64,000 nucleotides of DNA from Variovorax saccharolyticus. Its GTDB lineage: Bacteria > Pseudomonadota > Gammaproteobacteria > Burkholderiales > Burkholderiaceae_C. The notes under the pieces are model-generated. The model saw only the letters and a program-made list of their open reading frames with translations, was not told where the DNA came from and ran no database searches. Made by a program: the position numbers and the translations under genes. This document shows positions 1-64,000 of this stretch, piece after piece; position 1 is the stretch's first letter; every line of letters begins with the position of its first letter. The DNA lies in NCBI RefSeq assembly GCF_030316765.1, contig NZ_JASZYT010000013.1, forward strand, positions 62,001 through 126,000, in the 5' to 3' direction.

Positions 1-53
1 CGGCACCGGCGGTGCCGGTACTTCCACTCCAGCTTGAAAGCGATCCATCACCC

Positions 54-1031
54 ATGTCCCTTGCCCGACCCCTCTTCGTGGCGCTAGTCGCTGCCTCCAG
101 CCTGGTCGTTGCCACGCCGTCCCCGGCGCAGGACAACTATCCCAACCATCCGGTCAAGGTCGTCGTCGCACTGCCGGCCGGCGGCAGCGTGGACATGGTG
201 GCACGGCTGCTCAGCCAGCAGCTGGCGACCGACCTGGGCCAGCCCTTCGTGGTCGACAACAAGGCCGGCGCCTCCGGCCAGATCGGGACCCCGGTGGTGG
301 CGAAGGCGGCGCCTGACGGCTACACCCTCATGGTGTCGCCCGCTTCCTTCCTGACCACCAACAAGAGCATCTTCAAGACCCTGCCGTACAACCCGGAAAC
401 CGACTTCGCCCCCGTCACCAAGCTGGTCAACCAGGCCATGGTGCTGGTGGTGCGCGACAAAACCCGGTTCGCGACCGTGGGCGACGTGCTGGCAGCGGCC
501 AAGGCCAACCCCGGCAAGCTGAGCTATGCGTCATCGGGGGACGGCAGCCCGCAGCACCTGGCGGGCCTCATGTTCGAGAGCCGGACCGGCGCCAAGCTGC
601 TGCACGTTCCGTACAAGGGCGGGGCGCCGGCGATCACCGACCTGATCGGCGGCGTCGTCGACATGGCCTTCGCCCCGCTGCCCGAGGCCCTGCCGCACAT
701 CAAGGCCGGCAAGCTGCACCCGGTCGGCGTGCTGAGCGAGAAGCGCGCGGTGTCGGCGCCGGACATCCCGACGCTGCGCGAAGGCGGCGTCGACAACGTC
801 GTGCTGTCGGCATGGATCGGCCTGCTGGCGCCGGCCAAGACGCCTCAGCCGATCCTGGACCGTCTCAACAAGTCGGCGAAGACGCTGCTCGAGGGCGACT
901 CCAAGGCCAAGCTGCTGGAGGTGGGCATGGAGCCGGCAACCAGCGAGACCAAGCCGCTCGGGCAGGTCATCGCGGAAGAAATCCGCATCCATGCCGAACT
1001 GGTGAAGGCCGCCGGCCTGGTGCCGCAATAG
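54..1031 (+). CDS. Bug/TctC-family tripartite tricarboxylate transporter substrate-binding protein
   Basis: Predicted periplasmic solute-binding protein of 325 residues. Seen: the ATG at 54 is followed by a signal peptide (hydrophobic stretch about residues 7-20, likely cleavage after Ala-Gln near residue 26). The mature part opens with the family hallmark YPNHPVKVVVALPAGGSVDM and has the usual length. An in-frame ATG at 12 would add 14 polar residues before the signal peptide, so 54 is preferred. Known: Bug proteins bind carboxylates or other small organic ligands and are heavily expanded in Burkholderiales, usually as orphans. No TctA or TctB membrane gene lies in the window. The ligand cannot be predicted. 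The gene converges on the VOC gene. Confidence 0.9.
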   Translation: MSLARPLFVALVAASSLVVATPSPAQDNYPNHPVKVVVALPAGGSVDMVARLLSQQLATDLGQPFVVDNKAGASGQIGTPVVAKAAPDGYTLMVSPASFLTTNKSIFKTLPYNPETDFAPVTKLVNQAMVLVVRDKTRFATVGDVLAAAKANPGKLSYASSGDGSPQHLAGLMFESRTGAKLLHVPYKGGAPAITDLIGGVVDMAFAPLPEALPHIKAGKLHPVGVLSEKRAVSAPDIPTLREGGVDNVVLSAWIGLLAPAKTPQPILDRLNKSAKTLLEGDSKAKLLEVGMEPATSETKPLGQVIAEEIRIHAELVKAAGLVPQ

Positions 1032-1044
1032 CCGCTGCGGCGAG

Positions 1045-1070
1045 GGCGGACTCCAACCGGGGAGCCCGCC
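1045..1070. terminator. GC-rich hairpin between convergent genes, weak terminator candidate
   Basis: Arms GGCGG-A-CTCC (1045-1054) and GGAG-C-CCGCC (1061-1070) pair over ten positions with one A-C mismatch and a six-base loop. It lies exactly between two convergent stop codons. No T-run follows on either strand, so Rho-independent activity is uncertain. Confidence 0.35.
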
Positions 1071-1071
1071 G

Positions 1072-1449
1072 CTAGGGCGTCTCGGAGGCGTCGAAGTCGA
1101 GCTCCACCTTGGCGCCGTTCGGGTCGTGGCAGAACAGCTGCCAGGTGCCCGCGCCGGCCTGCTGGCGCAGCTCGTACGGGATGCCGCTGCGGTCGAAGCG
1201 GGCTTTGACCGCGCGCAGGTCCTGCGCCGTGAAGGCCATGTGGTCGATGACGCCGGTGCGCTGCGCCGGCACTGGCCTGCCGAAGTACAGGTGCAGCACG
1301 GCCTGCGGCCCGCTGCCGTAGAGCCAGGCGCCCGGGAAGCCGAGGTCCGGCCGGTGGCCGACCCGCAGCCCGAGCAGGCCGGTATAGAAGTCCAGCGTCT
1401 TCTGCTCGTCCTCCGCGGTCACGGTGAAGTGGTTCATGCCGACGATCAT
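1072..1449 (-). CDS. VOC (glyoxalase/bleomycin-resistance/dioxygenase) superfamily protein
   Basis: Single-module VOC protein of 125 residues. The start at 1449 is set by a good ribosome site (AGGAGAGAC) just upstream; a longer upstream extension is Arg/Pro-rich noise. Two beta-alpha-beta-beta-beta halves are visible: MNHFTVTAEDEQKTLDFYTGLLGLRV, written here only as its key features (His7, FYTGLLGL at 21-28), and the second half around IDHMAF. Likely metal ligands are His7, His70 and Glu116. It is the last gene of the long minus-strand operon and probably acts on an intermediate of that pathway as a lyase, dioxygenase or isomerase. The reaction cannot be assigned. Confidence 0.85.
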   Translation of the reverse strand: MIVGMNHFTVTAEDEQKTLDFYTGLLGLRVGHRPDLGFPGAWLYGSGPQAVLHLYFGRPVPAQRTGVIDHMAFTAQDLRAVKARFDRSGIPYELRQQAGAGTWQLFCHDPNGAKVELDFDASETP

Positions 1450-1471
1450 GGAAGTCTCTCCTGTGCGGGTG

Positions 1472-2947
1472 TCATGGCAGCAGCACCAGCGCGCCGATGG
1501 TGGCGCGCGATTCGAGCCGTTCGTGCGCCTGCGCCGCGGCGTCGAGCGGGAAGCGTTCGATCGGCGGCAGGCGGATCGCACCGTCGGCGAGCGCCTGCCA
1601 GACCCGCTGCGCACGTTCGGCGAGTTGCGCGGGCGTCGAGACGTAGTCGAACACCACGGGCCGCGAGAAACTCAGCGACTTGGCCACCAGCGCGTCGGGC
1701 GGCAAGGGCTGCAGCGGGCCGCTGGCCTGGCCGAGGCTGATCCAGTGGCCGCGACGCGCCAACGCGGCGAGGTTCTCGTCGCGGGCGGCGTCGCCCAGGC
1801 CGTCGATCACCACGTCGGCGCCGCCGCAGAGGCGCTGCACCGCATCGGCGAAGCGGTAGTCGCGGGTCACGACCACGTGCTCGCACCCGTGCTCGCGCGC
1901 GACGCGAGCCTTGTCCTCGCTCGACACCGTGCCGATCACCACTGCGCCGAGCCGGCGCGCCCAGGCGCAGACCAGCAGGCCCACGCCACCGGCGGCCGCA
2001 TGCACCAGCAGCCGGGTGCCGCGCTGCACGTGGCCGAGGTCGCGCAGCAGGTAGTCGGCCGTGATGCCCTTGAGCAGCAGGGCAGCCGCGGTCTCGTCCT
2101 CGATCTCGGGCGGCAGCCGCACCACCCAGTCGGCCGGCACGCTGCGCACGCCGCAGTAGGCGCCCGGCACCGGGCCCAGGTAGGCCACGCGATCGCCGGG
2201 CAGGAAGCCCGTGACCTGCGGACCGACATCGAGCACGCCGCCCGCGGCCTCCATGCCCGGCACGCCCGGCGCGGCCTCGGACACCGGGAACATCGAAGGC
2301 ACCCAGCCGCGCCGCAGGTAGACATCGATGAAATTGACGCCGACCGCACGCTGCCGGATGCGCACTTCGCCGGCGCCGGGCGCCGCGGCCTCGGCGTTCT
2401 GCGGCCACAGCGCATCAGGGCCGCCATAGCGCGCGACCGCGATCCGGCGGGTCGACACCGGCAGCGCCGTCGGCATCGGGCCGGCGCCGGGCGAGCGTTG
2501 GTCCGCGCCCCCGCGCAGGTAGCGCCGCAGGTCCTCGAAGCCAGTCTCGTAGACGCCTTGCGCCACCGTGTCGCGCAGCTCGCGCTCCAGTCCCGGCGGG
2601 GTCGCGAAGCTGGACTCCCAGTGCCAGAAGGTCCGGTTGCCGTCGGTCACCGGCTTCAGGCTCACGGTCGCCACATAGCGCTGCAGCGGCAGGCTGGCCT
2701 CGACGATGCAGTAGGTGCTCTTGTGCTCGCTGTCCGACAGGGTCAGCAGCTGCTCGCGGATCTGGTTGCCGTCCTTGAGCCGGAAGTTGCGCACGCACCC
2801 CACCTGGTCGCTGCGCTCGCCGCCCTCGATGTGGCTGGATTCGATCGCGCTGTGCCACTGGTCGTGGCTGTTGAAGTCGCGCAGCACCGCCCAGACGCGC
2901 TCGATGTGCGCGTCGATGATCGCGGAGCGAACCACCTTCTGCAGCAT
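1472..2947 (-). CDS. SRPBCC domain fused to quinone oxidoreductase-like MDR dehydrogenase
   Basis: A 491-residue fusion. Residues 1-150 form an SRPBCC (START/polyketide-cyclase-like) ligand-binding fold closely related to the separate protein encoded just upstream. Residues about 165-491 form a zinc-free medium-chain dehydrogenase of the NADPH:quinone reductase (Qor) type: GVNFIDVY near 203-210 and the Rossmann motif AAAGGVG at 317-323. The internal Met158 has no ribosome site in front of it, so an independent downstream gene is unlikely. The start is four bases after the upstream stop. The likely role is NAD(P)H-dependent reduction of an enone or quinone intermediate, with the SRPBCC part possibly presenting the substrate. 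That role is inference. Confidence 0.85.
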   Translation of the reverse strand: MLQKVVRSAIIDAHIERVWAVLRDFNSHDQWHSAIESSHIEGGERSDQVGCVRNFRLKDGNQIREQLLTLSDSEHKSTYCIVEASLPLQRYVATVSLKPVTDGNRTFWHWESSFATPPGLERELRDTVAQGVYETGFEDLRRYLRGGADQRSPGAGPMPTALPVSTRRIAVARYGGPDALWPQNAEAAAPGAGEVRIRQRAVGVNFIDVYLRRGWVPSMFPVSEAAPGVPGMEAAGGVLDVGPQVTGFLPGDRVAYLGPVPGAYCGVRSVPADWVVRLPPEIEDETAAALLLKGITADYLLRDLGHVQRGTRLLVHAAAGGVGLLVCAWARRLGAVVIGTVSSEDKARVAREHGCEHVVVTRDYRFADAVQRLCGGADVVIDGLGDAARDENLAALARRGHWISLGQASGPLQPLPPDALVAKSLSFSRPVVFDYVSTPAQLAERAQRVWQALADGAIRLPPIERFPLDAAAQAHERLESRATIGALVLLP

Positions 2948-2950
2948 GGC

Positions 2951-3388
2951 TCAGCGCAGCGAGCGCCGCTTCAAGGCGTCGAAGCCCGCCTGGAAGACCC
3001 CGTTGCCGATGGACTCGGTCAGCTCGCGCTCGCGGCCGGCTTCGCATTCGAACTCGGCGCTCCATTCGGCGAAGCAGCGTCCGCCATCGGTCACCGGCGT
3101 GAGCTTGAGGGTGGCGACGTAGTTGGCGACGCCCATCGGGCTCTCGAGGATCTCGTAGGTGCAGCTGTAGTCGTAGTCCGAGAGCGCCAGCAGCTTCTCG
3201 CGGATCATGCCGCCGTCCTTGAGATGGAAGTGCCGGATGCAGCCGATGCGGTCGGCCGGCTGGCCGTTCTCGATCCGGCTGTCGGCGATGGCCGGATGCC
3301 ATTGCGGCAGGCCGTTGAAGTCGCGCACCCGCGTCCAGACGCTGTCGGCGCTGGCATCGATCACGCTGGACACGTAGACGTTGACCAT
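2951..3388 (-). CDS. SRPBCC family protein (polyketide cyclase/MxaD-like)
   Basis: A 145-residue stand-alone SRPBCC protein. It shares a pattern with the N-terminal half of the next gene: VW near 17-18, DFNxxxQWH, the DRIGCIRHFHLKDGG block, REKLLALSD and a closing AGFDALKRR. The family has a deep hydrophobic pocket and either binds or transforms hydrophobic ligands. The gene is separated by three bases from the flotillin-like gene and by three from the fusion gene, so all three are almost certainly cotranscribed. The two SRPBCC modules look like a duplication, one copy of which became fused to a reductase. The ligand is unknown. Confidence 0.85.
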   Translation of the reverse strand: MVNVYVSSVIDASADSVWTRVRDFNGLPQWHPAIADSRIENGQPADRIGCIRHFHLKDGGMIREKLLALSDYDYSCTYEILESPMGVANYVATLKLTPVTDGGRCFAEWSAEFECEAGRERELTESIGNGVFQAGFDALKRRSLR

Positions 3389-3391
3389 GCG

Positions 3392-5080
3392 CTATTCCTT
3401 CGGCGCGGCCGAGGGCAGGGCGGCGTGGGCGCCGCTGGCATCGCCGACCAGCCGCTGGATGTCGCCGCCCTCGATGCCGATCTCGCGCAGCAGCTGGTCG
3501 ACCAGCGGCGCCTGGGCCCGGAAGCGCAGCGCGGAATTGACCAGGCCGTCGGCGAAGCCGCCGCCTTCGCCGTTGCGCCCACCGTCGCCCGACGAGCCGC
3601 CGAGTCCGTCCACATGCAGGATCTTGATGCCCTCGATGCGCTCCAGCGGCCGCACCGATTCGCGGATGATCGCCTCGGCCTTCTCGACCAGCTTCATGCG
3701 CAGCGCCGACATCCGCGCCTCGGGCGACAGCATGTTGTGCGACTCGTTCATCATGCGCGCCGCCTCGGCCTCGATCTCGGCGCGCACCCGCATCGCCATC
3801 GAGCGGATCTTGTCGGCATCGGCATCGGCCTCGGCCTGCGCGCGCACCGCAGCGCCGCGGGCGGCACTGGCGTCGCTCTCGGCCTGCGCCGCCGAGGTCA
3901 GGCGCAGGGCATCGCGCTCGGCGATCTGCTGGGCGCCGATCAGCTCGATCGCCTTCTTGCGCTCGGCCATCTCGACCTCGCGCGCGGTGAACACCTTTTC
4001 TTCGGCCGACACCGCCAGGGCCCGCGCGATCTCGGCTTCGGCCTGGGCTTCGCTCTGGGCCTTGCTCTCGCGCGCGACCGAGATCGCGCGCTGCTGCTCG
4101 GCCAGTTCGAGCGACATGCGGCGCTCGATCTCGGCGCCCTGGATCGCACGCTCCTTGCCGATGCGGTCTTCCTCCAGCGTCTGCTCGGAGCGGATGCGGG
4201 CCTGGTCGATGCTCTGCTTGGCAGCGATCTGCGCCGCCTCGGCATCCTGCTCGCGCTGGGCCCGCTCGGCCGACACCTCGGCCCGCTGGCGGGCGCGGGC
4301 GATCTCCAGTTCGCGCTGCTGGGCAAGGCGCGCATGCTCGCCTTCGCGGTCGATGTTCAACGACAGCTTCTCGGCCTCGAGGTTCTTGTTGCGGATCGCG
4401 ATCAGGGTGTCCTGCTCGACATCGTTGCGCTGCTTCTTGCGGTGCTCGATCTGCTCGGTGAGACGGGTCAGGCCTTCGGCGTCGAAGGCATTGCTGGGGT
4501 TGAAGAACTCCATGCCGGTCTGGTCGAGCTGGGTCAGCGAGGCGGCTTCGAGCTCGAGGCCGTTCTTGGTCAGGTCGCCGGCGACCGCTTCGCGCACGCG
4601 CTTGACGTAGGCGCCGCGTTTCTCGTGCAGCTCTTCCATCGTCATCTCGGCGGCCGCGGTGCGCAGCGCGTCGACGAACTTGCCCTCCACCAGTTCCTTC
4701 AGCTGGTCGGGCTCCAGGGTCCGCAGGCCCAGCGTCTGCGCCGCCGCGGCAACCGCCTCTTCGCTGGTCGCCACCCGTACATAGAACTCGGCGATCACGT
4801 CGACCCGCATCCGGTCCTTGGTGATCAGCGCCTTGTCGCGGCCGCGATTGACCTCCAACCGGAGGGTGTTCATGTTGACCGGGATCACGTCGTGCACGAT
4901 CGGCAGCACGAAGGCGCCGCCGCCCAGCACGACCTTCTGCCCCCCCAGGCCGGTGCGCACGAAGGAGCGCTCCTTCGAGCTGCGCAGGTACAGCCAGTGC
5001 AGCAGCCAGACCGCGATCGCGACGACGATCGCGACCACGATCAGGCCGAGGATGAAACTTCCGAATTGAGCGCCTGACAT
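3392..5080 (-). CDS. Flotillin-like SPFH-domain membrane protein
   Basis: A 562-residue protein with one N-terminal membrane helix (about residues 8-30). An SPFH/band-7 domain covers roughly 30-190, and a long Glu/Ala/Arg-rich coiled coil roughly 230-470 (many AEAE, ERAQREQDAEAAQ-type heptads). The C-terminal region contains AEAIIRESVRPLERIEGIKI, typical of the YqiK/FloT flotillin group. The start at 5080 has AGGAGA eight bases upstream. Flotillins oligomerise at the inner membrane and organise membrane microdomains. Its place inside a transport/catabolic operon is unusual: it might scaffold the importer or buffer a membrane-active substrate, but that is inference. A C-terminal Gly-rich stretch follows near 505-520. 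Confidence 0.88.
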   Translation of the reverse strand: MSGAQFGSFILGLIVVAIVVAIAVWLLHWLYLRSSKERSFVRTGLGGQKVVLGGGAFVLPIVHDVIPVNMNTLRLEVNRGRDKALITKDRMRVDVIAEFYVRVATSEEAVAAAAQTLGLRTLEPDQLKELVEGKFVDALRTAAAEMTMEELHEKRGAYVKRVREAVAGDLTKNGLELEAASLTQLDQTGMEFFNPSNAFDAEGLTRLTEQIEHRKKQRNDVEQDTLIAIRNKNLEAEKLSLNIDREGEHARLAQQRELEIARARQRAEVSAERAQREQDAEAAQIAAKQSIDQARIRSEQTLEEDRIGKERAIQGAEIERRMSLELAEQQRAISVARESKAQSEAQAEAEIARALAVSAEEKVFTAREVEMAERKKAIELIGAQQIAERDALRLTSAAQAESDASAARGAAVRAQAEADADADKIRSMAMRVRAEIEAEAARMMNESHNMLSPEARMSALRMKLVEKAEAIIRESVRPLERIEGIKILHVDGLGGSSGDGGRNGEGGGFADGLVNSALRFRAQAPLVDQLLREIGIEGGDIQRLVGDASGAHAALPSAAPKE

Positions 5081-5095
5081 GGATCTGGTCTCCTG

Positions 5096-5926
5096 TTATC
5101 TCGTAATTCCAACGAAGCGTCGCGTGGTCTCGGTGAGCGCCACCTCGGTCGGCAGCCGCTCCATCGAGCTCGCGCCATAGAAGCCGTTGCACGCCGGGCA
5201 GCGAGACAGCACGTAGCGGGCGTCTTCCGGCGTCGCGATCGGGCCGCCGTGGCAGAGCACGATCGCCTCGGGATTGACTTCGTGCGCCGCCGCCGCCCAG
5301 GCATTGATGCGCGGCACGCAGTCGGCCAGCGTCAGCGCGGTGTCGGCACCGATGGCGCCGCCGGTCGTGAGGCCGAGGTGGCAGACCACGATGTCGGCGC
5401 CGGCGGCGGCCATGGCGCGCGCATCGGCCTCGCAGAACACGTAGGGCGTGGTCAGCAGGTCGAGCGCGCGGGCACGCGCGACCAGCTCGACCTCCAGCGC
5501 GTAGCCCATGCCGGTCTCCTCGAGGTTGGCCCGGAAGACGCCGTCGATGAGGCCGACTGTCGGGAAATTCTGCACGCCCGAAAAGCCCAGCGATATCAGC
5601 CGGGCCAGGAACTCGTCGGGAATCATGAACGGGTCGGTGCCGTTCACGCCGGCCAGCACCGGCGTGTGCTTGACGACCGGCAGCACTTCGCGCGCCATCT
5701 CGCAGACGATCTCGTTGGCGTTGCCGTAGGCCAAAAGCCCGGCCAGCGAGCCGCGGCCGGCCATGCGGTAGCGGCCCGAGTTGTAGATCACGATCAGGTC
5801 GATGCCGCCGGCCTCCTCGCACTTGGCCGACAGCCCGGTGCCGGCGCCGCCGCCGATGATCGGCCGGCCGGCGTCGATCTTGGCGCGCAGCCGCGCCAGC
5901 AGGGTGGAGCGGGAGATGCGGGGCAT
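5096..5926 (-). CDS. Phosphoenolpyruvate hydrolase-like TIM-barrel protein
   Basis: A 276-residue protein of the family annotated as phosphoenolpyruvate hydrolase-like, related in fold to IGPS-type TIM barrels. Visible hallmarks are [11 protein letters not shown] near residues 25-35, [30 protein letters not shown], the [12 protein letters not shown] block and [12 protein letters not shown]. The start at 5926 has AAGGAGGACC upstream. Known: homologues form the C-terminal half of plant Tm-1 (a tomato tobamovirus-resistance protein), whose N-terminal half is the UPF0261 domain. Here the UPF0261 partner is the C-terminal part of the adjacent upstream gene, so the Tm-1 pair is split and rearranged. 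The enzymatic activity of bacterial members is not firmly known. Confidence 0.85.
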
Positions 5927-5950
5927 GCGGGTGGTCCTCCTTGTTGTCGC

Positions 5951-8206
5951 TCAGGCGCGCCGGGCGCCTGCTGCGGTGCGCGACACCTCGTGCCACGCGC
6001 CGACCAGCGCCAGCGCGAAGTCTTCGTCGTTGATGTGCAGCGGAAGGCGGATCAGCTGGCGATCCGGGCCTGCTCGAAAGCCGGCCTCGATGCTGCGGAA
6101 AAGCAGCTGGTCGGCCTCCGGATCGTGGAAGGGCTGGCCGGGCCGGTCGATCGCCGAGACGCCGCCCTCGGGGATCAGGAAGCGCACCGGCCCGCGCATC
6201 GCATTGAGCTTGGCGGCGACGAATTCGCCGATCGCGCGGCATTCGTCGGCCGAGGTCCGCATCAGCGTCACGGTCGGGTTGTGGCGGTAGAGCCGGCGTC
6301 CCTTGAAGCGCTCCGGCACCGTGTCCCAGGCGCCGAAATTGACCATGTCGAGCGCCCCGCAGGAACCCACATAGGGCAGGGCATGGCGGGCGAACACATC
6401 GAGCCGCGTCGGGCCGGCCGACAGCACGCCGCCCGCGATCTCGTCCGCGATCTCGGTGGTCGAGACATCGATCGCACCGGCGATCAGGCCCGACTCGGCG
6501 AGCTTTTCCATCGACTGGCCACCGACCCCGGTGGCGTGGAAGACCAGGCAGTCGTAGCTGTCCTCGAGCCGGTGCACGACGGCTTGCACGCAGGGCGTCG
6601 TGACGCCGAACATGGTGAGCCCGATCGCCGACTTGGTCACGCTCGACACCGCCGGCGGATGCGCGATCATGCCGGCCAGCGCGTTGGCCGCATTGGCGAG
6701 CACGAGCTCGCTGATGCGGTGGATGCCCTGCACGTCGGTCACCGAATACATCATGCAGATGTCGCTCGGCCCGACGTAGGGCCGCGTGTCGCCGCTGGCC
6801 ATGGTCGAGACCATCATCTTGGGCAGGCCGATCGGCAAGGCGCGCATGCCCTGCGTCGCCATCGAGGTGCCGCCCGAACCGCCGGCCGAGATGATGCCGC
6901 CGAGGTCGCGGCGCGTGGCGAGGAAGGATTCGAAGGCCAGCGCCATCGCCGCGGTGGCGCTGCCGCGGTCGTTGCTGAAGACCGCCGACTCGCCCTGCGG
7001 ATGATGCCGCGCCACCTCGCGCGGATGCACGCTGGCCGGCGAGGGCTTGCCCGAGGTCGAGAGATCGACCGTGACCACGCGCAGGCCGAGCTTCTCCAGG
7101 CATTGGCGCAGGAAGGCCAGCTCGCGGCCCTTGGTGTCGAAGGTGCCGGCGACATAGGCCGAGCGCTCGCTGCTGGCGGCCACCGGGAACTCGAACACGC
7201 GCGGCGGGCTGGTGTCGGGTCGGGCCGCCACCGGCGCATCGGCGGCAAGCGGTGCCGCCGCGATGCGGACGATGTCGGCCACCGGCGCGGCGGTGCCGCC
7301 TGCGTTCCAGCGCGTGAAGCCGCGCACCGTGCTCGGCGCCAGGTCGTCGAGCGAGGGCGCGCCGTCGCCGTGCGCGCGGCGCACCGTGAAGACCTGCGTG
7401 GAGGCCGGCTCCTCGGTTGCGGCCGCGGCATGGCCCGGGGAGTCGTCGAGCTCGTCTTCGTGGCCGCCCGAGCGCACGCCGAGCAGCCGCTCCTGCAGCT
7501 CGCGGTCGGCGGCCAGCTCGGAGGCCGGCATCTGCTGCGCGATGCGGCCGTTGACCATCAGCCCGATGCGGTCGGCCACCGCGGTCGCGACACCCAGGTT
7601 CTGCTCGATCAGCAGCACCGCGATGCGGCCCTCGGCCGCCAGCTCGCGCAGCGCCTGCGCCACCTGCTCGACGATCACCGGCGCCAGGCCTTCGGTGGGC
7701 TCGTCCATCACCAGCAGCCTGGGGTTCAGCAGCAGCGCGCGCCCGATCGCCAGCATCTGCTGCTCGCCGCCGGACAACTGGGCGCCGCCGTGGCCGCGGC
7801 GTTCGGCCAGGCGCGGGAACATCGCATAGATGCGGTCGACCTCGCGCCGCCGGCTCGCCACCAGCCGCAGGGTCTCGTCGACCGACAGCGAAGGCCACAC
7901 GCGCCGGCCCTGCGGCACGTAGGCGATGCCGCGCCGCGTGATCTCGTTCGGCGCCAGGCCGAGGATCTCCTCGCCCGCGAGCCGGATGCTGCCGCGCGCC
8001 GGCACCAGGCCGGTGATCGCATTGCACAGCGTGGTCTTGCCCATGCCGTTGCGCCCGACGATGCCCAGCACGCCGTGATCGATCGACAGGTTCACGCCCT
8101 GCAGTGCATGGGCCCGGCCGTAGTAGACGTCGAGCCCTTCGATCACCAGCACCGGGCCGCGGGCCTGCTCCCGCTCGGTCTCGCGCTCGCGTCCGAACCA
8201 GGCCAT
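5951..8206 (-). CDS. LivF-type ABC ATPase fused to a Tm-1-like (UPF0261) domain
   Basis: A 751-residue fusion. Residues about 20-247 are a branched-chain-type ABC ATPase: Walker A GRNGMGKTT at 51-59, signature LSGGEQQ at 144-150, Walker B LLVMDEP with Asp168-Glu169, and a switch His replaced by the Gln in LIEQN, as in LivF. Residues about 248-346 are an Ala/Pro/Glu-rich linker. Residues about 349-751 are a Tm-1-like ATP-binding domain: YVAGTFDTKG, the Gly-rich SAGGSGGTSMATQGM, PKMMVSTMASGD, VGGQSMEKL and PEGGVSAIDRPGQPF. The ATG overlaps the livG-like stop as TGATG. The fusion implies that transport ATPase and Tm-1 activity are needed in equal amounts or are physically coupled. Confidence 0.88.
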   Translation of the reverse strand: MAWFGRERETEREQARGPVLVIEGLDVYYGRAHALQGVNLSIDHGVLGIVGRNGMGKTTLCNAITGLVPARGSIRLAGEEILGLAPNEITRRGIAYVPQGRRVWPSLSVDETLRLVASRRREVDRIYAMFPRLAERRGHGGAQLSGGEQQMLAIGRALLLNPRLLVMDEPTEGLAPVIVEQVAQALRELAAEGRIAVLLIEQNLGVATAVADRIGLMVNGRIAQQMPASELAADRELQERLLGVRSGGHEDELDDSPGHAAAATEEPASTQVFTVRRAHGDGAPSLDDLAPSTVRGFTRWNAGGTAAPVADIVRIAAAPLAADAPVAARPDTSPPRVFEFPVAASSERSAYVAGTFDTKGRELAFLRQCLEKLGLRVVTVDLSTSGKPSPASVHPREVARHHPQGESAVFSNDRGSATAAMALAFESFLATRRDLGGIISAGGSGGTSMATQGMRALPIGLPKMMVSTMASGDTRPYVGPSDICMMYSVTDVQGIHRISELVLANAANALAGMIAHPPAVSSVTKSAIGLTMFGVTTPCVQAVVHRLEDSYDCLVFHATGVGGQSMEKLAESGLIAGAIDVSTTEIADEIAGGVLSAGPTRLDVFARHALPYVGSCGALDMVNFGAWDTVPERFKGRRLYRHNPTVTLMRTSADECRAIGEFVAAKLNAMRGPVRFLIPEGGVSAIDRPGQPFHDPEADQLLFRSIEAGFRAGPDRQLIRLPLHINDEDFALALVGAWHEVSRTAAGARRA

Positions 8207-9027
8207 CAGTGCTTGCTCCCCATGTAGATCGCCTGCACCTGCGCGTCGCCTTCGATCTCGGCCGGGCTGCCGGTGCGCAGCACCCGGCCGTTGTGCATCA
8301 CGGTCACGCGGTCGACCACGCGCAGCGCGATGTCGAGGTCGTGCTCGATCAGCACGAAGCTCATGTGCGCCGGCAGCGAGCCCAGCAGCGCGACCAGTTC
8401 GCGCCGCTCGACCGGCGACAGTCCGGCCGCCGGCTCGTCGAACAGGATCAGGCGCGGCGCGCCGGCCAGTGCCATGCCGATCTCGAGCTGGCGCTGCTGG
8501 CCGTGCGCCAGGTTGGCCACGCGCTCGTCGGCGATGTGGGAGAGGCGCGCGCGGTCGAGAAGGTCCTGCGTTGCGCGCGTCGAAGGGTGCCCCGCACCCG
8601 CCCGACGCAGGCTGAAGCGGCCGTTGCCGACGCCCCGCACCGCGAGAAAGAGGTTGTCGCGCACCGAGAGATCGCGGAACAGCAGCGAAGACTGGTAGGT
8701 GCGTCGCAGGCCCTTGCGGATGCGCTCGTGCGGCGGCAGTTCCGTGATGTCCTCGCCGAAGAAGAAGATCCGCCCGGCGGTGGGCGGGAAGTCTCCGATG
8801 ATGGCGTTGAACAGGGTCGTCTTGCCGGCGCCGTTGGAACCTAGGATCGCGTACTTCTGCCCAGCCGACACCGAGACCGACACATCGTCCACCGCGCGCA
8901 GCGCACCGAAGGCGCGCGTCACGTTGCGCAGCACCAGCGCGTCGCTGGAAGCAAGCGGCGCGCGCGCCGCCGTGACCGCCCCCTGCGGGACGGCCACCGG
9001 AGGCCGGAGCTGGACGATGGAGGCCAT
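8206..9027 (-). CDS. Branched-chain-type ABC transporter ATP-binding protein (LivG-like)
   Basis: A 273-residue ABC ATPase starting at 9027. An approximately 30-residue N-terminal extension precedes the ATPase. Walker A GSNGAGKTT, the LivG insertion EDITELPPHERIRKGLRRTYQ, a variant signature LAHGQQRQLEIG in place of LSGGQ, Walker B LILFDEPAAGL and the switch His in LIEHDL are all seen. It pairs with the LivF-like half of the next protein to energise the LivH/LivM permease. The stop overlaps the downstream ATG (TGATG), so translation is probably coupled. The imported substrate is unknown; the amidohydrolases in the operon suggest an amide- or ester-bearing organic compound. Confidence 0.9.
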   Translation of the reverse strand: MASIVQLRPPVAVPQGAVTAARAPLASSDALVLRNVTRAFGALRAVDDVSVSVSAGQKYAILGSNGAGKTTLFNAIIGDFPPTAGRIFFFGEDITELPPHERIRKGLRRTYQSSLLFRDLSVRDNLFLAVRGVGNGRFSLRRAGAGHPSTRATQDLLDRARLSHIADERVANLAHGQQRQLEIGMALAGAPRLILFDEPAAGLSPVERRELVALLGSLPAHMSFVLIEHDLDIALRVVDRVTVMHNGRVLRTGSPAEIEGDAQVQAIYMGSKH

Positions 9028-9041
9028 CGGCGTTCGGTCGG

Positions 9042-10298
9042 TCAAGGACAGGCCGGCACGTCGCGCGACCCGATCTTGAATTCGTCGGGCTTCATGCCGA
9101 GCAGCTGGTCGACGTTGTCGACCTTGCTGTGCACCTTGTTGAACAGGTTGCCCTGTGCATCCTTCACCACCTCGGTGACGAAGGTCGTGCCGATGGCCTG
9201 CCGGTTGGCGTCCAGCTTGACGTCGCCGTTCGGCGTCTTGAGCGTCAGCTTCGAGAGGGCTTCGCGGTACTTGGCCTGGTTGTTCGACAAGTCGCCGTTC
9301 ACCGCGGCCAGACCGTCGAGCGCGGCCTTCATGTTCACGTAGTAGACGTAGGCGAACAGGCTCGGGCTCGGGAAGCCGCCGGCCGACACCGGGTAGGTCT
9401 TCTGGTAGTCGGCGACGAAGGCTTTCCATTGGGCGCCGTCGTAGGCGTCGGCCAGCGGACCGGCCGATAGCGTGCCGACCAGAGAATCGCGCCGCTTGCC
9501 CTTGTAGTTCAGCACGTCCTGGCTGACCGTGATCGAACCGCCGAGCATGGGCTTGTCGCCGCCGGAATTCTCGTACTGGGTCAGGAAATTGACCGCATCG
9601 GCGCCGCCCAGCACGACCAGCAGCGCGTCCACGTCCTTGGGGATCGTGGCGATCACCGACGAGTAGTCCTTGCCGCCCAGCGGCACCCAGGCCTTGAGCG
9701 GCACCTTGCCGCCGAGCTTGCAGTATTCGGCCATGAAGCCCTGCACCTGCGAGTAGGGGAAAGCGTAGTCCTCGGCGATCACCATGGTGCGCTTGTAGCC
9801 CTTGGCAAGCGCCGCCTTGCCCAGGCCCATCATCCACTGCCCGCCGTCGGTGTTGAAGCGGAAGAAGTTCGGGCTCGGGCTGGTCAGCGTCGTGCCCTGC
9901 GCGCCCGAGCCGCCGTTGATGAAGGTCACCTGCGGCTGGGTCTTGGAATAGTCCTTGACCGCGATGCCCTCGCCGCCGGACAGCGGGCCCACCATGATGT
10001 CGACCTTGTCCTGCTCGACCAGCTTGCGCGTGGCATTCACCGCCACGTCCGGCTTGGCGTCGGACGAGGCCTTGATGATCTCGATCTTGCGGCCCGCGAC
10101 CGTGCCGCCGCGCTCCTTCACGGCCAGTTCGGCGCCACGCATGCCGTCGGCGCCGCCGGCCGCGAACGGGCCTTCGAGCGTGGCCAGCAGGCCGATCTTC
10201 ACGGGCTGGCCCTGGGCCCAGGCCGAACCGAGCAACGCGCTTGCCGCTGCCGCACCCAAGATGGAACGCACCCAGATTCGCTTCGTCGTCTTTTTCAC
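9042..10298 (-). CDS. Branched-chain-type ABC transporter periplasmic substrate-binding protein
   Basis: A 418-residue type I periplasmic binding protein. The start is the GTG at 10298: AGGAGAC sits five bases upstream and the GTGA overlaps the permease stop. An upstream in-frame ATG at 10364 lies within the permease gene. A basic/hydrophobic signal peptide ends near Ala28-Gln29. The mature protein begins PVKIGLLATLEGPFAAGG, the usual opening of LivK-like domains, and carries GPLSGGEG and FINGGSGAQG ligand-pocket loops. Cys pairs (EYCK and the C-terminal PACP) might form a disulphide. It delivers substrate to LivH/LivM of the same operon. The family includes aromatic-acid, amide and amino-acid binders, so the ligand is open. 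Confidence 0.9.
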   Translation of the reverse strand: MKKTTKRIWVRSILGAAAASALLGSAWAQGQPVKIGLLATLEGPFAAGGADGMRGAELAVKERGGTVAGRKIEIIKASSDAKPDVAVNATRKLVEQDKVDIMVGPLSGGEGIAVKDYSKTQPQVTFINGGSGAQGTTLTSPSPNFFRFNTDGGQWMMGLGKAALAKGYKRTMVIAEDYAFPYSQVQGFMAEYCKLGGKVPLKAWVPLGGKDYSSVIATIPKDVDALLVVLGGADAVNFLTQYENSGGDKPMLGGSITVSQDVLNYKGKRRDSLVGTLSAGPLADAYDGAQWKAFVADYQKTYPVSAGGFPSPSLFAYVYYVNMKAALDGLAAVNGDLSNNQAKYREALSKLTLKTPNGDVKLDANRQAIGTTFVTEVVKDAQGNLFNKVHSKVDNVDQLLGMKPDEFKIGSRDVPACP

Positions 10299-11437
10299 GG
10301 TTGTCTCCTGTGGTTGGAAGTCATTGGCTGCGCCGGACCGAAGCGAAGCCGGAGCTTCGCCCACAGACCGAGCAGGCCGTCAGGGGAAAACAGGACGATG
10401 GCGAGGAACACGCCGCCGATCACGAGGTTGAAGCGCTCGCGGTCGATCAGGTCGATCGCGAAGGTCTGGAGCAGCACGAAGATCAGCGCCCCGAGGAAGG
10501 CGCCCAAGGGGTGCTTGACGCCGCCCAGCACGGCGATGACCAGGATGTTGATGAGCCAGCCGGTGCCCACCGAGCCGGGCGTCATCAGCGCGTTGTACCA
10601 AGCGAGCAGGATGCCGCCCACCGCGGCGATCAGGCCCGACAGGGCATAGGCCGCGACCCGGTGCGACACCACGGCGTAGCCCAGCGCGCCCATGCGGCGC
10701 GGGTTGTCGCGAATGCCCTGCAACGCGATGCCGAATGGCGTCCGCACCACGTGGCTGACCAGCCAGTACGCGCCCAGGGCACAGGCCAGCGAGAGCCCGT
10801 AGAACGGCACGGGGTCGCGCCAGTTGATGCCGAACACGGTCGGCGGCTTGAGTTCGCGCAGCCCCTGGAAGCCGTTGAACACGCTGTAGTTCTGCAGCAC
10901 CAGGTAGTAAAACGCGACACCGATCGCCAGCGTGATCATGATGGTGTAGATGCCTTCGGTACGCACCGAGAGCCAGCCGATCAGCGCGGAGCTCAGGACC
11001 GCAATGACGATGGCGACGGGTACCGCCAGCCACCAGGGCCAGCCAAGGCTGATCTCGGCACTGCTGCTGTGGCCGAACACGGCCAGGGCGTAGCCCGCGA
11101 TGCCGGCGACCGTCATCTGCGCCAGCGACACCATGCCGCCGTAGCCGGCCAGGAAGCTGAGCGAGAGCGCGATCATCCCGAGCACGAGCGTCTGCGCGCC
11201 GACCTGGAACGTCAGGAAGGGGCTGGCGACGAACGGGAAGGCCAGCAGCGCCAGCACGACGACCAAGTGGCGAAGCGCGGGCCGGGGCCAGCTGAAGGCC
11301 GGGGCGCCGGTCTCGTCGGAAGCGGTCGCACCGCCGAGCGCCGCGGCCGGAAGCGGCATGGCGGCAGCGCCTCGGCCGCCCGCTGCGGCCGAGGCCGCCG
11401 AGGAGTTCATGGCCTTGCGCCACTGCGAGGCACTCAT
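10295..11437 (-). CDS. Branched-chain-type ABC transporter permease (LivM-like)
   Basis: A 380-residue inner-membrane permease with about nine or ten hydrophobic segments. An N-terminal cytoplasmic extension of about 55 residues, rich in Ala and Gly, precedes the first helix (LRHLVVVLALLAFPFV). Typical LivM features are GYGGMVSLAQM, RTEGIYTIMITLAIG, GIRDNPRRMGALGY (the EAA-like loop contacting the ATPase) and GGVKHPLGAFLGAL. It starts three bases after the LivH-like stop, and its own stop overlaps the binding-protein GTG. It forms a heterodimeric channel with the LivH-like protein. The long N-terminal tail is not needed for the fold, so a later start at Met10 or Met27 is possible. Confidence 0.88.
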   Translation of the reverse strand: MSASQWRKAMNSSAASAAAGGRGAAAMPLPAAALGGATASDETGAPAFSWPRPALRHLVVVLALLAFPFVASPFLTFQVGAQTLVLGMIALSLSFLAGYGGMVSLAQMTVAGIAGYALAVFGHSSSAEISLGWPWWLAVPVAIVIAVLSSALIGWLSVRTEGIYTIMITLAIGVAFYYLVLQNYSVFNGFQGLRELKPPTVFGINWRDPVPFYGLSLACALGAYWLVSHVVRTPFGIALQGIRDNPRRMGALGYAVVSHRVAAYALSGLIAAVGGILLAWYNALMTPGSVGTGWLINILVIAVLGGVKHPLGAFLGALIFVLLQTFAIDLIDRERFNLVIGGVFLAIVLFSPDGLLGLWAKLRLRFGPAQPMTSNHRRQP

Positions 11438-11440
11438 GGC

Positions 11441-12394
11441 TCAGGCCGCCTTTCCCATGATCCCGCGCGGGCGGAAGGCCAGCACGCCGATCAGGATCAC
11501 GAAGGTCAGCACCACGCTGTAGGTCGGTGCGTAGGCCAGTCCGTAGGTTTCGGCCAGGCCCAGGATGGCGGCGCCGGTCGCCGCGCCGATCACGCTGCCC
11601 ATGCCGCCGACGATGACCACGATCAACGAGGCCAGCAGAAGCCGGATGTCTTCGCCGGGCACCATCGACAGTTCGACCGCGCCGATCACGCCGCCCAGTC
11701 CGGCCAGGCCGGCGCCGAGCGCGAAGGTGATCGCGAACACCAGGTTCACGTTGACCCCCGAGGCCGCGAGCATGCCGCGGTCGTCGACCCCGGCGCGGAT
11801 CATCATGCCCACCCGGGTGCGGTTGAGCAGCAGCCACAGCAACACGCCGATGGCGATCCCCATGAACAACAGGCTCAGCCTGTAGGCCGAATAGGCGTTG
11901 ATCAGCGGGATGTTGCGGATCGGTCCCTGCAGGAACTCGGGCGCCTCCATCTGGTGGACCTGTCCGGTGAAGATCCACAGCAGGATGTCCGCGATCACGA
12001 TCGACAGGCCGATGGTCACCATCGTCTGGCGCAACTCCTGGCCCTGCATGTGCCGCAGGATCAGCCACTGGATCGCGAGTCCCGCCACGGCCGAGGACAG
12101 GAAGCCCGCGGCCAGGGCGAGCGGCCACCAGCCCGTCCCGGCGGCCACCACGTAGCCGATGTAGCCCCCCAGCAGGTAGAGCGAGCCGTGCGCCAGGTTC
12201 ACGTTGCGCATCAGGCCGAACACCAGCGTGAAGCCGCTCGCGACGATGAAGTACAGCGAGGCCAGCGTCAGTCCGTTGAGCAGGGTGACCAGGTAGAGGC
12301 GCGGATTGTTGAACAGCGCCCAGGCCGAGAAGACCAGGATGGGGCCGCCGATCAGCAACCAGAACGCCAGCCGGGTCCGGGTTCGTCGCGCCAT
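11441..12394 (-). CDS. Branched-chain-type ABC transporter permease (LivH-like)
   Basis: A 317-residue permease with eight or more hydrophobic segments. LivH hallmarks are GLTLASLYFIVASGFTLVFG, NLAHGSLYLLGGY, RAGVDDRGMLAASGVNV (ATPase-contact loop) and GGMGSVIGAATGAAILGL. The ATG at 12394 overlaps the preceding stop as TGATG. A GTG directly before it (12397) is an equally possible start and would add one residue. It partners the LivM-like protein. This gene order (amidohydrolase, permease, permease, binding protein, ATPase, ATPase) puts the transporter in the middle of a catabolic operon and suggests uptake of the substrate hydrolysed by the amidohydrolases. Confidence 0.88.
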   Translation of the reverse strand: MARRTRTRLAFWLLIGGPILVFSAWALFNNPRLYLVTLLNGLTLASLYFIVASGFTLVFGLMRNVNLAHGSLYLLGGYIGYVVAAGTGWWPLALAAGFLSSAVAGLAIQWLILRHMQGQELRQTMVTIGLSIVIADILLWIFTGQVHQMEAPEFLQGPIRNIPLINAYSAYRLSLLFMGIAIGVLLWLLLNRTRVGMMIRAGVDDRGMLAASGVNVNLVFAITFALGAGLAGLGGVIGAVELSMVPGEDIRLLLASLIVVIVGGMGSVIGAATGAAILGLAETYGLAYAPTYSVVLTFVILIGVLAFRPRGIMGKAA

Positions 12395-13677
12395 CACGCA
12401 GCGCGCTCCCAGGCCCGCCGCGAGGCGATCTCGGGCGCCTTGGCGAACTCGCCGTCCTTCATCACGGCGAGGATCCGCTTCGGGTCGCGCAGTATCGACA
12501 GGTTGGCCAGCGGGTCGCCGTCGACCAGCATCAGGTCGGCCAGGTAGCCGTCCTTGATGCAGCCGAGTTCATCGGGCCGCATCATGATCTGGCCGCCGTA
12601 GAGCGTGGTCGAGCGGATTGCCTCCATCGGCGTGAAGCCCAGGTACTTGACGAAGAACTCGAGATCGCGTGCGTTCTGGCAGTGCGGCGTGAAGGCGAAG
12701 CCGTAGTCGCCGCCCGGCAGCACGCGGATGCCGCGCTTGTGCATCTTCGCCAGCGACACGATCGCGGCTTCCCACTCGGCCTCGTAGCCCATGCCGACCG
12801 CCATGTCGTGCGTGACGCCGTAGGGCTCGGCCTCGTACAGCATGGCATAGAGGATCGCGATGCCGGGCGCGACGAAGACCCGGTCCTTGGCCGCTTCCAG
12901 CATGTCGATCGCCTCGTCGTCGACGAAGCTGGCGTGATAGATCAGGTCGATGCCGTGCCGCAGCGCCTGCTTGACGCTCTCGGACGAGCGCGCATGGGCG
13001 ATGCCGCGCTTGCCGCGGATGCGCACCTCGCGCATCGCGGCCTCGACCTCCTCGTCCATCATCCAGGTGGTCTCGGACGGCGACTGCGGCGTGAAGTTGT
13101 CGCCCGACAGGTTCATCTTGACCGAGTCGACGCCGTACTTGAGGAACAGCCGCACCGCCTTGCGCATCTCCTCGGGGCCCGAGATGTTGACGCCGAAGCT
13201 GAACTCGGGGAAGGGCAGGTGCGGCAGGGTCTCGTCGCCGAGGCCGCCGACCACGGTGATCTCCTGGCTGGCCGCGAGATAGCGCGGCCCGGGGATCTGG
13301 CCGGCATTGATCGCATTGCGGATCACGACGTCGAGTCGCGGCTTGGCGCAGGCAGCGCCGACGCAGGAGGTGAAGCCGGCCTCGAGGTAACGCTTGGCGA
13401 CCTTGGCGCACCACAGCACGTGCTCCTCCAGGGGCAGGGTCTGGATCTCTGCCAGCGTGGCGGCATCGTTCCACGAGAAGTGCGTGTGCGCCTCGCACAT
13501 GCCGGGCATCAGCGTGGCGCCGGCGCCGTCGATCACGGTGGCGCCGCCAGGCGCGATCGGTGCCGTGCTGCGGCCGACCTGGCGGATGCGGTTGCCGCGC
13601 ACCAGCACGCTGCCGGTGTAGGGGTTCTGCCCCGTGCCGTCGAGGATGCGGACGTTGGTGAAGACGACATCGGCCAT
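12394..13677 (-). CDS. Metal-dependent amidohydrolase family protein (second of a tandem pair)
   Basis: A 427-residue cytoplasmic amidohydrolase with the composite urease-superfamily layout: an N-terminal beta-sandwich piece (residues 1-57), a TIM barrel, and a returning sandwich with the IKDGYLADLMLVDGDPL motif. Metal and catalytic residues visible are the HxH pair His64/His66, a possible carboxylated lysine in DSVKMNLS (Lys187), His228 (IAHARSS), His248 (IYHASF) and Asp324 (LPGGDYGF). It probably hydrolyses a C-N bond of an imidazolidinone, amide or peptide-like substrate, as in prolidase/imidazolonepropionase relatives. It is strongly similar in layout to the gene immediately upstream, 12 bases away. 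The exact substrate is unknown. Confidence 0.88.
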   Translation of the reverse strand: MADVVFTNVRILDGTGQNPYTGSVLVRGNRIRQVGRSTAPIAPGGATVIDGAGATLMPGMCEAHTHFSWNDAATLAEIQTLPLEEHVLWCAKVAKRYLEAGFTSCVGAACAKPRLDVVIRNAINAGQIPGPRYLAASQEITVVGGLGDETLPHLPFPEFSFGVNISGPEEMRKAVRLFLKYGVDSVKMNLSGDNFTPQSPSETTWMMDEEVEAAMREVRIRGKRGIAHARSSESVKQALRHGIDLIYHASFVDDEAIDMLEAAKDRVFVAPGIAILYAMLYEAEPYGVTHDMAVGMGYEAEWEAAIVSLAKMHKRGIRVLPGGDYGFAFTPHCQNARDLEFFVKYLGFTPMEAIRSTTLYGGQIMMRPDELGCIKDGYLADLMLVDGDPLANLSILRDPKRILAVMKDGEFAKAPEIASRRAWERAA

Positions 13678-13689
13678 GTGCTTCTCCTG

Positions 13690-14982
13690 TCAGGCCGTGG
13701 CCCAGCGCGTGGTGCGCGCCGAGCGCAGCGGCGGCGCGCGGTGGAACTCGCCGTCCTTCATGACGGCCAGGATGCGGGCCTTGTCCTGCAGCACCGTGAT
13801 GTCGGCCAGCGGGTCGCCGTCGATCAGCAGGATGTCGGCCAGATAGCCTTCGCGGATGTAGCCGAGCACCTTGCCCATGCGCATCATCGGACCGCCCCAG
13901 GCGGTGGCCGACAGCAGCGCTTCCATGGGGCTCATGCCGACGTACTTGACGAAGTATTCGAGGTCCTTGGCGTTGGTACCGTGCGGCGTCCAGGCAAAGC
14001 CGTAGTCGCCGCCCGGCAGGATGCGCACCCCGCGCCGGCGCAGCGCGCGCATGCTCTCGACCGCCGCCTCTAGCTCGCGGTGGTAGCCCATCTTCTTCGT
14101 CACCTCGGGTGTCAGGCCCCACTGGCTCGCGTGATGGGAGGTGTTGATGAGCCAGGCCAGCCCCGGCGCGATGAAGTGCTCGGTCTTGTGGGCCTCGAGC
14201 ATGTCGAGCGCCTCGGTGTCGGTGAAGCTGGCGTGGTAGATCACCTCGATGCCCTGCTTGACGCATTGCTTGATCGACCAGGTGGAGCGCGCATGCGCGG
14301 CGACGCGTTTGCCCCAGGCCTTGGCTTCCTGCACGCAGACCGTGATCTCTTCCTCGGTGAACTGGCTCATCTCGCTCGGCATGCCGGTGATCGACTCGCC
14401 CGAGAGGTTGATCTTCACGGAGTCGACGCCGTACTTGGCGAACATGCGCACGCAGCGGCGCATCTCCTCGGCGCCGCTGACGATCGCGCCGAAGGCGAAC
14501 TCGGGCTGCGGCAGGTGCGGCCGGGTGGTGTCGCCGAGGCCGCCGGGCACGGTGATCTCCTGGCTGGCCGCGAGGTAGCGCGGGCCGACGATGGTGCCGT
14601 CGTTGATCGCGTTGCGGATCACGACGTCGAGCCGCGGCTTGGCGGTGGCGGCGCCGACGCAACTGGTCCAGCCCATGTCGAGGTAGCGCTTGGCCACCTC
14701 GGCGCACCAGAGGATGTGCTCCTCGGGCGGCATGCGCTGGATGGCATCGAGGCTGGGCTGGTCGTTCCACGAGAAGTGCGTGTGGGCCTCGACCATGCCG
14801 GGCATCAGGAAGGCGCCGGCGCCATCGATCACCTGCGCTCCGGACACCGGCGCCGGTCGCGCGCCGTAGCCGGTCTTGACGACACGCGCGATCCGGTTGC
14901 CCTGCACCAGCACGTCGCCGCTGAAAGGCGCCTCGCCGCCGCCGTCGAAGATCCGCACGTTGGTGAACAGGACGTCGGCCAT
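13690..14982 (-). CDS. Metal-dependent amidohydrolase family protein (first of a tandem pair)
   Basis: A 430-residue paralogue of the downstream gene. The start at 14982 is supported by AGGAGACTGACC directly upstream; the longer open frame to 15171 crosses the repeat region and is not credible. It has the same plan: MADVLFTNVRIFDG opening, PGMVEAHTHFSW with His67/His69, DSVKINLS, AAHARST, IYHASFTD, LPGGDYGFAWTP and a GYIREGYLADILLIDGDPL close. It is the first gene of the long minus-strand operon, so a promoter should lie in 14983-15306. Two divergent but collinear copies suggest two related substrates or sequential steps. Confidence 0.88.
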   Translation of the reverse strand: MADVLFTNVRIFDGGGEAPFSGDVLVQGNRIARVVKTGYGARPAPVSGAQVIDGAGAFLMPGMVEAHTHFSWNDQPSLDAIQRMPPEEHILWCAEVAKRYLDMGWTSCVGAATAKPRLDVVIRNAINDGTIVGPRYLAASQEITVPGGLGDTTRPHLPQPEFAFGAIVSGAEEMRRCVRMFAKYGVDSVKINLSGESITGMPSEMSQFTEEEITVCVQEAKAWGKRVAAHARSTWSIKQCVKQGIEVIYHASFTDTEALDMLEAHKTEHFIAPGLAWLINTSHHASQWGLTPEVTKKMGYHRELEAAVESMRALRRRGVRILPGGDYGFAWTPHGTNAKDLEYFVKYVGMSPMEALLSATAWGGPMMRMGKVLGYIREGYLADILLIDGDPLADITVLQDKARILAVMKDGEFHRAPPLRSARTTRWATA

Positions 14983-15039
14983 GGTCAGTCTCCTACCTGG
15001 CTGTTGCTTGTTGCGGGGGCGCTTGCGGTTGCCGGGGCG

Positions 15040-15135
15040 CGTGCCGAGGGCACCGGGTGGCCCCCTCCGCTCATGTCCCCCGCCTTCGGCTCCTCCTTTA
15101 CTTCGCTGCGGGGGCCACCCGATGCCCTCGGCACG
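15040..15135 (-). repeat. Structured repeat, copy A: 26-bp stem around a conserved core
   Basis: Arms 15040-15065 and 15110-15135 are complementary at 25 of 26 positions. The single exception is C15053/A15122 on the plus strand, which is a G-U pair when read as minus-strand RNA. The 44-base interior (15066-15109), read on the minus strand, starts GCAGCGAAGTAAAGGAGGAG, contains the small hairpin GCC-GAA-GGC, and ends GGGGGACATGAGCGGA. It matches the interior of copy B almost base for base, while the stem sequences of the two copies are unrelated. In minus orientation it would lie in the 5' leader of the amidohydrolase operon, about 58 bases before the ATG. Confidence 0.8.
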
Positions 15136-15180
15136 GGAAACGCCGTGTCGCGCTGGCCGAGGATGAACCACTGACTTGAC

Positions 15181-15276
15181 GGCTCACGCCGATGGTGTGC
15201 TCTGCGCAGCGAAGTCAAGGAGGAGGCCGAAGGCCGGGGGACATGAGCGGAGCAGAGTACGCCGTCGGCGTGAGCC
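15181..15276 (+). repeat. Structured repeat, copy B: 25-bp stem around the same core
   Basis: Arms 15181-15205 and 15252-15276 pair at 22 of 25 positions by Watson-Crick rules. The other three (193/264, 196/261, 199/258 in the last three digits) are all U-G or G-U when read as plus-strand RNA. The 46-base interior starts GCAGCGAAGTCAAGGAGGAG, holds a hairpin GGCC-GAA-GGCC that is one pair longer than in copy A on both sides, and ends GGGGGACATGAGCGGA. It is oriented opposite to copy A and to both flanking genes. Confidence 0.8.
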
Positions 15277-15306
15277 CGCCCCGACCCGCAAAAGCTCGGT
15301 GTCATC

Positions 15307-16107
15307 CTAGATGCTCCTCCCCTGCGCCGCGAGGAAGTCGCGCAGTTCGCGCTGGCATTCCTCGGGCCGTTCGATCGGGGTCCAGTGGCCGCAGCGCGGC
15401 AGCACCACGACCCGCTTGCTGGCGGCACGGTGCAGCCGTTCGGCCATTGCGCGCACGGCTTGCGGCGGCGCGACGCCGTCCTCGTCACCGGTCACGAGCA
15501 GCACCGGCGCCTCGATCTGCTCGACCGCGGCGGCCTGGGCGCCGGCCAGCGCTTCGCAGCTTCGGGCGTAGGCCTCGCCGTCCTGGCGCATCAGGCTCTC
15601 GCGCACGTAGGCGACCGCCACCGGAAGCCGCTGGCGGGTGTCGGCGGAGATGGCACCCTGCAGCAGCGCCTGGGTGATCTCCTGCATGCCCGTCGCGCCC
15701 TCGCGCGCCTTGGCGGCCCGCGCGGTCATTGCGGCCCGCGCCGCATCCGGCGGCGCAATCAGCGGTCCGAACAGCGCCACGCTCGCGACCCGCTTCGGAT
15801 GCAGGGCAGCGATGTGCTGGCACACTATGGTGCCCATCGAATGGCCGACCCAATGGGCTCGCGCCACCTTGAGGCGATCGCAGACATCGAGCAGGGTCGC
15901 GACATAGCGCTCGATCGACAGCGCGCCCTCGGCGCGTTGCGAGCGGCCGCTGCCCGGCAGGTCGATCCGGATCACCCGGTGCCGCGCCATCGCCGGCATC
16001 AGGGGCGTGTAGGTGTTGCCGCTGCCGCCAAGCCCGTGCACGCAGACGATGGCCGGGCCCTCGCCTTCTTCTTCCACCGCGATGCGGTCGATCAACTGGA
16101 AGCCCAT
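15307..16107 (-). CDS. Alpha/beta-fold hydrolase
   Basis: A 266-residue hydrolase of the meta-cleavage-product/enol-lactone hydrolase type. Seen: the oxyanion-hole motif VHGLGGSGNT near 24-32, nucleophile elbow GHSMGT with Ser90, an acid in VTGDEDGVAPP, and the catalytic His in RCGHWTPIERPEE near the C-terminus. No signal peptide is visible, so it acts in the cytoplasm. It begins three bases after the fumarylacetoacetase-like gene, so the two form an operon read away from the TetR regulator. It probably hydrolyses an ester, lactone or C-C bond. The link to the 12-gene operon downstream is plausible but unproven because the repeat region separates them. Confidence 0.87.
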   Translation of the reverse strand: MGFQLIDRIAVEEEGEGPAIVCVHGLGGSGNTYTPLMPAMARHRVIRIDLPGSGRSQRAEGALSIERYVATLLDVCDRLKVARAHWVGHSMGTIVCQHIAALHPKRVASVALFGPLIAPPDAARAAMTARAAKAREGATGMQEITQALLQGAISADTRQRLPVAVAYVRESLMRQDGEAYARSCEALAGAQAAAVEQIEAPVLLVTGDEDGVAPPQAVRAMAERLHRAASKRVVVLPRCGHWTPIERPEECQRELRDFLAAQGRSI

Positions 16108-16110
16108 GGC

Positions 16111-16992
16111 CTACTCGAACCGGTTCTCGATGACGCCGACGCCATCGATCTCGATGCGCACCACGTCGCCCGAGCGCAGCCATTGCGGCGGCTTCAGGCC
16201 CATGCCCACGCCCGAGGGCGTGCCGGTGGCGATGACGTCGCCCGGGTACAGCGTGATGCCGCGCGAGCAGGTCTCGATCAGGGTCGGGATGTCGAAGATC
16301 ATGTCGCGGGTCTGGCCGTCCTGCCGCAGCGCGCCGTTGACCCAGCCGCGCACGCGGGTGGCACGGCCGTCGAGTTCGTCGGCGGTGACGATCCACGGGC
16401 CCATGGGGCAGAAGGTGTCGAAGCTCTTGCCCAGGTCCCACTGCTGGTGGCGCATCTGGACGTCGCGCGCCGTGACGTCGTTGACCACCGTGTAGCCGAA
16501 CACGTGGTCCATCGCATGGGCCGCCAGGATGTCGCGCCCGCCACGGCCGATGACCACCGCGAGTTCGGATTCGTAGTCGATCTGGATCGAGGCGGCCGGG
16601 GAGGGCAGGCGCACCGGGTCGTGCGGCCCGACCACGCATTCGCCCAGCTTGCCGAAGACGATCGGCCAGGGGTCGGTCTCGGGCATCGCGGCACGGAACA
16701 CCGAGCCGGCCAGTTCAGCCGCATGGGCGCGGTAGTTGCGGCCGACGCAGAACAGGCTGCGCAAGGGGCGCGGCAGCGGAGCGCGAAGCGTGATGACCTC
16801 GACCGGCAGCCGCGTGCCCGACGGCTGCGGCAGCGGTTCGCCGGCTGCCAGCGCCTGGATCAGCGGCAAGGCCCCGAGCGAAGGGTCGCGCACGCCCAGG
16901 GGCGTGGCCTCCCGCCCGTCGGGCGAGATCGTTCCCACGTGGTCGCGTCCACCCCAATTCCAGCTTGCCAGGCGCATCGACTTTGTCTCCAT
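16111..16992 (-). CDS. Fumarylacetoacetate hydrolase (FAH) family protein
   Basis: A 293-residue FAH-family enzyme. Visible signatures are FCVGRNYRAHAAE near residues 81-93, IVFGKLGECVVGPHDP, IDYESELAVVIGRGG with the metal-binding acidic residues, GYTVVNDVTARDVQ and TLYPGDVIATGTPSGVG. Such enzymes use Mg2+ or Ca2+ to hydrolyse, hydrate or decarboxylate diketo acids (acylpyruvases, HHDD isomerase/OPET decarboxylase, oxaloacetate decarboxylase). It heads a two-gene operon with the alpha/beta hydrolase, divergent from the TetR gene, and is probably repressed by it through the palindrome at 17047-17066. The substrate is unassigned. Confidence 0.88.
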   Translation of the reverse strand: METKSMRLASWNWGGRDHVGTISPDGREATPLGVRDPSLGALPLIQALAAGEPLPQPSGTRLPVEVITLRAPLPRPLRSLFCVGRNYRAHAAELAGSVFRAAMPETDPWPIVFGKLGECVVGPHDPVRLPSPAASIQIDYESELAVVIGRGGRDILAAHAMDHVFGYTVVNDVTARDVQMRHQQWDLGKSFDTFCPMGPWIVTADELDGRATRVRGWVNGALRQDGQTRDMIFDIPTLIETCSRGITLYPGDVIATGTPSGVGMGLKPPQWLRSGDVVRIEIDGVGVIENRFE

Positions 16993-17046
16993 ATCGCCCC
17001 GGGGTCCAACGGTGTGCGCCGCGGCCTCGAAGTCTCGGAAGTCATG

Positions 17047-17066
17047 TTTGAGACTTGCGTCTCAAA
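17047..17066. promoter_or_regulatory. Perfect inverted repeat, probable TetR operator
   Basis: TTTGAGAC-TTGC-GTCTCAAA: two perfect 8-base half-sites around a 4-base spacer. It sits in the 153-base gap between the divergent FAH-like gene (start 16992) and the TetR gene (start 17146). It is AT-richer than its surroundings and of the size TetR dimers normally bind. Confidence 0.72.
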
Positions 17067-17145
17067 TCGGGATCGCTGCATCATACGATCCGGCATCCGC
17101 TGTTCACAATAGATTCCAGGCCCTCCAAAGCCCCGTACAAACCCG

Positions 17146-17853
17146 ATGGCGAGACTGAAACACAAGCTGAGCGAACCCCCGCTCCCCCCCGAGCGCGGGG
17201 TCAAGGCGGCCACTTTCCGGCTGCTGCTCGACACCGCCATGACGATCATCCAGGAGAGCGGCCACATCCCCTCGGTGGCCGAGGCCGCGGCCCGCTCGAA
17301 GGTGTCGCGGGCCACGGCCTACCGCTATTTCCCGAGCCGCAGCGCACTGGTCACCGCGGTGATCGACAGCTCGCTCGGGCCGGTGCGCAAGCTGGCGTCG
17401 GCCAACCCGAACGGCCGCGACCGCGTGCACGAGCTGTTCCTGCAAACCTTCCCGCGCTTCAAGGAGTTCGAGGCGCAGCTGCGCGCCGCCGCCCAGCTCT
17501 CGCTCGAGCAATGGGGGCTCGAGCGCGCCGGCCTGCTGGAGGAGGAGCCCTACCGCCGCGGCCACCGCGTGCGCATCCTCGAGCATGCGATCGAGCCCCT
17601 GGCGCCGTTGATGAGCCCTGCCGTGCGCAACCGGCTGCACCATGCGCTGTCGGTGGTCTACGGCATCGAGCCCTACGTGATCCTCAAGGACATCTGGGGC
17701 CTCGGCGACCGCGAGGTGGAGCGCACCGCCCTGTGGATGGCCGATGCGCTGATCGACGCCGCGCTGCGCGATGCCGAGCAGAAGCCGGCCCGCCGCCGCC
17801 CGGCCAAGGCCAACGGCGCCCGGGCGACGGCGCTGGCCGCCAAGGGAGGTTGA
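17146..17853 (+). CDS. TetR/AcrR family transcriptional regulator
   Basis: A 235-residue regulator. The helix-turn-helix is at about residues 42-62 (PSVAEAAARSKVSRATAYRYF), preceded by a basic N-terminal arm of about 20 residues. The ligand-binding helical domain follows, with a Lys/Arg/Ala-rich C-terminal tail. TetR proteins dimerise and usually repress until a small effector binds. It is divergent from the FAH/hydrolase operon, with a perfect 20-base palindrome between them, so it most likely controls that operon and itself. The next gene begins five bases downstream and is probably cotranscribed. Confidence 0.88.
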   Translation: MARLKHKLSEPPLPPERGVKAATFRLLLDTAMTIIQESGHIPSVAEAAARSKVSRATAYRYFPSRSALVTAVIDSSLGPVRKLASANPNGRDRVHELFLQTFPRFKEFEAQLRAAAQLSLEQWGLERAGLLEEEPYRRGHRVRILEHAIEPLAPLMSPAVRNRLHHALSVVYGIEPYVILKDIWGLGDREVERTALWMADALIDAALRDAEQKPARRRPAKANGARATALAAKGG

Positions 17854-17858
17854 CAAGC

Positions 17859-18713
17859 ATGCCGCGCCCGTCGCCTGCCTGGTTCGATGCCCAATACAAC
17901 GCCCGGGCAGGCATCCCGGAGCATCCCGCGATCCTCCGGCATTGGGCCGATGCTTCTGCCCGTGCGCTGGGCCGACCGGGCTGGGCGCTCGACCTGGCCT
18001 ATGGCGAAGACGCGAGCGAACGGCTCGACATCCTCCCGGCCGCCGGCGCCGCGGGAGCGCCGGTGCTGGTCTACATCCACGGCGGCTACTGGCGCGCGCT
18101 CGACAAGCGCGACCAGGCTTTCGTGGCGCCGCCTTTCGCCGACGCGGGCGCGATGGTCGCGCAGCTCAACTACGCCCTGTGTCCGGCCGTCGGCATCGAG
18201 CAGATCGCGCTGCAGCTGACCCAGGCGCTGGCCTGGGTCTGGCGGCACGCGGCCGACCACGGCGGCGACCGCGAGCGCATCGTGGTGGCCGGCCATTCGG
18301 CGGGCGGACATCTGGCGGCGATGCTGCTGGCCTGCGACTGGCAGGCGGTGGCGGCGGACCTTCCCGCGGATCTGGTCAAGTCGGCGCTGGCCATCTCGGG
18401 CCTCTATGAACTGGAGCCGCTGCGGCATGCCCCCTTCCTGGCCGCCGACATCGGACTCGGCGCGGCGTCGGCACGGCGCCTCAGTCCGGCACTGTGGCCC
18501 GCGCCCGCCCGCGGCAGGCTGGCGACCGTGGTCGGCGGCAATGAGAGCGAGGAGTTCCGGCGCCAGTCCGCGCTGATCGCGAGCGCCTGGGGGCCGGTGG
18601 TTGTCGCCGCCGAAACGGTGCCGGGGCGCAACCACATGGACGTGCTGCACGAGATCGCCGACCCGCATTCGCGCACCCACGCGCTCGCGCTGGAACTGCT
18701 CGGAATCCCTTGA
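17859..18713 (+). CDS. Alpha/beta hydrolase (esterase/kynurenine-formamidase-like)
   Basis: A 284-residue hydrolase of the hormone-sensitive-lipase-like class. It has the HGGYWRALDK oxyanion motif near residues 73-82, the nucleophile elbow GHSAGGHLAA, and a C-terminal catalytic His in GRNHMDVL. The N-terminal WFDAQYNARAGIPEHP and the HGGYW form are typical of the subgroup annotated as kynurenine formamidase-like or carboxylesterases. The start at 17859 follows the TetR stop by five bases, with GGGAGG upstream. Substrate unknown. Shared transcription with the regulator suggests it belongs to the pathway that regulator controls. Confidence 0.85.
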   Translation: MPRPSPAWFDAQYNARAGIPEHPAILRHWADASARALGRPGWALDLAYGEDASERLDILPAAGAAGAPVLVYIHGGYWRALDKRDQAFVAPPFADAGAMVAQLNYALCPAVGIEQIALQLTQALAWVWRHAADHGGDRERIVVAGHSAGGHLAAMLLACDWQAVAADLPADLVKSALAISGLYELEPLRHAPFLAADIGLGAASARRLSPALWPAPARGRLATVVGGNESEEFRRQSALIASAWGPVVVAAETVPGRNHMDVLHEIADPHSRTHALALELLGIP

Positions 18714-18786
18714 ACGCGCCGGGCTCGCCCAGCCCTATCATCCGGCCCGGCCCCGGTTCGTTCGCGCCCCTCGACGGAGACAGACG

Positions 18787-20418
18787 ATGAAGTCCACCAT
18801 GATGCCGGTGCAGCTCAGCACCAACCAGATCCTCGACCGCGCCGGCACCTATTTCGGCGACCAGGAGGTGCTGGGCCGGCTGCCCGACAAGTCGACCTAC
18901 CGCCGCAGCTACCGCGAGATCCGGCGCCGGGCCCGGCAACTGGCCCAGGCCCTGCGCGACAAGGCCGGCATCACCCGCGGCGACCCGGTTGCCACCATGA
19001 GCTGGAACCACGCCTGGCACCTCGAGAGCTACTTCGGCATCCCGGCCGCGGGCGCGGTGCTGCACACCCTGAACCTGCGGCTGTCGCCCGAGGACATCGC
19101 CTACATCATGGACGATGCCGGCGACCGCGTGCTGATCGTCGACGACGTGCTGCTGCCGGTCTGGGAGCGCGTGTCGCCGCTGCTCAAGCAGCAGCCGCGC
19201 GTGATCGTCGTGCCGTTCAGCGGTGCCCCCTTGCCGGCGGGCCTGCAGAGCTACGAGGACTTCATCGAAGGCGACGCCACCGACTACCGCTACCCCGAGC
19301 AGGACGAGAACGAGGCGGTCGGCATGTGCTACACCTCGGGCACCACGGGCCGGCCGAAGGGCGTCGTGTACTCGCACCGCTCGATGGTGCTGCACGCCAT
19401 CACCGGCTGCATCCCCGACCTGTTCGCGCTGTCGGCGCGCGACCAGGTCATGATGGTCACGCCCATGTTCCACGCCAATGCCTGGGCCGTGCCGTTCTCG
19501 GCCATGATGGTCGGCGCCGGCCAGGTCCTGCCCGGCCCCCACCTCGGCGGCGAAGACCTGCTCGACCTGATGGAAGAAGGCCAGGTCACGATGGCGCTCG
19601 GCGTGCCGACCATCTGGATGATGATCTGGCAGGCCATGCAGAAGCCGACGCGCGAGCGCCGGCTCGTGAAGGGCATGCGGATGCTGATCGGCGGCGCCGC
19701 GGTGCCGCACACGATGATCGCCAACTTCGCTGCGCACGACATGCACATCGTCCAGGGCTGGGGCATGACCGAGACCTCGCCGCTCGGCAGCGTGCCGGTC
19801 ATCAAGCCCAAGCATCTCGCGCTGCCCGACGAAGCGCGGCATGCGCTGCGCGCCATGCAGGGCATCGCCACGCCGCTGGTCGAGATGCGCATCGTCGACG
19901 AGGCCGCGGGCCTGCAGCCCTGGGACGGCAAGGCGTCGGGCGAAGTGCAGGTGCGCGGGCCGTGGGTCACGGGCGCCTACCACGCGACGCCGGACGACCC
20001 GGGCAAGTTCACCGCCGACGGCTGGCTGCGCACCGGCGACATCGGCACCATCGACCCCGAGGGCTACATGCACCTGGTCGACCGCAGCAAGGACATGATC
20101 AAGTCGGGCGGCGAATGGATCAGCTCGGTCGAGCTCGAGAACCTGGTCATGGGCCATCCCGCGGTGGCCGAGGCCTCGGTGGTCGCGATCGCGCACCCCA
20201 AGTGGGGCGAGCGGCCGCTGGTGGTGGCGGTGCGGCGCCCGGGCGCCGAGGTCGATGCACCGGCGCTGCGCGAATTCCTGCGCCCGAAGCTGGCGCGTTT
20301 CCAGCTGCCCGACGACTTCGAATGGGTCGACGCGATCCCCAAGACCGGGACCGGCAAGTTCCTCAAGACGCGGCTGCGCGAGATGTACCGCGACCGGGTC
20401 TCGCAGTCGCCCGACTGA
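18787..20418 (+). CDS. Fatty-acid/aryl-CoA ligase (AMP-forming)
   Basis: A 543-residue ANL-superfamily acyl-CoA synthetase. Seen: P-loop YTSGTTGRPKGV near residues 181-192, A5 motif GWGMTETSP, hinge region GWLRTGDIGTID, DRSKDMIKSGGEWIS and the C-terminal catalytic Lys in PKTGTGKFLK. It activates a medium- or long-chain or arylalkanoic acid to its CoA thioester through an acyl-adenylate. The ATG at 18787 follows GGAGACAGACG. It lies 73 bases after the hydrolase and 81 before dmpR and may be independent of both. No beta-oxidation genes are nearby, so the substrate remains open. Confidence 0.88.
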   Translation: MKSTMMPVQLSTNQILDRAGTYFGDQEVLGRLPDKSTYRRSYREIRRRARQLAQALRDKAGITRGDPVATMSWNHAWHLESYFGIPAAGAVLHTLNLRLSPEDIAYIMDDAGDRVLIVDDVLLPVWERVSPLLKQQPRVIVVPFSGAPLPAGLQSYEDFIEGDATDYRYPEQDENEAVGMCYTSGTTGRPKGVVYSHRSMVLHAITGCIPDLFALSARDQVMMVTPMFHANAWAVPFSAMMVGAGQVLPGPHLGGEDLLDLMEEGQVTMALGVPTIWMMIWQAMQKPTRERRLVKGMRMLIGGAAVPHTMIANFAAHDMHIVQGWGMTETSPLGSVPVIKPKHLALPDEARHALRAMQGIATPLVEMRIVDEAAGLQPWDGKASGEVQVRGPWVTGAYHATPDDPGKFTADGWLRTGDIGTIDPEGYMHLVDRSKDMIKSGGEWISSVELENLVMGHPAVAEASVVAIAHPKWGERPLVVAVRRPGAEVDAPALREFLRPKLARFQLPDDFEWVDAIPKTGTGKFLKTRLREMYRDRVSQSPD

Positions 20419-20499
20419 GTCTCCCGCGGCCGCCTGCCGGCCGATGCTGCTGATAGCATCGCGTCGCATCGGCAACCGGTTTTCATACAAGGAGACAAC

Positions 20500-22152
20500 G
20501 TGGGAGAACTTCTTTCTCTCCTGCGCTTCAACGCGGGCTCCGGCCACATCTGGCTGGACGAGCAGCGCATGCTGCTGCTGCATGCGCGTGCCTTTGCCGA
20601 GCTTCGCAAGGAGTTGCTGGATTCCCTGGGCGTCGAGCGCGCGCGCGGCCTGCTGGTGCGCATGGGCTTCGCGTCCGGGCAGCGCGACGGCGAGCTGGCG
20701 GTCAAGGAGCGGCGCGCCGGCCTGCGCACCGAAGACGCCTTCATGCTCGGCCCGCGCCTGCACTCGATCGAGGGCATCGTCAGCGTCGAGATGATCAAGC
20801 TTGAGATGGACTTAGAGAACAAGACCTTCTTCGGCGAGTTCATCTGGGAGAACTCCTGGGAGTGCGAGGCCCACGTGGCCGACTTCGGCTACGGCGAGGA
20901 TCCGCAATGCTGGTCGCAGATCGGCTATGCGTCGGGCTACACCAGCGCCTTCATGGGCCGGCTGGTGGTCTTCAAGGAGGTCGAGTGCACCAGCATGGGC
21001 GACAGCCGCTGCCGCATCGTCGGCCATGTCGCCGAAGAGTGGCAGGACGAGCGCTACCTGGACTACTTCCGGCAGCACCACGTCGCCGAGCGGCTGATCG
21101 AATTCAACCTCGGGCTCGAACACCTGCGCGCCCTGCAGCCGCGCCGCGAGTACGACCAGAAGCTGGTCGGCGTCTCGCCGGGCTTTCGCGCGGCCTTTGA
21201 CCTGCTGCGGACCGCCGCCCGCAGCGCCATCACCGTCCTGCTGCTGGGCGAGACTGGGGTCGGCAAGGAGCTGTTCGCGCGCTGGCTGCACGACAACGGC
21301 CCGCGCGCCAAGCAGCCCTTCATCGCGGTCAACTGCGCCGCGATCCCGGCGGAGCTGATCGAGGCCGAGCTGTTCGGGGTCGAGAAGGGCGCCTACACCG
21401 GCGCCCACCATGCGCGCGCCGGCCGTTTCGAGCGCGCCCACGGCGGCACCCTGTTCCTCGACGAGGCGGGCGACCTGCCGCTGGCGACGCAGGTGAAGCT
21501 GCTGCGCGTGCTGCAGACCGGCGAGATCGAGCGCCTCGGCGCCGACCAGGCGACGCGGGTCGATGTCCGCATCGTCGCGGCGACCAACGTCGACCTGCCG
21601 CGGGCGATGCAGGCCGGCAAGTTCAGGAGCGATCTCTTCTACCGCCTCAACACCTTCCCGATCACCATTCCGCCGCTGCGCGAGCGCACGGCCGACATCC
21701 CGGCGCTGGTCGGGCGCTTCGTCGAGAAGTACAGCACGCTGTACGGCAAGAAACTGCGCGGCCTGACCGACAAGGCGATGCGCGAGGTCATGAAGCACGC
21801 GTGGCCGGGCAACATCCGCGAACTCGAGAACGTGATCGAGCGCGCGGTGCTGCTGGCGCCCGACCACGGCGACATCGAGGCCGCCTATCTGTGGAGCTCG
21901 CCCTCGGGCGCGCCGGTCGAGGGCCATCTCGGCACCGGCGGCCAGATCACGCAATCCGAAGCCGGCTCGCTGGACGCGCTGTGCGAGCGCGTCCTCGAGG
22001 AAAGCATCGACATCGCATCGTTCGAACAGCGGCTGATGCAGATGGCCATGCAGCGGGCCAAGGGCAACCTGTCGCAGGCGGCGCGGCTGCTTGGCATCAC
22101 GCGGCCGCAGCTGGCCTACCGGTTGAAGAAGGAAGGGCTGCCGGCGTCCTGA
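20500..22152 (+). CDS. dmpR: Phenol-responsive sigma-54 activator, XylR/DmpR family
   Basis: A 550-residue activator starting at a GTG with AAGGAGAC in front. Order of parts: XylR_N sensor (1-105), V4R (about 110-185), a B-linker, AAA+ domain (about 222-460) with Walker A GETGVGKE at 250-257 and GAYTGA at 297-302 (Tyr where GAFTGA is usual), and a Fis-type helix-turn-helix at about 525-545. In the sensor, residues equivalent to the phenol-binding His and Trp of MopR are present (His88, Trp116), as is the zinc site Cys137, Glu160, Cys163, Cys171 with identical spacing. It should bind phenols and activate the dmpK promoter. Unlike CF600, where dmpR is divergent, this gene is co-directional with the pathway. 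Confidence 0.93.
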
Positions 22153-22185
22153 GTCCGCGGGCCCCTGCGCCCGCAGATTTCACCA

Positions 22186-22216
22186 TTTGATCACGCTGCA
22201 CCGCAGCAAATGATCA
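22186..22216 (+). promoter_or_regulatory. Candidate upstream activating sequence for the phenol regulator
   Basis: The stretch contains TTTGATCA (22186-22193) and TGATCA (22211-22216) flanking GCTGC-ACC-GCAGC. TTGATCA half-sites are characteristic of DmpR/XylR-type binding regions. Its centre is about 120 bases before the predicted transcription start, a normal enhancer distance. Confidence 0.55.
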
Positions 22217-22293
22217 CCCCATCATCCGGGACAACCCGGACCACCCAGCCCGGTCACCGGCCGGGTCCATACAAATCAATCACTTAGCCGCGC

Positions 22294-22309
22294 TGGCACG
22301 CGCGTTGCC
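22294..22309 (+). promoter_or_regulatory. Sigma-54 (-24/-12) promoter of the dmp operon
   Basis: TGGCAC-GCGCG-TTGCC matches the sigma-54 consensus TGGCAC-N5-TTGCA with the invariant GG and GC correctly spaced. It lies between the activator gene and dmpK, with transcription predicted to start near 22320. No competing sigma-70 promoter is obvious. Confidence 0.85.
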
Positions 22310-22361
22310 CTTATTGGTCGGGGCGGCGCTGTTGCCGACCCGGATTTGATGGATTGAACAC

Positions 22362-22643
22362 GTGACCCTTTCAACCCCGCCGGACCGGCACAGCGGCAGT
22401 GCCAGCGCGATGACCGGACAGCCGTGCTTCGTGCGCGTCACGGGCACCCGCGAGGCGCGCTTCGTCGAGTTCGAGTTCGCCATCGGCGACCCCGAACTGG
22501 CGGTCGAGCTGGTCATGCAGTTCGATCAGTTCCGCGAATTCTGCGAGCGCCACCAGGTGCGCCACCTGACGACCGAGGAGGGCGCCCGGCTCGACTTCGA
22601 GCGCATGAAGTGGCGCTACGGCGCGCCCGGCATCGATCACTAG
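22362..22643 (+). CDS. dmpK: Phenol hydroxylase assembly protein DmpK
   Basis: A small protein of 93 residues from a GTG at 22362, or 77 from the ATG at 22410; neither has a strong ribosome site. The core FVEFEFAIGDPELAVELVMQFDQFREFC and RLDFERMKWRYG are typical of the phenol hydroxylase accessory protein. Known: DmpK binds the oxygenase and helps assemble the active di-iron enzyme but is not needed for turnover. It is the first gene after the sigma-54 promoter and keeps the standard dmpKLMNOP order. Confidence 0.88.
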   Translation: MTLSTPPDRHSGSASAMTGQPCFVRVTGTREARFVEFEFAIGDPELAVELVMQFDQFREFCERHQVRHLTTEEGARLDFERMKWRYGAPGIDH

Positions 22644-22672
22644 ACCCTGAACCCCACCCGAGGAGACACCCC

Positions 22673-23668
22673 GTGCAAGTCGACATCAAGACCACCGACA
22701 TCCGGCCGATCCGCCAGACCTTCTCGCACGTCGCCCGGCGGCTCGGCGACAAGCCGGCCTCGCGCTACCAGGAAGCCACGCTGGACATGCAGCCGACCGC
22801 CAACTTCCACTACCGGCCGCTGTGGCAGCCCGAGTACGAGCTCTACGACAAGCGCCGCACCGCGATCGCGATGGCCGACTGGTACAGCTTCAAGGACCCA
22901 CGCCACTACTACTACGGCGTCTACACGATGACCCGCGCCCGGCAGCAGGAGGGCGCCGACCGGCAGTTCGAGTTCGCGGACAAGCGCCGGCTGCTGGCCC
23001 AGGCCGACGCCGGCACCCGCGAATCGTTGCAGCAGGTGCTGGTGCCGCTGCGCCACTACGAATGGGGCGCCAACATGAACCACAGCTACTGCTGCGGCTA
23101 CGGCTACGGCACCGCGGTGACCCAGCCCTTCATCTTCGCCGCCATGGACCGGCTGGGCATCGCGCAGTACCTGTCGCGCGTCGGCCTGCAGTTGGACGGC
23201 AACTCGGGCGCCGCGCTGGATGCCGGCAAGGAAGCCTGGCTCTCGCACCCGGCCTGGCAGGGCGTCCGGCGCCTGATGGAAAACCTGTTCGTCACGCGCG
23301 ACTGGTTCGAGGTCTTCGTGGCGCAGAACCTGGTCTTCGACGGCCTGCTGTATCCGCTGGTCTACAGGCGCTACGTGAACGAGCGCAGTGCCGCCACCGG
23401 CAATGCGCTGGCGATGCTGACCGAGTTCCAGAACGACTGGTTCGACGAGAACCTGCGCTGGGTCGACGCCACGGTCAAGACCGCGGCCGACGAATCGCCG
23501 GCCAACAAGGCGCAGCTCGCAGCCTGGTACCGGACCTGGCGCGAGCAGATCGTCGATGCGCTCGGACCGCTGTCGGCATTGGCACTGGGCGCCGGCGGCG
23601 CCGAGGCGTTGCAAGCCGTCGCCGCCGAACTCGACGCCCGCGCCGCGCGCCTCGGCATCGCCGCTTGA
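22673..23668 (+). CDS. dmpL: Phenol 2-monooxygenase beta (small oxygenase) subunit DmpL/P1
   Basis: A 331-residue protein, the usual size of DmpL. It starts at a GTG at 22673 with AGGAGACACCCC upstream. It belongs to the ferritin-like, di-iron-lacking beta subunits of bacterial multicomponent monooxygenases: NFHYRPLWQPEYELYDKRRTAI near 38-59, YYYGVYTMTRARQQ and VFDGLLYPLVYRR. It forms the (alpha-beta-gamma)2 hydroxylase with DmpN and DmpO and holds the complex in shape. Its stop overlaps an ATG of the next gene, but a better start lies 21 bases on. Confidence 0.92.
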   Translation: MQVDIKTTDIRPIRQTFSHVARRLGDKPASRYQEATLDMQPTANFHYRPLWQPEYELYDKRRTAIAMADWYSFKDPRHYYYGVYTMTRARQQEGADRQFEFADKRRLLAQADAGTRESLQQVLVPLRHYEWGANMNHSYCCGYGYGTAVTQPFIFAAMDRLGIAQYLSRVGLQLDGNSGAALDAGKEAWLSHPAWQGVRRLMENLFVTRDWFEVFVAQNLVFDGLLYPLVYRRYVNERSAATGNALAMLTEFQNDWFDENLRWVDATVKTAADESPANKAQLAAWYRTWREQIVDALGPLSALALGAGGAEALQAVAAELDARAARLGIAA

Positions 23669-23688
23669 TGACAAACCAGGAGACCCGA

Positions 23689-23985
23689 ATGACCACCGCC
23701 ACCGCAGACATCGCCCGCCCGCCGGTCTTCATCGCGCTGCAGACCAGCGAGACCGCACGCGCCATCGTCGAAGCCATCCTCGCCGACAACCCCGGCGCCA
23801 CCGCCATCGACTACCCGGCGATGGTGAAGGTCGATGCGCCGGGCCGGCTGGTGATCCGCCAGGCCTCGGTCGAGGAGCGCGTCGGCCGCCGCTGGGACCT
23901 GCAGGAGATCCACCTGAGCCTGATCTCGCTGTCCGGAAGCATCGAAGAGACCGACGACGAATTCATCCTCCATTGGGGCGCCTGA
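23689..23985 (+). CDS. dmpM: Phenol hydroxylase regulatory (effector) protein DmpM/P2
   Basis: A 98-residue cofactor-free effector protein of the MmoB/DmpM family. The ATG at 23689 is chosen because CCAGGAGACC precedes it; the ATG at 23668, overlapping the dmpL stop, lacks a ribosome site and would add seven residues. Recognisable blocks are VFIALQTSETARAIVEAI, NPGATAIDYPAMVKV and RWDLQEIHLSLISLSGSI. The protein docks on the hydroxylase and is needed for efficient oxygen activation and coupling. Confidence 0.92.
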   Translation: MTTATADIARPPVFIALQTSETARAIVEAILADNPGATAIDYPAMVKVDAPGRLVIRQASVEERVGRRWDLQEIHLSLISLSGSIEETDDEFILHWGA

Positions 23986-23991
23986 GCGCAC

Positions 23992-24020
23992 CGCATCACT
24001 GCATCACCGCATCACCGCAT
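23992..24020 (+). repeat. Short tandem repeat between dmpM and dmpN
   Basis: About 3.6 copies of an 8-base unit (CGCATCAC, TGCATCAC, CGCATCAC, CGCAT) fill most of the 51-base dmpM-dmpN gap. It may be simple slippage DNA. It could vary the spacing before dmpN between strains. Confidence 0.7.
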
Positions 24021-24036
24021 TCAAGGACAAGACGCC

Positions 24037-25632
24037 ATGACCCACGCAGACAACACCAAGCGCCCCGCCGCCCGGCTCGGCCTGAAGGAACGCTACGCGA
24101 TGATGACCCGCGGCCTCGGCTGGGACACCACCTACCAGTCGATGGACGATGTCTTTCCCTTCGACAAGTTCGAGGGCATCAAGATCCACGACTGGGACCA
24201 GTGGGAAGACCCGTTCCGCCTCACGATGGACGCCTACTGGAAGTTCCAGGGCGAGAAGGAAAAGAAGCTCTACGCGATCATCGACGCCTTCCAGCAGAAC
24301 AACGGCCAGTTCAACATCAGCGACCCGCGCTACCTGAACACGCTGAAGCTGTTCCTGACCGGCGTGTCGCCGCTCGAATACGCGGCCCACCGCGGCTATG
24401 CGATGGCCGGGCGATCCATGCGCGGCGTCGGCGCGCGCGTGGCCTGCCAGATGCAGTCGATCGACGAGCTGCGCCATGCGCAGACGCAGTTCCACACCAT
24501 CAGCCACTTCAACAAGTACTTCAACGGGCTGCACGATCCGCAGCACATGCACGACCGGGTCTGGTATCTGTCGGTGCCCAAGAGCTACTTCGAGGACGCG
24601 ATGAGTGCCGGGCCTTTCGAGTTCGTCACCGCGATCTCGTTCTCGTTCGAATACGTGCTGACCAACCTGCTGTTCATGCCCTTCATGAGCGGTGCCGCCT
24701 ACAACGGCGACATGGCGACCGTGACCTTCGGCTTCTCGGCCCAGAGCGACGAGTCGCGCCACATGACGCTGGGCCTCGAGGTGGTGAAGTTCATCCTCGA
24801 GCAGGACCCGGACAACGTGCCGATCGTTCAGAAGTGGGTCGACAAGTGGTTCTGGCGCGGCTACCGCCTGCTGACCCTGGTCGCGATGATGATGGACTAC
24901 ATGCTGCCCAAGCGCGTGATGAGCTGGTCCGAGGCCTGGGAGATGTACTTCGAGAAGAACGGCGGTGCGCTGTTCCAGGACCTGGCGCGCTACGGCATCC
25001 GCATGCCCAAGTACCACGAGGTGGCGTCGAAGGAGAAGAGCCGAATCTCGCACGAGGCCTGGGCCATCTTCAACAACTACGGCCACGCGGCCAACTTCAA
25101 TGTCTGGGTGCCCCAGCCCGACGAGATGGACTGGCTGTCGGAGAAGTACCCCGAGACCTTCGACCGGATGTACCGCCCGCGCTTCGAATGGCTCGCCGAG
25201 CAGGAGCAGCAGGGCAAGCGCTGGTTCAACAACACGCTGCCGATGCTGTGCCAGACCTGCCAGATCCCGATGGCCTTCACCGAACCCGACGATCCGACAA
25301 AGATCTGCTACCGCGAGAGCAGCTACCACGGCATGAAGCATCACTTCTGCTCCGACGGCTGCAAGGACATCTTCGACGACGAGCCCGAGAAGTACGTGCA
25401 GGCCTGGCTGCCGGTGCACCAGATCTACCAGGGCAACTGCTTCCCCGAGGGCACCGACCCGACGGTGCCGGGCTTCAACCCGCTGGCCGCGGTGCTGGAC
25501 TACTACCACATCGCCGCAGGCGCGGACAACGGCGAGTTCAACACCTCGCCGGACAAGGCGAACTGGGAGCGCTGGACCGGCCAGGACCTGTCGGCGCCAG
25601 CGGCGCAGCCTGCGCAGCCGAAGGTCGCCTGA
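24037..25632 (+). CDS. dmpN: Phenol 2-monooxygenase alpha (large oxygenase) subunit DmpN/P3
   Basis: A 531-residue catalytic subunit of the soluble di-iron monooxygenase. The di-iron ligands are visible in two E-x-x-H motifs, DELRH and DESRH, plus the first-helix Glu in SPLEYAAHRG. The C-terminal region has a Cys-rich YHS-like segment (CQTCQIPM ... HHFCSDGCKDIF). It hydroxylates phenol, and usually methylphenols, to catechols with O2 and NADH-derived electrons. AAGGAC lies 11 bases before the ATG. Length and motifs match DmpN throughout, and no key residue is missing. Confidence 0.95.
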   Translation: MTHADNTKRPAARLGLKERYAMMTRGLGWDTTYQSMDDVFPFDKFEGIKIHDWDQWEDPFRLTMDAYWKFQGEKEKKLYAIIDAFQQNNGQFNISDPRYLNTLKLFLTGVSPLEYAAHRGYAMAGRSMRGVGARVACQMQSIDELRHAQTQFHTISHFNKYFNGLHDPQHMHDRVWYLSVPKSYFEDAMSAGPFEFVTAISFSFEYVLTNLLFMPFMSGAAYNGDMATVTFGFSAQSDESRHMTLGLEVVKFILEQDPDNVPIVQKWVDKWFWRGYRLLTLVAMMMDYMLPKRVMSWSEAWEMYFEKNGGALFQDLARYGIRMPKYHEVASKEKSRISHEAWAIFNNYGHAANFNVWVPQPDEMDWLSEKYPETFDRMYRPRFEWLAEQEQQGKRWFNNTLPMLCQTCQIPMAFTEPDDPTKICYRESSYHGMKHHFCSDGCKDIFDDEPEKYVQAWLPVHQIYQGNCFPEGTDPTVPGFNPLAAVLDYYHIAAGADNGEFNTSPDKANWERWTGQDLSAPAAQPAQPKVA

Positions 25633-25663
25633 GCCCACACCGAACCCGACACAGGAGAAACCC

Positions 25664-26026
25664 ATGTCTGTTGTTGCACTCGCCCCCGGCTACACCGGCA
25701 CCGTCGCGGACAGCGAAGACCGCTTCCACGGCAACCGCCTTCTCTACATCGGCTGGGACGACCACCTGCTGTTCTGCTCGCCGGTGTGCCTGCCGCTGCC
25801 CGCGGCCATGCCCTTCGGCGCGCTCCTGAGCGAGGTGCTGCCCGGCGTCTACGGCAGCCATCCCGACTTCGAGAAGATCGACTGGGGGCAAGCCCAGTGG
25901 CTCGACTCGGGCAAGCCCTTCGTGCCCGACCCGGCGAAATCGCTGGCCGACAACGGTCTGGTCCACAAGTCCGTGATCCGCTTCCGGGTGCCCGGCCTCA
26001 AGGGCATCAAGGGCTCGCACAGCTGA
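25664..26026 (+). CDS. dmpO: Phenol hydroxylase gamma subunit DmpO/P4
   Basis: A 120-residue third subunit of the hydroxylase. Recognisable features are DRFHGNRLLYIGWDDHLLFC, the SPVCLPLPAAMPFG block and a C-terminal NGLVHKSVIRFRVPGLKGI. DmpO/P4 is required for a functional oxygenase and may help iron incorporation. AGGAGAAACCC precedes the ATG. Position and size match the standard dmp order. Confidence 0.93.
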   Translation: MSVVALAPGYTGTVADSEDRFHGNRLLYIGWDDHLLFCSPVCLPLPAAMPFGALLSEVLPGVYGSHPDFEKIDWGQAQWLDSGKPFVPDPAKSLADNGLVHKSVIRFRVPGLKGIKGSHS

Positions 26027-26045
26027 AGCCGCGAGGACAAAGGCC

Positions 26046-27104
26046 ATGAGCTTCCAGATCATGATCGAGCCGCTGGGACAGGGCGTCGCCGCCCGCGACG
26101 GCCAGACGGTGTTGGACGCCTGCCTCCGCGCCGGCGTCTGGCTGCCGCACGCCTGCGGCCACGGCGTCTGCGGCACCTGCAAGGTGCAGGTGCTCGAAGG
26201 CGAATGCGAGCACGGCGAGGCCTCCAACTTCGCGCTGATGGATTTCGAGCGCGACGAGGGAAAGATCCTCGCCTGCTGCGCCACGGCGCAGGCCGACCTC
26301 GTGATCGAGGCCGAGATCGACGAAGACCCTGACGCGCAGTTCCTGCCGCTCGAGGACTTCGACGCCGAACTGGTCGAGGCCCGCATGCTGACGCCGACCA
26401 TCCGCGGGCTCTGGCTGCGGACGGCCAGGCCCGCCGCGTTCCAGGCCGGCCAGTACCTGATGCTGCACGTGCCCGGCGTCGAGGGCGAGCGGGCCTTCTC
26501 GATCGCCAATGCACCGCATGAGGACCTGATCGAGCTGCACATCCGCCGCGTGCCCCAGGGCCGCGCCACGGGCTGGCTGCACGACCAGCTGCAGGTCGGC
26601 CAGACGCTGCGCTTCACGGCGCCGAACGGCCGCTTCTTCGTGCGCAAGTCGGCGCGGTTGCCGATGATCTTCGTGGCCGGCGGCTCGGGCCTGTCGAGCC
26701 CCAAGGCCATGGTGCTCGACCTCCTGAACGAGGGCTGCGAGCTCCCGATCACCCTGATCCAGGGCGCGCGCAGCCACGAAGAGCTGTACTTCAGCGAAGT
26801 CTTCGAGGCGCTCGCGGAACGCCATCCGAACTTCAGCTACGTGCCGGTGCTGTCGGACCTGGTTCCGGATGCCGATTGGAACGGCGCACGCGGCTACGCC
26901 CACGAGGCGCTGAAGGCGCACTTCGCGAACGACTTCCGCGGCCACAAGGCCTATCTGTGCGGACCGCCGCCGATGACCGAGGCCTGCATCGCGACCCTGA
27001 TGCAGGGCCGGCTGTTCGAGCGCGACATCTACACCGAGAAGTTCTTCACCGCCGCCGACGCCGCCAGCGCCGCGCCGCGCAGCCCGCTCTTCAAGGCGCT
27101 TTGA
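26046..27104 (+). CDS. dmpP: Phenol hydroxylase NADH reductase DmpP/P5
   Basis: A 352-residue electron-transfer protein. The N-terminal plant-type 2Fe-2S domain has Cys37, Cys42 and Cys45 with a fourth Cys at 77 or 78. A FAD-binding ferredoxin-reductase barrel follows (RAFSIANAP), then the NAD(H) domain with VAGGSGLSSPKAM and YLCGPPPMTEAC near the end. It passes electrons from NADH through FAD and the iron-sulphur cluster to the DmpLNO hydroxylase. It is the last of the six hydroxylase genes and runs into dmpQ with one base between stop and start. Confidence 0.94.
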   Translation: MSFQIMIEPLGQGVAARDGQTVLDACLRAGVWLPHACGHGVCGTCKVQVLEGECEHGEASNFALMDFERDEGKILACCATAQADLVIEAEIDEDPDAQFLPLEDFDAELVEARMLTPTIRGLWLRTARPAAFQAGQYLMLHVPGVEGERAFSIANAPHEDLIELHIRRVPQGRATGWLHDQLQVGQTLRFTAPNGRFFVRKSARLPMIFVAGGSGLSSPKAMVLDLLNEGCELPITLIQGARSHEELYFSEVFEALAERHPNFSYVPVLSDLVPDADWNGARGYAHEALKAHFANDFRGHKAYLCGPPPMTEACIATLMQGRLFERDIYTEKFFTAADAASAAPRSPLFKAL

Positions 27105-27105
27105 G

Positions 27106-27450
27106 ATGACCGCGACACCGTGCTTCTCGATCGCCATCGGCAACACGAGCGAACGCTATGCCTGCCGCGGCGACCAGACCCTGCTCGGCGGCATGGAGCA
27201 GCTCGGCCGCAAGGGCATACCGGTCGGCTGCCGCGGCGGCGGCTGCGGCATCTGCAAGGTGCGCATCGAAGCCGGCCGCACCCGCTGCGAGCGCATGAGC
27301 CGCAGCCACATCAGCGCCGACGAGGAGGCCGAAGGCTACGTGCTGGCCTGCCGCGCCTATCCGCAGAGCGACCTGCAACTGCTGGCGGTCGCCCGGATGG
27401 CACGCTGCATCGAGCGGCACCTCGCCGACGCTACCCGTTCCCCCACCTGA
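27106..27450 (+). CDS. dmpQ: XylT/DmpQ-type 2Fe-2S ferredoxin
   Basis: A 114-residue plant-type ferredoxin. The cluster-binding pattern [13 protein letters not shown] (C-x4-C-x2-C) and the distant VLACRAYP Cys are present. Proteins of this group reduce the Fe(III) of catechol 2,3-dioxygenase that was inactivated by substituted catechols and so rescue the enzyme. This fits its position directly before dmpB. It starts one base after the dmpP stop, which implies translational coupling. Confidence 0.93.
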
Positions 27451-27476
27451 ACTTCAACCACCGAAGGAGACTCCCC

Positions 27477-28409
27477 ATGGCACTCACTGGCGTACTGCGA
27501 CCGGGCCACGTTCAATTGCGCGTGCTCGACCTGGAAGCGGCCATCAAGCACTACCGCGACGTTCTCGGCCTGATCGAGACTGCGCGCGATGCGCAAGGCC
27601 GCATCTACTTCAAGGCCTGGGACGAGCACGACCACCACAGCGTGGTGCTGCGCGAGGCCGACACGGCCGGCATGGACTTCATGGGCTTCCGGGTCGACTC
27701 GCCCGCCACGCTCGAGAAGCTGGCGGCCGACCTCGAGGCCAGCGGCCTGGCGACCGACATGCAATGGATCGCCGCCGGCGAGCACCTGCGGACCGGCAAG
27801 CGCTTCCGCTTCACGGTGCCCACCGGCCATGCGATCGAGCTCTTCGCCGAGAAGGAAAAGGTCGGCAACGGCATGCCCTACGAGAACCCCGAGATCTCCC
27901 CCGACGATCTCAAGGGCATGGCGCCCTCGCGCTTCGACCACTGCCTGCTGTATGGCGACGACCTCGACGGCACGATGAAGCTCTTCACCGAGGTGCTGGG
28001 CTTCAACCTGGCCGAGAGCGTGGTGGCCGGGCCGGAGCGGATGGCGATCGCCGCCTTCCTGACCTGCTCGACCAAGCCGCACGACATCGCCTTCATCCGC
28101 CACCCGGAGAAGAACAAGTTCCACCACGCGTCCTTCCTGCTGGACAACTGGGGCGAGGTGCTGAAGGCGGCCGACATCATCACCAAGAAACGCGTCTCGC
28201 TGGACATCGGGCCGACGCGGCACGGCATCACGCGCGGCGAGACGATCTACTTCTTCGACCCGAGCGGCAACCGCAACGAGGTCTTCTCGGGCGGCTACGT
28301 GTTCTATCCGGACAAGCCGCCGCTGACCTGGACCGACGACGAACTCGGGCGCGCGATCTTCTATCACGACCGCAAGCTCAACGAGAACTTCCTCTCGGTG
28401 GTGACCTGA
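27477..28409 (+). CDS. dmpB: Catechol 2,3-dioxygenase (metapyrocatechase)
   Basis: A 310-residue two-module extradiol dioxygenase of the VOC superfamily. Iron ligands are His155 (SRFDHCLLY), His216 or His217 (KFHHASF) and Glu268 (NRNEVF). The second-sphere His in PTRHGITRG and Tyr in TIYFFDP are also present. It cleaves catechol to yellow 2-hydroxymuconic semialdehyde. The ATG at 27477 follows GAAGGAGACTCCCC. The length is close to the 307 residues of XylE and DmpB. Confidence 0.95.
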
Positions 28410-28419
28410 GGGGCCGGAC

Positions 28420-29874
28420 GTGAAGCATTTCCTCAACTTCATCGGCGGCGAATTCGTCGCCACCTCGAAGACCTTCGACAACCGCGCGCCGGCCGACAAC
28501 CGGCTGCTCGGCCGCGTCCACGAGGCCGGTGCCGCCGAGGTCGATGCCGCCGTGCGTGCGGCCCGGGCGGCGCTCCACGGCGAGTGGGGCCGCATGAGCG
28601 TGGGCCGCAGGGTCGAGTTGCTGCATGCGGTGGCCGACGAGATCAACCGCCGCTTCGACGACTTCCTGCAGGCCGAGATGGCCGACACCGGCAAGCCGCA
28701 TTCGCTGGCCTCGCACATCGACATCCCGCGCGGCGCCGCCAACTTCAAGGTCTTCGCGGACATCGTCAAGAACGTGCCGACCGAGACCTTCGAGACCGCC
28801 ACGCCCGACGGCGGCCAGGCGCTCAACTACGCGATCCGCTCGCCGCTGGGCGTGATCGGCGTGGTCTGCCCGTGGAACCTGCCGCTGCTGCTCATGACCT
28901 GGAAGGTCGGGCCGGCGCTGGCCTGCGGCAACACGGTGGTCGTCAAGCCCTCGGAAGAGACGCCGGCCACCGCCACCCTGCTCGGCGAGGTGATGAACGC
29001 GGTCGGCATCCCGCCCGGCGTCTACAACGTGGTGCACGGCTTCGGGCCGCAGTCGGCGGGCGAGTTCCTGACCACGCATCCGGGTGTCGACGGCATCACC
29101 TTCACCGGCGAGACCCGCACCGGCGAGGCGATCATGGCCGCGGCGGCGAAGGGCGTGCGGCCGGTGTCCTTCGAACTCGGCGGCAAGAACGCGGGGCTGG
29201 TGTTTGCCGACGCCGACTTCGAGAAGGCGGTGGCCGGCATCGCGCGCTCGGCCTTCGAGAACTGCGGCCAGGTGTGCCTGGGCACCGAGCGCGTCTATGT
29301 GCAGCGGCCGATCTTCGAGCGCTTCGTCGCCGCGTTGAAGGCCAGGGCCGAGGCGCTGAAGCCCGGGCCCTCCGAAGAAGCCGGCGTGAACCTCGGCCCG
29401 CTGATCTCGCGCGAGCACCAGCAGAAGGTGCTCTCGTACTACCGGAAGGCCAGGGACGAGGGCGCCACCGTGGTCACCGGCGGCGGCGTCCCGCAGATGA
29501 CCGGCGCATTGGCCGAAGGCCACTGGGTGCAGCCGACCATCTGGACCGGCCTGCCCGAGAGCGCCGCGGTCATCCGCGAGGAGATCTTCGGCCCGTGCTG
29601 CCACATCGCGCCCTTCGACACCGAGGAAGAAGCCATCGCGCTGGCCAACGCCACCGACTACGGCCTCGCCACCACGGTGTGGACCGAAAACCTCGGCCGT
29701 GCGCATCGCGTGGCGAAGCAGGTCGAGGTCGGCATCTGCTGGATCAACAGCTGGTTCCTGCGCGACCTGCGGACCGCCTTCGGCGGCGCCAAGGCCTCGG
29801 GGATCGGCCGTGAAGGCGGCGTCCATTCGCTCGAGTTCTACACCGAGTTGCGCAATGTCTGCATCAAGCTGTGA
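28420..29874 (+). CDS. dmpC: 2-hydroxymuconic semialdehyde dehydrogenase
   Basis: A 484-residue NAD-dependent aldehyde dehydrogenase, starting at a GTG ten bases after dmpB. Catalytic Glu252 (FELGGKN) and Cys286 (NCGQVCLG) are in the expected places, and the NAD-binding GVVCPWNLPLLLMTWK is seen near 146-161. It oxidises 2-hydroxymuconic semialdehyde to 4-oxalocrotonate (oxalocrotonate branch). The neighbouring dmpD provides the hydrolytic branch. Confidence 0.94.
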   Translation: MKHFLNFIGGEFVATSKTFDNRAPADNRLLGRVHEAGAAEVDAAVRAARAALHGEWGRMSVGRRVELLHAVADEINRRFDDFLQAEMADTGKPHSLASHIDIPRGAANFKVFADIVKNVPTETFETATPDGGQALNYAIRSPLGVIGVVCPWNLPLLLMTWKVGPALACGNTVVVKPSEETPATATLLGEVMNAVGIPPGVYNVVHGFGPQSAGEFLTTHPGVDGITFTGETRTGEAIMAAAAKGVRPVSFELGGKNAGLVFADADFEKAVAGIARSAFENCGQVCLGTERVYVQRPIFERFVAALKARAEALKPGPSEEAGVNLGPLISREHQQKVLSYYRKARDEGATVVTGGGVPQMTGALAEGHWVQPTIWTGLPESAAVIREEIFGPCCHIAPFDTEEEAIALANATDYGLATTVWTENLGRAHRVAKQVEVGICWINSWFLRDLRTAFGGAKASGIGREGGVHSLEFYTELRNVCIKL

Positions 29875-29887
29875 GGAGCGAACGGCC

Positions 29888-30712
29888 ATGAGCCATCCGG
29901 AGATCGGCCTGCGGGTGCGCACCGGTGCCTTCGACACCAACCTGCACGACCTGGGGCAGGGCGCGCCGGCGCTTTTCATCCACGGCTCGGGCCCAGGGGT
30001 CAGCGCCTGGGCCAACTGGCGGCTGGCGATGCCGGTGCTGGCGCAGACGCGGCGCGTCATCGCGCCCGACATGGCGGGCTTCGGCTACACCGATCGCCCG
30101 CCGGGCATCGCCTACACGATGGACACCTGGGTCCAGCAGGCGATCGACCTGCTCGATGCGCTGGACATCGAGCGCGCCGACGTGGTGGGCAACTCGTTCG
30201 GCGGCGCGCTGTCGCTGGCGCTCGCGATCCGCGCGCCGCACCGGGTTCGCCGGCTGGTGCTGATGGGCAGCGTCGGCGTGCCCTTCGCGATCACGCCGGG
30301 GCTCGATGCCGTGTGGGGCTACACGCCCTCGCTCGAGAACATGCGCCGCATCCTGGACGTGTTCGCGCACGACCGCTCGCTGGTCAGCGACGAGCTGGCG
30401 CAGCTGCGCTACGAGGCCAGCATCCGGCCCGGCTTCCAGGAAGCCTTCGGCGCGATGTTCCCGGCGCCGCGCCAGCGCTGGGTCGACGCCATGGCGAGCC
30501 CGGAGGCGGCCATCCGCGCCTTGCCGCACCAGACGCTGGTGATCCACGGCCGCGAGGACCAGGTGATTCCGCTCGCCACCTCGCTGACCCTGGCCGACTG
30601 GATTCCGAACAGCCAGCTGCACGTGTTCGGCCGCTGCGGCCACTGGACGCAGATCGAGCACGGCGCCCGCTTTGCGCGGCTGGTCGGCGATTTCCTCGCC
30701 GAGGCCGATTGA
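29888..30712 (+). CDS. dmpD: 2-hydroxymuconic semialdehyde hydrolase
   Basis: A 274-residue alpha/beta hydrolase that cleaves a C-C bond. The catalytic triad is Ser103 (GNSFGG), Asp224 (HGREDQVIP) and His252 (CGHWTQIEH). The oxyanion motif is HGSGPGVSAW near 32-41. It converts 2-hydroxymuconic semialdehyde, or ketone products from methylcatechols, to 2-oxopent-4-enoate and formate or acetate. It starts 13 bases after dmpC and follows the dmp gene order. Confidence 0.94.
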   Translation: MSHPEIGLRVRTGAFDTNLHDLGQGAPALFIHGSGPGVSAWANWRLAMPVLAQTRRVIAPDMAGFGYTDRPPGIAYTMDTWVQQAIDLLDALDIERADVVGNSFGGALSLALAIRAPHRVRRLVLMGSVGVPFAITPGLDAVWGYTPSLENMRRILDVFAHDRSLVSDELAQLRYEASIRPGFQEAFGAMFPAPRQRWVDAMASPEAAIRALPHQTLVIHGREDQVIPLATSLTLADWIPNSQLHVFGRCGHWTQIEHGARFARLVGDFLAEAD

Positions 30713-30731
30713 TTCATCCCAACGACACGAG

Positions 30732-31523
30732 ATGCCCACCATGGACACCCCGCTCATCCACCGGCTCGGCGACGAGCTCTACACCGCGCTACGCCACCGC
30801 CAGGTCGTGGAGCCGCTCACCAGCCGCCACGAGGCCATCACGATCGAGGACGCCTACCACGTGCAGCAGCGCATGATCGCGCGCCGGCTCGAGGCTGGCG
30901 AGCGCATCGTCGGCAAGAAGATCGGCGTCACCTCGCGCGCCGTGATGAACATGCTCGGCGTCTTCCAGCCCGACTTCGGCTACCTGCTCGACGGCATGAT
31001 CGTCGGCGAAGGCGAGTCCATCGACTCGCGGACCCTGATCCAGCCCAAGGCCGAGGGCGAGATCGCCTTCATCCTGAAGCGCGACCTGATGGGGCCGGGC
31101 ATCGGCAACGCCGATGTGCTGGCCGCCACCGAATGCGTCATGCCCTGCTTCGAGATCGTCGATTCGCGCATCCGCGACTGGAAGATCAAGATTGCCGACA
31201 CCGTGGCCGACAACGCCTCCTGCGGCGTCTTCGTGCTCGGCGACAGTGCGGTCGATCCGCGCCGGATCGACCTCGGCACCTGCGGCATGGTGCTCGAGAA
31301 GAACGGCGAGATCATCGCCACCGGCGCCGGTGCCGCCGCCCTCGGCTCGCCGGTCAATGCCGTCGCCTGGCTCGCCAACACGCTGGGCCGGCTCGGCATC
31401 GGACTGAAGGCCGGCGAGGTCGTCCTGTCCGGTGCACTGGCCGCGATGTTCCCGGCCGCGGCCGGCGACAACTTCCGCGTTTCGATCGGCGGCCTGGGCG
31501 GCTGCTCGGTCCGCTTTCATTGA
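30732..31523 (+). CDS. dmpE: 2-oxopent-4-enoate hydratase
   Basis: A 263-residue hydratase of the FAH-fold DmpE/MhpD group, from the ATG at 30732 (a second ATG at 30741 is possible). Metal-binding acidic residues lie in [11 protein letters not shown] (ExE) and [12 protein letters not shown]. The KKIGVTS motif near 61-67 is typical of both dmpE and dmpH products. It adds water to 2-oxopent-4-enoate to give 4-hydroxy-2-oxovalerate. It is partly similar to the dmpH product encoded further on, with which homologues form a complex. Confidence 0.93.
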
Positions 31524-31536
31524 AGGACACCCACCC

Positions 31537-32448
31537 ATGAAGAAGATCAAGTGCGCCCTCATCGGACCCGGCAACATCGGGACCGACCTGCTGGCCAAGC
31601 TGCAGCGCAGCCCGCTGCTCGAACTCGTCTGGATGGTCGGCATCGACCCCGCGTCCGACGGGCTGCAGCGGGCCCGCGAGATGGGGCTCAAGACCACCGC
31701 CGAAGGCGTCGACGGCCTGCTGCCGCAGGTGGAGGCCGACGACATCCGGATCGCCTTCGACGCCACCAGCGCCTACGTGCATGCCGAGAACTCGCGCAAG
31801 CTCAATGCGCTCGGCGTGCGGATGATCGACCTCACGCCGGCGGCGATCGGGCCCTTCTGCGTGCCGTCGGTCAACCTGAAGGACCAGCTTCGCGACGCGC
31901 CGATGAACGTCAACATGGTCACTTGCGGCGGCCAGGCCACGATCCCGATGGTGGCGGCCGTGTCGCAGGTGCAGGCGGTGGCCTACGGCGAGATCGTCGC
32001 CACCGTCGCCAGCCGCTCGGTCGGCCCCGGCACGCGCAGGAACATCGACGAGTTCACGCGCACCACGGCCGGCGCGGTGGAGCAGGTCGGCGGCGCCGCC
32101 AGGGGCAAGGCGATCATCATCGTCAACCCCGCCGAGCCGCCGCTGATCATGCGCGACACCGTCCACTGCCTGACCGAAGACGCGCCTGACCAGGCCGCCA
32201 TCACGGCGTCGGTGCACCGGATGATCGCCGAGGTTCAGAAGTACGTGCCGGGCTACAAGCTGGTGAACGGCCCGGTGTTCGACGGCAGGCGCGTGTCGAT
32301 CTACCTCGAAGTCGAAGGGCTGGGCGACTACCTGCCGAAGTACGCGGGCAACCTCGACATCATGACCGCCGCCGCGGCACGCACGGCGGAACTGTTCGCC
32401 GAGTCGATGCTGGCCGGCCAACTTCAACCTGAAGCCCTTGCGGCATAG
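31537..32448 (+). CDS. dmpF: Acetaldehyde dehydrogenase (CoA-acylating)
   Basis: A 303-residue enzyme. The NAD-binding [10 protein letters not shown] is at residues 9-18, and the catalytic Cys130 lies in [10 protein letters not shown]. It converts acetaldehyde, NAD+ and CoA to acetyl-CoA. Known: it forms a tight complex with the DmpG aldolase that channels acetaldehyde through a tunnel, consistent with the genes being eight bases apart. The ATG at 31537 follows GAAGGACACCCACCC. Confidence 0.95.
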
Positions 32449-32456
32449 GAGGCACC

Positions 32457-33500
32457 ATGACTCTCAAGGGCAGAAAGATCACCGTCCACGACATGACGCT
32501 GCGCGACGGCATGCACCCCAAGCGCCACCTGATGACGCTCGACCAGATGCGCCACATCGCCACCGGCCTCGACGAAGCGGGCGTGCCGCTGATCGAGGTG
32601 ACGCACGGCGACGGGCTGGGCGGCAGCTCGGTCAACTACGGCTTTCCGGCGCACAGCGACGAGGACTACCTCGGCGCGGTGATCCCGCTGATGAAGAACG
32701 CGAAGGTCTCGGCCCTGCTGATTCCGGGCATCGGCACCGTCGACCACCTGCGCATGGCGCACGGGGTCGGCGTGCACACGGTGCGCGTCGCCACCCATTG
32801 CACCGAGGCCGACGTCTCCGAGCAGCACATCGCGATGGCGCGCAAGCTCGAGCTGGACACGGTGGGCTTCCTCATGATGGCCCACATGGCCAGCCCCGCG
32901 ACGCTGGCGAGCCAGGCACTGCTGATGGAAAGCTATGGAGCCAACTGCATCTACGTGACCGACTCCGCCGGCCACATGCTTCCGGATGACGTGAAGGCGC
33001 GCATCGCCGCGGTGCGGGCGGCCTTGAAGCCGTCGACCGAACTCGGCTTCCACGGCCACCACAACCTGGCGATGGGCGTCGCCAATTCCATTGCCGCGGT
33101 CGAGGCCGGCGCCAACCGCATCGACGCCGCGGCCGCGGGGCTCGGCGCCGGCGCGGGCAACACGCCGATGGAGGTCTTCGTCGCCGTCTGCGACCGCATG
33201 GGCATCGAGACCGGCGTCGACGTGTTCCGCATCCAGGACGTCGCCGAAGACCGCGTGGTTCCGATCATGGACCACGTCATCCGGGTCGACCGCGACTCGC
33301 TGACCCTGGGCTACGCGGGCGTGTACTCGTCCTTCCTGTTGTTCGCCAAGCGCGCCGAGGCCAAGTACGGCGTGCCGGCGCGCGAGATCCTGGTCGAGCT
33401 CGGGCGCCGCGGCATGGTCGGCGGCCAGGAAGACATGATCGAGGACACGGCGATGACGCTCGCCCGGGCGCGCAGCGCCATGCAGGAGGTAGCCGCATGA
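32457..33500 (+). CDS. dmpG: 4-hydroxy-2-oxovalerate aldolase
   Basis: A 347-residue class II aldolase of the HMG-CoA lyase-like TIM-barrel group. The metal-binding Asp lies in [10 protein letters not shown] near 11-20, and the two metal His residues lie in [11 protein letters not shown] near 199-209. A C-terminal DmpG communication domain ([15 protein letters not shown]) follows. It splits 4-hydroxy-2-oxovalerate to pyruvate and acetaldehyde, which passes to DmpF. AGGAGGCACC precedes the start. The stop overlaps the dmpH start by four bases. Confidence 0.95.
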
Positions 33501-34285
33501 AACTCGACCTCGACACCATCGCCGCGCTGGCCGAGCACCTAGAGGGCTGCGAACTCGGCGGCAAGGACACGCCGAAGATCACCGACGAGTATCCCGAGAT
33601 GGACTGGGACGACGCCTATGCGATCCAGAACGAGATCCGCCGGCGCAAGATCGCCCGTGGCCAGCGCATCATCGGGCTCAAGGCCGGCCTGACCTCGCAC
33701 GCCAAGATGAAGCAGATGGGCGTGACCACGCCGGTGTTCGGCTTCATGGCCGACAGCTATGCGGTGCCCGAAGGCGGCGAATGCCGCATGGCCGAGCTGA
33801 TCCATCCCAAGGTCGAGCCCGAGATCGCCTTCGTCACCCGCGCGCCGCTCAGGGGTCCGGGCTGCCACATCGGCGCGGTGCTCGCCGCGACCGACTTCGT
33901 GCTGCCCGGCATCGAGGTCATCGACAGCCGCTACCGCGACTTCAAGTTCGACCTGAAGAGCGTGGTCGCCGACAACACCTCGGCCTCGCGCTTCGTGGTC
34001 GGTGGGCGGCCCCTGCCGGTGGCCGAGGTCGACCTGCGCACGGTCGGCATCGTGCTGGAGAAGAACGGCGAGCCGGTGGCCTTCGGCGCCGGCGCCGCGG
34101 TGCTGGGACATCCGGCGGCGGCGATCGCGATGCTGGCGAATCACCTCGGCGCGCGTGGCGAGGAGATCCCGGCCGGCACCCTGATCCTGTCGGGCGGCAT
34201 CACCGAGGCGGTGGCGGTGAAGGCGGGCGATTCGGTCACGCTCAGGGTGCAGGGCATGGGCAGCGTCGGCCTGCGCTTCGCCTGA
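33497..34285 (+). CDS. dmpH: 4-oxalocrotonate decarboxylase
   Basis: A 262-residue FAH-fold decarboxylase. It shares its plan with the dmpE product: [17 protein letters not shown] near 57-73, [12 protein letters not shown] with the metal ligands, and [15 protein letters not shown]. It decarboxylates the keto form of 4-oxalocrotonate to 2-oxopent-4-enoate and works in complex with the hydratase so that the unstable dienol is passed on. The ATG overlaps the dmpG stop (ATGA). Confidence 0.94.
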
Positions 34286-34297
34286 AAGGAGACAGCC

Positions 34298-34489
34298 ATG
34301 CCATTTGCACAGATCTACCTCATCGAAGGCCGGAGCGAGGAACAGAAGCGGGCGCTGATCGAAAAGGTCACGCACGCGATCGTCGAGGCGGTCGGCGCGC
34401 CCAGGGACAACGTGCGGGTCTGGCTGCACGACGTGCCGAAGGAGAACTGGGGCATCGCGGGGGTCAGCGCGAAGGACCTCGGGCGCTAG
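34298..34489 (+). CDS. dmpI: 4-oxalocrotonate tautomerase
   Basis: A 63-residue tautomerase. After Met removal the catalytic base Pro1 is exposed (MPFAQIYLIEGRS), and Arg11 and the C-terminal Arg38-Trp-type segment (NVRVWLHDVPKENWGIAG) are present. It interconverts the enol and keto forms of 4-oxalocrotonate, feeding DmpH. AAAGGAGACAGCC precedes the ATG. It is the last gene of the phenol operon, as in Pseudomonas CF600. Confidence 0.94.
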   Translation: MPFAQIYLIEGRSEEQKRALIEKVTHAIVEAVGAPRDNVRVWLHDVPKENWGIAGVSAKDLGR

Positions 34490-34495
34490 CAGCAA

Positions 34496-34558
34496 GCCGC
34501 TGCCCTCCCTGCGCCAGAAATTTCTGTTTTCCCGGAGGAGGGGGGCCAGGGCGGCGGC
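34496..34558 (+). terminator. Composite stem region after dmpI, possible terminator
   Basis: GCCGCTGCCCT (34496-34506) pairs completely with AGGGCGGCGGC (34548-34558), including one U-G pair. The 41-base interior contains the perfect palindrome CAGAAATTTCTG followed by TTTT. It lies seven bases after the dmpI stop. The T-run is short, so termination strength is uncertain. Confidence 0.4.
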
Positions 34559-34587
34559 TTCGTGTCGATCTCGGCCAGAATTCCGAG

Positions 34588-36432
34588 ATGCGAATTTGGC
34601 TTGTCGGATTGTGGATTGCCCTGACGATGCCTGTGTGGGCGGCGCAGGGGCTGGGCATGGGATACGAGCCGAAGTACCCGGACTCCTTCAAGCATTTCGA
34701 CTACGTCAATCCCGACGCGCCCAAGGGCGGACACCTGACGCTTTCGGCGAGCGGTAGCTTCGACAAGCTCAATCCGTTCACGCTCAAGGGCACGCCCCCG
34801 GCCGGCATGGGTTACAGCCCCAACGGCTTCGTGTTCGCGGAGTACGGCCTGGTCTTCGATTCATTGATGACGCCCAGCGAAGACGAGCCTTTTTCGAACT
34901 ACGGGCTGCTGGCGGAAGACGTGCTCGTCGCCCCTGACCAGATGAGCGTGACTTTCCGCCTAAACCCCAAGGCCCGCTTCTCGGACAACACGCCCGTGCT
35001 GGCGCAGGACGTGAAGCACTCCTTCGACACCTTGATGAGCCAGCAGGCCGGCCCGACCTTTCGTTCCTACTGGAGCGAAATCAAGGCGGCTGTCGTGATC
35101 GACGATCGCAGGATTCGCTTCGAGTTCAAGCGCCGGAATTCAGAGCTGCACATGATCATCGGGCAAATGCCCGTGTTCTCCCGAGCCTGGGGTCGGGGCA
35201 AGCCCTTCGATCAGGTCGTCGACGAGCCGCCTGTGGCGAGCGGGCCCTACGTCGTCGAGAAGGTGGATCCGGGCAAGTCCATCTCCTACCGGCGGCGACC
35301 GGACTACTGGGCTGCCGATCTTCCGGTTCGCAAGGGCATGTTCAACTTCGACAAGGTCAGCTATCAATACTTCAGGGATCGACTCGGGGAGGAAGAGTCG
35401 ATCAAGGTGGGTGCGCTCGACGCTCTCGAAGAGACATCGATCACCGCCTGGATTCGTCGCTACAAGGGCCGCCGTTTCGACTCCGGCGAAATCGTCAAGA
35501 CCGAGATTTCGCACCGCCGCTTCACGGGCATGCGGGGCTTGGCAGTGAACCTGCGCCAGCCCCGCTTCGCCGATATCCGGGTGCGGCAGGCGCTGGCGCT
35601 GGCCTTCGATTTCGACTGGCTGAACCAGCGTCTTTTCTATGGGCGCAGAGCGCGCACCATGAGCTACTTCCAGAACAGCGACGACCTGATGGCGAAGCCG
35701 GAGCTCGGCCCGGACGAGCAGGCGCTGATTGCGCGGCTGGTGCACAGACAGGACTATCTCAAGATCGTGCAGGGGCCATTGCCTCGGCCCGCTGCAACCG
35801 GTGACACGCCCGAGGGGCTTCGACGCAACCTGGTCGAAGCGCAGGCGCTGCTGAAGGCGGCGGGTTGGTCCTACCGGGATGGCGCGCTGCGCGACGGCGG
35901 CGGCAAGCCCTTCGTGATCGAGATCGACATTGCGGACCGCAGTTCGGAACCTGTGCTGGCGCCCTACGCGAGAAACCTGGGCAAGCTCGGAATCTCGTTG
36001 CAGGTTCGGCTTCGCGATGCGGCCCTGATCAAGAAGAGGCTCGACGACTTCGACTTCGACATGACCATCCAGATCCTCGGCGGCTCGTCGAGTCCCGGCA
36101 ACGAGCTCTACGACGACCTGGGCTCGAGGTCCGCGGCGGAGCGGGGGAGCCAGAACTTGAGCGGGATCAGCGACCCGGTGATCGACGAACTCATCGACAT
36201 CATCGTCAAGAGCCCTGACCGCGCATCCCTTGCAACGGCCGTCCGGCTGCTCGACAGGTTCTTGCTCCATCAGCACTACGTGGTCCCCCTGTACTACGGC
36301 AAGCAGTACTACATGGTTCACAAGCGCAACCTGCGGCGCCCCGATGCCGAGTTGCCGCAGCGCCTGCTGGCGGGCTCTGCGTTGCTGACGACCTGGTGGA
36401 TGGACCCGCCGAAGACGGGTGAGCGGGATTGA
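34588..36432 (+). CDS. Family 5 extracellular solute-binding protein (YejA/DppA-like)
   Basis: A 614-residue periplasmic binding protein of the oligopeptide-type family. The ATG at 34588 begins a signal peptide (MRIWLVGLWIALTMPVWA, cleavage after Ala-Ala near 20). The mature part has the YejA-like FKHFDYVNPDAPKGG opening and FDSLMTP, plus the SYWSEIKA and VRQALALAFDF blocks. It is about 80 residues longer than DppA, as in YejA. No permease or ATPase gene lies beside it, so it is either an orphan or partners a transporter elsewhere. Base composition is visibly less GC-rich than the dmp genes, consistent with a different history. Confidence 0.88.
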   Translation: MRIWLVGLWIALTMPVWAAQGLGMGYEPKYPDSFKHFDYVNPDAPKGGHLTLSASGSFDKLNPFTLKGTPPAGMGYSPNGFVFAEYGLVFDSLMTPSEDEPFSNYGLLAEDVLVAPDQMSVTFRLNPKARFSDNTPVLAQDVKHSFDTLMSQQAGPTFRSYWSEIKAAVVIDDRRIRFEFKRRNSELHMIIGQMPVFSRAWGRGKPFDQVVDEPPVASGPYVVEKVDPGKSISYRRRPDYWAADLPVRKGMFNFDKVSYQYFRDRLGEEESIKVGALDALEETSITAWIRRYKGRRFDSGEIVKTEISHRRFTGMRGLAVNLRQPRFADIRVRQALALAFDFDWLNQRLFYGRRARTMSYFQNSDDLMAKPELGPDEQALIARLVHRQDYLKIVQGPLPRPAATGDTPEGLRRNLVEAQALLKAAGWSYRDGALRDGGGKPFVIEIDIADRSSEPVLAPYARNLGKLGISLQVRLRDAALIKKRLDDFDFDMTIQILGGSSSPGNELYDDLGSRSAAERGSQNLSGISDPVIDELIDIIVKSPDRASLATAVRLLDRFLLHQHYVVPLYYGKQYYMVHKRNLRRPDAELPQRLLAGSALLTTWWMDPPKTGERD

Positions 36433-36495
36433 CCTTCTCTGCGGTGGGCGATGCCTTGCGCGATAAGTTCGATCCGCGGAAGTCTGGCCAATGAA

Positions 36496-36780
36496 CTATT
36501 TGCGCGAGTGCTGCGCTACATACTCCTTCAGCGCTCCATCCACGCGCGACTGCCAGCCGTCGCCTGCCGCGCGAAAGAATGCCAGCACTTCGGGCGACAG
36601 CCGGATGGTGGTCGACACCTTTGCATTCGGCTTCACGCTGCCGGCAGGGCGACCCCGCTTGCGCGCCGCGATTTGCGCGGGCGTATGGATCGCGGCCGAC
36701 TCTCCGCGCTTCATTTCTTCGATGGAATGGAGCAGATCGCGTTCGAACTGCGCCACTTCCGGATCTTTGGCCTTAGGCAT
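36496..36780 (-). CDS. BrnA-like antitoxin (CopG/ribbon-helix-helix type)
   Basis: A 94-residue protein. Its C-terminal half, VSTTIRLSPEVLAFFRAAGDGWQSRVDGALKEYV, shown here as key parts TIRLSPEVL and GWQSRVDGAL, matches the BrnA-type DNA-binding motif. The N-terminal half carries an acidic helix and an RKRGRPAGS basic patch. It overlaps the upstream toxin gene by eight bases, with the toxin first. Predicted role: neutralises the RelE-like toxin and represses the pair's promoter. Pairing of a BrnA-like antitoxin with a RelE-like rather than a BrnT toxin is a point of interest. Confidence 0.8.
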   Translation of the reverse strand: MPKAKDPEVAQFERDLLHSIEEMKRGESAAIHTPAQIAARKRGRPAGSVKPNAKVSTTIRLSPEVLAFFRAAGDGWQSRVDGALKEYVAQHSRK

Positions 36781-37084
36781 TGATGGCGTCCTTGAGCTTC
36801 CTCAGAGTTTCGGTGGGGATGTTGTCGAACTTGGCCTTCACGTAGACGAGCAGCAGAACAAGGTCTCCTTTTTCATCGCGGGCGAAATAGATCACGCGGG
36901 CTCCGCCACGCTTGCCCATCCCGGAACGCGTCCAGCGCACCTTCCGCAGACCGCCGCTTCCCTTGATGACGTCGCCGGCCTCGGTATTCGCAGCAATCCA
37001 TGTGACGAAGTCCATCCGCTCTTCCTCGTCCCATATTTCGTCCGCGAGGCGTCGGAACGTGGGGGTCTCGATGACGGTGAACAC
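36773..37084 (-). CDS. RelE/HigB-like type II toxin
   Basis: A 103-residue protein starting at the GTG at 37084 (a TTG one codon earlier is possible). It has the RelE-fold features of the family: FTVIETPTFRRLADEIWDEEE, WIAANTEAGDVIKGSGGLRKVRW, GGARVIYF and LVLLLVYVKAKFDNI. Toxins of this fold cleave mRNA, usually on the ribosome. An AT-rich stretch (37085-37130) in front of it, rare in this window, probably holds the promoter. The stop lies inside the antitoxin gene, giving an eight-base overlap. Confidence 0.82.
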   Translation of the reverse strand: MFTVIETPTFRRLADEIWDEEERMDFVTWIAANTEAGDVIKGSGGLRKVRWTRSGMGKRGGARVIYFARDEKGDLVLLLVYVKAKFDNIPTETLRKLKDAINA

Positions 37085-37144
37085 CAATTTATTGTAGTAA
37101 CAAAAAAATATCTACACAAGAGCTCTGCTGCACGACATGGCTGC

Positions 37145-38113
37145 TCAGACGACGCCTTTGCGCGCTCCCGTCGCGAGCGACGCGACGGACGGAACGATCC
37201 AGCGCGGCTCGTCGAGCACCCGCTGCATGCGCTCGCGCAGCCATCGATGCGCGGGGTCGGCGCCATGGCGCGGGTGCCAGGCCATACGCATGGCCTCGGC
37301 AGGCACCGAGACCGGCAGGTCGAACACCTGCAGCCCGAGCGAAGCCGCCATGCCCCGCGCCGTGCGCTCGGGCACGCTGGCCACGAGGTCGGTGCGCGAG
37401 GCGGCTATCAGCGCCGAGAAGGAACTGGGCACCAGCAGCGCCACCTGCCGTTCGAGCCCGAGTGCCTCCAGCGCCAGATCCACGGCGGAGACTTCGCCCG
37501 CGCGCGGCGTCACGCCGACGTGGCGCGCGGCTGCGAATCGCTGCGCGCTGAGCGGATTCTTTTTCGGCAGCTTCATCAGGGGATGACCGGTGCGCACCGC
37601 ACCCACCAGCCTTTGCTGCGACAGCACCTGGGTCTCGGTTTCGGGGTCGGTGCTGCGAAAACTGCCGATGTCGAGGTCGAGCCGCCCCTCGCGCAAGCCG
37701 CCGGGGTCGGCCAGGGTCTCTGGCAGGAACTGCAGCGTCGCCAGCGGCATGTCGCTCTCCAGCGCGCGTGACAGGCTGGCTCCGAACACCACCGCGATGC
37801 CCTCGGGCGCCCGAACGACGAAGCGCCGGTCGACCGTAGCCAGGTCTTGGGCATCGAGCGGCGCGCGCAAGGCCTGCGCCTGCGCCAGCAGCGCACGCAC
37901 CGGCTCGACCAGCGCCAGGGCGCGCGGCGTGGGCACGAGCTTTCTGCCCGCGCGGACCAGGATCGGGTCGCCGAAAGCTTCGCGGATGCGCGCCAGCGTG
38001 TGGCTCATCGCGGGCGTGCTCAGGTGCATCCGCGCGGCCGCTGCAGTGACGCTCCCGGTGGCCAGGAGGGCATCGAGGGCCGTCAGCAGATTGAGATCGT
38101 ATGTGTTCGCCAT
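37145..38113 (-). CDS. LysR-type transcriptional regulator
   Basis: A 322-residue regulator. The winged helix-turn-helix is at residues 5-65 (LNLLTALDALLATGSVTAAAARM, SHTLARIREAFGDPILVR), followed by the periplasmic-binding-protein-like effector domain. The DPILVRAG and VPTPRAL segments place it near the NodD/SyrM-type branch. It is divergent from an MFS exporter, with 92 bases between them and an inverted repeat over its own start codon, so it probably controls the exporter and itself. The effector is unknown. Confidence 0.88.
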   Translation of the reverse strand: MANTYDLNLLTALDALLATGSVTAAAARMHLSTPAMSHTLARIREAFGDPILVRAGRKLVPTPRALALVEPVRALLAQAQALRAPLDAQDLATVDRRFVVRAPEGIAVVFGASLSRALESDMPLATLQFLPETLADPGGLREGRLDLDIGSFRSTDPETETQVLSQQRLVGAVRTGHPLMKLPKKNPLSAQRFAAARHVGVTPRAGEVSAVDLALEALGLERQVALLVPSSFSALIAASRTDLVASVPERTARGMAASLGLQVFDLPVSVPAEAMRMAWHPRHGADPAHRWLRERMQRVLDEPRWIVPSVASLATGARKGVV

Positions 38114-38117
38114 ACGA
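38097..38117. promoter_or_regulatory. Inverted repeat over the LysR start, probable LysR-box
   Basis: TCGTATG-N7-CATACGA: perfect 7-base arms around the lysR start codon (ATG at 38113-38111). Position and size fit autoregulatory LysR binding. The downstream CATATG (38121-38126) could be part of the same site. Confidence 0.5.
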
Positions 38118-38205
38118 AATCATATGTTCGATTCATTGCACTGTACAAAATTGACTCTGCTTCCGACACTGGCGCCCCCTCGCTCCCTTCGCAAGCTCGC
38201 CGCCC

Positions 38206-39594
38206 ATGAGAAATCCAAGCCAGCCGTCCGCCCGCCTGCCCTTCGCCATGCTCATGCTGACGCTGGTGCTGGCCGCGCTCGACCAGACCATCCTCTCCAC
38301 TGCGTTGCCCGTGATGGCGCGGGAACTCGCCGGCGGCTGGCCGCTGGCGTGGGCCTTCTCCGCCTATCTGCTGGCTGCCACCGTGGTCATCCTGCTGTAC
38401 GGCCGGCTGGCCGACCTGCTCGGCAGGAAGCCGATGCTGCTGCTGGCCCTCGGCCTGTTCCTGCTGGGTTCGCTGGCCTGCGGAGCGAGCCAGGACGTGC
38501 GCCAGTTGGTGCTCGCGCGGGCGCTGCAGGGCGCAGGCGGAGGCGGCCTGATGACCTTGTCCATGCTGACCGTGCCCGAGCTGTTCGCAGCCGAGGAGCG
38601 TGGCCGTCATCAGGCGCTGCTGGGAGCGGCCTACGGCGTGTCGACGATGTTCGGCCCGCTGCTCGGCGGCGCTCTCGTGCAGCACCTGTCGTGGCACTGG
38701 GCCTTCTGGCTCAACATTCCGCTGGCGGCATTGGCCTGGGCCGTGCTCGCCCTGAGCCTGCCTTCGAAGCCGGCATCACCGCGGCAGGCCCCGGGCGCCC
38801 GGATCGACTGGCCAGGTGCGGTGCTGCTCGCCGGCGCGCTCGTCAGCCTGCTGCTGGCCACGCAGCACGGCAAGCTGAACCTGCCCGAGCGCGTCTCGCT
38901 GGGGCTGCTGCTGGTGCTCGGCGCCAAGTTCACGCTCGGCTTCCTGTGGCGGCAGCGGCGTGCGGCGCACCCCCTGTTGCCGCTGTCGCTGTTCGCCCGC
39001 CCGGCCTATGCGGGGGCCAGCTTCATCGGACTGACCACCGGTGTCGCGCTGTACGCCGCGGTGGTGTTCCTGCCGCAGTACCTGCAGGCCGGCCTGCACC
39101 TGTCGCCCACGGCATCGGCCTGGCATCTGCTGCCCTTGATGGCGGGCGTTACGGTGGCCGCCGTGACCAGCGGCAAGCTGCTGCGTGCGAAGAGACCTGC
39201 AGCAGCGCTGGCGAGGATGGCCTGCGTGCTGATGCTGCTGGCCTTCGGGCTGCTGGTCGCGGTCCTGCGCTGGGTTCCGGATGCGGCGCTGGCACTGTCG
39301 GCCAGCCTGCTGCCGCTGGGCCTCGGGCTGGGGCTGCTCTTTCCGATCGTCACCGTGGTGGCGCAACGGGTCTCGCCCGCGCAGCACATGGGTGTCGCCA
39401 CGGCGGCGCCGATCATGCTGCGCAGCCTGGGCGGAGCCGCCGGCGTGGCGCTGCTGGCCGCATGGGGCCACGGGCTGCAAGCGGTGTTCGGGTGCGTTGC
39501 CGCTACCGTCGTGCTGGCGCTGCTGGCCTGCTCGTGGCTGCCGGATGGAGGAGGGCGCCAGGCCTTCGGTCTCGGGGCCCCAAGCTCAACGTGA
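38206..39594 (+). CDS. MFS drug/multidrug exporter (EmrB/QacA, DHA2 type)
   Basis: A 462-residue transporter with about 14 hydrophobic segments. Family motifs are LDQTILSTALPVMAREL in helix 1 (motif D1), GRLADLLGRKPML in the 2-3 loop (motif A) and LGAAYGVSTMFGPLLGGAL (motif C of exporters). It is a proton-driven efflux pump of the inner membrane with unknown substrate. It is divergent from the LysR gene, a common arrangement for ligand-induced efflux. No membrane-fusion or outer-membrane partner is nearby. Confidence 0.88.
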   Translation: MRNPSQPSARLPFAMLMLTLVLAALDQTILSTALPVMARELAGGWPLAWAFSAYLLAATVVILLYGRLADLLGRKPMLLLALGLFLLGSLACGASQDVRQLVLARALQGAGGGGLMTLSMLTVPELFAAEERGRHQALLGAAYGVSTMFGPLLGGALVQHLSWHWAFWLNIPLAALAWAVLALSLPSKPASPRQAPGARIDWPGAVLLAGALVSLLLATQHGKLNLPERVSLGLLLVLGAKFTLGFLWRQRRAAHPLLPLSLFARPAYAGASFIGLTTGVALYAAVVFLPQYLQAGLHLSPTASAWHLLPLMAGVTVAAVTSGKLLRAKRPAAALARMACVLMLLAFGLLVAVLRWVPDAALALSASLLPLGLGLGLLFPIVTVVAQRVSPAQHMGVATAAPIMLRSLGGAAGVALLAAWGHGLQAVFGCVAATVVLALLACSWLPDGGGRQAFGLGAPSST

Positions 39595-39753
39595 ACATGC
39601 CGGTGCCGCGACTCATTCCGGATAGAGCCGCGCGGTCAGTTTGGCGCTCGCCTTTCTCAGCGTCGGCAGGAAGGCATTTCCGCCACGCCGACCGGCGACG
39701 GCCTGACCATGGACCGCCCGACGCCCCTCCGCCCAGGCGCTAGCATCCCTCCC

Positions 39754-40149
39754 ATGGGAATCAGCGACCGCCTGCTGGCCGACGCCGTGCTGCTGCTGCA
39801 CGGCCTGTTCATCCTGTTCGCAGTGTTCGGCGGCTTGCTCGTGTGGCGCTGGCCGCGGCTCGCCTGGCTGCATCTTCCGGCGGCGGCGTGGGCGGGCTGG
39901 GTGGTGTCGGCCGGCTGGATCTGCCCGCTGACGCCGCTCGAGAACGCGCTGCGCCGCAGCGCCGGCGAGGCCGGCTACAGCGGCGGCTTCGTCGAGCACT
40001 ACCTGCTGGCGCTGATCTATCCCGAAGGCCTGACGCGTCCGCTGCAGATCGCGCTCGGACTCGGCGTGCTGCTGTTCAACGCAGCACTGTACGCACGGCT
40101 CCTGGTATTGCGCCGCAGGCGGAAAGCGACCCGCGACGCCGCGCCCTGA
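39754..40149 (+). CDS. DUF2784-like small membrane protein
   Basis: A 131-residue protein with three or four hydrophobic segments: LLADAVLLLHGLFILFAVFGGLLV, LAWLHLPAAAWAGWVV (each truncated here to its core) and the C-terminal PLQIALGLGVLLFNAALYARLLV. It carries CPLTPLENALRR and GYSGGFVEHYLLALIYPEGL, which are typical of DUF2784 proteins. The function is not known. The ATG at 39754 is chosen because the upstream extension is not membrane-like. The 159 bases before it hold no gene. It converges on the aminophosphonate oxidoreductase gene. Confidence 0.82.
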   Translation: MGISDRLLADAVLLLHGLFILFAVFGGLLVWRWPRLAWLHLPAAAWAGWVVSAGWICPLTPLENALRRSAGEAGYSGGFVEHYLLALIYPEGLTRPLQIALGLGVLLFNAALYARLLVLRRRRKATRDAAP

Positions 40150-40161
40150 AACGGCCGCGGT

Positions 40162-41550
40162 TCAGGCCTTGTCCGCCTTGCCCGCCGCGTTCGCGAACTT
40201 GCTGAGCATCCGGTCGACCAGCCAGGGCTGGCGGTTCCGGTCTTCGGCGCTCTCCTTGCGGCGGATCGCGTTGCGGACCACGATCGAGCCGACATAGCGG
40301 ATCGGCTCGGGCGGAAAGTGCCCGAGCGGCCCTTGGGTCAATGGGCTGCGCGTCCACGCGTTGTCCTGGTCCAGCAGCATCGACGAGAGGATCTGCCCGC
40401 CCATGTAGGTCGGCCCCACGCCATTGCCCGAATAGCCGAAGCCGTAGCTGATGTGCGGCGCGCCGTCGAGCTGCCCGAAGAACGGAAAGCCGGTGACCGA
40501 GCGGTCCGACGGGCCATTCCAGCTCGCCGTGATCGGCGTCGATTTCAGCGCCGGGAAGAAGGAGTGCAGCGCCCGCGTGAGCTCCGCCTCGTAGGGCGAA
40601 CGCTGGTCGAAGACCGGCGCGATGCGGCCGCCCCACGAGAAGGTGTTGCCGCCCTTGCCCAGCATGATCCGGCCGTCGACCGTGCTGCGGTAGTAATAGA
40701 CGAAGGTCCGCGAATCGAGCACCGAGACGCCATCGACCAGGCCGATCTCGCGCAGCAGTTCGGGGCAGCGTTCGGTGATCACCATGTCGCTCGACACGAT
40801 GGCGATGGTGCGCTCGAAGCGGGGCAGGGTGCTGGCCATCCACGCATTGATCGCCAGCACCAGCTTCTTCGATTCGATGCTGCCGCAGGGCGTGCGCACG
40901 GTGACCGGCTGGCCCCTGCTGAATTCCAGCATCGGGCTGCGCTCGTAGATGCGGATGCCCATGTCGAGCGCCACGCGGCGCAGCCCGCGCACCAGCTTGC
41001 CCGGATGCACCGTGGCGGCGATCGGCGAATAGACCCCCGCGAGGTTGCGCGCCGAGCCCGAGCGCCGCGCCACCTCTTCGGCCGGCAGCTTGAAGTAGGA
41101 CTTGATGCCGCAGGCCTCCAGCCCCTGCATCACCGGATCGAGCGCGCCGATCTGGGCCTGCGAGGTTGCGGTGTAGAGCGTGCCGTCCTGCCGGAATTCG
41201 GCGTTGATGCGGTGCTCGCGGCAGAAGCGGGCGATGTGGTCGACCGCCGCTTCGGAGGCCTTGACGAGGCGGATCGCCTCGGCTTCGCCGAAGAGACGGC
41301 GCAGCGTGAAGAACTTGGCTGACCAGGTGAGGAGGCAGCCGCCGTTGCGGCCGCTCGCGCCGGCGCCGCAGAGATCGCTCTCGACGATGGCGATGTCCAG
41401 CGACGGATCCTGCTGCTTGGCCTGGATCGCGGTCCACAGGCCGGTGAAGCCGCCGCCGACGATGCACACATCGGCGCGCTGTGCGCCCTGCAGGGCCGGC
41501 GCGAGCTCGCCGTCGGTGGAGAGCGCCTGCTCGATCCAGAAGGGCCGCAT
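40162..41550 (-). CDS. Putative aminophosphonate oxidoreductase, FAD-dependent
   Basis: A 462-residue DAO-family flavoprotein. The FAD-binding GGGFTG is at 32-37, and the CGAGASGRNGG motif, characteristic of this branch, lies near 61-71. Late blocks are SWNGPSDRSVTGFPFFG and YGFGYSGNGVGPTYMGG. It fits the group named putative aminophosphonate oxidoreductase in phosphonate gene clusters; some relatives have been reported to oxidise aminoethylphosphonate or its N-alkyl forms. It is the last gene of the phnR-A-Y-HD operon, four bases after the HD gene. It likely channels modified aminophosphonates into phosphonoacetaldehyde; the substrate is inference. Confidence 0.87.
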   Translation of the reverse strand: MRPFWIEQALSTDGELAPALQGAQRADVCIVGGGFTGLWTAIQAKQQDPSLDIAIVESDLCGAGASGRNGGCLLTWSAKFFTLRRLFGEAEAIRLVKASEAAVDHIARFCREHRINAEFRQDGTLYTATSQAQIGALDPVMQGLEACGIKSYFKLPAEEVARRSGSARNLAGVYSPIAATVHPGKLVRGLRRVALDMGIRIYERSPMLEFSRGQPVTVRTPCGSIESKKLVLAINAWMASTLPRFERTIAIVSSDMVITERCPELLREIGLVDGVSVLDSRTFVYYYRSTVDGRIMLGKGGNTFSWGGRIAPVFDQRSPYEAELTRALHSFFPALKSTPITASWNGPSDRSVTGFPFFGQLDGAPHISYGFGYSGNGVGPTYMGGQILSSMLLDQDNAWTRSPLTQGPLGHFPPEPIRYVGSIVVRNAIRRKESAEDRNRQPWLVDRMLSKFANAAGKADKA

Positions 41551-41554
41551 TGCC

Positions 41555-42124
41555 TTAAACCTCGACGACGCGCCGATGGTCCGCCGCGCAGCTCTCCATG
41601 TGGCGAACGAAGTGCGCCAGCCCCGGCACCTCGGCTTCTGCGGACTTGGCGGTGTCGTCCCAGCGCCGCAGCCGGACCGCGTCGCTCGCGAACGGCAGGG
41701 CCTCGAAGGCCCTGGCCTGCGCCTCGTCGAAGACGCCGCCCTGCAGCGCGAGGCTGCGCTTCGAGTCGGGCGACAGCGATTCCAGATAGCCGCCGACCCG
41801 CGCGCACAGGAAGCGCTTGGCATCCACGTGCAGCCGGATCGGCTCCAGCGTTGCCGGCCCGAAGAGCCCGCGCAGGAAGGGCAGGCAGCGGTACTGGTGC
41901 ACGTCGTCCAGGCCTTGCTGCGTCGGCGTGCCGCCGAAGTCGTGCAGCAGGTGACCGAGGTCGTGCAGCAGCGCGGCCGTGATCAGGGCGCTGTCGGCGC
42001 CTTCCTGTTCGGCCAGGTGGGCCGATTGCAGCGCGTGCTCGAGCTGCGTCACGGCTTCGCCGTCGTATTGCGCTTGGCCCTTCGAATCGAAAAGGCCGAC
42101 GATGTCCGGGATGGAGAGGCTCAT
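41555..42124 (-). CDS. PhnZ-like HD-domain di-iron oxygenase of phosphonate operons
   Basis: A 189-residue HD-domain protein. The residues that define PhnZ-type oxygenases are present with PhnZ spacing: Tyr20 and Glu23 (equivalent to the substrate-gating Tyr/Glu pair), His30, His54-Asp55, His58, His76 and a His near 99. PhnZ cleaves (R)-2-amino-1-hydroxyethylphosphonate to glycine and phosphate using a mixed-valent di-iron centre. Its usual partner, the 2-oxoglutarate oxygenase often called PhnY*, is not in this window. The start is two bases after the phnY stop. The function here could be the same or act on a related hydroxyphosphonate. Confidence 0.85.
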   Translation of the reverse strand: MSLSIPDIVGLFDSKGQAQYDGEAVTQLEHALQSAHLAEQEGADSALITAALLHDLGHLLHDFGGTPTQQGLDDVHQYRCLPFLRGLFGPATLEPIRLHVDAKRFLCARVGGYLESLSPDSKRSLALQGGVFDEAQARAFEALPFASDAVRLRRWDDTAKSAEAEVPGLAHFVRHMESCAADHRRVVEV

Positions 42125-42126
42125 GG

Positions 42127-43575
42127 TTACCAGGGCAGGGAGTAGGTCTTGCAGTTGGTGAAGCTCTTCATGGCCTCGAGCACGCCTTCCTTGTAGCCCA
42201 GGCCCGAGTCCTTGATGCCGCCGAAGGGTGTGAGTTCGAGGCGGTAGCCCGGCACTTCGCGCACGTTGACGCTGCCGACGTTGAGCTCGCGGATGAAGCG
42301 CGTGATGTAGTCCATGCGGTTCGTGCAGACGGCCGACGACAGGCCGTAGGCGGTGCCGTTGGAGATCCGGATCGCTTCGTCGATGGACTTGAAGCGGATC
42401 ACGGGCGACACCGGCCCGAAGGTCTCGTGCCTCGCGACCCGCATCTCGGGGTCGACCCGGTCGAGCACGGTCGGCGAGTACAGCGCGCCGCGGCGCACGT
42501 TGCCGTACCGGAGTTTCGCGCCGGCCGCGATCGCTTCGTTCACCACCGCCTCGAACTGGATCGCCGCCGCCTCGTCGATCACGGTGCCCATGTCCATGGC
42601 CGGGTCCATCGGGTCGCCGTACTTCAGTGCCCGGGTCTTGGCCACCAGCAGTTCGACGAACTCGTCGGCCACGGCCTCGTGCACCAGCATGCGCTTGATG
42701 GCCGTGCAGCGCTGGCCGGAGTTCTTGTAGGAGCCGCTGGCCGCGAGCGTGGCGGCCTCCTCGACGTCGGCATCCTCCATCACGATGATCGGATCGTTGC
42801 CGCCCAGCTCGAGGATCTGCCGCTTGTAGACCGCCTTGCCGGCGATGTACTTGCCGATCGCGACACCGCCCGTGAAGGTCACGAGGTCGACGTCCTCGTG
42901 GGTCAGCATCTCGTCGGCGATCTCGCGCGGATCGCCGGTGATGACCGACAGCATCTGCGGCGGCAGCCCCGCTTCGTACAGGATGTCGGCCAGCACGAAG
43001 GCCGTGAGCGGCGTCTTCTCGCTCGGCTTGAGCACGATGCGGTTGTTGGTCGCGATGGCCGGCGCGACCTTGTGGATCACCTGGTTCAGCGGATGGTTGA
43101 AGGGCGTGATCGCCGTGATGACGCCCAGCAGCGGCTCGCGCATCGTGTAGACCTTGCGGCTCTTGCCGTGGTGCGTGAGGTCGCAGGAGAACACCTGGCC
43201 GTCGTCGACCAGCGCCTGGTTGGCGGCGAACAGCAGCACGTCGGAGGCGCGGCCCACCTCGTACAGCGAATCCTTGCGGCAGAGGCCGGATTCGAGCGTG
43301 ATCGTGCGCGAGATCTCGTCGAGGCGCGAGGCGATGATCTCGCCCGCGCGCATCAGGATCCTGTAGCGCTCGTAGCGCGTGAGGGTCGGCTTGTAGTCGC
43401 GTGCGATGCGATAGGCGCGGCGCACGTCTTCCAGCGTGGCCTTCGGCACGGTGGCGATCACCTCGCCGGTGTAGGGGTAGCTGACCTCGATCACCTGGTC
43501 GCGGTAGACGCGCTCGCCGGCAATGCGCAGGGCTTCGCAGTGGATCTCGGCTGGCTTCGGCATGGGCTGGCTCAT
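42127..43575 (-). CDS. phnY: Phosphonoacetaldehyde dehydrogenase
   Basis: A 482-residue NAD(P)-dependent aldehyde dehydrogenase. It carries the NAD-binding ITPFNHPLNQVIHKVAPAI, ELGGNDPIIVMED with the catalytic Glu region, and catalytic Cys290 in NSGQRCTAI. It oxidises phosphonoacetaldehyde, made by PhnW, to phosphonoacetate, the substrate of PhnA. The gene lies between phnA and the HD gene in a five-gene minus-strand operon headed by phnR. The order phnR-phnA-phnY is diagnostic and raises confidence over a generic aldehyde dehydrogenase. Confidence 0.92.
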   Translation of the reverse strand: MSQPMPKPAEIHCEALRIAGERVYRDQVIEVSYPYTGEVIATVPKATLEDVRRAYRIARDYKPTLTRYERYRILMRAGEIIASRLDEISRTITLESGLCRKDSLYEVGRASDVLLFAANQALVDDGQVFSCDLTHHGKSRKVYTMREPLLGVITAITPFNHPLNQVIHKVAPAIATNNRIVLKPSEKTPLTAFVLADILYEAGLPPQMLSVITGDPREIADEMLTHEDVDLVTFTGGVAIGKYIAGKAVYKRQILELGGNDPIIVMEDADVEEAATLAASGSYKNSGQRCTAIKRMLVHEAVADEFVELLVAKTRALKYGDPMDPAMDMGTVIDEAAAIQFEAVVNEAIAAGAKLRYGNVRRGALYSPTVLDRVDPEMRVARHETFGPVSPVIRFKSIDEAIRISNGTAYGLSSAVCTNRMDYITRFIRELNVGSVNVREVPGYRLELTPFGGIKDSGLGYKEGVLEAMKSFTNCKTYSLPW

Positions 43576-43596
43576 CGTGGGTGCTTCCGTGCGAAC

Positions 43597-45562
<1,966 letters not shown>

Positions 45563-45582
45563 TCTGCCCCTCGATTGAAAAT

Positions 45583-45604
45583 TGTCAACGATTTTTAATT
45601 GACA
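45583..45604. promoter_or_regulatory. Inverted repeat, probable PhnR operator
   Basis: TGTCAA-N10-TTGACA lies in the AT-rich gap between phnR and phnS. The right half-site coincides with the -35 hexamer of the phnS promoter, which is the expected place for repression. Confidence 0.6.
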
Positions 45605-45627
45605 GTCCTCAATCAACGATCTACATT
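45599..45627 (+). promoter_or_regulatory. Sigma-70 promoter of phnS
   Basis: TTGACA (45599-45604), a 17-base spacer, and TACATT (45622-45627). The -35 box is perfect and the -10 matches four of six positions. Transcription should start near 45634, giving a leader of about 63 bases before the phnS ATG. Confidence 0.65.
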
Positions 45628-45696
45628 GCCGTCACCGAAGCGCGAAAAGACGAACTCGGCAGTGACCCGTCCACACCCTCTCTCACGGAGAACACG

Positions 45697-46740
45697 ATGA
45701 ACACACACAAGAGCACGCGTCCCCTGGCAATGGCCCTGTGCGCCGCCGCACTGAGCCTCGCCGCCGGCGCGGCGCTGGCCCAGCGAACGCCCCTGCTGGT
45801 CTACACCGCCCTCGAGACCGACGCGATGAAGCTCTACAAGGATGGCTTCGAGAAGGCCAATCCGGACATCGAGGTGAAGTGGGTCCGCGACTCGACCGGC
45901 ATCGTCACCGCCAAGCTGCTGGCCGAGAAGGCGAATCCGCAGGCCGACGTGGTTGCCGGCGTCGCCGCCAGCAGCCTCGCCCTGCTGGAGCAGGAGGGCA
46001 TGCTCGCCGCCTACGAACCCAAGGGCTTCAAGGAACTCACGCCCGCCTACTCCGACACCAAGCGTCCGCCCACCTGGGTCGGCATGGATGTCTGGGCCGC
46101 CACCATCTGCTTCAACACGGTGGAAGCCCAGAAGCGCGGCCTGCCCAAGCCCGAGAGCTGGAAGGACCTGGCCAAGCCGATCTACAAGGGCGCCATCGTG
46201 ATGCCGCATCCGGCCTCCAGCGGCACCGGCTACCTCGACGTGGCGGCGTGGCTCCAGATGTGGGGCGAGCCCGAGGGCTGGAAGTACATGGACGCCCTGC
46301 ACGAGAACATCGCGCAGTACGTGCACTCGGGTTCCAAGCCCTGCAAGCAGGCCGGCGCCGGCGAGTTCCCGATCGGCATCTCCTTCGAGTTCCGCGCGCA
46401 CCAGGTCAGGAAGTCCGGCGCACCGGTCGAGCTGATCTTCCCGAAGGAAGGACTGGGCTGGGACATCGAGGCCACGGGCATCATGAAGACCAGCAAGAAG
46501 ATGGAGCAGGCCAAGCGCCTGGCCGACTGGATGGCCAGCAAGGAGGCCAACCAGATCACCTCCAACTGGTGGGCCATCGTGGCCTATCCGGGCGTGGCGA
46601 AGAAGCTCGAAGGCATTCCCGAGAACTACGAGAAGCTGCTGGCCAAGAACGACCTCAACTGGTCGGCGAAGAACCGCGAGCGGATCCTCGCGGAGTGGAG
46701 CAAGCGCTACGAAGGCAAGGCCGAAGCAAAATCGAACTAG
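45697..46740 (+). CDS. phnS: 2-aminoethylphosphonate ABC transporter substrate-binding protein
   Basis: A 347-residue periplasmic binding protein of the iron/putrescine-like family. A signal peptide covers about residues 1-28 (LAMALCAAALSLAAGAALA, then QRTPLLVYTALE). Recognisable parts are KVDSTGIVTAKLL-type ligand loops and SSGTGYLDVAAWLQMWGEPEGWKYMD. The start at 45697 has CACGGAGAACACG upstream. It binds 2-aminoethylphosphonate for the PhnT/PhnUV transporter that follows. The assignment relies on the phn context as much as on the sequence, since the family also includes Fe3+ binders. Confidence 0.9.
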   Translation: MNTHKSTRPLAMALCAAALSLAAGAALAQRTPLLVYTALETDAMKLYKDGFEKANPDIEVKWVRDSTGIVTAKLLAEKANPQADVVAGVAASSLALLEQEGMLAAYEPKGFKELTPAYSDTKRPPTWVGMDVWAATICFNTVEAQKRGLPKPESWKDLAKPIYKGAIVMPHPASSGTGYLDVAAWLQMWGEPEGWKYMDALHENIAQYVHSGSKPCKQAGAGEFPIGISFEFRAHQVRKSGAPVELIFPKEGLGWDIEATGIMKTSKKMEQAKRLADWMASKEANQITSNWWAIVAYPGVAKKLEGIPENYEKLLAKNDLNWSAKNRERILAEWSKRYEGKAEAKSN

Positions 46741-46759
46741 ACGCGGAGGCGCACCGAAA

Positions 46760-47917
46760 ATGGATATGACCGCCGCCAAGTTCATCGCCGACGAACTGCA
46801 GGCCACCGCCGCCCTGGAGGTGGTCGGCATCCGCAAGGATTTCGAGTCCTTCAGCGCGCTGCGCGACGTGCACCTGCGGGTCAAGCCGGGCGAGATGCTG
46901 TGCTTTCTCGGCCCCTCGGGCTGCGGCAAGACCACGCTGCTGCGCATCATCGCGGGCCTGGAAACGCAGACATCCGGGCGCATCCTGCAGAACGGCCGCG
47001 ATGTCTCGTGGCTGCCTCCCGACAAACGCGACTATGGCATCGTATTTCAGTCATACGCGCTGTTTCCGAACCTGACGATCGCCGACAACGTGGGTTACGG
47101 CCTGGTCAACGGCAAGGCGAAGAAGGCGGACATCAAGGCCCGCGTTGACGAACTGCTGACCCTGGTCGGCCTGCCGACTTCGGGCCAGAAGTACCCGAGC
47201 CAGCTCTCGGGCGGCCAGCAGCAGCGGGTCGCGCTGGCCCGTGCGCTGGCCACGCGGCCGGGCCTGCTGCTGCTCGACGAGCCGCTGTCGGCGCTCGACG
47301 CGCTCGAGCGCATCCGCCTGCGCGGCGAGATCCGCCGGCTGCAGAAGCAGGTCGGCATCACGACCATCATGGTCACGCACGACCAGGAAGAGGCGCTTTC
47401 GATGGCCGATCGCATCGTGGTCATGAACCACGGCGTGATCGAGCAGGTCGGCACGCCGATGGACATCTACGAGCGGCCGGCGACGCCTTTCGTCGCCGAC
47501 TTCGTCGGCAAGGTCAACGTGCTGCGCGGCCATGCGCTGGGCGGCAACCTCTTTCGCGTCGGCGACATGGAACTGCAGTGCGACGCCTGCGACAGCGGCT
47601 TCGAGCCGGGCGACCCGGTCAATCTCTACCTGCGGCCGGAAGACCGCATTGCCGAGAACCTGGGGCCCGAAACGCCCAACCGCCTCAGCGCGCTGGTCAC
47701 CAAGGTCGAGTTCCTCGGCGGGCTGTGCATCGCCGAAGTCACGGCCGACGCGCTGCACGGCCAGACCCTCGGCCTGCACTTCTCGCTCAATCAGCTGCAC
47801 GACCTCGACATCCGCGAAGGCAACCGCATCGACATCGCCCTGCGCTCGAACCGCATCCGCGCCTTCTGCGAAAGGACGGCCAGTACCGCAGAGCGCAGCA
47901 CGAAGGCCGCCCCATGA
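46760..47917 (+). CDS. phnT: 2-aminoethylphosphonate ABC transporter ATP-binding protein
   Basis: A 385-residue ATPase of the CysA/PotA type. Walker A is GPSGCGKTT near 50-58, signature [15 protein letters not shown], Walker [17 protein letters not shown] and switch His in [14 protein letters not shown]-type regulatory tail follows (about 250-375, [15 protein letters not shown]). It powers uptake of 2-aminoethylphosphonate. The stop overlaps the permease start as ATGA. It starts 19 bases after the phnS stop. Confidence 0.9.
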
Positions 47918-49647
47918 ACACGCTGGCACGCGTCCAGGCCTGGCCGCCCGCGTGGCAGGGCCGCGGCGGCATGCGCTGGAGCCGCGACGAACTGATCGCG
48001 CGCGGCGTGCTGCTGCTCGTGATGGCGATGCTTTTCGTGTTCCTGATCGCGCCGCTGTTCACGATCCTGGTCAAGGCCGTGCTCGACAAGGACGGCCGAT
48101 TCGTCGGCCTGACCCACTTCATCACCTACTTCCAGACGCCCAGCCTGTTGCGGGCCATGTGGAACTCGATCTGGGTCTCGACGGTGGTCGTGCTGATCTC
48201 GGTGCCCACCGCCTTCGTCTTCGCCTACGCGCTCACGCGCACCTGCCTGCCGGCGCCGGTCAAGGCCACCTTCCGCCTGATCGCGCTGATCCCGCTGCTG
48301 GCGCCTTCGCTGCTCTCGGCCATCTCATTCGTGCAGTGGTTCGGCAACCAGGGCGCGCTCAAGTTCCTGCTCGGCGGCGCGTCGATCTACGGCGCCCCCG
48401 GCATCATCCTGGCGGAGGTCTACAACACCTTCCCGCACGCGCTGATGATCCTCGTCACGGCGCTGTCGCTCGCGGACGGCCGCCTCTACGAAGCGGCAAC
48501 GGCGCTGCGCACGCCCGGCTGGCGCCAGTTCACGACCATCACGCTGCCCTCGTGCAAGTACGGCCTGATCAGCGCCGCGACCGTGGTCTTCACCTACGTG
48601 GTGAGCGACTTCGGCGCGCCCAAGGTGATCGGCGGCAACTTCAACGTGCTGTCGGTGGACGTCTTCAAGCAGGTGGTCGGGCAGCACAACTTCTCGATGG
48701 GCGCGGTGGTCGGCATGCTGCTGCTGGTGCCCTCGATCATCTCCTTCGCGATCGACTACACGGTGCGCCGCAAGCTCAAGGCGCAGCTCACGGCGCGCTC
48801 GGTGCCGTACAGCCCGAAGCCGAACCGGCTCGGCGACACGCTGCTGGCAGGGTTCTGCGCGCTGGTCTGCCTGCTGCTGCTGGCCACGATCGGCATGGCG
48901 GTCTACACCTCGCTCATCAAGCTGTGGCCCTACGACCTGTCCTTCACGCTCAAGCACTATCACTTCGCGCTGGTGGAGAGCGACATGGCGGCGGCCTACA
49001 CGAACAGCCTGATCCTCGCGATCTCCACCGCGGTCGGCGGCTCGCTGATCGTCTTCGTCGGCGCCTACCTGATCGAGAAGACGCGCAACCTCGGCCTGAT
49101 GCGGCGGGCGATGCACCTCATGGCCGTGCTCTCGATGGCGGTGCCGGGCCTGGTGCTGGGCCTGGGCTACGTGATGTTCTTCAACCACCCGGCGAACCCG
49201 CTCAATTTCCTCTACCAGACGATGGCGATCCTGATCGTCTCGACCATCGTCCACTACTACACCTCGAGCCACCTCACTGCGATCACCGCGCTCAAGCAGA
49301 TCGACAACGAATTCGAGGCCGTCTCGGCATCGCTCAAGGTGCCGTTCTTCAAGACCTTCGTGCGGGTCACGGTGCCGGTCTGCCTGCCGGCGATCCTGGA
49401 CATCGGTCGCTATTTCTTCGTCGTCTCGATGGCCAGCCTCTCGTGCGCGATCTTCCTCTACTCGCCGGAGACCATCCTTGCCTCGGTCGCGATCATGCAC
49501 CTGGACGAGGCCGGCGACATCGGTCCCGCGGCGGCGCTCGCGAGCCTGATCGTCGCCACCTCGACCGTGGTCTGCATCGCCTACTCGCTGCTCACGCGCG
49601 TGATGCTCGCCCGCACCCAGGCCTGGCGCCAGCTGCGCCGGACCTGA
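47914..49647 (+). CDS. phnU: 2-aminoethylphosphonate ABC transporter permease, two-domain
   Basis: A 577-residue permease with two complete membrane-permease halves in one chain, about twelve helices in all. Each half has an EAA-type loop: [20 protein letters not shown] in the first and [18 protein letters not shown] in the second. The arrangement is the ThiP/FbpB-like double permease found in some phn clusters, in place of separate PhnU and PhnV. It forms the channel with a PhnT dimer. It starts inside the phnT stop (ATGA). Confidence 0.88.
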
Positions 49648-49697
49648 ACCCCATCTCCCCCGCATCGCATCCTGATCTTTCCTCACCTGGAGACACC

Positions 49698-50828
49698 ATG
49701 AGCCAAGCCTCCCACCCGATTCTTCTCACGCCCGGTCCGCTGACCACGTCCGACCGCACCCGGGCCGCGATGTTGCGCGACTGGGGATCATGGGATTCGG
49801 ATTTCAACCAGATCACCGCGCGCATCCGCCAGCAGGTGCTGCGGATCGTGCACGGGGAGGGCACGCACGAATGCGTTCCGCTGCAGGGCAGCGGCACCTT
49901 CTCGGTCGAGGCGGCCATCGGCACCGTGGTGCCGCGCGGCGGCCACGTGCTGGTGCCGAACAACGGCGCCTACTGCCAGCGCATCGCGCGCATCTGCAAG
50001 GTGCTCGGCCGCCAGCTGACCACGATCGACTACACCGAGGACAGGCAGGTGTCGGCGGCCGACGTGGACCGCGCGCTGGCGGCGGACCCGACGATCACGC
50101 ACGTCGCGCTGGTCCACTGCGAGACCGGGACCGGCGTCCTCAATCCGCTGCACGAGATCGCGCTGGTGGTGGCCAGGCACGGCCGCGGATTGATCGTCGA
50201 TGCGATGAGCTCCTTCGGCGCGCTCGAGATCGATGCGCGCAAGACGCCCTTCGATGCCGTGGTCGCGGCTTCCGGCAAGTGCCTCGAGGGCGTGCCCGGC
50301 ATGGGCTTCGTCATCGTCCGGCGCAGCACGCTCGAAAAGTGCGAGGGCAATTCGCATTCGCTCGCGATGGATCTGCACGACCAGTGGGTCTACATGGGCA
50401 AGACGACCCAGTGGCGATTCACGCCGCCGACCCACGTGGTGGCGGCACTCGACGAGGCCATCACGCAGTACTTCGAGGAGGGCGGCCTCGAGGCTCGCGG
50501 CGGCCGCTACGCACGCAATTGCGATGCATTGATCTCGGGACTGGCCGCGCTGGGTTTTCGCACCTACCTCGATGCGGCGATCCAGGCGCCGATCATCGTG
50601 ACCTTCCACGCGCCGGACGACCCGAAGTACGACTTCAAGACCTTCTACCAGGAGGTGAAGAAGCGCGGCTACATCCTCTACCCGGGCAAGCTGACGCAGG
50701 TGGAGACCTTCCGCGTCGGCTGCATGGGGCATTTCGGCGAGGCCGGCATTCCCGGCGCCGTCGCCGCCGTGGCGGAGACGCTGAAGGCGATGGGGATCCG
50801 GCAGGTGTCGGCCGCGGCCCTGGCTTAA
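49698..50828 (+). CDS. phnW: 2-aminoethylphosphonate:pyruvate aminotransferase
   Basis: A 376-residue fold-type I PLP enzyme. The PLP lysine is Lys194 in [11 protein letters not shown], the same number as in the Salmonella enzyme. [25 protein letters not shown] at the N-terminus (shown by its LTPGPLTT and DWGSWD parts) and DAMSSFGA near 172-179 are typical. It converts 2-aminoethylphosphonate and pyruvate to phosphonoacetaldehyde and alanine. TGGAGACACC precedes the ATG. It completes the plus-strand phnS-T-UV-W operon. PhnX is absent; the aldehyde is handled by PhnY and PhnA on the other strand. Confidence 0.94.
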
Positions 50829-50841
50829 GGCCGCCGCTGCC

Positions 50842-51201
50842 TCAGACCTCGATGATCTGATTCAGCGTTTCGCAGGCCGCCTCGAAGACCGACGGCGGCA
50901 CTTGCTTCCAGGGATGTGCCTTGGCTCTGCGCAGCCGCCAGTCGAAGGATTTGGGTTGATGGGCGAGCACGTAGCTATGCACGTCCTTGGGCCCGCTGAA
51001 GCGGATGGCGAAGGGATTGGTGTCGTTGTATGAGGCCGTCGTCATCGGCAAGCCGATCACGAGGCTGGTGCGATCGTTGAACGCCTTGGGCGAGAGCACC
51101 AGCATGGGGTGCATGTCCTTCATTTCCCGGCCGACCTGCGGATTGAAGTCGATCCAGATGACGTCCCTGCGATCGGGAACCCACGGCGCCGGCTTCGGCA
51201 T
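50842..51201 (-). CDS. mazF: MazF/PemK-type toxin
   Basis: A 119-residue toxin. The family plan is clear: VPDRRDVIWIDFNPQVGREMKDMHPMLVLSPKAFNDRT, here noted by its parts DVIWIDFNP (13-21), HPMLVLSPKAFN (31-42) and LPMTTASYNDTNPF. Where E. coli MazF has the catalytic Arg29, this protein has His31; Thr54 or Thr55 occupies the second catalytic position. MazF toxins are mRNA interferases. The ATG overlaps the antitoxin stop (TGATG). It converges on phnW with 13 bases between the stops. Confidence 0.88.
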   Translation of the reverse strand: MPKPAPWVPDRRDVIWIDFNPQVGREMKDMHPMLVLSPKAFNDRTSLVIGLPMTTASYNDTNPFAIRFSGPKDVHSYVLAHQPKSFDWRLRRAKAHPWKQVPPSVFEAACETLNQIIEV

Positions 51202-51470
51202 CAGAAGCGCTCGGCGCCCAGGCGTTCCGTCGCCATGACTTCTCCGCCGTGCCTGGACGGCTCGAATGCCTTCAGTTTCTGGGCCAGGGACAACTTGGGT
51301 TCGCCAGCGACACGCAGAAAGATGCCGCCCTCGACGACTTCGACGGTGATCGGCATGCCCCGCGCCAGCCGTGCCGCCCGGGCGACCGGCGCAGTCAGGC
51401 GCACGGCCAGCCCGTTGCCCCATTCCTGCACGGTCTGCTCGGCTTTGACGTTGATGTTGACGGCGGGCAT
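51201..51470 (-). CDS. mazE: MazE-type antitoxin
   Basis: An 89-residue AbrB/MazE-fold antitoxin from the ATG at 51470, chosen because TGGAG sits seven bases upstream; the ATG at 51485 would leave almost no leader after the predicted promoter. The DNA-binding swapped-hairpin part is QEWGNGLAVRLTAPVARAARLARGMPI near 14-40, followed by VEVVEGGIFLRV and an acidic/basic C-terminal tail that should wrap the toxin. It represses its own operon, probably through the palindrome at 51522-51533. Confidence 0.85.
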   Translation of the reverse strand: MPAVNINVKAEQTVQEWGNGLAVRLTAPVARAARLARGMPITVEVVEGGIFLRVAGEPKLSLAQKLKAFEPSRHGGEVMATERLGAERF

Positions 51471-51496
51471 CGGAACTCCATTCATCTGGATCGCGT

Positions 51497-51525
51497 ACTC
51501 TACCTTCGCGGCCTTGTTGTGTCAA
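51497..51525 (-). promoter_or_regulatory. Sigma-70 promoter of mazEF
   Basis: On the minus strand TTGACA (51525-51520) is followed after 17 bases by TAGAGT (51502-51497). Transcription should begin near 51490, about 20 bases before the mazE ATG. The promoter lies within the 3' end of the neighbouring upstream gene. Confidence 0.6.
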
Positions 51526-52159
51526 CATGTTGAAACGTCTGCGCCGGGACACCCGCCTTGCTGACGATCGTCATCTCGCGATCGTTGGCGGTGACCTCGA
51601 ACAGCGACAGCAGTTCCTGGCCGAGCAGGGCGGTCGACGACTTGCTGTCCAGCGGCCCGACGACCACCGTGGCCTGCGGAACCCGGAACGGCCCGAAGGT
51701 TGCCGGCACCCCCTGGATGCGCCGCCCCTCGATCACGCCGCCGCGGGTCTGCACATGGGCCGGCGCGCCACCGATCAGATTGGCGCGCGCCGCGAAGTCC
51801 TCGGTGACGACGACGCCGGCGTCCACGGTCGCGCCCTTGTCGATCACGAATTGCACCGGGAAGCCGTTGACCGAGCCGCGGATCCAGAAGCGGCCGTCTT
51901 CGCCGATCGGAACCGTGATCTGCCGGCTGCCGTCGATGGCGATGTCCTGCGATTTGGCACTGCCGCCCGCGGGGTCGACCAGCACGCAGCCGCTGGATTT
52001 GAGCTGCGACTGGCTGCTCCCCGGCGGCATGTTGGTGTAGGTCTTGCCGCATTTGAAGATCGGCTCGGCGGCGGCCGCCGACGGCAGCGCCAGAACGCAG
52101 GCGGCCAGGGCCGCACAGCCCGCGAGATGGCGCAGCATGGGGATCGTTGCTTCGGACAT
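51500..52159 (-). CDS. Exported retropepsin-like (clan AA) protein with altered active site
   Basis: A 219-residue protein with a signal peptide (hydrophobic 13-29, cleavage near Ala31). A short Cys-containing region follows (FKCGKTYTNMPPG ... SSGCVL, a DUF4124-like opening). An aspartic-protease-like fold covers about 80-205: GSVNGFPVQFVIDKGATVDAGVVVTEDFA, noted here as VIDKGAT at 105-111. In active members the triplet is Asp-Thr-Gly or Asp-Ser-Gly; here it is Asp107-Lys108-Gly109, so proteolysis is doubtful. The start at 52159 was chosen for the signal peptide. Its 3' end carries the mazEF promoter. Confidence 0.75.
   Translation of the reverse strand: MSEATIPMLRHLAGCAALAACVLALPSAAAAEPIFKCGKTYTNMPPGSSQSQLKSSGCVLVDPAGGSAKSQDIAIDGSRQITVPIGEDGRFWIRGSVNGFPVQFVIDKGATVDAGVVVTEDFAARANLIGGAPAHVQTRGGVIEGRRIQGVPATFGPFRVPQATVVVGPLDSKSSTALLGQELLSLFEVTANDREMTIVSKAGVPAQTFQHVDTTRPRR
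51522..51533. promoter_or_regulatory. Perfect 12-base palindrome, probable MazE operator
   Basis: TCAACATGTTGA overlaps the -35 box of the mazEF promoter, where autorepression by the MazE-MazF complex would act. It lies inside the last codons of the retropepsin-like gene. Confidence 0.5.
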
Positions 52160-52274
52160 GGGATACCTCGCATGAGACGACAAGGCGAACGATGCCGCCG
52201 CCGGGGGGCTTCGCGGCGTCAGCCGAAGCCGCCGGCAGCCGAGCGGTCGGCTGGAAGCGCCCGGCGGCGGCGAA

Positions 52275-53039
52275 TCAGCAGCTGACCCCGCCATCGATCA
52301 CGAGGCTCTGGCCGGTCATGAAGGCGCCGGCCTGCGAGGCGAGGAACACCGCTGCGCCGGCGATCTCGTCGGGCTCGCCGATGCGCCGCAGCGGCGTGCT
52401 GGCGGTGCGGCGCTGCAGGTTCTCGGGATCGTCCCAGAGCGCCCGCGCGAAGTCGGTCTTGATGAGTCCGGGCGCGATGCAGTTGACCCGCACGTTGTGC
52501 GGGCCGTACTCGACCGCGAGATTGCGCGCCAGCTGGAAGTCGGCCGCCTTCGAGATGTTGTAGGCACCGATCACCGGCGAGCCGCGCAGGCCGCCGATCG
52601 ACGACACGATGATGATCGAGCCTTCCTTGCGCTCGATCATCTGCGGCACGGCGAAATTGATCAGCCAGTGGTTGGCGATCACGTTGTTCTCGAGGATCTT
52701 GCGGAACTGGTCGTCCTCGATGCTGCCCAGCGGGCCGAAATGAGGGTTCGACGCCGCGTTGCAGACCACGACGTCGATCCGCCCGAGCTGCTCGTTGGTC
52801 TGGTCGACCAGGTGCTTGAGTTCGTGCTTCGACGAAATGTTGGCGGGGATGGAAATGGCCGCGCCGTCGCCCTGCGCGCGGTTGATCTCGTCGCGGACTG
52901 CGGCGCAGGCATCGGCCTTGCGCGAGGAGATCACGACCCTGGCGCCGTGCTCGGCCAGCCGATGCGCGATCGCGCGGCCGATGCCGCGCGACGAACCCGT
53001 GACGATGGCGACCTTGCCGGCCAGCGAAAACAATGACAT
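52275..53039 (-). CDS. SDR-family NAD(P)-dependent oxidoreductase
   Basis: A 254-residue classical short-chain dehydrogenase. Cofactor motif GSSRGIG near residues 15-21, NAAS near 93-96, catalytic Ser in IIVSSIGG (about 141-145), Tyr-x3-Lys in YNISKAA (about 156-162) and the PG motif CIAPGLIKTDF are all present. Gene start at 53039 is fixed by AAGGAGGCATCC. It probably reduces or oxidises a small alcohol or ketone; relatives include DHRS4-like and 3-oxoacyl reductases. It lies 28 bases after the TPR-S-like gene and may be cotranscribed with it, though a functional link is not evident. Confidence 0.88.
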   Translation of the reverse strand: MSLFSLAGKVAIVTGSSRGIGRAIAHRLAEHGARVVISSRKADACAAVRDEINRAQGDGAAISIPANISSKHELKHLVDQTNEQLGRIDVVVCNAASNPHFGPLGSIEDDQFRKILENNVIANHWLINFAVPQMIERKEGSIIIVSSIGGLRGSPVIGAYNISKAADFQLARNLAVEYGPHNVRVNCIAPGLIKTDFARALWDDPENLQRRTASTPLRRIGEPDEIAGAAVFLASQAGAFMTGQSLVIDGGVSC

Positions 53040-53067
53040 GGATGCCTCCTTCAACGCGACCGGCCGA

Positions 53068-53787
53068 TCATGCACGCAGGCGCAGCAGCTGCGCCTCCAG
53101 CAGATCGACCGCAGCCTTCAGCGCCGATGCGCTGCCGATGTCCAGCGCCGCCAGCGGACGCAGCCCCGCCAGGGCGCTCACGTAGGCGAAGTCGGGCGGC
53201 CCGAGGCCCAGGAATTGCGCATAGGCCGCCTCCGGCGCGCTGCGCAGCAGCAGCACCTCGATCATGGCCAGGTCGGCCCAGGCCCAGTAGTCGCCGCGGC
53301 GCGGGCCCGCCACCTGCTCGCGGATGACAGCGGCGGCCCGGTCGAACTCGGTCGCCAGCTGCAGCGCGGCGATGCCGTCCAGCGCCAGCGGCTGGTCGGC
53401 CTGCAGCGCTTTCGGCGCCAGCAGCAAGCGCGCGATCAGCCGGTTGACCAGGTTGTAGGAATTGGAGATGCCGTAGCGCGGATCGCTCTCGTAGCCATGG
53501 CCGGCGTCGTAGGCCAGCACCGCCAGCTTGAGGTGCGCGATGCGGTCCTCGCCCTCGAGCTCGTCGGCCCAACGGCGCTCGATGCCGCCGGTCAGCCCGA
53601 AACAGTCGCAAAGCTCCGCTGCGCTCCTTGCCGCCAGTTCGGGCAGCGGCGCCTGGACCGCCTCCTCGCCCAGCGCGATGGCCTCCCTGAGCGACGCGAG
53701 CGCCCGGGGGTAGCCCTTGATCCCGCGGTCGCGCTGGTTCTTGGCGCTGGTCTTCAGCTCTCGAATGCGCTCCAGTTCTGGGGTCAT
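53068..53787 (-). CDS. TPR-S-like tetratricopeptide sensor protein
   Basis: A 239-residue all-helical protein. The N-terminal segment MTPELERIRELKTSAKNQRDRGIKGYP and the later DCFGLTGGIERRW, AYDAGHGYESDPRYGISNSYNLVNR and DYWAWADLAMIEVLL segments resemble TPR-S (TRAFs-binding-like) proteins. These were named in comparative work on NTP-dependent bacterial conflict systems. The strictly placed SYNLVNRL and GYESD motifs are unlike ordinary TPRs and suggest a ligand pocket. The ATG overlaps the protease stop (ATGA), so the two are translated together. Predicted role: sensing a nucleotide-derived signal for the partner protease or effector. This is inference. Confidence 0.72.
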   Translation of the reverse strand: MTPELERIRELKTSAKNQRDRGIKGYPRALASLREAIALGEEAVQAPLPELAARSAAELCDCFGLTGGIERRWADELEGEDRIAHLKLAVLAYDAGHGYESDPRYGISNSYNLVNRLIARLLLAPKALQADQPLALDGIAALQLATEFDRAAAVIREQVAGPRRGDYWAWADLAMIEVLLLRSAPEAAYAQFLGLGPPDFAYVSALAGLRPLAALDIGSASALKAAVDLLEAQLLRLRA

Positions 53788-55865
53788 GGTGCGGCTCCGT
53801 CCAGGTCGTCGAGTTCGTCGAGCACTTCGAATATCTGATCGCGCATCGCCTTGAGGTGAGCGCCGGCGGGCGCGGGAAGCCCGAACTGCAACACGTCGTT
53901 GCCCAGCTTGCGCAGCGCCGCGCGCAGGCCGGGATCGCTCGCCCATTGCTCTTTGGGGTGACGCTGCGACAGGTAGCACCAGGCCGCGATCCAGCGCTCC
54001 TTGATGCTGTGGTCCAGATCCTTGCCGTAGCCTGCGTTGGCCGAGTAGAGCAGCGGCGAGCGGCCGCCCGCCTGCGGGTCCTTGCCGAAGGGCGACTCGA
54101 TGGTGGAACGCAGCAGGTCGTGCGGTTCGATCGTGATGTGCTCCTGCTTCCAGTCGAAGTGATCGCGGCAGGTGCGGAAGGTGGCGTCGTGCGGCAACGC
54201 GGTCGCGGCCACCGGAGCGGGCTGCTGGCGCACGATCGCATCGTGCACGCCGAGTGCCGCCGCGATCGCCTCGTCATCGGCGACCGGGTCCTCGGGCGCG
54301 GCCCGATAGAGCGCGGGCGACCACAGGGCCTCCATGCGCTGCAGCTGGACCAGCGCGCCAGGGGCGGCCGCGGCTTCGTGCGCGCTCTGCTCGATCAGCA
54401 CGACCGCGTCCATGTCGGAGCAGGCGAGGCGGACACCGAACTCGAAAAACACGTTGGCGCGCCAGCCGGTCCAGTCGACCAGGCAGGTGCGGGCCCAGCG
54501 GATGCCCTCGTACAGGGCCTGGCCGACCAGCCGCGGCGATGCCATGTCGAGCATCCGGGCGACCTCGCCGTCCGGATAGTGGGCCAGCACCGAGTTCGAC
54601 AGGCGCAGCCAGTTGTCCTCGTGCTCCTTGCCGAAGGAGCACAGCATCAGGACCCGGTCGAGCGCGCTTCGACCCTCGACATCGGTCGACGGAAAGGGGC
54701 AGCGAACCGCGTCGTAGGCCGGCAGATCGAGGTAGGCGGGCTGCGCCGCGAGTTCCTGCCAGCCGCGCTTGATCGCGGCCGGAATCGCGACCAGGGGATG
54801 GCGCACATCCTTGGGCGGGTAGCCGCTGCCGTGGTGGATGAGCCGGGTCTCCTGGATGTTGAACGGCAGCCGCGACAGCTGGTCGTGGGTCAGCACGTCG
54901 GCCACGCTGGTCAAGGTGATGCCGCGGTGCACGACCGCGCGCACCCCCAGGGCCAGCATGACGGCGGGCTCGAAGCCGGTGGCATCGAAGACTGCGACCG
55001 GCGCCAGGCACAGGGCCCTGACGAATCGCAGCCAGTGCCCCGGCGATTCCAGGGCGTCCGCGATCCGGACCCTGACCGCAGCGGGTTCGAAGCGGACACC
55101 GGTCGCGGCCTCCAGCGCCTTCGCCTCCTTGGTGAGTGCGCCGTCGACCCAGTCGGCCAGGCCGGTCTTGCTCTTCTTTCTCTCGGCCTCCACCACCAGC
55201 ACCCAGGTGCCCGCCGGCAAAGGATCGAGCCAGGGCTTGGACAGGGCGAGGCGAAAGCCGTGATTCAGCAGCAGAAGGCTGGCCGGCACGGCAGCCAGCC
55301 GTCCGCCCTGGAAGCTCTTCGGCACCTCCTTCACCAGGCCTGCCAGCCGGTCGCCGACGAACACCGGCGCGCCCGAGATGCCGGCCCATTCGTCTGCCGG
55401 CGGCGGCGCATCCACGGTGAGCTCGAGCTCGCGCGCGCCCTGGCCGCCGCCACCGAGCGCTTGCAGCTTGCCGCCCAGGCCGACCGTCTTCCAGGCGATC
55501 TTGCCGGCCTGGTCGACGCTGCCGGCCTTCGGGTAGGCGCTCGAGTGCCACACGGCGTCGTCTTCGAAGGCGGCTTCGACCCAGTTCACCTCGGCCAGCT
55601 CGGCCAGGGGCGCCTCCAGGCGAAGCAGCACGGCGTCGAGGGCAGCGTCGCGCCACACGGGCTGCAGCTGGACCGCGAGCCATTGGGCCGGGTCGTCGGT
55701 GCGCACCTCGAGCCGGGTGAGCTCGAGCTCGGGAACGACATGGCTCGCGGTCAGCACCAGGCCGGCCGTGAGCAGGTACCCGGTGCCTATGCTGTACGAC
55801 TCGCCCTGCGCGCCTGTCGATGTGGCCTTGACGAGCACGAGGCGTTCGCGCGCGAGGCCGGCCAC
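53784..55865 (-). CDS. Trypsin-like protease fused to NDT/TIR-like signalling domain
   Basis: A 693-residue cytoplasmic protein from a GTG at 55865. Residues 1-205 are a trypsin-like protease with His42 (TASHVV), Asp77 (ALDAVLLRL) and Ser164 (AGISGAPVF). No signal peptide is seen. The middle (about 215-500) shows two motifs of the nucleoside-deoxyribosyltransferase/TIR-like type. At 293-307, VFDATGFEPAVMLALG has Ala where Asn and Glu are expected. At 464-477, DWTGWRANVFFEFG is intact with Asn471 and Glu475. The tail has FRTCRDHFDWKQEHITIEPHDLLRSTI and a helical end. It lies between Trypco2-like and TPR-S-like genes. Predicted role: a regulated protease effector. Confidence 0.75.
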   Translation of the reverse strand: MAGLARERLVLVKATSTGAQGESYSIGTGYLLTAGLVLTASHVVPELELTRLEVRTDDPAQWLAVQLQPVWRDAALDAVLLRLEAPLAELAEVNWVEAAFEDDAVWHSSAYPKAGSVDQAGKIAWKTVGLGGKLQALGGGGQGARELELTVDAPPPADEWAGISGAPVFVGDRLAGLVKEVPKSFQGGRLAAVPASLLLLNHGFRLALSKPWLDPLPAGTWVLVVEAERKKSKTGLADWVDGALTKEAKALEAATGVRFEPAAVRVRIADALESPGHWLRFVRALCLAPVAVFDATGFEPAVMLALGVRAVVHRGITLTSVADVLTHDQLSRLPFNIQETRLIHHGSGYPPKDVRHPLVAIPAAIKRGWQELAAQPAYLDLPAYDAVRCPFPSTDVEGRSALDRVLMLCSFGKEHEDNWLRLSNSVLAHYPDGEVARMLDMASPRLVGQALYEGIRWARTCLVDWTGWRANVFFEFGVRLACSDMDAVVLIEQSAHEAAAAPGALVQLQRMEALWSPALYRAAPEDPVADDEAIAAALGVHDAIVRQQPAPVAATALPHDATFRTCRDHFDWKQEHITIEPHDLLRSTIESPFGKDPQAGGRSPLLYSANAGYGKDLDHSIKERWIAAWCYLSQRHPKEQWASDPGLRAALRKLGNDVLQFGLPAPAGAHLKAMRDQIFEVLDELDDLDGAAP

Positions 55866-55869
55866 GTGG

Positions 55870-56208
55870 TCAATCTCCGGACGGCGCCTGCCGGGTGGTC
55901 GAGGAGACCCTGAGGCGGGCTCCCGTGGCCGGGTCCATCGGCGTGAGCGTCAGCTTGAAGGTGTGGGCCGCATCGCGCCCGGCCTCGACATTGGCGCCCG
56001 CCTTGACCACCCAGAAGGCGATGCCGCCTTCGGCCTTCGCCTTCCTCGACACCGCCACCTTGAGTTCGAGCTCGACCTTCTCGATGTCGAACTGCACGGT
56101 CTTCTTCGAGCCCGACTCCAGCGAGGCCTGAAGTTCGCTGCGGAGGTTCTCGAGCATCTCGGCAAGCCCGATGTCCGATCCTTCGGCGGGCGGCTTGTTG
56201 TCGGCCAT
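55870..56208 (-). CDS. Trypco2-like trypsin-co-occurring domain protein
   Basis: A 112-residue protein. After a short acidic start it has LAEMLENLRSELQASLESG (helix), FDIEKVELELKVAV, GGIAFWVVKAGANVEAG and HTFKLTLTPMDP. This helix plus beta-sheet plan matches the trypsin-co-occurring domain 2 family, usually encoded next to trypsin-like proteases of predicted conflict systems. The protease gene begins four bases after its stop, so it is the first gene of a three-gene unit. It might hold the protease inactive or deliver a signal to it. The start at 56208 lacks a strong ribosome site. Confidence 0.78.
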   Translation of the reverse strand: MADNKPPAEGSDIGLAEMLENLRSELQASLESGSKKTVQFDIEKVELELKVAVSRKAKAEGGIAFWVVKAGANVEAGRDAAHTFKLTLTPMDPATGARLRVSSTTRQAPSGD

Positions 56209-56326
56209 GGCGATTTTCCCAGTCGGGGTGGAACCTCGACGCTTGTACACCGGTTGGGCCTGCCAGCACAAGACGCCCCCGCTTGAGCGACCAGGATGCC
56301 TCCGCCTCGGCCGAAGGCGGGACTCG

Positions 56327-56773
56327 TCAGCCCGGAATGTCCGGCTCGACCAGCTGGGCCAGCGCGATCAGCGACTCCTGCCAGCCCAGGTAGCACATCT
56401 CGACCGGAATCACTTCGGGGATGCCTTCCTGGACGATGGACAGGTCGGTGCCGCAGGACACGGGGGTCAGCGTCACGCTGGTCTTCATGGTGCCGGGCAG
56501 GTTGGGGTCGTCGAAGGCCGCGTCGTAGGCGATGCGCCGGCCGGGGCTCAGTTCCAGGTATTTGCCGCCGAACGAATGGCTGTGGCCGGTGCCGAAATTG
56601 GTGAAGGACATGCGCCAGGCGCCCCCGACCACGGCCTCCATGGCGTGGACCTGGCCGGTGAATCCGAAGGGCGGCAGCCAGCGCTCGAAAGCCCTGGGTT
56701 CGATGAAGGCGCGATAGAGGCGGTCCGGGGTGGTGCGCAGCACGCGGTGCAGGCGGACGGTATTGGTCGACAT
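56327..56773 (-). CDS. SRPBCC (AHSA1-like) protein
   Basis: A 148-residue protein of the activator-of-Hsp90-homologue/START group. It shows RVLRTTPDRLYRAFIEPRAFERWLPPFGF, MSFTNFGTG and ELSPGRRIAYDAAF, and it ends GWQESLIALAQLVEPDIPG, which is typical of the group. The substrate or client is unknown. AGGAGAACACATCC precedes the ATG. It is 118 bases from the Trypco2-like gene and 112 from the small membrane protein, both in the same direction, and may be its own unit. Confidence 0.85.
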   Translation of the reverse strand: MSTNTVRLHRVLRTTPDRLYRAFIEPRAFERWLPPFGFTGQVHAMEAVVGGAWRMSFTNFGTGHSHSFGGKYLELSPGRRIAYDAAFDDPNLPGTMKTSVTLTPVSCGTDLSIVQEGIPEVIPVEMCYLGWQESLIALAQLVEPDIPG

Positions 56774-56885
56774 GGATGTGTTCTCCTGATGTGCAGAGGA
56801 TGACCCTCAGTGGCACGTCGAACGAGCCTGCGGGAAATCGACATTCCGCAAGATACGGGACAACCCTTGGTCTGGCCGACCGCCC

Positions 56886-57209
56886 TCAGGCCTCGATCGC
56901 GTTCAACGCGAGCCCCCGGCGCTGGCGAAAGCGGGCCCGCAGCAGGGCCGTCGAGCACCACAGCAGCGCGACGTTCGCGGCCAGCCCCAGGCAGACGACG
57001 ACGGCAGCGCGATCCGCGAAGCCCGGGCCGAAATCCAGCAGCAGCAGCAGGAAGGTCCAGGGCAGGGCACACAGGATCGCGAGGGTCAGCAGGAGCCCCT
57101 GCTCCGAGGGCCGCAGCGCCGCCGCGCCCAGCGCGACCGCGAGTGCCGAGAAGGCGCCCGGGAGCCACCATGCGTGGCGATAGATGAGCGGCAGGCGAGG
57201 GCTGGACAT
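56886..57209 (-). CDS. Small membrane protein of unknown function
   Basis: A 107-residue protein with three hydrophobic segments: WWLPGAFSALAVALGAAAL, LLLTLAILCALPWTFLLLLLDF and AVVVCLGLAANVALLWCS (each noted by its core). A basic tail follows (RARFRQRRG). I do not recognise the family. The start at 57209 leaves a reasonable leader to the divergent gene at 57397. The divergent spacing of 187 bases leaves room for promoters in both directions, but no clear one was seen. Confidence 0.65.
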   Translation of the reverse strand: MSSPRLPLIYRHAWWLPGAFSALAVALGAAALRPSEQGLLLTLAILCALPWTFLLLLLDFGPGFADRAAVVVCLGLAANVALLWCSTALLRARFRQRRGLALNAIEA

Positions 57210-57396
57210 GGAGAAATTGTGGGGCGCGCCGGCTTGCGAAGCCTGCGCAATTTCACACACAAAAGGGGAGTCGCGGTGTTTGTCGTTTCGCCCCCACACG
57301 CGGGGTCGCTCGACGGTGCCGGAAACGGCCGGCTCGGCGCTGCGGCAGAATTCGCCTCAAGGCGAACGCTCGTGTTCGATCTCGGTGGAGTGGCTG

Positions 57397-58485
57397 ATGG
57401 CTGTATTGCTGAGCGAAATCAAATGGGGCGACCCGGTCCTGCCGGCGACCCACGATCTGGAGTGGGAAGCCGAGCTGAAACGCCGCGGCGCCCAGATCCT
57501 GGAGGTCGACCGCCGGGTCGCACCGAACCGCTGGCTGCGCGAGGCAGCCTACGAGGCAACCAACTACGTGCCGATCGCCCTGTCGGAGCGCCTGCACCGC
57601 ATGGGCAACATGGTGACGGCACAGGAGAACGCCTGCCGCTACTGCTACGGCGCGAACCGCGCCTACATGAAGGTGCTGGGCTATTCGGAATCCTTCATCC
57701 AGCAAGTCGAACGCGACGTCCAGACGGCCGAGCTGGACGCCAAGGAACGCGCCTACATCGCCTTCTGCCGGAGCCTCGCGCGCTCGCGGCCGCGCCCGGC
57801 CGCGGCCGAACGCACGGCCCTGCTCGAACTCGGCTACACCCCGGACCAGATCGGCGAGATCGCCTTCGCGATCTCGATCGGGTGCTTCTACAACCGCGTC
57901 AGCACCCTGCTGGCCGTGCCGTCGGAACAGAAGTTCGAGCGCATGGCCAGCGGGCCGTTCCGGTGGGTGCTCCAGCTCGCGCTGCCGCTGATGAAGAAGT
58001 TCGGGCCACGCAGGCCGGTGCAGGCGGCGCCGGATCGGGCCGCCTTGGCCGCCGGCCCCTTCGGCATGGTGGCGGCGCCGCTGGCCGGCCTGCGCGCGGG
58101 CGCCGTCATGAAGGCGGCGCTCGACGGCGCGTTCGAGTCGGGCCGGCTGAGCCGCAGCGCGAAGCTGCTGATGTTCGCCGTGGTCGCGCGCACCCTCGGC
58201 TGCCCGCATTGCGAAGCCGACGCGAACCGGTTGCTGGCCGAAGAGGGGCTGCGCCCGGCGGAGATCGAGAGCGCCATCGCGACGCTGCACTGCCCCCGCC
58301 TGGCGCAGCGCGAAGCCGGGCTGCTGGCCTGGGCGCGCGACACCGTCTACTACGAACCTTCGTCGATCCAGCAAAAGACGCGCGCGCTCGGTGCCGAACT
58401 GGGCGACGCCGACGCCTTGCTCGAAGCCATCGGCGTGGCATCCCTGGCGAACGGGACCGTCCGGCTGGCCATGCTGCTGGAATGA
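57397..58485 (+). CDS. Double AhpD-like (carboxymuconolactone decarboxylase family) protein
   Basis: A 362-residue protein with two AhpD-type halves. The first (about 40-190) has Glu77 and the C-x-x-C pair Cys80/Cys83 (ENACRYCYGAN). The second (about 235-362) has Cys269/Cys272 (LGCPHCEADAN). The His that completes the AhpD proton relay is not seen in the usual place after either pair. Such proteins can act as peroxidase or disulphide-relay enzymes. The start at 57397 was chosen for its GGTGGAG upstream and fold coverage. The stop overlaps the cyclase start as ATGA. Confidence 0.85.
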   Translation: MAVLLSEIKWGDPVLPATHDLEWEAELKRRGAQILEVDRRVAPNRWLREAAYEATNYVPIALSERLHRMGNMVTAQENACRYCYGANRAYMKVLGYSESFIQQVERDVQTAELDAKERAYIAFCRSLARSRPRPAAAERTALLELGYTPDQIGEIAFAISIGCFYNRVSTLLAVPSEQKFERMASGPFRWVLQLALPLMKKFGPRRPVQAAPDRAALAAGPFGMVAAPLAGLRAGAVMKAALDGAFESGRLSRSAKLLMFAVVARTLGCPHCEADANRLLAEEGLRPAEIESAIATLHCPRLAQREAGLLAWARDTVYYEPSSIQQKTRALGAELGDADALLEAIGVASLANGTVRLAMLLE

Positions 58486-59264
58486 CGGCGCTGGCCTGGG
58501 TCCTTGCCGGGGTCGGGGCGATCGTCCTCTCGGGCCTGGCGGCGCTGGTGCTGCGCAGCCGGCGCCAGGCCGACCAGCTCGAGAGCCTGCTGCTGGCCGC
58601 CGACGAAAGACTGGAGCGGCTGCAACGCCAGTTCGAGCGCTTCGTGCCGGCCGACGTGGTGGAGCGGCTGACCCGCACCGGTGACGCCTTCACGCCCGAA
58701 CGACGCCAGGTGACGATGCTGTTCGCCGACCTGCGCGGCTTCACCGCCCTGTGCGATCGGCTCGACCCCGCGGTCACGGTGAACATCCTGAACGACTACT
58801 TCCGCCACATGACGGCGGCCATCGCCCACCACCACGGGCACGTCACGGAGTTCGTGGGCGATGGCCTGCTGGCCCTGTTCGGTGCCATGGAATCCAACCC
58901 CTGGCAGGCGCGGGACGCCGTGCTGGCCGGCGTGGAAATGCGCGCGGCGCTGGCGCGCTACAACGCCACCCTGCGCGAGCAGGGCCTGCCCGAACTGCGC
59001 TTCGGCGTCGGCATCCACGGCGGGGAAGTGGTGGCGGGCGTGATCGGCACTGCCGGGCTGTCGAAGTTCAGCGTGACCGGCGACCCGATCAACGTCGCCT
59101 CCCGGGTCGAGGGCTTGACCAGCACGTACCAGGTCGATCTGCTGATCACGGAAGACATCCGCCGCACGGTCGGTGACCAGTTCCGCCTGCGCCCCATGCC
59201 GCCGGCAAGCGTCAAGGGCAAGGCGGAGCCGATCCAGACCTACTACGTGGAACCGGGCGAGTGA
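58482..59264 (+). CDS. Membrane-anchored class III nucleotide cyclase
   Basis: A 260-residue protein: one N-terminal membrane helix (about 4-24), a short coiled coil (28-52, LESLLLAADERLERLQRQFERF) and a class III cyclase domain (about 76-255). Metal ligands Asp83 (FADLRGFT) and Asp127 (FVGDGLLALFG) are present, as are the transition-state Asn204 and Arg208 (DPINVASR). Base-selecting positions are mixed: Glu123 where many adenylyl cyclases have Lys, and Asp201 as in adenylyl cyclases, so ATP or GTP preference cannot be read. It is coupled to the AhpD-like gene, suggesting redox control of cyclic nucleotide signalling. Confidence 0.88.
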   Translation: MTALAWVLAGVGAIVLSGLAALVLRSRRQADQLESLLLAADERLERLQRQFERFVPADVVERLTRTGDAFTPERRQVTMLFADLRGFTALCDRLDPAVTVNILNDYFRHMTAAIAHHHGHVTEFVGDGLLALFGAMESNPWQARDAVLAGVEMRAALARYNATLREQGLPELRFGVGIHGGEVVAGVIGTAGLSKFSVTGDPINVASRVEGLTSTYQVDLLITEDIRRTVGDQFRLRPMPPASVKGKAEPIQTYYVEPGE

Positions 59265-59336
59265 GTAGACCCCTGGCGCGCTTGAACTGCACCCGGCCAT
59301 GACCTAGGCTTGCCCGACAACCTGACGGAGACCGGC

Positions 59337-59549
59337 ATGACCATCCCGACCACAGGCCCATTCCCTCACCTGATCGGCAACTTCCAGCCCCTTGTCGAAT
59401 GGCAGGCGGCCTGGCTCGACGGCCTGATGCAGGCCCAGAAGTTGCAACTCGAAATGCTCAGTGCCTGGCGCAGCCCGCTGGCCTTGAATCAGGAGCTGTT
59501 CGACCAATGGATCGCGCATTTCGGCGGCGGTGTTCCGATCGACGGCTAG
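59337..59549 (+). CDS. Small amphipathic protein of unknown function
   Basis: A 70-residue protein starting at 59337 with CTGACGGAGACC upstream. It is rich in Trp (four) and Leu/Gln: WQAAWLDGLMQAQKLQLEMLSAW could form one long amphipathic helix, a feature shared with phasin-like or membrane-surface proteins. There is no signal peptide and no recognised domain. It follows the cyclase by 72 bases in the same direction. Coding use is like its neighbours, so it is likely a real gene. Confidence 0.6.
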   Translation: MTIPTTGPFPHLIGNFQPLVEWQAAWLDGLMQAQKLQLEMLSAWRSPLALNQELFDQWIAHFGGGVPIDG

Positions 59550-59598
59550 CAGCGGCCGCGCGGTGACAATCGACGGTTCCGCTCAAGACCCCGCACCG

Positions 59599-60216
59599 AT
59601 GCCTGCCGCCTCCTACCTGCTGCTCTCGCTCACCGACCCTCGACCGCCGGCCAGCGACCCGCCTTGTCTCAACAGCGCGGGCCGATGGGCGTTCCACGGG
59701 TCGGCGCAGTCTCCGCTGCTGGCCTGGCGAGCCGAGGATGGTGCCGCTGCGCAAGCTGCCGCCGAGCGCGCATCCAGGGCCCGCGGCCGCGCGGTCCAGG
59801 CGTTGCCGCGAGCCGACGCCTCCTGGCTGGAAGGGCGCGAGATCCTGATCTTCAGCGAGCTCTTGGAACCCGCGCTTCTGGGCTGCGCGCCGCACAGTGC
59901 GGCGAAGGCCCGCCGTCTGCGCAACGAGGCCGACAAGCTCGAAGCCTTCAGCATGGTCGTTCGCGCGGCCTCGGAGGCGGCCGATCACGACGCATTCACC
60001 GAAGTGAGCCGTGCCGCCACCACCGCGCTGCGCGCGAAGTTCGGCGGCGGCTCGATCACGTCGGCCTTTGCGTGGCTGGCCGGCCGCTTCGGACAGGAGG
60101 CGCTGGAGAGCGTGCTGACAGGGGAGGTGGACCTGGAAGGACCGCTTTCAGTCCAGCAGGTCGTCGCGGCCGTGACGCTGGCAAGGCGTGCCGAACTGCA
60201 TGGCGCGGGCGCTTGA
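59599..60216 (+). CDS. Hypothetical protein (uncharacterised Ala-rich cytoplasmic protein)
   Basis: A 205-residue protein from the ATG at 59599; a GTG at 59563 would add 12 residues. The N-terminal half contains LNSAGRWAFHGSAQSPLLAWRAEDGAAAQ and ASWLEGREILIFSELLEPALLG. The C-terminal half is helical (KLEAFSMVVRAASEAADHDAFTEVSRAATTAL, then FAWLAGRFGQEALESVL). No domain was recognised. Codon use fits the local genome. It converges on the small Cys-containing protein. Confidence 0.6.
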   Translation: MPAASYLLLSLTDPRPPASDPPCLNSAGRWAFHGSAQSPLLAWRAEDGAAAQAAAERASRARGRAVQALPRADASWLEGREILIFSELLEPALLGCAPHSAAKARRLRNEADKLEAFSMVVRAASEAADHDAFTEVSRAATTALRAKFGGGSITSAFAWLAGRFGQEALESVLTGEVDLEGPLSVQQVVAAVTLARRAELHGAGA

Positions 60217-60237
60217 GGACGTCGGACCGCGGCGCGC

Positions 60238-60429
60238 CTAGGCGCACTTCGGCGCGCAGACGAGGTGGTTCTTGCCGAGGAAGCGCCGCGAAGCCATCGA
60301 GGTGCGCAGGACGAACTTGCCGCACTTGAAGCACGACATCATCGATTCGGCGCGCGGGGTGGTGATGATGGAGCCTGGCGCCTTCTTGAGGTAGCGCAGG
60401 CCATCCTGGGTGAGTTGGGTGTCCGACAT
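60238..60429 (-). CDS. Small Cys-containing (possible zinc-binding) protein
   Basis: A 63-residue protein from the ATG at 60429. Two Cys pairs, CFKCGK and CAPKCA at the C-terminus, could form a zinc knuckle; the segment between is basic and contains FLGKNHLV. It is short and conserved-looking (SMMSCFKCGKFVLRTSM). No family was recognised. The 80 bases upstream contain an AT-rich stretch that may be its promoter. Confidence 0.6.
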   Translation of the reverse strand: MSDTQLTQDGLRYLKKAPGSIITTPRAESMMSCFKCGKFVLRTSMASRRFLGKNHLVCAPKCA

Positions 60430-60509
60430 AAGGGGCCATATTTTACCCGGGAACAATTAGACACGCGATGCATCCGGGCACTGGCACGCACGAATAGAGT
60501 CTCGTCCCT

Positions 60510-61235
60510 TCAGTCCTGCGGCACATACATGTAGCCGGCGTTGCGCACCGTGCGGATGCAACGCGGCTCGTGCGCCGGCTCGGGCTCGACCTTGCGGCGC
60601 AGCCGGCCGATGCGGATGTCGATCGAACGGTCGAAGGGTTCCCACTCCCGGTTGCGCGTGTGCATCAGCAGCTGGTCGCGCGACAGCACGCGGTTCGGGT
60701 TGGCCAGGAACACGCGAAGCAGTTCGAACTCCATCGCCGTCATCGCCACTTCGGCGCCGTCGGCCTCGAACAGGCGGCGCGCGTCGACGTCCAGCTCGCA
60801 GCGGCCGAAGCGCTGGCGCGAGCCTGCGGGCACGGCCGGCGTCGCCGCGCCGGCCGGGGGCTTGGCCTGCAGGCGGCGCAGCACGCTCTTCACCCGCGCC
60901 AGCAGCTCGCGCGGATCGAAGGGCTTGGCGATGTAGTCGTCGGCCCCGACCTCCAGGCCGACGACACGGTCGATGACGTCGCCCGATGCGGTGACCATGA
61001 TGATTCCCAGGTCGTAGCGTTCACGCAGGTACTTGGCCAGGCTCAGGCCGTCCTCGCCGGGCAGCCTGATGTCCAGCAGCACGGCGTCGGGCAATTCGCG
61101 CTCGATGCATTCGCGCATCTGCACGCCGCTCCCGGCTTCCGCCACGGTGAAGGCGTGCGCTTCGAAGTACTCGCGCAGCATCGCGCGCACCGACGGGTCA
61201 TCGTCGACGATGAGCAGGCGGGACAGCGCGTCCAT
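60510..61235 (-). CDS. OmpR/PhoB-type response regulator
   Basis: A 241-residue two-domain regulator. The receiver domain (about 5-118) has the acidic pocket VDDD near 10-13, the phosphorylated Asp in LLDIRLPGEDG (about 55), Thr/Ser in MVTASGD and Lys in AKPFDP. The winged-helix output (about 140-238) has LTAMEFELLRVFLANPNRVLSRDQL and RSIDIRIGRLRRKVE. The ATG at 61235 was chosen; a TTG at 61253 is possible. No histidine kinase is encoded beside it, so it is an orphan here. Its targets cannot be inferred. Confidence 0.88.
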   Translation of the reverse strand: MDALSRLLIVDDDPSVRAMLREYFEAHAFTVAEAGSGVQMRECIERELPDAVLLDIRLPGEDGLSLAKYLRERYDLGIIMVTASGDVIDRVVGLEVGADDYIAKPFDPRELLARVKSVLRRLQAKPPAGAATPAVPAGSRQRFGRCELDVDARRLFEADGAEVAMTAMEFELLRVFLANPNRVLSRDQLLMHTRNREWEPFDRSIDIRIGRLRRKVEPEPAHEPRCIRTVRNAGYMYVPQD

Positions 61236-61307
61236 GGCGCGATTTTGCGCCAAGGGCCCGGAATTCAGCCAACGGCACCGCGCCAGATTCGAGGCCGGCC
61301 CGGGGTC

Positions 61308-62654
61308 CTACCCCCGGTCCGGGCGCGATCGGAGCGGCAGCAGCCTCGCGTGGACCGCGAGGAAATCCTCGACCGCGTCTTCCATGCGGGCGATCGCCTC
61401 GTCGTCCAGCGGCAGGGACAGCACGATGAAGCCGCGCGGGGAGGCGTAGATGCCCCGGGCCAGCAGGTGGAAGAAGAAGAGCCTGCGCAGTCGCGCGTCG
61501 ACTGCCTCCAGGTCTTCGGGCCGCAGGATCTCGCCGTCGGCAAAGTGCGCGTTCATGACCGACCCGACGCCGGTGAACTGCAGCGCCACGCCAGCCTGCG
61601 CACAGCGGGCGTTGAGCCGCTCCCGCAGCGCCGTGCCTCGGGCCGCCAGGGCGCCGGCCGCCTCCGGCGTGAACAGCCGCGTCAGGCCGGCGTGCCCCGC
61701 CGCCATGGTGACCACGTTGTTGTTGAAGGTGCCGGAATGGGCCAGCGGACCGCTGCGCGGGTCGAACAGCGCCATGATGTCCTGGCGACCTCCGAAGGCG
61801 CCGAAGGGCATGCCGCCGCCGATGTACTTGCCCAGCGTGGTCAGGTCCGGCCGGATGCCGTGCAGCGCAGCCAGCCCGTGCGGGGCCAGCCGGGAGGTCA
61901 TCACCTCGTCGAGGATCAGCAAGGCGCCGGCCTTCTCGGTCTCCGTGCGCAAGGCCTGCAGAAAGCCCGGCAGCGCCGGGATACAGCCGCTCGCGCCCAG
62001 CATCGGCTCGACCAGCACGGCCGCGATCTCCGGTCCTTCGCGCGCGAAGGCGGCGCCAAGGCTCTGCGCATCGTTGTAGGGCAAGACCAGGAAGTCGAAG
62101 GGCACGGTGGTCGGCGAGGGCTGCGCGCCGAAGCCCAGCACGCCGCCGTGGTAGCCGCCCGAAAACACGACGATCCGCTTGCGCCCGGTGAAGCGCAGCG
62201 CCGCCGTGATGGCCATCAGATTGGCTTCGGTGCCCGAATTGGTGAAGCGCACCCGCTCGACCTGGGGAAAGCGTTCGCAGATCAGCTGCGCGAGCCGGCC
62301 TTCGCGCAGGTTGTGGCCGGTGAGGTTGATGCCGCCCTCCATGGCCTCCATCACCGCCTGCCGGATCTCGGGTGCCGAGTGGCCGTACACCCCCGCCGTG
62401 TACTCGGCGATGAAGTCGTCATAGCGATGGCCGTCGACGTCCCAGAGCACGGCGCCCTCGCCGCGCGCCATCGTGAGGGGGAAGGGCGCATAGAACAGCA
62501 CCGAGCGGCTGTTGGCACCCGGCAGGAAGCGCGCGTTCGTGTCGAAGCACTCGCGGCTGGCCGGGTTGGACGCGGTGAATGTATCGAGCAATGCGGCCAG
62601 TGCCGAGTCCAGGTCTTGAGTGGCGGGGGTCATGGTTCGTGTTTCGGGGGACAT
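61308..62654 (-). CDS. Class III (glutamate-1-semialdehyde 2,1-aminomutase-like) aminotransferase
   Basis: A 448-residue PLP enzyme of fold type I. It shows TNSGTEANLMAI (phosphate-binding), FSGGYHGG, ILDEVMTSRL with the PLP-ring Asp, and the PLP Lys in LGKYIGGGMPFGAFGG. The N-terminal FLPGANSRSVLFYAPFP is typical of HemL-like aminotransferases rather than HemL itself, which serves haem synthesis. AGGAGAACC precedes the ATG at 62654. It lies seven bases after the amidase stop, so the two are cotranscribed. It may transaminate or isomerise an amine released by the amidase; this is inference. Confidence 0.87.
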   Translation of the reverse strand: MSPETRTMTPATQDLDSALAALLDTFTASNPASRECFDTNARFLPGANSRSVLFYAPFPLTMARGEGAVLWDVDGHRYDDFIAEYTAGVYGHSAPEIRQAVMEAMEGGINLTGHNLREGRLAQLICERFPQVERVRFTNSGTEANLMAITAALRFTGRKRIVVFSGGYHGGVLGFGAQPSPTTVPFDFLVLPYNDAQSLGAAFAREGPEIAAVLVEPMLGASGCIPALPGFLQALRTETEKAGALLILDEVMTSRLAPHGLAALHGIRPDLTTLGKYIGGGMPFGAFGGRQDIMALFDPRSGPLAHSGTFNNNVVTMAAGHAGLTRLFTPEAAGALAARGTALRERLNARCAQAGVALQFTGVGSVMNAHFADGEILRPEDLEAVDARLRRLFFFHLLARGIYASPRGFIVLSLPLDDEAIARMEDAVEDFLAVHARLLPLRSRPDRG

Positions 62655-62661
62655 GGTTCTC

Positions 62662-64000
62662 CTAGACCACCGAAGTGGCGGGGCCGCCCGCAAAGCCGGG
62701 CTCGCGCCAGTTCGCGGGCGGCGGCGCGGTGACGATCGAGTCCAGCGCCGGCTGCGGCATCCGCAGGGCCGCCAGGTCGGGGCGGGGGCGCCGCAACGCA
62801 GGATACCCGGCGAAGGCCTGTTCCATGGCGAGGGCGGCCGACAGCACCTGCAGGTCACCCCGGAACGGGCCGACGACCTGGAGGCCGAAGGGCATGCCCC
62901 TGGCGTCGGTGCCGCAGGGCAGCGCCAGCGAAGGATGGGTGGTCAGCGTGGTGACGTAGGTCAGCGCCAGCCAGCGGTAGTAGTTGGACTGCGTCTTGCC
63001 GTCGACCACCCGCGCGTAAGGCTGCGTCCACGGGAAGGGCGACACCGGCGTGGTCGGCGCCAGCACCAGGTCGTAGTCGGCGAAGGTGGCCTGGAAGCGC
63101 TGCAGGATGCGGGTCTGCTCGGCCTGCGCCCAGGCGCTGTCGAGCAGGGTCATGCTGGCGCCGAGCTCGTAGTTGGCGCGCGGGTTCTCGCCCAGGCTGG
63201 CGGGGTCTTTGTCGTAGGCCTCGCGCATGCCGGCGACGAAAGCCTCGGCGCGCAGCACGTCGAAGCAGCGGTGCACCTCGCCGAGCTCGAAGCGCACCTC
63301 GTCGCAGCGGGCGAAGAGGTGCCGCATCGCCGCGATCCGGGCGGCGAAGGTGGCGCGGATGTCGGGGTCGACATCGCAGCTGCCGAAGTCGGTGGTCCAG
63401 GCCACGCGCAAGCGGCCCAGCTCGGCGGCACGCGGCTTCAGGAAAACCAGCGGATCGAGCGGATGGCTGAGCGGATCGCCGGCATGCATGCCGGCGGTGG
63501 CGGCCAGCTGCAGGCAGGCGTCCTCGACCGTGCGGCCCATGGGGCCGACGACCGAGATCGGCGTCCATCCCAGGAGCTTGCGCACGCTCGGCACCACGCC
63601 GGGCGAGGGGCGAAAGCCGACCACGCCGCACTTCGAGGCCGGAATGCGAAGCGAGCCGCCGGTGTCCGAGCCGGTGCACACGGGAAGCATGTCGCAGGCC
63701 AGGGCGGCGGCCGAGCCGCCGGAGGAACCGCCGGCGTTCAGGTTGGGATCGAAGGGATTGCCGGTGGCGCCCCACACCGGGTTGCGCGAATTCGCCCCGG
63801 CGCCCATTTCGGGCACGTTGGTCTTGCCGGCCACGATGGCCCCGGCGCGACGCAGCCGGGCCACCAGTTCGATGTCCTGGGCCGGCACGTGGCCACGGAA
63901 GGCCGGCGAGCCGAAGGTGGTCAGCAGGCCGGCGGTGGGTTCCAGGTCCTTCACGCCCAGCGGCAGCCCGTGCAGCAGGCCCAGCGGCTCGCCCTTCAGG
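62662..64000 (-). CDS. Amidase-signature-family hydrolase (partial, start beyond window)
   Basis: At least 446 residues of an amidase; the open frame runs past the right edge, so the N-terminus is missing. The Ser-cisSer-Lys catalytic set is present: Lys in LPLGVKDLEP (first residues seen), and the two Ser in the GGSSGGSAAALA block and in the GSDTGGSLRIPA block. The family hydrolyses amides. Within it, FGLQVVGPFRGD and the C-terminal tail give no substrate clue. It precedes the aminotransferase gene by seven bases. Confidence 0.88.
   Translation of the reverse strand, partial: LKGEPLGLLHGLPLGVKDLEPTAGLLTTFGSPAFRGHVPAQDIELVARLRRAGAIVAGKTNVPEMGAGANSRNPVWGATGNPFDPNLNAGGSSGGSAAALACDMLPVCTGSDTGGSLRIPASKCGVVGFRPSPGVVPSVRKLLGWTPISVVGPMGRTVEDACLQLAATAGMHAGDPLSHPLDPLVFLKPRAAELGRLRVAWTTDFGSCDVDPDIRATFAARIAAMRHLFARCDEVRFELGEVHRCFDVLRAEAFVAGMREAYDKDPASLGENPRANYELGASMTLLDSAWAQAEQTRILQRFQATFADYDLVLAPTTPVSPFPWTQPYARVVDGKTQSNYYRWLALTYVTTLTTHPSLALPCGTDARGMPFGLQVVGPFRGDLQVLSAALAMEQAFAGYPALRRPRPDLAALRMPQPALDSIVTAPPPANWREPGFAGGPATSVV

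Follow-up and report, generated by a model that had tools for sequence, protein, structure and literature searches.

Layout and core of the hairpin pair

The window, i.e., the whole stretch of 64,000 nucleotides that was analysed, carries a pair of hairpins in head-to-head order between an alpha/beta hydrolase and an amidohydrolase gene, both encoded on the minus strand (Table 1). At 10295-14982 two tandem amidohydrolase genes (Pfam Amidohydro_1) adjoin two branched-chain amino-acid permease genes, and the mechanical open reading frame 13690-15171 crosses hairpin A and overstates the start of the gene. Each hairpin is about 96 nt long, with a stem of 25-26 bp enclosing a core of 44-46 nt; the two cores diverge, and the stems of the two hairpins of a pair were seen by eye to differ. 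The initial annotation had described the two hairpins from the letters of the window, and this observation was confirmed far beyond chance, with core lengths of 44 and 46, stems and coordinates as claimed. Its count of one wobble position in A and three in B, every one G-U on the strand carrying the core, was correct (25 pairs each, no A-C), and so was the inner hairpin longer by one pair in B. On the core-sense strand hairpin A folds with -70.6 kcal/mol (z -6.5) and hairpin B with -65.9 kcal/mol (z -7.9), while the opposite strands give the weaker values of -66.8 and -51.5 kcal/mol. Past the stem lies a C-rich terminal motif, for which inspection by eye gave CGCCCYGAAC in many copies from Variovorax; in the flank profile of the hairpins conservation 3' of the stem is near background past about +11.

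Table 1. Features of the paired element in the window. Hairpins A and B both belong to the 40 hairpins used for building the covariance model whose matches are given.
Feature	Position	Strand	Description
Whole paired element	15033-15287		About 255 bp, head-to-head hairpin pair; recurs as a block at other loci of the genus; limits from the block match at 534-788 of the 14500-15800 query (1.3 kb)
Hairpin A	15040-15135	minus	Outer stem 15110-15135 with 15040-15065; core 15066-15109 (44 nt)
Hairpin A, covariance-model match	15029-15138		98.7 bits, E 4.7e-22
Inner hairpin of A	15082-15090	minus	GCC-GAA-GGC, GCCGAAGGC
Spacer between both 5' arms	15136-15180		45 nt
Hairpin B	15181-15276	plus	Outer stem 15181-15205 with 15252-15276; core 15206-15251 (46 nt)
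Hairpin B, covariance-model match	15177-15288		106.1 bits, E 7.3e-24
Inner hairpin of B	15225-15235	plus	GGCC-GAA-GGCC, GGCCGAAGGCC; one pair longer than in A
3' terminal C-rich motif past the stem	15277-15286	plus	CGCCCCGACC

The core exists in a second, commoner form, ACATTCGCGG, which lacks the AUG. In the covariance model of 40 representatives GGAGGAG and GGGGGACA stay unpaired and hardly vary; adjacent to them, changes at a bulged base go with changes at a two-base step. Among 120 hairpins tallied, the step took the forms GAAAT/TTC (88), GAAGT/TGA (24), GACAT/GTC (2) and GGCAT/GCC (1); of the remaining five, three fell outside the pattern, L090 was misread and has ACATGAGCGG, and L052 breaks the rule. 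The GAAAT/TTC and GACAT/GTC forms are Watson-Crick paired, and GAAGT/TGA makes a tandem G-A step. An AUG was found in 12 of the 40 representatives, solely with the GAAGT/TGA form, and GGAGGAG is invariant also where the AUG is absent. The element was therefore rejected as a translational control element acting through a Shine-Dalgarno sequence and start codon, as the initial annotation had considered. At one orthologous site the core form is swapped between two loci (L003 versus L010), which hints at exchange between copies. Two loci of one metagenome-assembled genome (L073:1215-1321 and L122:2311-2417) carry arms of both stem types around a single core; these mixed hairpins are either a deletion product of the pair or an assembly artefact.

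Copy number, spread and insertion of the pair

The exact core was found four times in this genome, the reversed control pattern not at all, and 6 of 61 genomes, counting this one, contain the core, so the proposed search of the genome and its relatives was positive. Comparison of the exact-core loci revealed that the left and right hairpins travel together, and the window's 1.3-kb query matched over the whole block, with identical limits, at many unrelated places in other genomes of the genus. Pairing of A and B as one recurring unit, like the commoner core form, is beyond the reading of a single window. With the covariance model 5 hairpins were found in this genome (19 candidates scored). It was further applied to 80 loci among the matches listed in the scan of species genomes, coming from Variovorax, Hydrogenophaga, Xylophilus, Acidovorax, Pseudorhodoferax, Ramlibacter, Rhodoferax, Ideonella and others. 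After removal of 19 overlapping hits of 145, 126 non-overlapping hairpins remained for these listed matches, comprising 42 close pairs, 30 singles and 13 that lay too close to a contig end for assignment. Head-to-head order was observed in 41 of the 42 close pairs, and the gap between the paired model hits was 30-49 in 39 of them, both among the matches listed. A pattern-based count, whose set overlaps the model-based one, gave 32 of 33 pairs head to head, with a spacer of 39-47 nt in the 32 pairs listed. The single hairpins look mostly like remnants of pairs. A search for a third hairpin in the spacer gave a mean z of -0.58 for 41 spacers, which is too weak a signal for a claim. Two same-strand hairpins beside a pair (L075:5961-6333) are the only close same-strand neighbours among the matches listed for the 80 loci.

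At least 93 of 200 genomes of the family, from 72 of 141 genera, carry hairpins according to the covariance model; at most 19 candidates were scored per genome, and copy counts from this survey are thus lower bounds. In ten single-contig genomes, all chosen as known carriers, 3-79 hairpins per genome were counted. Of an order-wide sample of 200 genomes, 7 matched: 3 from the same family, this one included, and 4 from two other families, again head to head and with longer spacers in several. As a negative control, 89.5 kb around Y1 transposase genes contained no model match. Matches were found on three Variovorax megaplasmids, which were without usable annotation, and none in phage records. The 15-mer GGGGGACATGAGCGG matched viral contigs 33 times, and these matches were dismissed as chance, since GGAGGAG lay at most 40 nt upstream in 0 of 33.

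The site of the window is empty in 18 of 19 relatives that match both sides and were read, the two genes almost touching there, which shows that the unit inserts. In the exception, G023, one hairpin is present and the other survives as a remnant. Seven relatives match both sides of a second site (L004), which is filled in one (again G023) and empty in six; for a third (L013) the left flank was found in most other genomes, with hardly any right flank in the nine loci looked at. Recurrence of the block and empty orthologous sites support the mobile element which the initial annotation had offered as one of two explanations. Its addition that such an element makes the matched stems did not hold in the simple form of stems made fresh as perfect palindromes, since the stems contain many wobble pairs and few A-C pairs. 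No target-site duplication was resolvable at the empty sites, which are too diverged for more than a weak test.

Insertion is between genes and mostly beside gene ends. Using gene calls from a GC3 heuristic rather than annotation, by which some flanking genes were evidently missed, 61 units were scored and 24 at locus edges left unscored: the flanking genes are convergent in 20, tandem in 34 and divergent in 7 (one inside a called open reading frame). The excess of convergent over divergent sites has a P-value of 0.019, with some units orthologous and hence not independent. No predicted gene covers more than half of the unit in 60 of 61 cases, and 11 units overlap the end of a predicted open reading frame. 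The distribution of REP sequences reported in PMC3733652 resembles this placement near gene ends.

Resident copies keep their pairing. At the L004/L014 site, shared by two species, 0 of 190 hairpin bases changed versus 4 of 46 in the spacer (Fisher P 0.0013, calculated with 192), and the kilobases on either side show 38 and 62 base differences. Ten couples of corresponding hairpins from three further shared sites were compared over up to 25 outer pairs, and at most 2 pairs per couple were unpaired in one partner. Pairs differing on both sides numbered 1, 2, 2, 3, 3 and 6 in six couples and 11-13 in the other four. A difference of 11-13 out of 25 pairs at one shared site is more like replacement than slow compensation in place, and exchange between copies could be the source of all patterns seen in resident copies.

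Covariation and the strand that folds

The proposed covariance model gave a clear covariation signal. In the alignment of 40 hairpins, 91.5% of the cells pair, compared with 66.0% after shuffling and 33-44% with slid partners; double-sided changes occur in 30 of 37 base pairs, and the covariation score is 0.656 versus 0.181 for shuffled data. Another alignment (A2) still includes the 19 overlapping hits, and the 40-hairpin alignment therefore provides the cleaner count.

The expected enrichment of G-U on the core-sense strand was present across the copies. In the outer stems G-U versus A-C was 242:15 for 113 distinct stems, obtained with a filter that scores G-T as a pair and thereby favours G-U. 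These are the distinct ones among 119 stems with at least 20 of 25 positions paired; 4 truncated hits of 132 distinct ones were set aside, and 9 of 128 failed as chimeric, broken, low-paired or spurious. For the unfiltered hits of the covariance model, which itself scores G-U above A-C, the ratio was 275:27 (126 hairpins, among the matches listed), and for the 40 representatives 97:13, with G-U larger in 36 of the 38 that differ. Across the sets, G-U thus outnumbers A-C on the core strand by 7-16 to 1; P-values from the pooled counts overstate, as the copies are related. A transition in either arm makes G-U or A-C about equally easily, and an excess of G-U on the core strand thus requires this strand itself to fold. 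There is therefore strong support for selection on single-strand structure. Template-switch correction of imperfect palindromes, a known process, might keep the stems matched by mutation alone and free of selection. Such a process predicts G-U and A-C in about equal numbers on the core strand, contrary to the 242:15 and 275:27 observed, and leaves the invariant unpaired core unexplained; we regard it as highly improbable.

The other explanation of the initial annotation, selection on RNA structure, stood with respect to a selected single-strand structure, carried by covariation and G-U excess; RNA over folded DNA was not favoured, as the G-U excess is the same whichever way the neighbouring genes are transcribed, and each pair has one core on either strand. 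In pairs flanked by tandem genes, G-U versus A-C was 45:3 in sense and 48:2 in antisense hairpins, 20 hairpins each. The test comprised 34 of the 41 head-to-head pairs, the rest having no flanking gene on one side or, in the case of L126, lying inside a predicted open reading frame. A fold that mattered in read-through RNA would be expected to cost the antisense copies their G-U bias or to reverse it. A promoter local to each hairpin would give the same pairing in RNA.

The inner loop points in the same direction. A C-GNA-G loop was found in at least 101 of 118 copies read, with 67 GAA, 33 GCA and 1 GTA. The tally was made from 120 hairpins with 2 unreadable loops, and 101 is a low count, since several other loops were misplaced by the reading. 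Tetraloops, and not triloops, are usual in RNA hairpins. C-GNA-G loops are described as extraordinarily stable DNA mini-hairpins in PMC4686876. The GNA triloops favour a DNA fold as support and not proof, as RNA also can use triloops.

Structured RNA elements, acting in transcripts as stabilisers of 3' ends, terminators or protein-binding sites and spread by that function, would account for the extensive covariation and the G-U tolerance, for the strong RNA folds and for the position close to gene ends. Against them stand the equal antisense and sense bias, the GNA triloops and the head-to-head order, by which read-through from either flank first meets an antisense hairpin. No Rfam family reached its gathering cut-off in the window either, in line with the earlier remark that no named RNA family was recognised; sub-threshold matches were to six families of miRNA precursors and to BTH_s19 (12 bits of 153), the best being MIR839 (E 3e-7, 42.3 bits of 200). 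We therefore consider an RNA function unlikely. The equal G-U bias together with the C-GNA-G loops favours a folded single-stranded-DNA site over an RNA regulator, and the hairpins are most likely to be read as folded single-stranded DNA.

Likeness to known repeats and candidate mobilisers

Taken together, the element looks like a new, abundant REPIN-like family across many Comamonadaceae genomes. Our main reading, to which we assign a probability of roughly 0.6, is a family of non-autonomous, REPIN-like mobile DNA elements with a folded single-stranded-DNA site. Whenever the DNA becomes single-stranded, during replication, repair or as a cruciform, each core strand would fold. A putative protein would then bind the exposed GGAGGAG...GGGGGACA core, which the GNA mini-hairpin and the long stem would hold from opposite sides, and, acting in trans, would copy or move the pair. 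The stems of a pair plausibly differ because identical ones would form one long unstable palindrome.

The likeness to REPINs and BIMEs lies in inverted pairs at fixed spacing, intergenic position, many copies, singles as likely remnants and a strand-specific single-strand fold. Both the inverted doublet (41 of 42 close pairs, among the matches listed) and the high extragenic copy number (3-79 in the ten known carriers) of REP/REPIN sequences are present. In contrast to these, no conserved GTAG or CGTC tetranucleotide is found at the 5' foot (flank profile of 115 hairpins), the hairpin contains a conserved internal core and the pair two different stems. Its size of about 96 nt exceeds the REP palindrome of 21-65 nt given in PMC6006769. 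REPINs are inverted REP doublets proposed to move by a Y1 protein in trans (PMC3116915), and strand-specific recognition of REPs has precedent (PMC3116915, PMC8266576).

A substrate of a Y1 transposase (RAYT or TIRYT) in trans is accordingly an obvious candidate, served by the genus's single chromosomal Y1 gene with GGGGACA nearby or by a diverged class missed by the Pfam profile. A Y1 match was obtained in 147 of 200 family genomes. Some RAYT-like genes are flanked by terminal inverted repeats (TIRs) sharing GGGGWSAS (PMC3733652), and some Y1 classes go with atypical secondary structures and no GTAG (PMC6006769). The hairpin contains GGGGACA; GGGGACAT fits GGGGWSAS at 7 of 8 positions in most copies and GGGGACAG, in a few, at all of them, and in this genome the Y1 locus has AATTGGGGACAC, and GGGGACAC lies near the Y1 gene. 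Against this assignment, the presence of Y1 is independent of that of hairpins (Y1 in 71 of 93 hairpin genomes versus 76 of 107 others, P 0.43), 22 of the 93 hairpin genomes lack a Y1 match, among them two in which 19 of 19 candidates scored positive, no hairpin was found by the covariance model at any of 27 Y1 loci, and GTAG and CGTC are missing from the hairpin foot. A diverged Y1 gene missed by the profile is possible. On balance we consider a Y1 mobiliser doubtful.

The TIRs of TIRYT genes (Di Nocera 2013, PMC3733652) are likewise long inverted or self-complementary repeats with families, dimers and a GGGGACA-like motif. They flank a Y1 gene, whereas the hairpin element is absent from the 27 Y1 loci, and in the part of their description seen no counterpart of the core and GNA loop was found.

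Searches of the open-licence literature on repeats and REP/RAYT in these genera and on structured RNAs of Burkholderiales listed no description of the element; strings derived from the core appeared there only in biomedical papers, unrelated by title. Integron attC sites likewise depend on how a single DNA strand folds and have variable stems, their R' and R'' core sites lying at the stem foot of gene cassettes; the element is conserved on the loop side, attC at the stem foot. Bacterial MITEs (ERIC, NEMIS, RUP) are short, non-coding and intergenic with inverted ends, as here, whereas the element consists of two separate hairpins with strand-specific wobble pairs. As the MITE of a duplex-DNA transposon it would be recognised by its outer inverted ends of about 10 bp, the hairpins being passengers; this agrees with the constant size of the unit and its CGCCCYGAAC-like inverted ends in Variovorax. 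The ends differ from genus to genus but the core hardly varies, the G-U asymmetry would be meaningless for duplex recognition, and no target duplication was seen in the weak test on diverged empty sites, so this explanation appears very unlikely. No transposon with the element's ends was found among the neighbour genes and Y1 genes. By eye, no transposase was noticed among the 25 clusters listed of proteins recurring beside hairpins, several of them at shared orthologous sites. Wide-set hairpins at two loci, tried as an autonomous form, enclose a gene for a DUF2306 membrane protein (L083) and a gene with no Pfam match (L007), and were rejected.

It is conceivable, if rather less than probable, that the element constitutes a new class of hairpin element, found in about half of the sampled family genomes, in which the folded DNA strand presents the purine-rich core, possibly as a G-rich fold, to a protein other than Y1, and in which the copies are kept in place by resident hosts; on this reading the element may benefit the host as well as itself. 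The REPIN-like family would give a major group of soil and water bacteria a repeat that is both widespread and strongly structured. It combines a very clean covariation signal with an orientation test by which selection on DNA and on RNA can be told apart, offers a 44-46-nt core as a defined bait for the protein that reads the hairpins, and raises the question of how paired hairpins spread without an identifiable transposase.

The Y1 genes themselves showed some features of their own. In the genus, exactly one Y1 transposase match was obtained in 23 of 25 genomes and none in the other two (loci L167-L196), and this gene looks like a domesticated, vertically kept RAYT. Locus L195 (G000:C12:840122-840445 plus flanks) is followed by an open reading frame that may encode a glutamate synthase. 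A GTCAGAT...GGGGACA motif was seen by eye near Y1 in about half of 30 loci. Around the Y1 gene of L169 (G047, around 1078-2722) GGGGACAGACCACGGT is repeated, a short repeat of another kind that likewise starts with GGGGACA.
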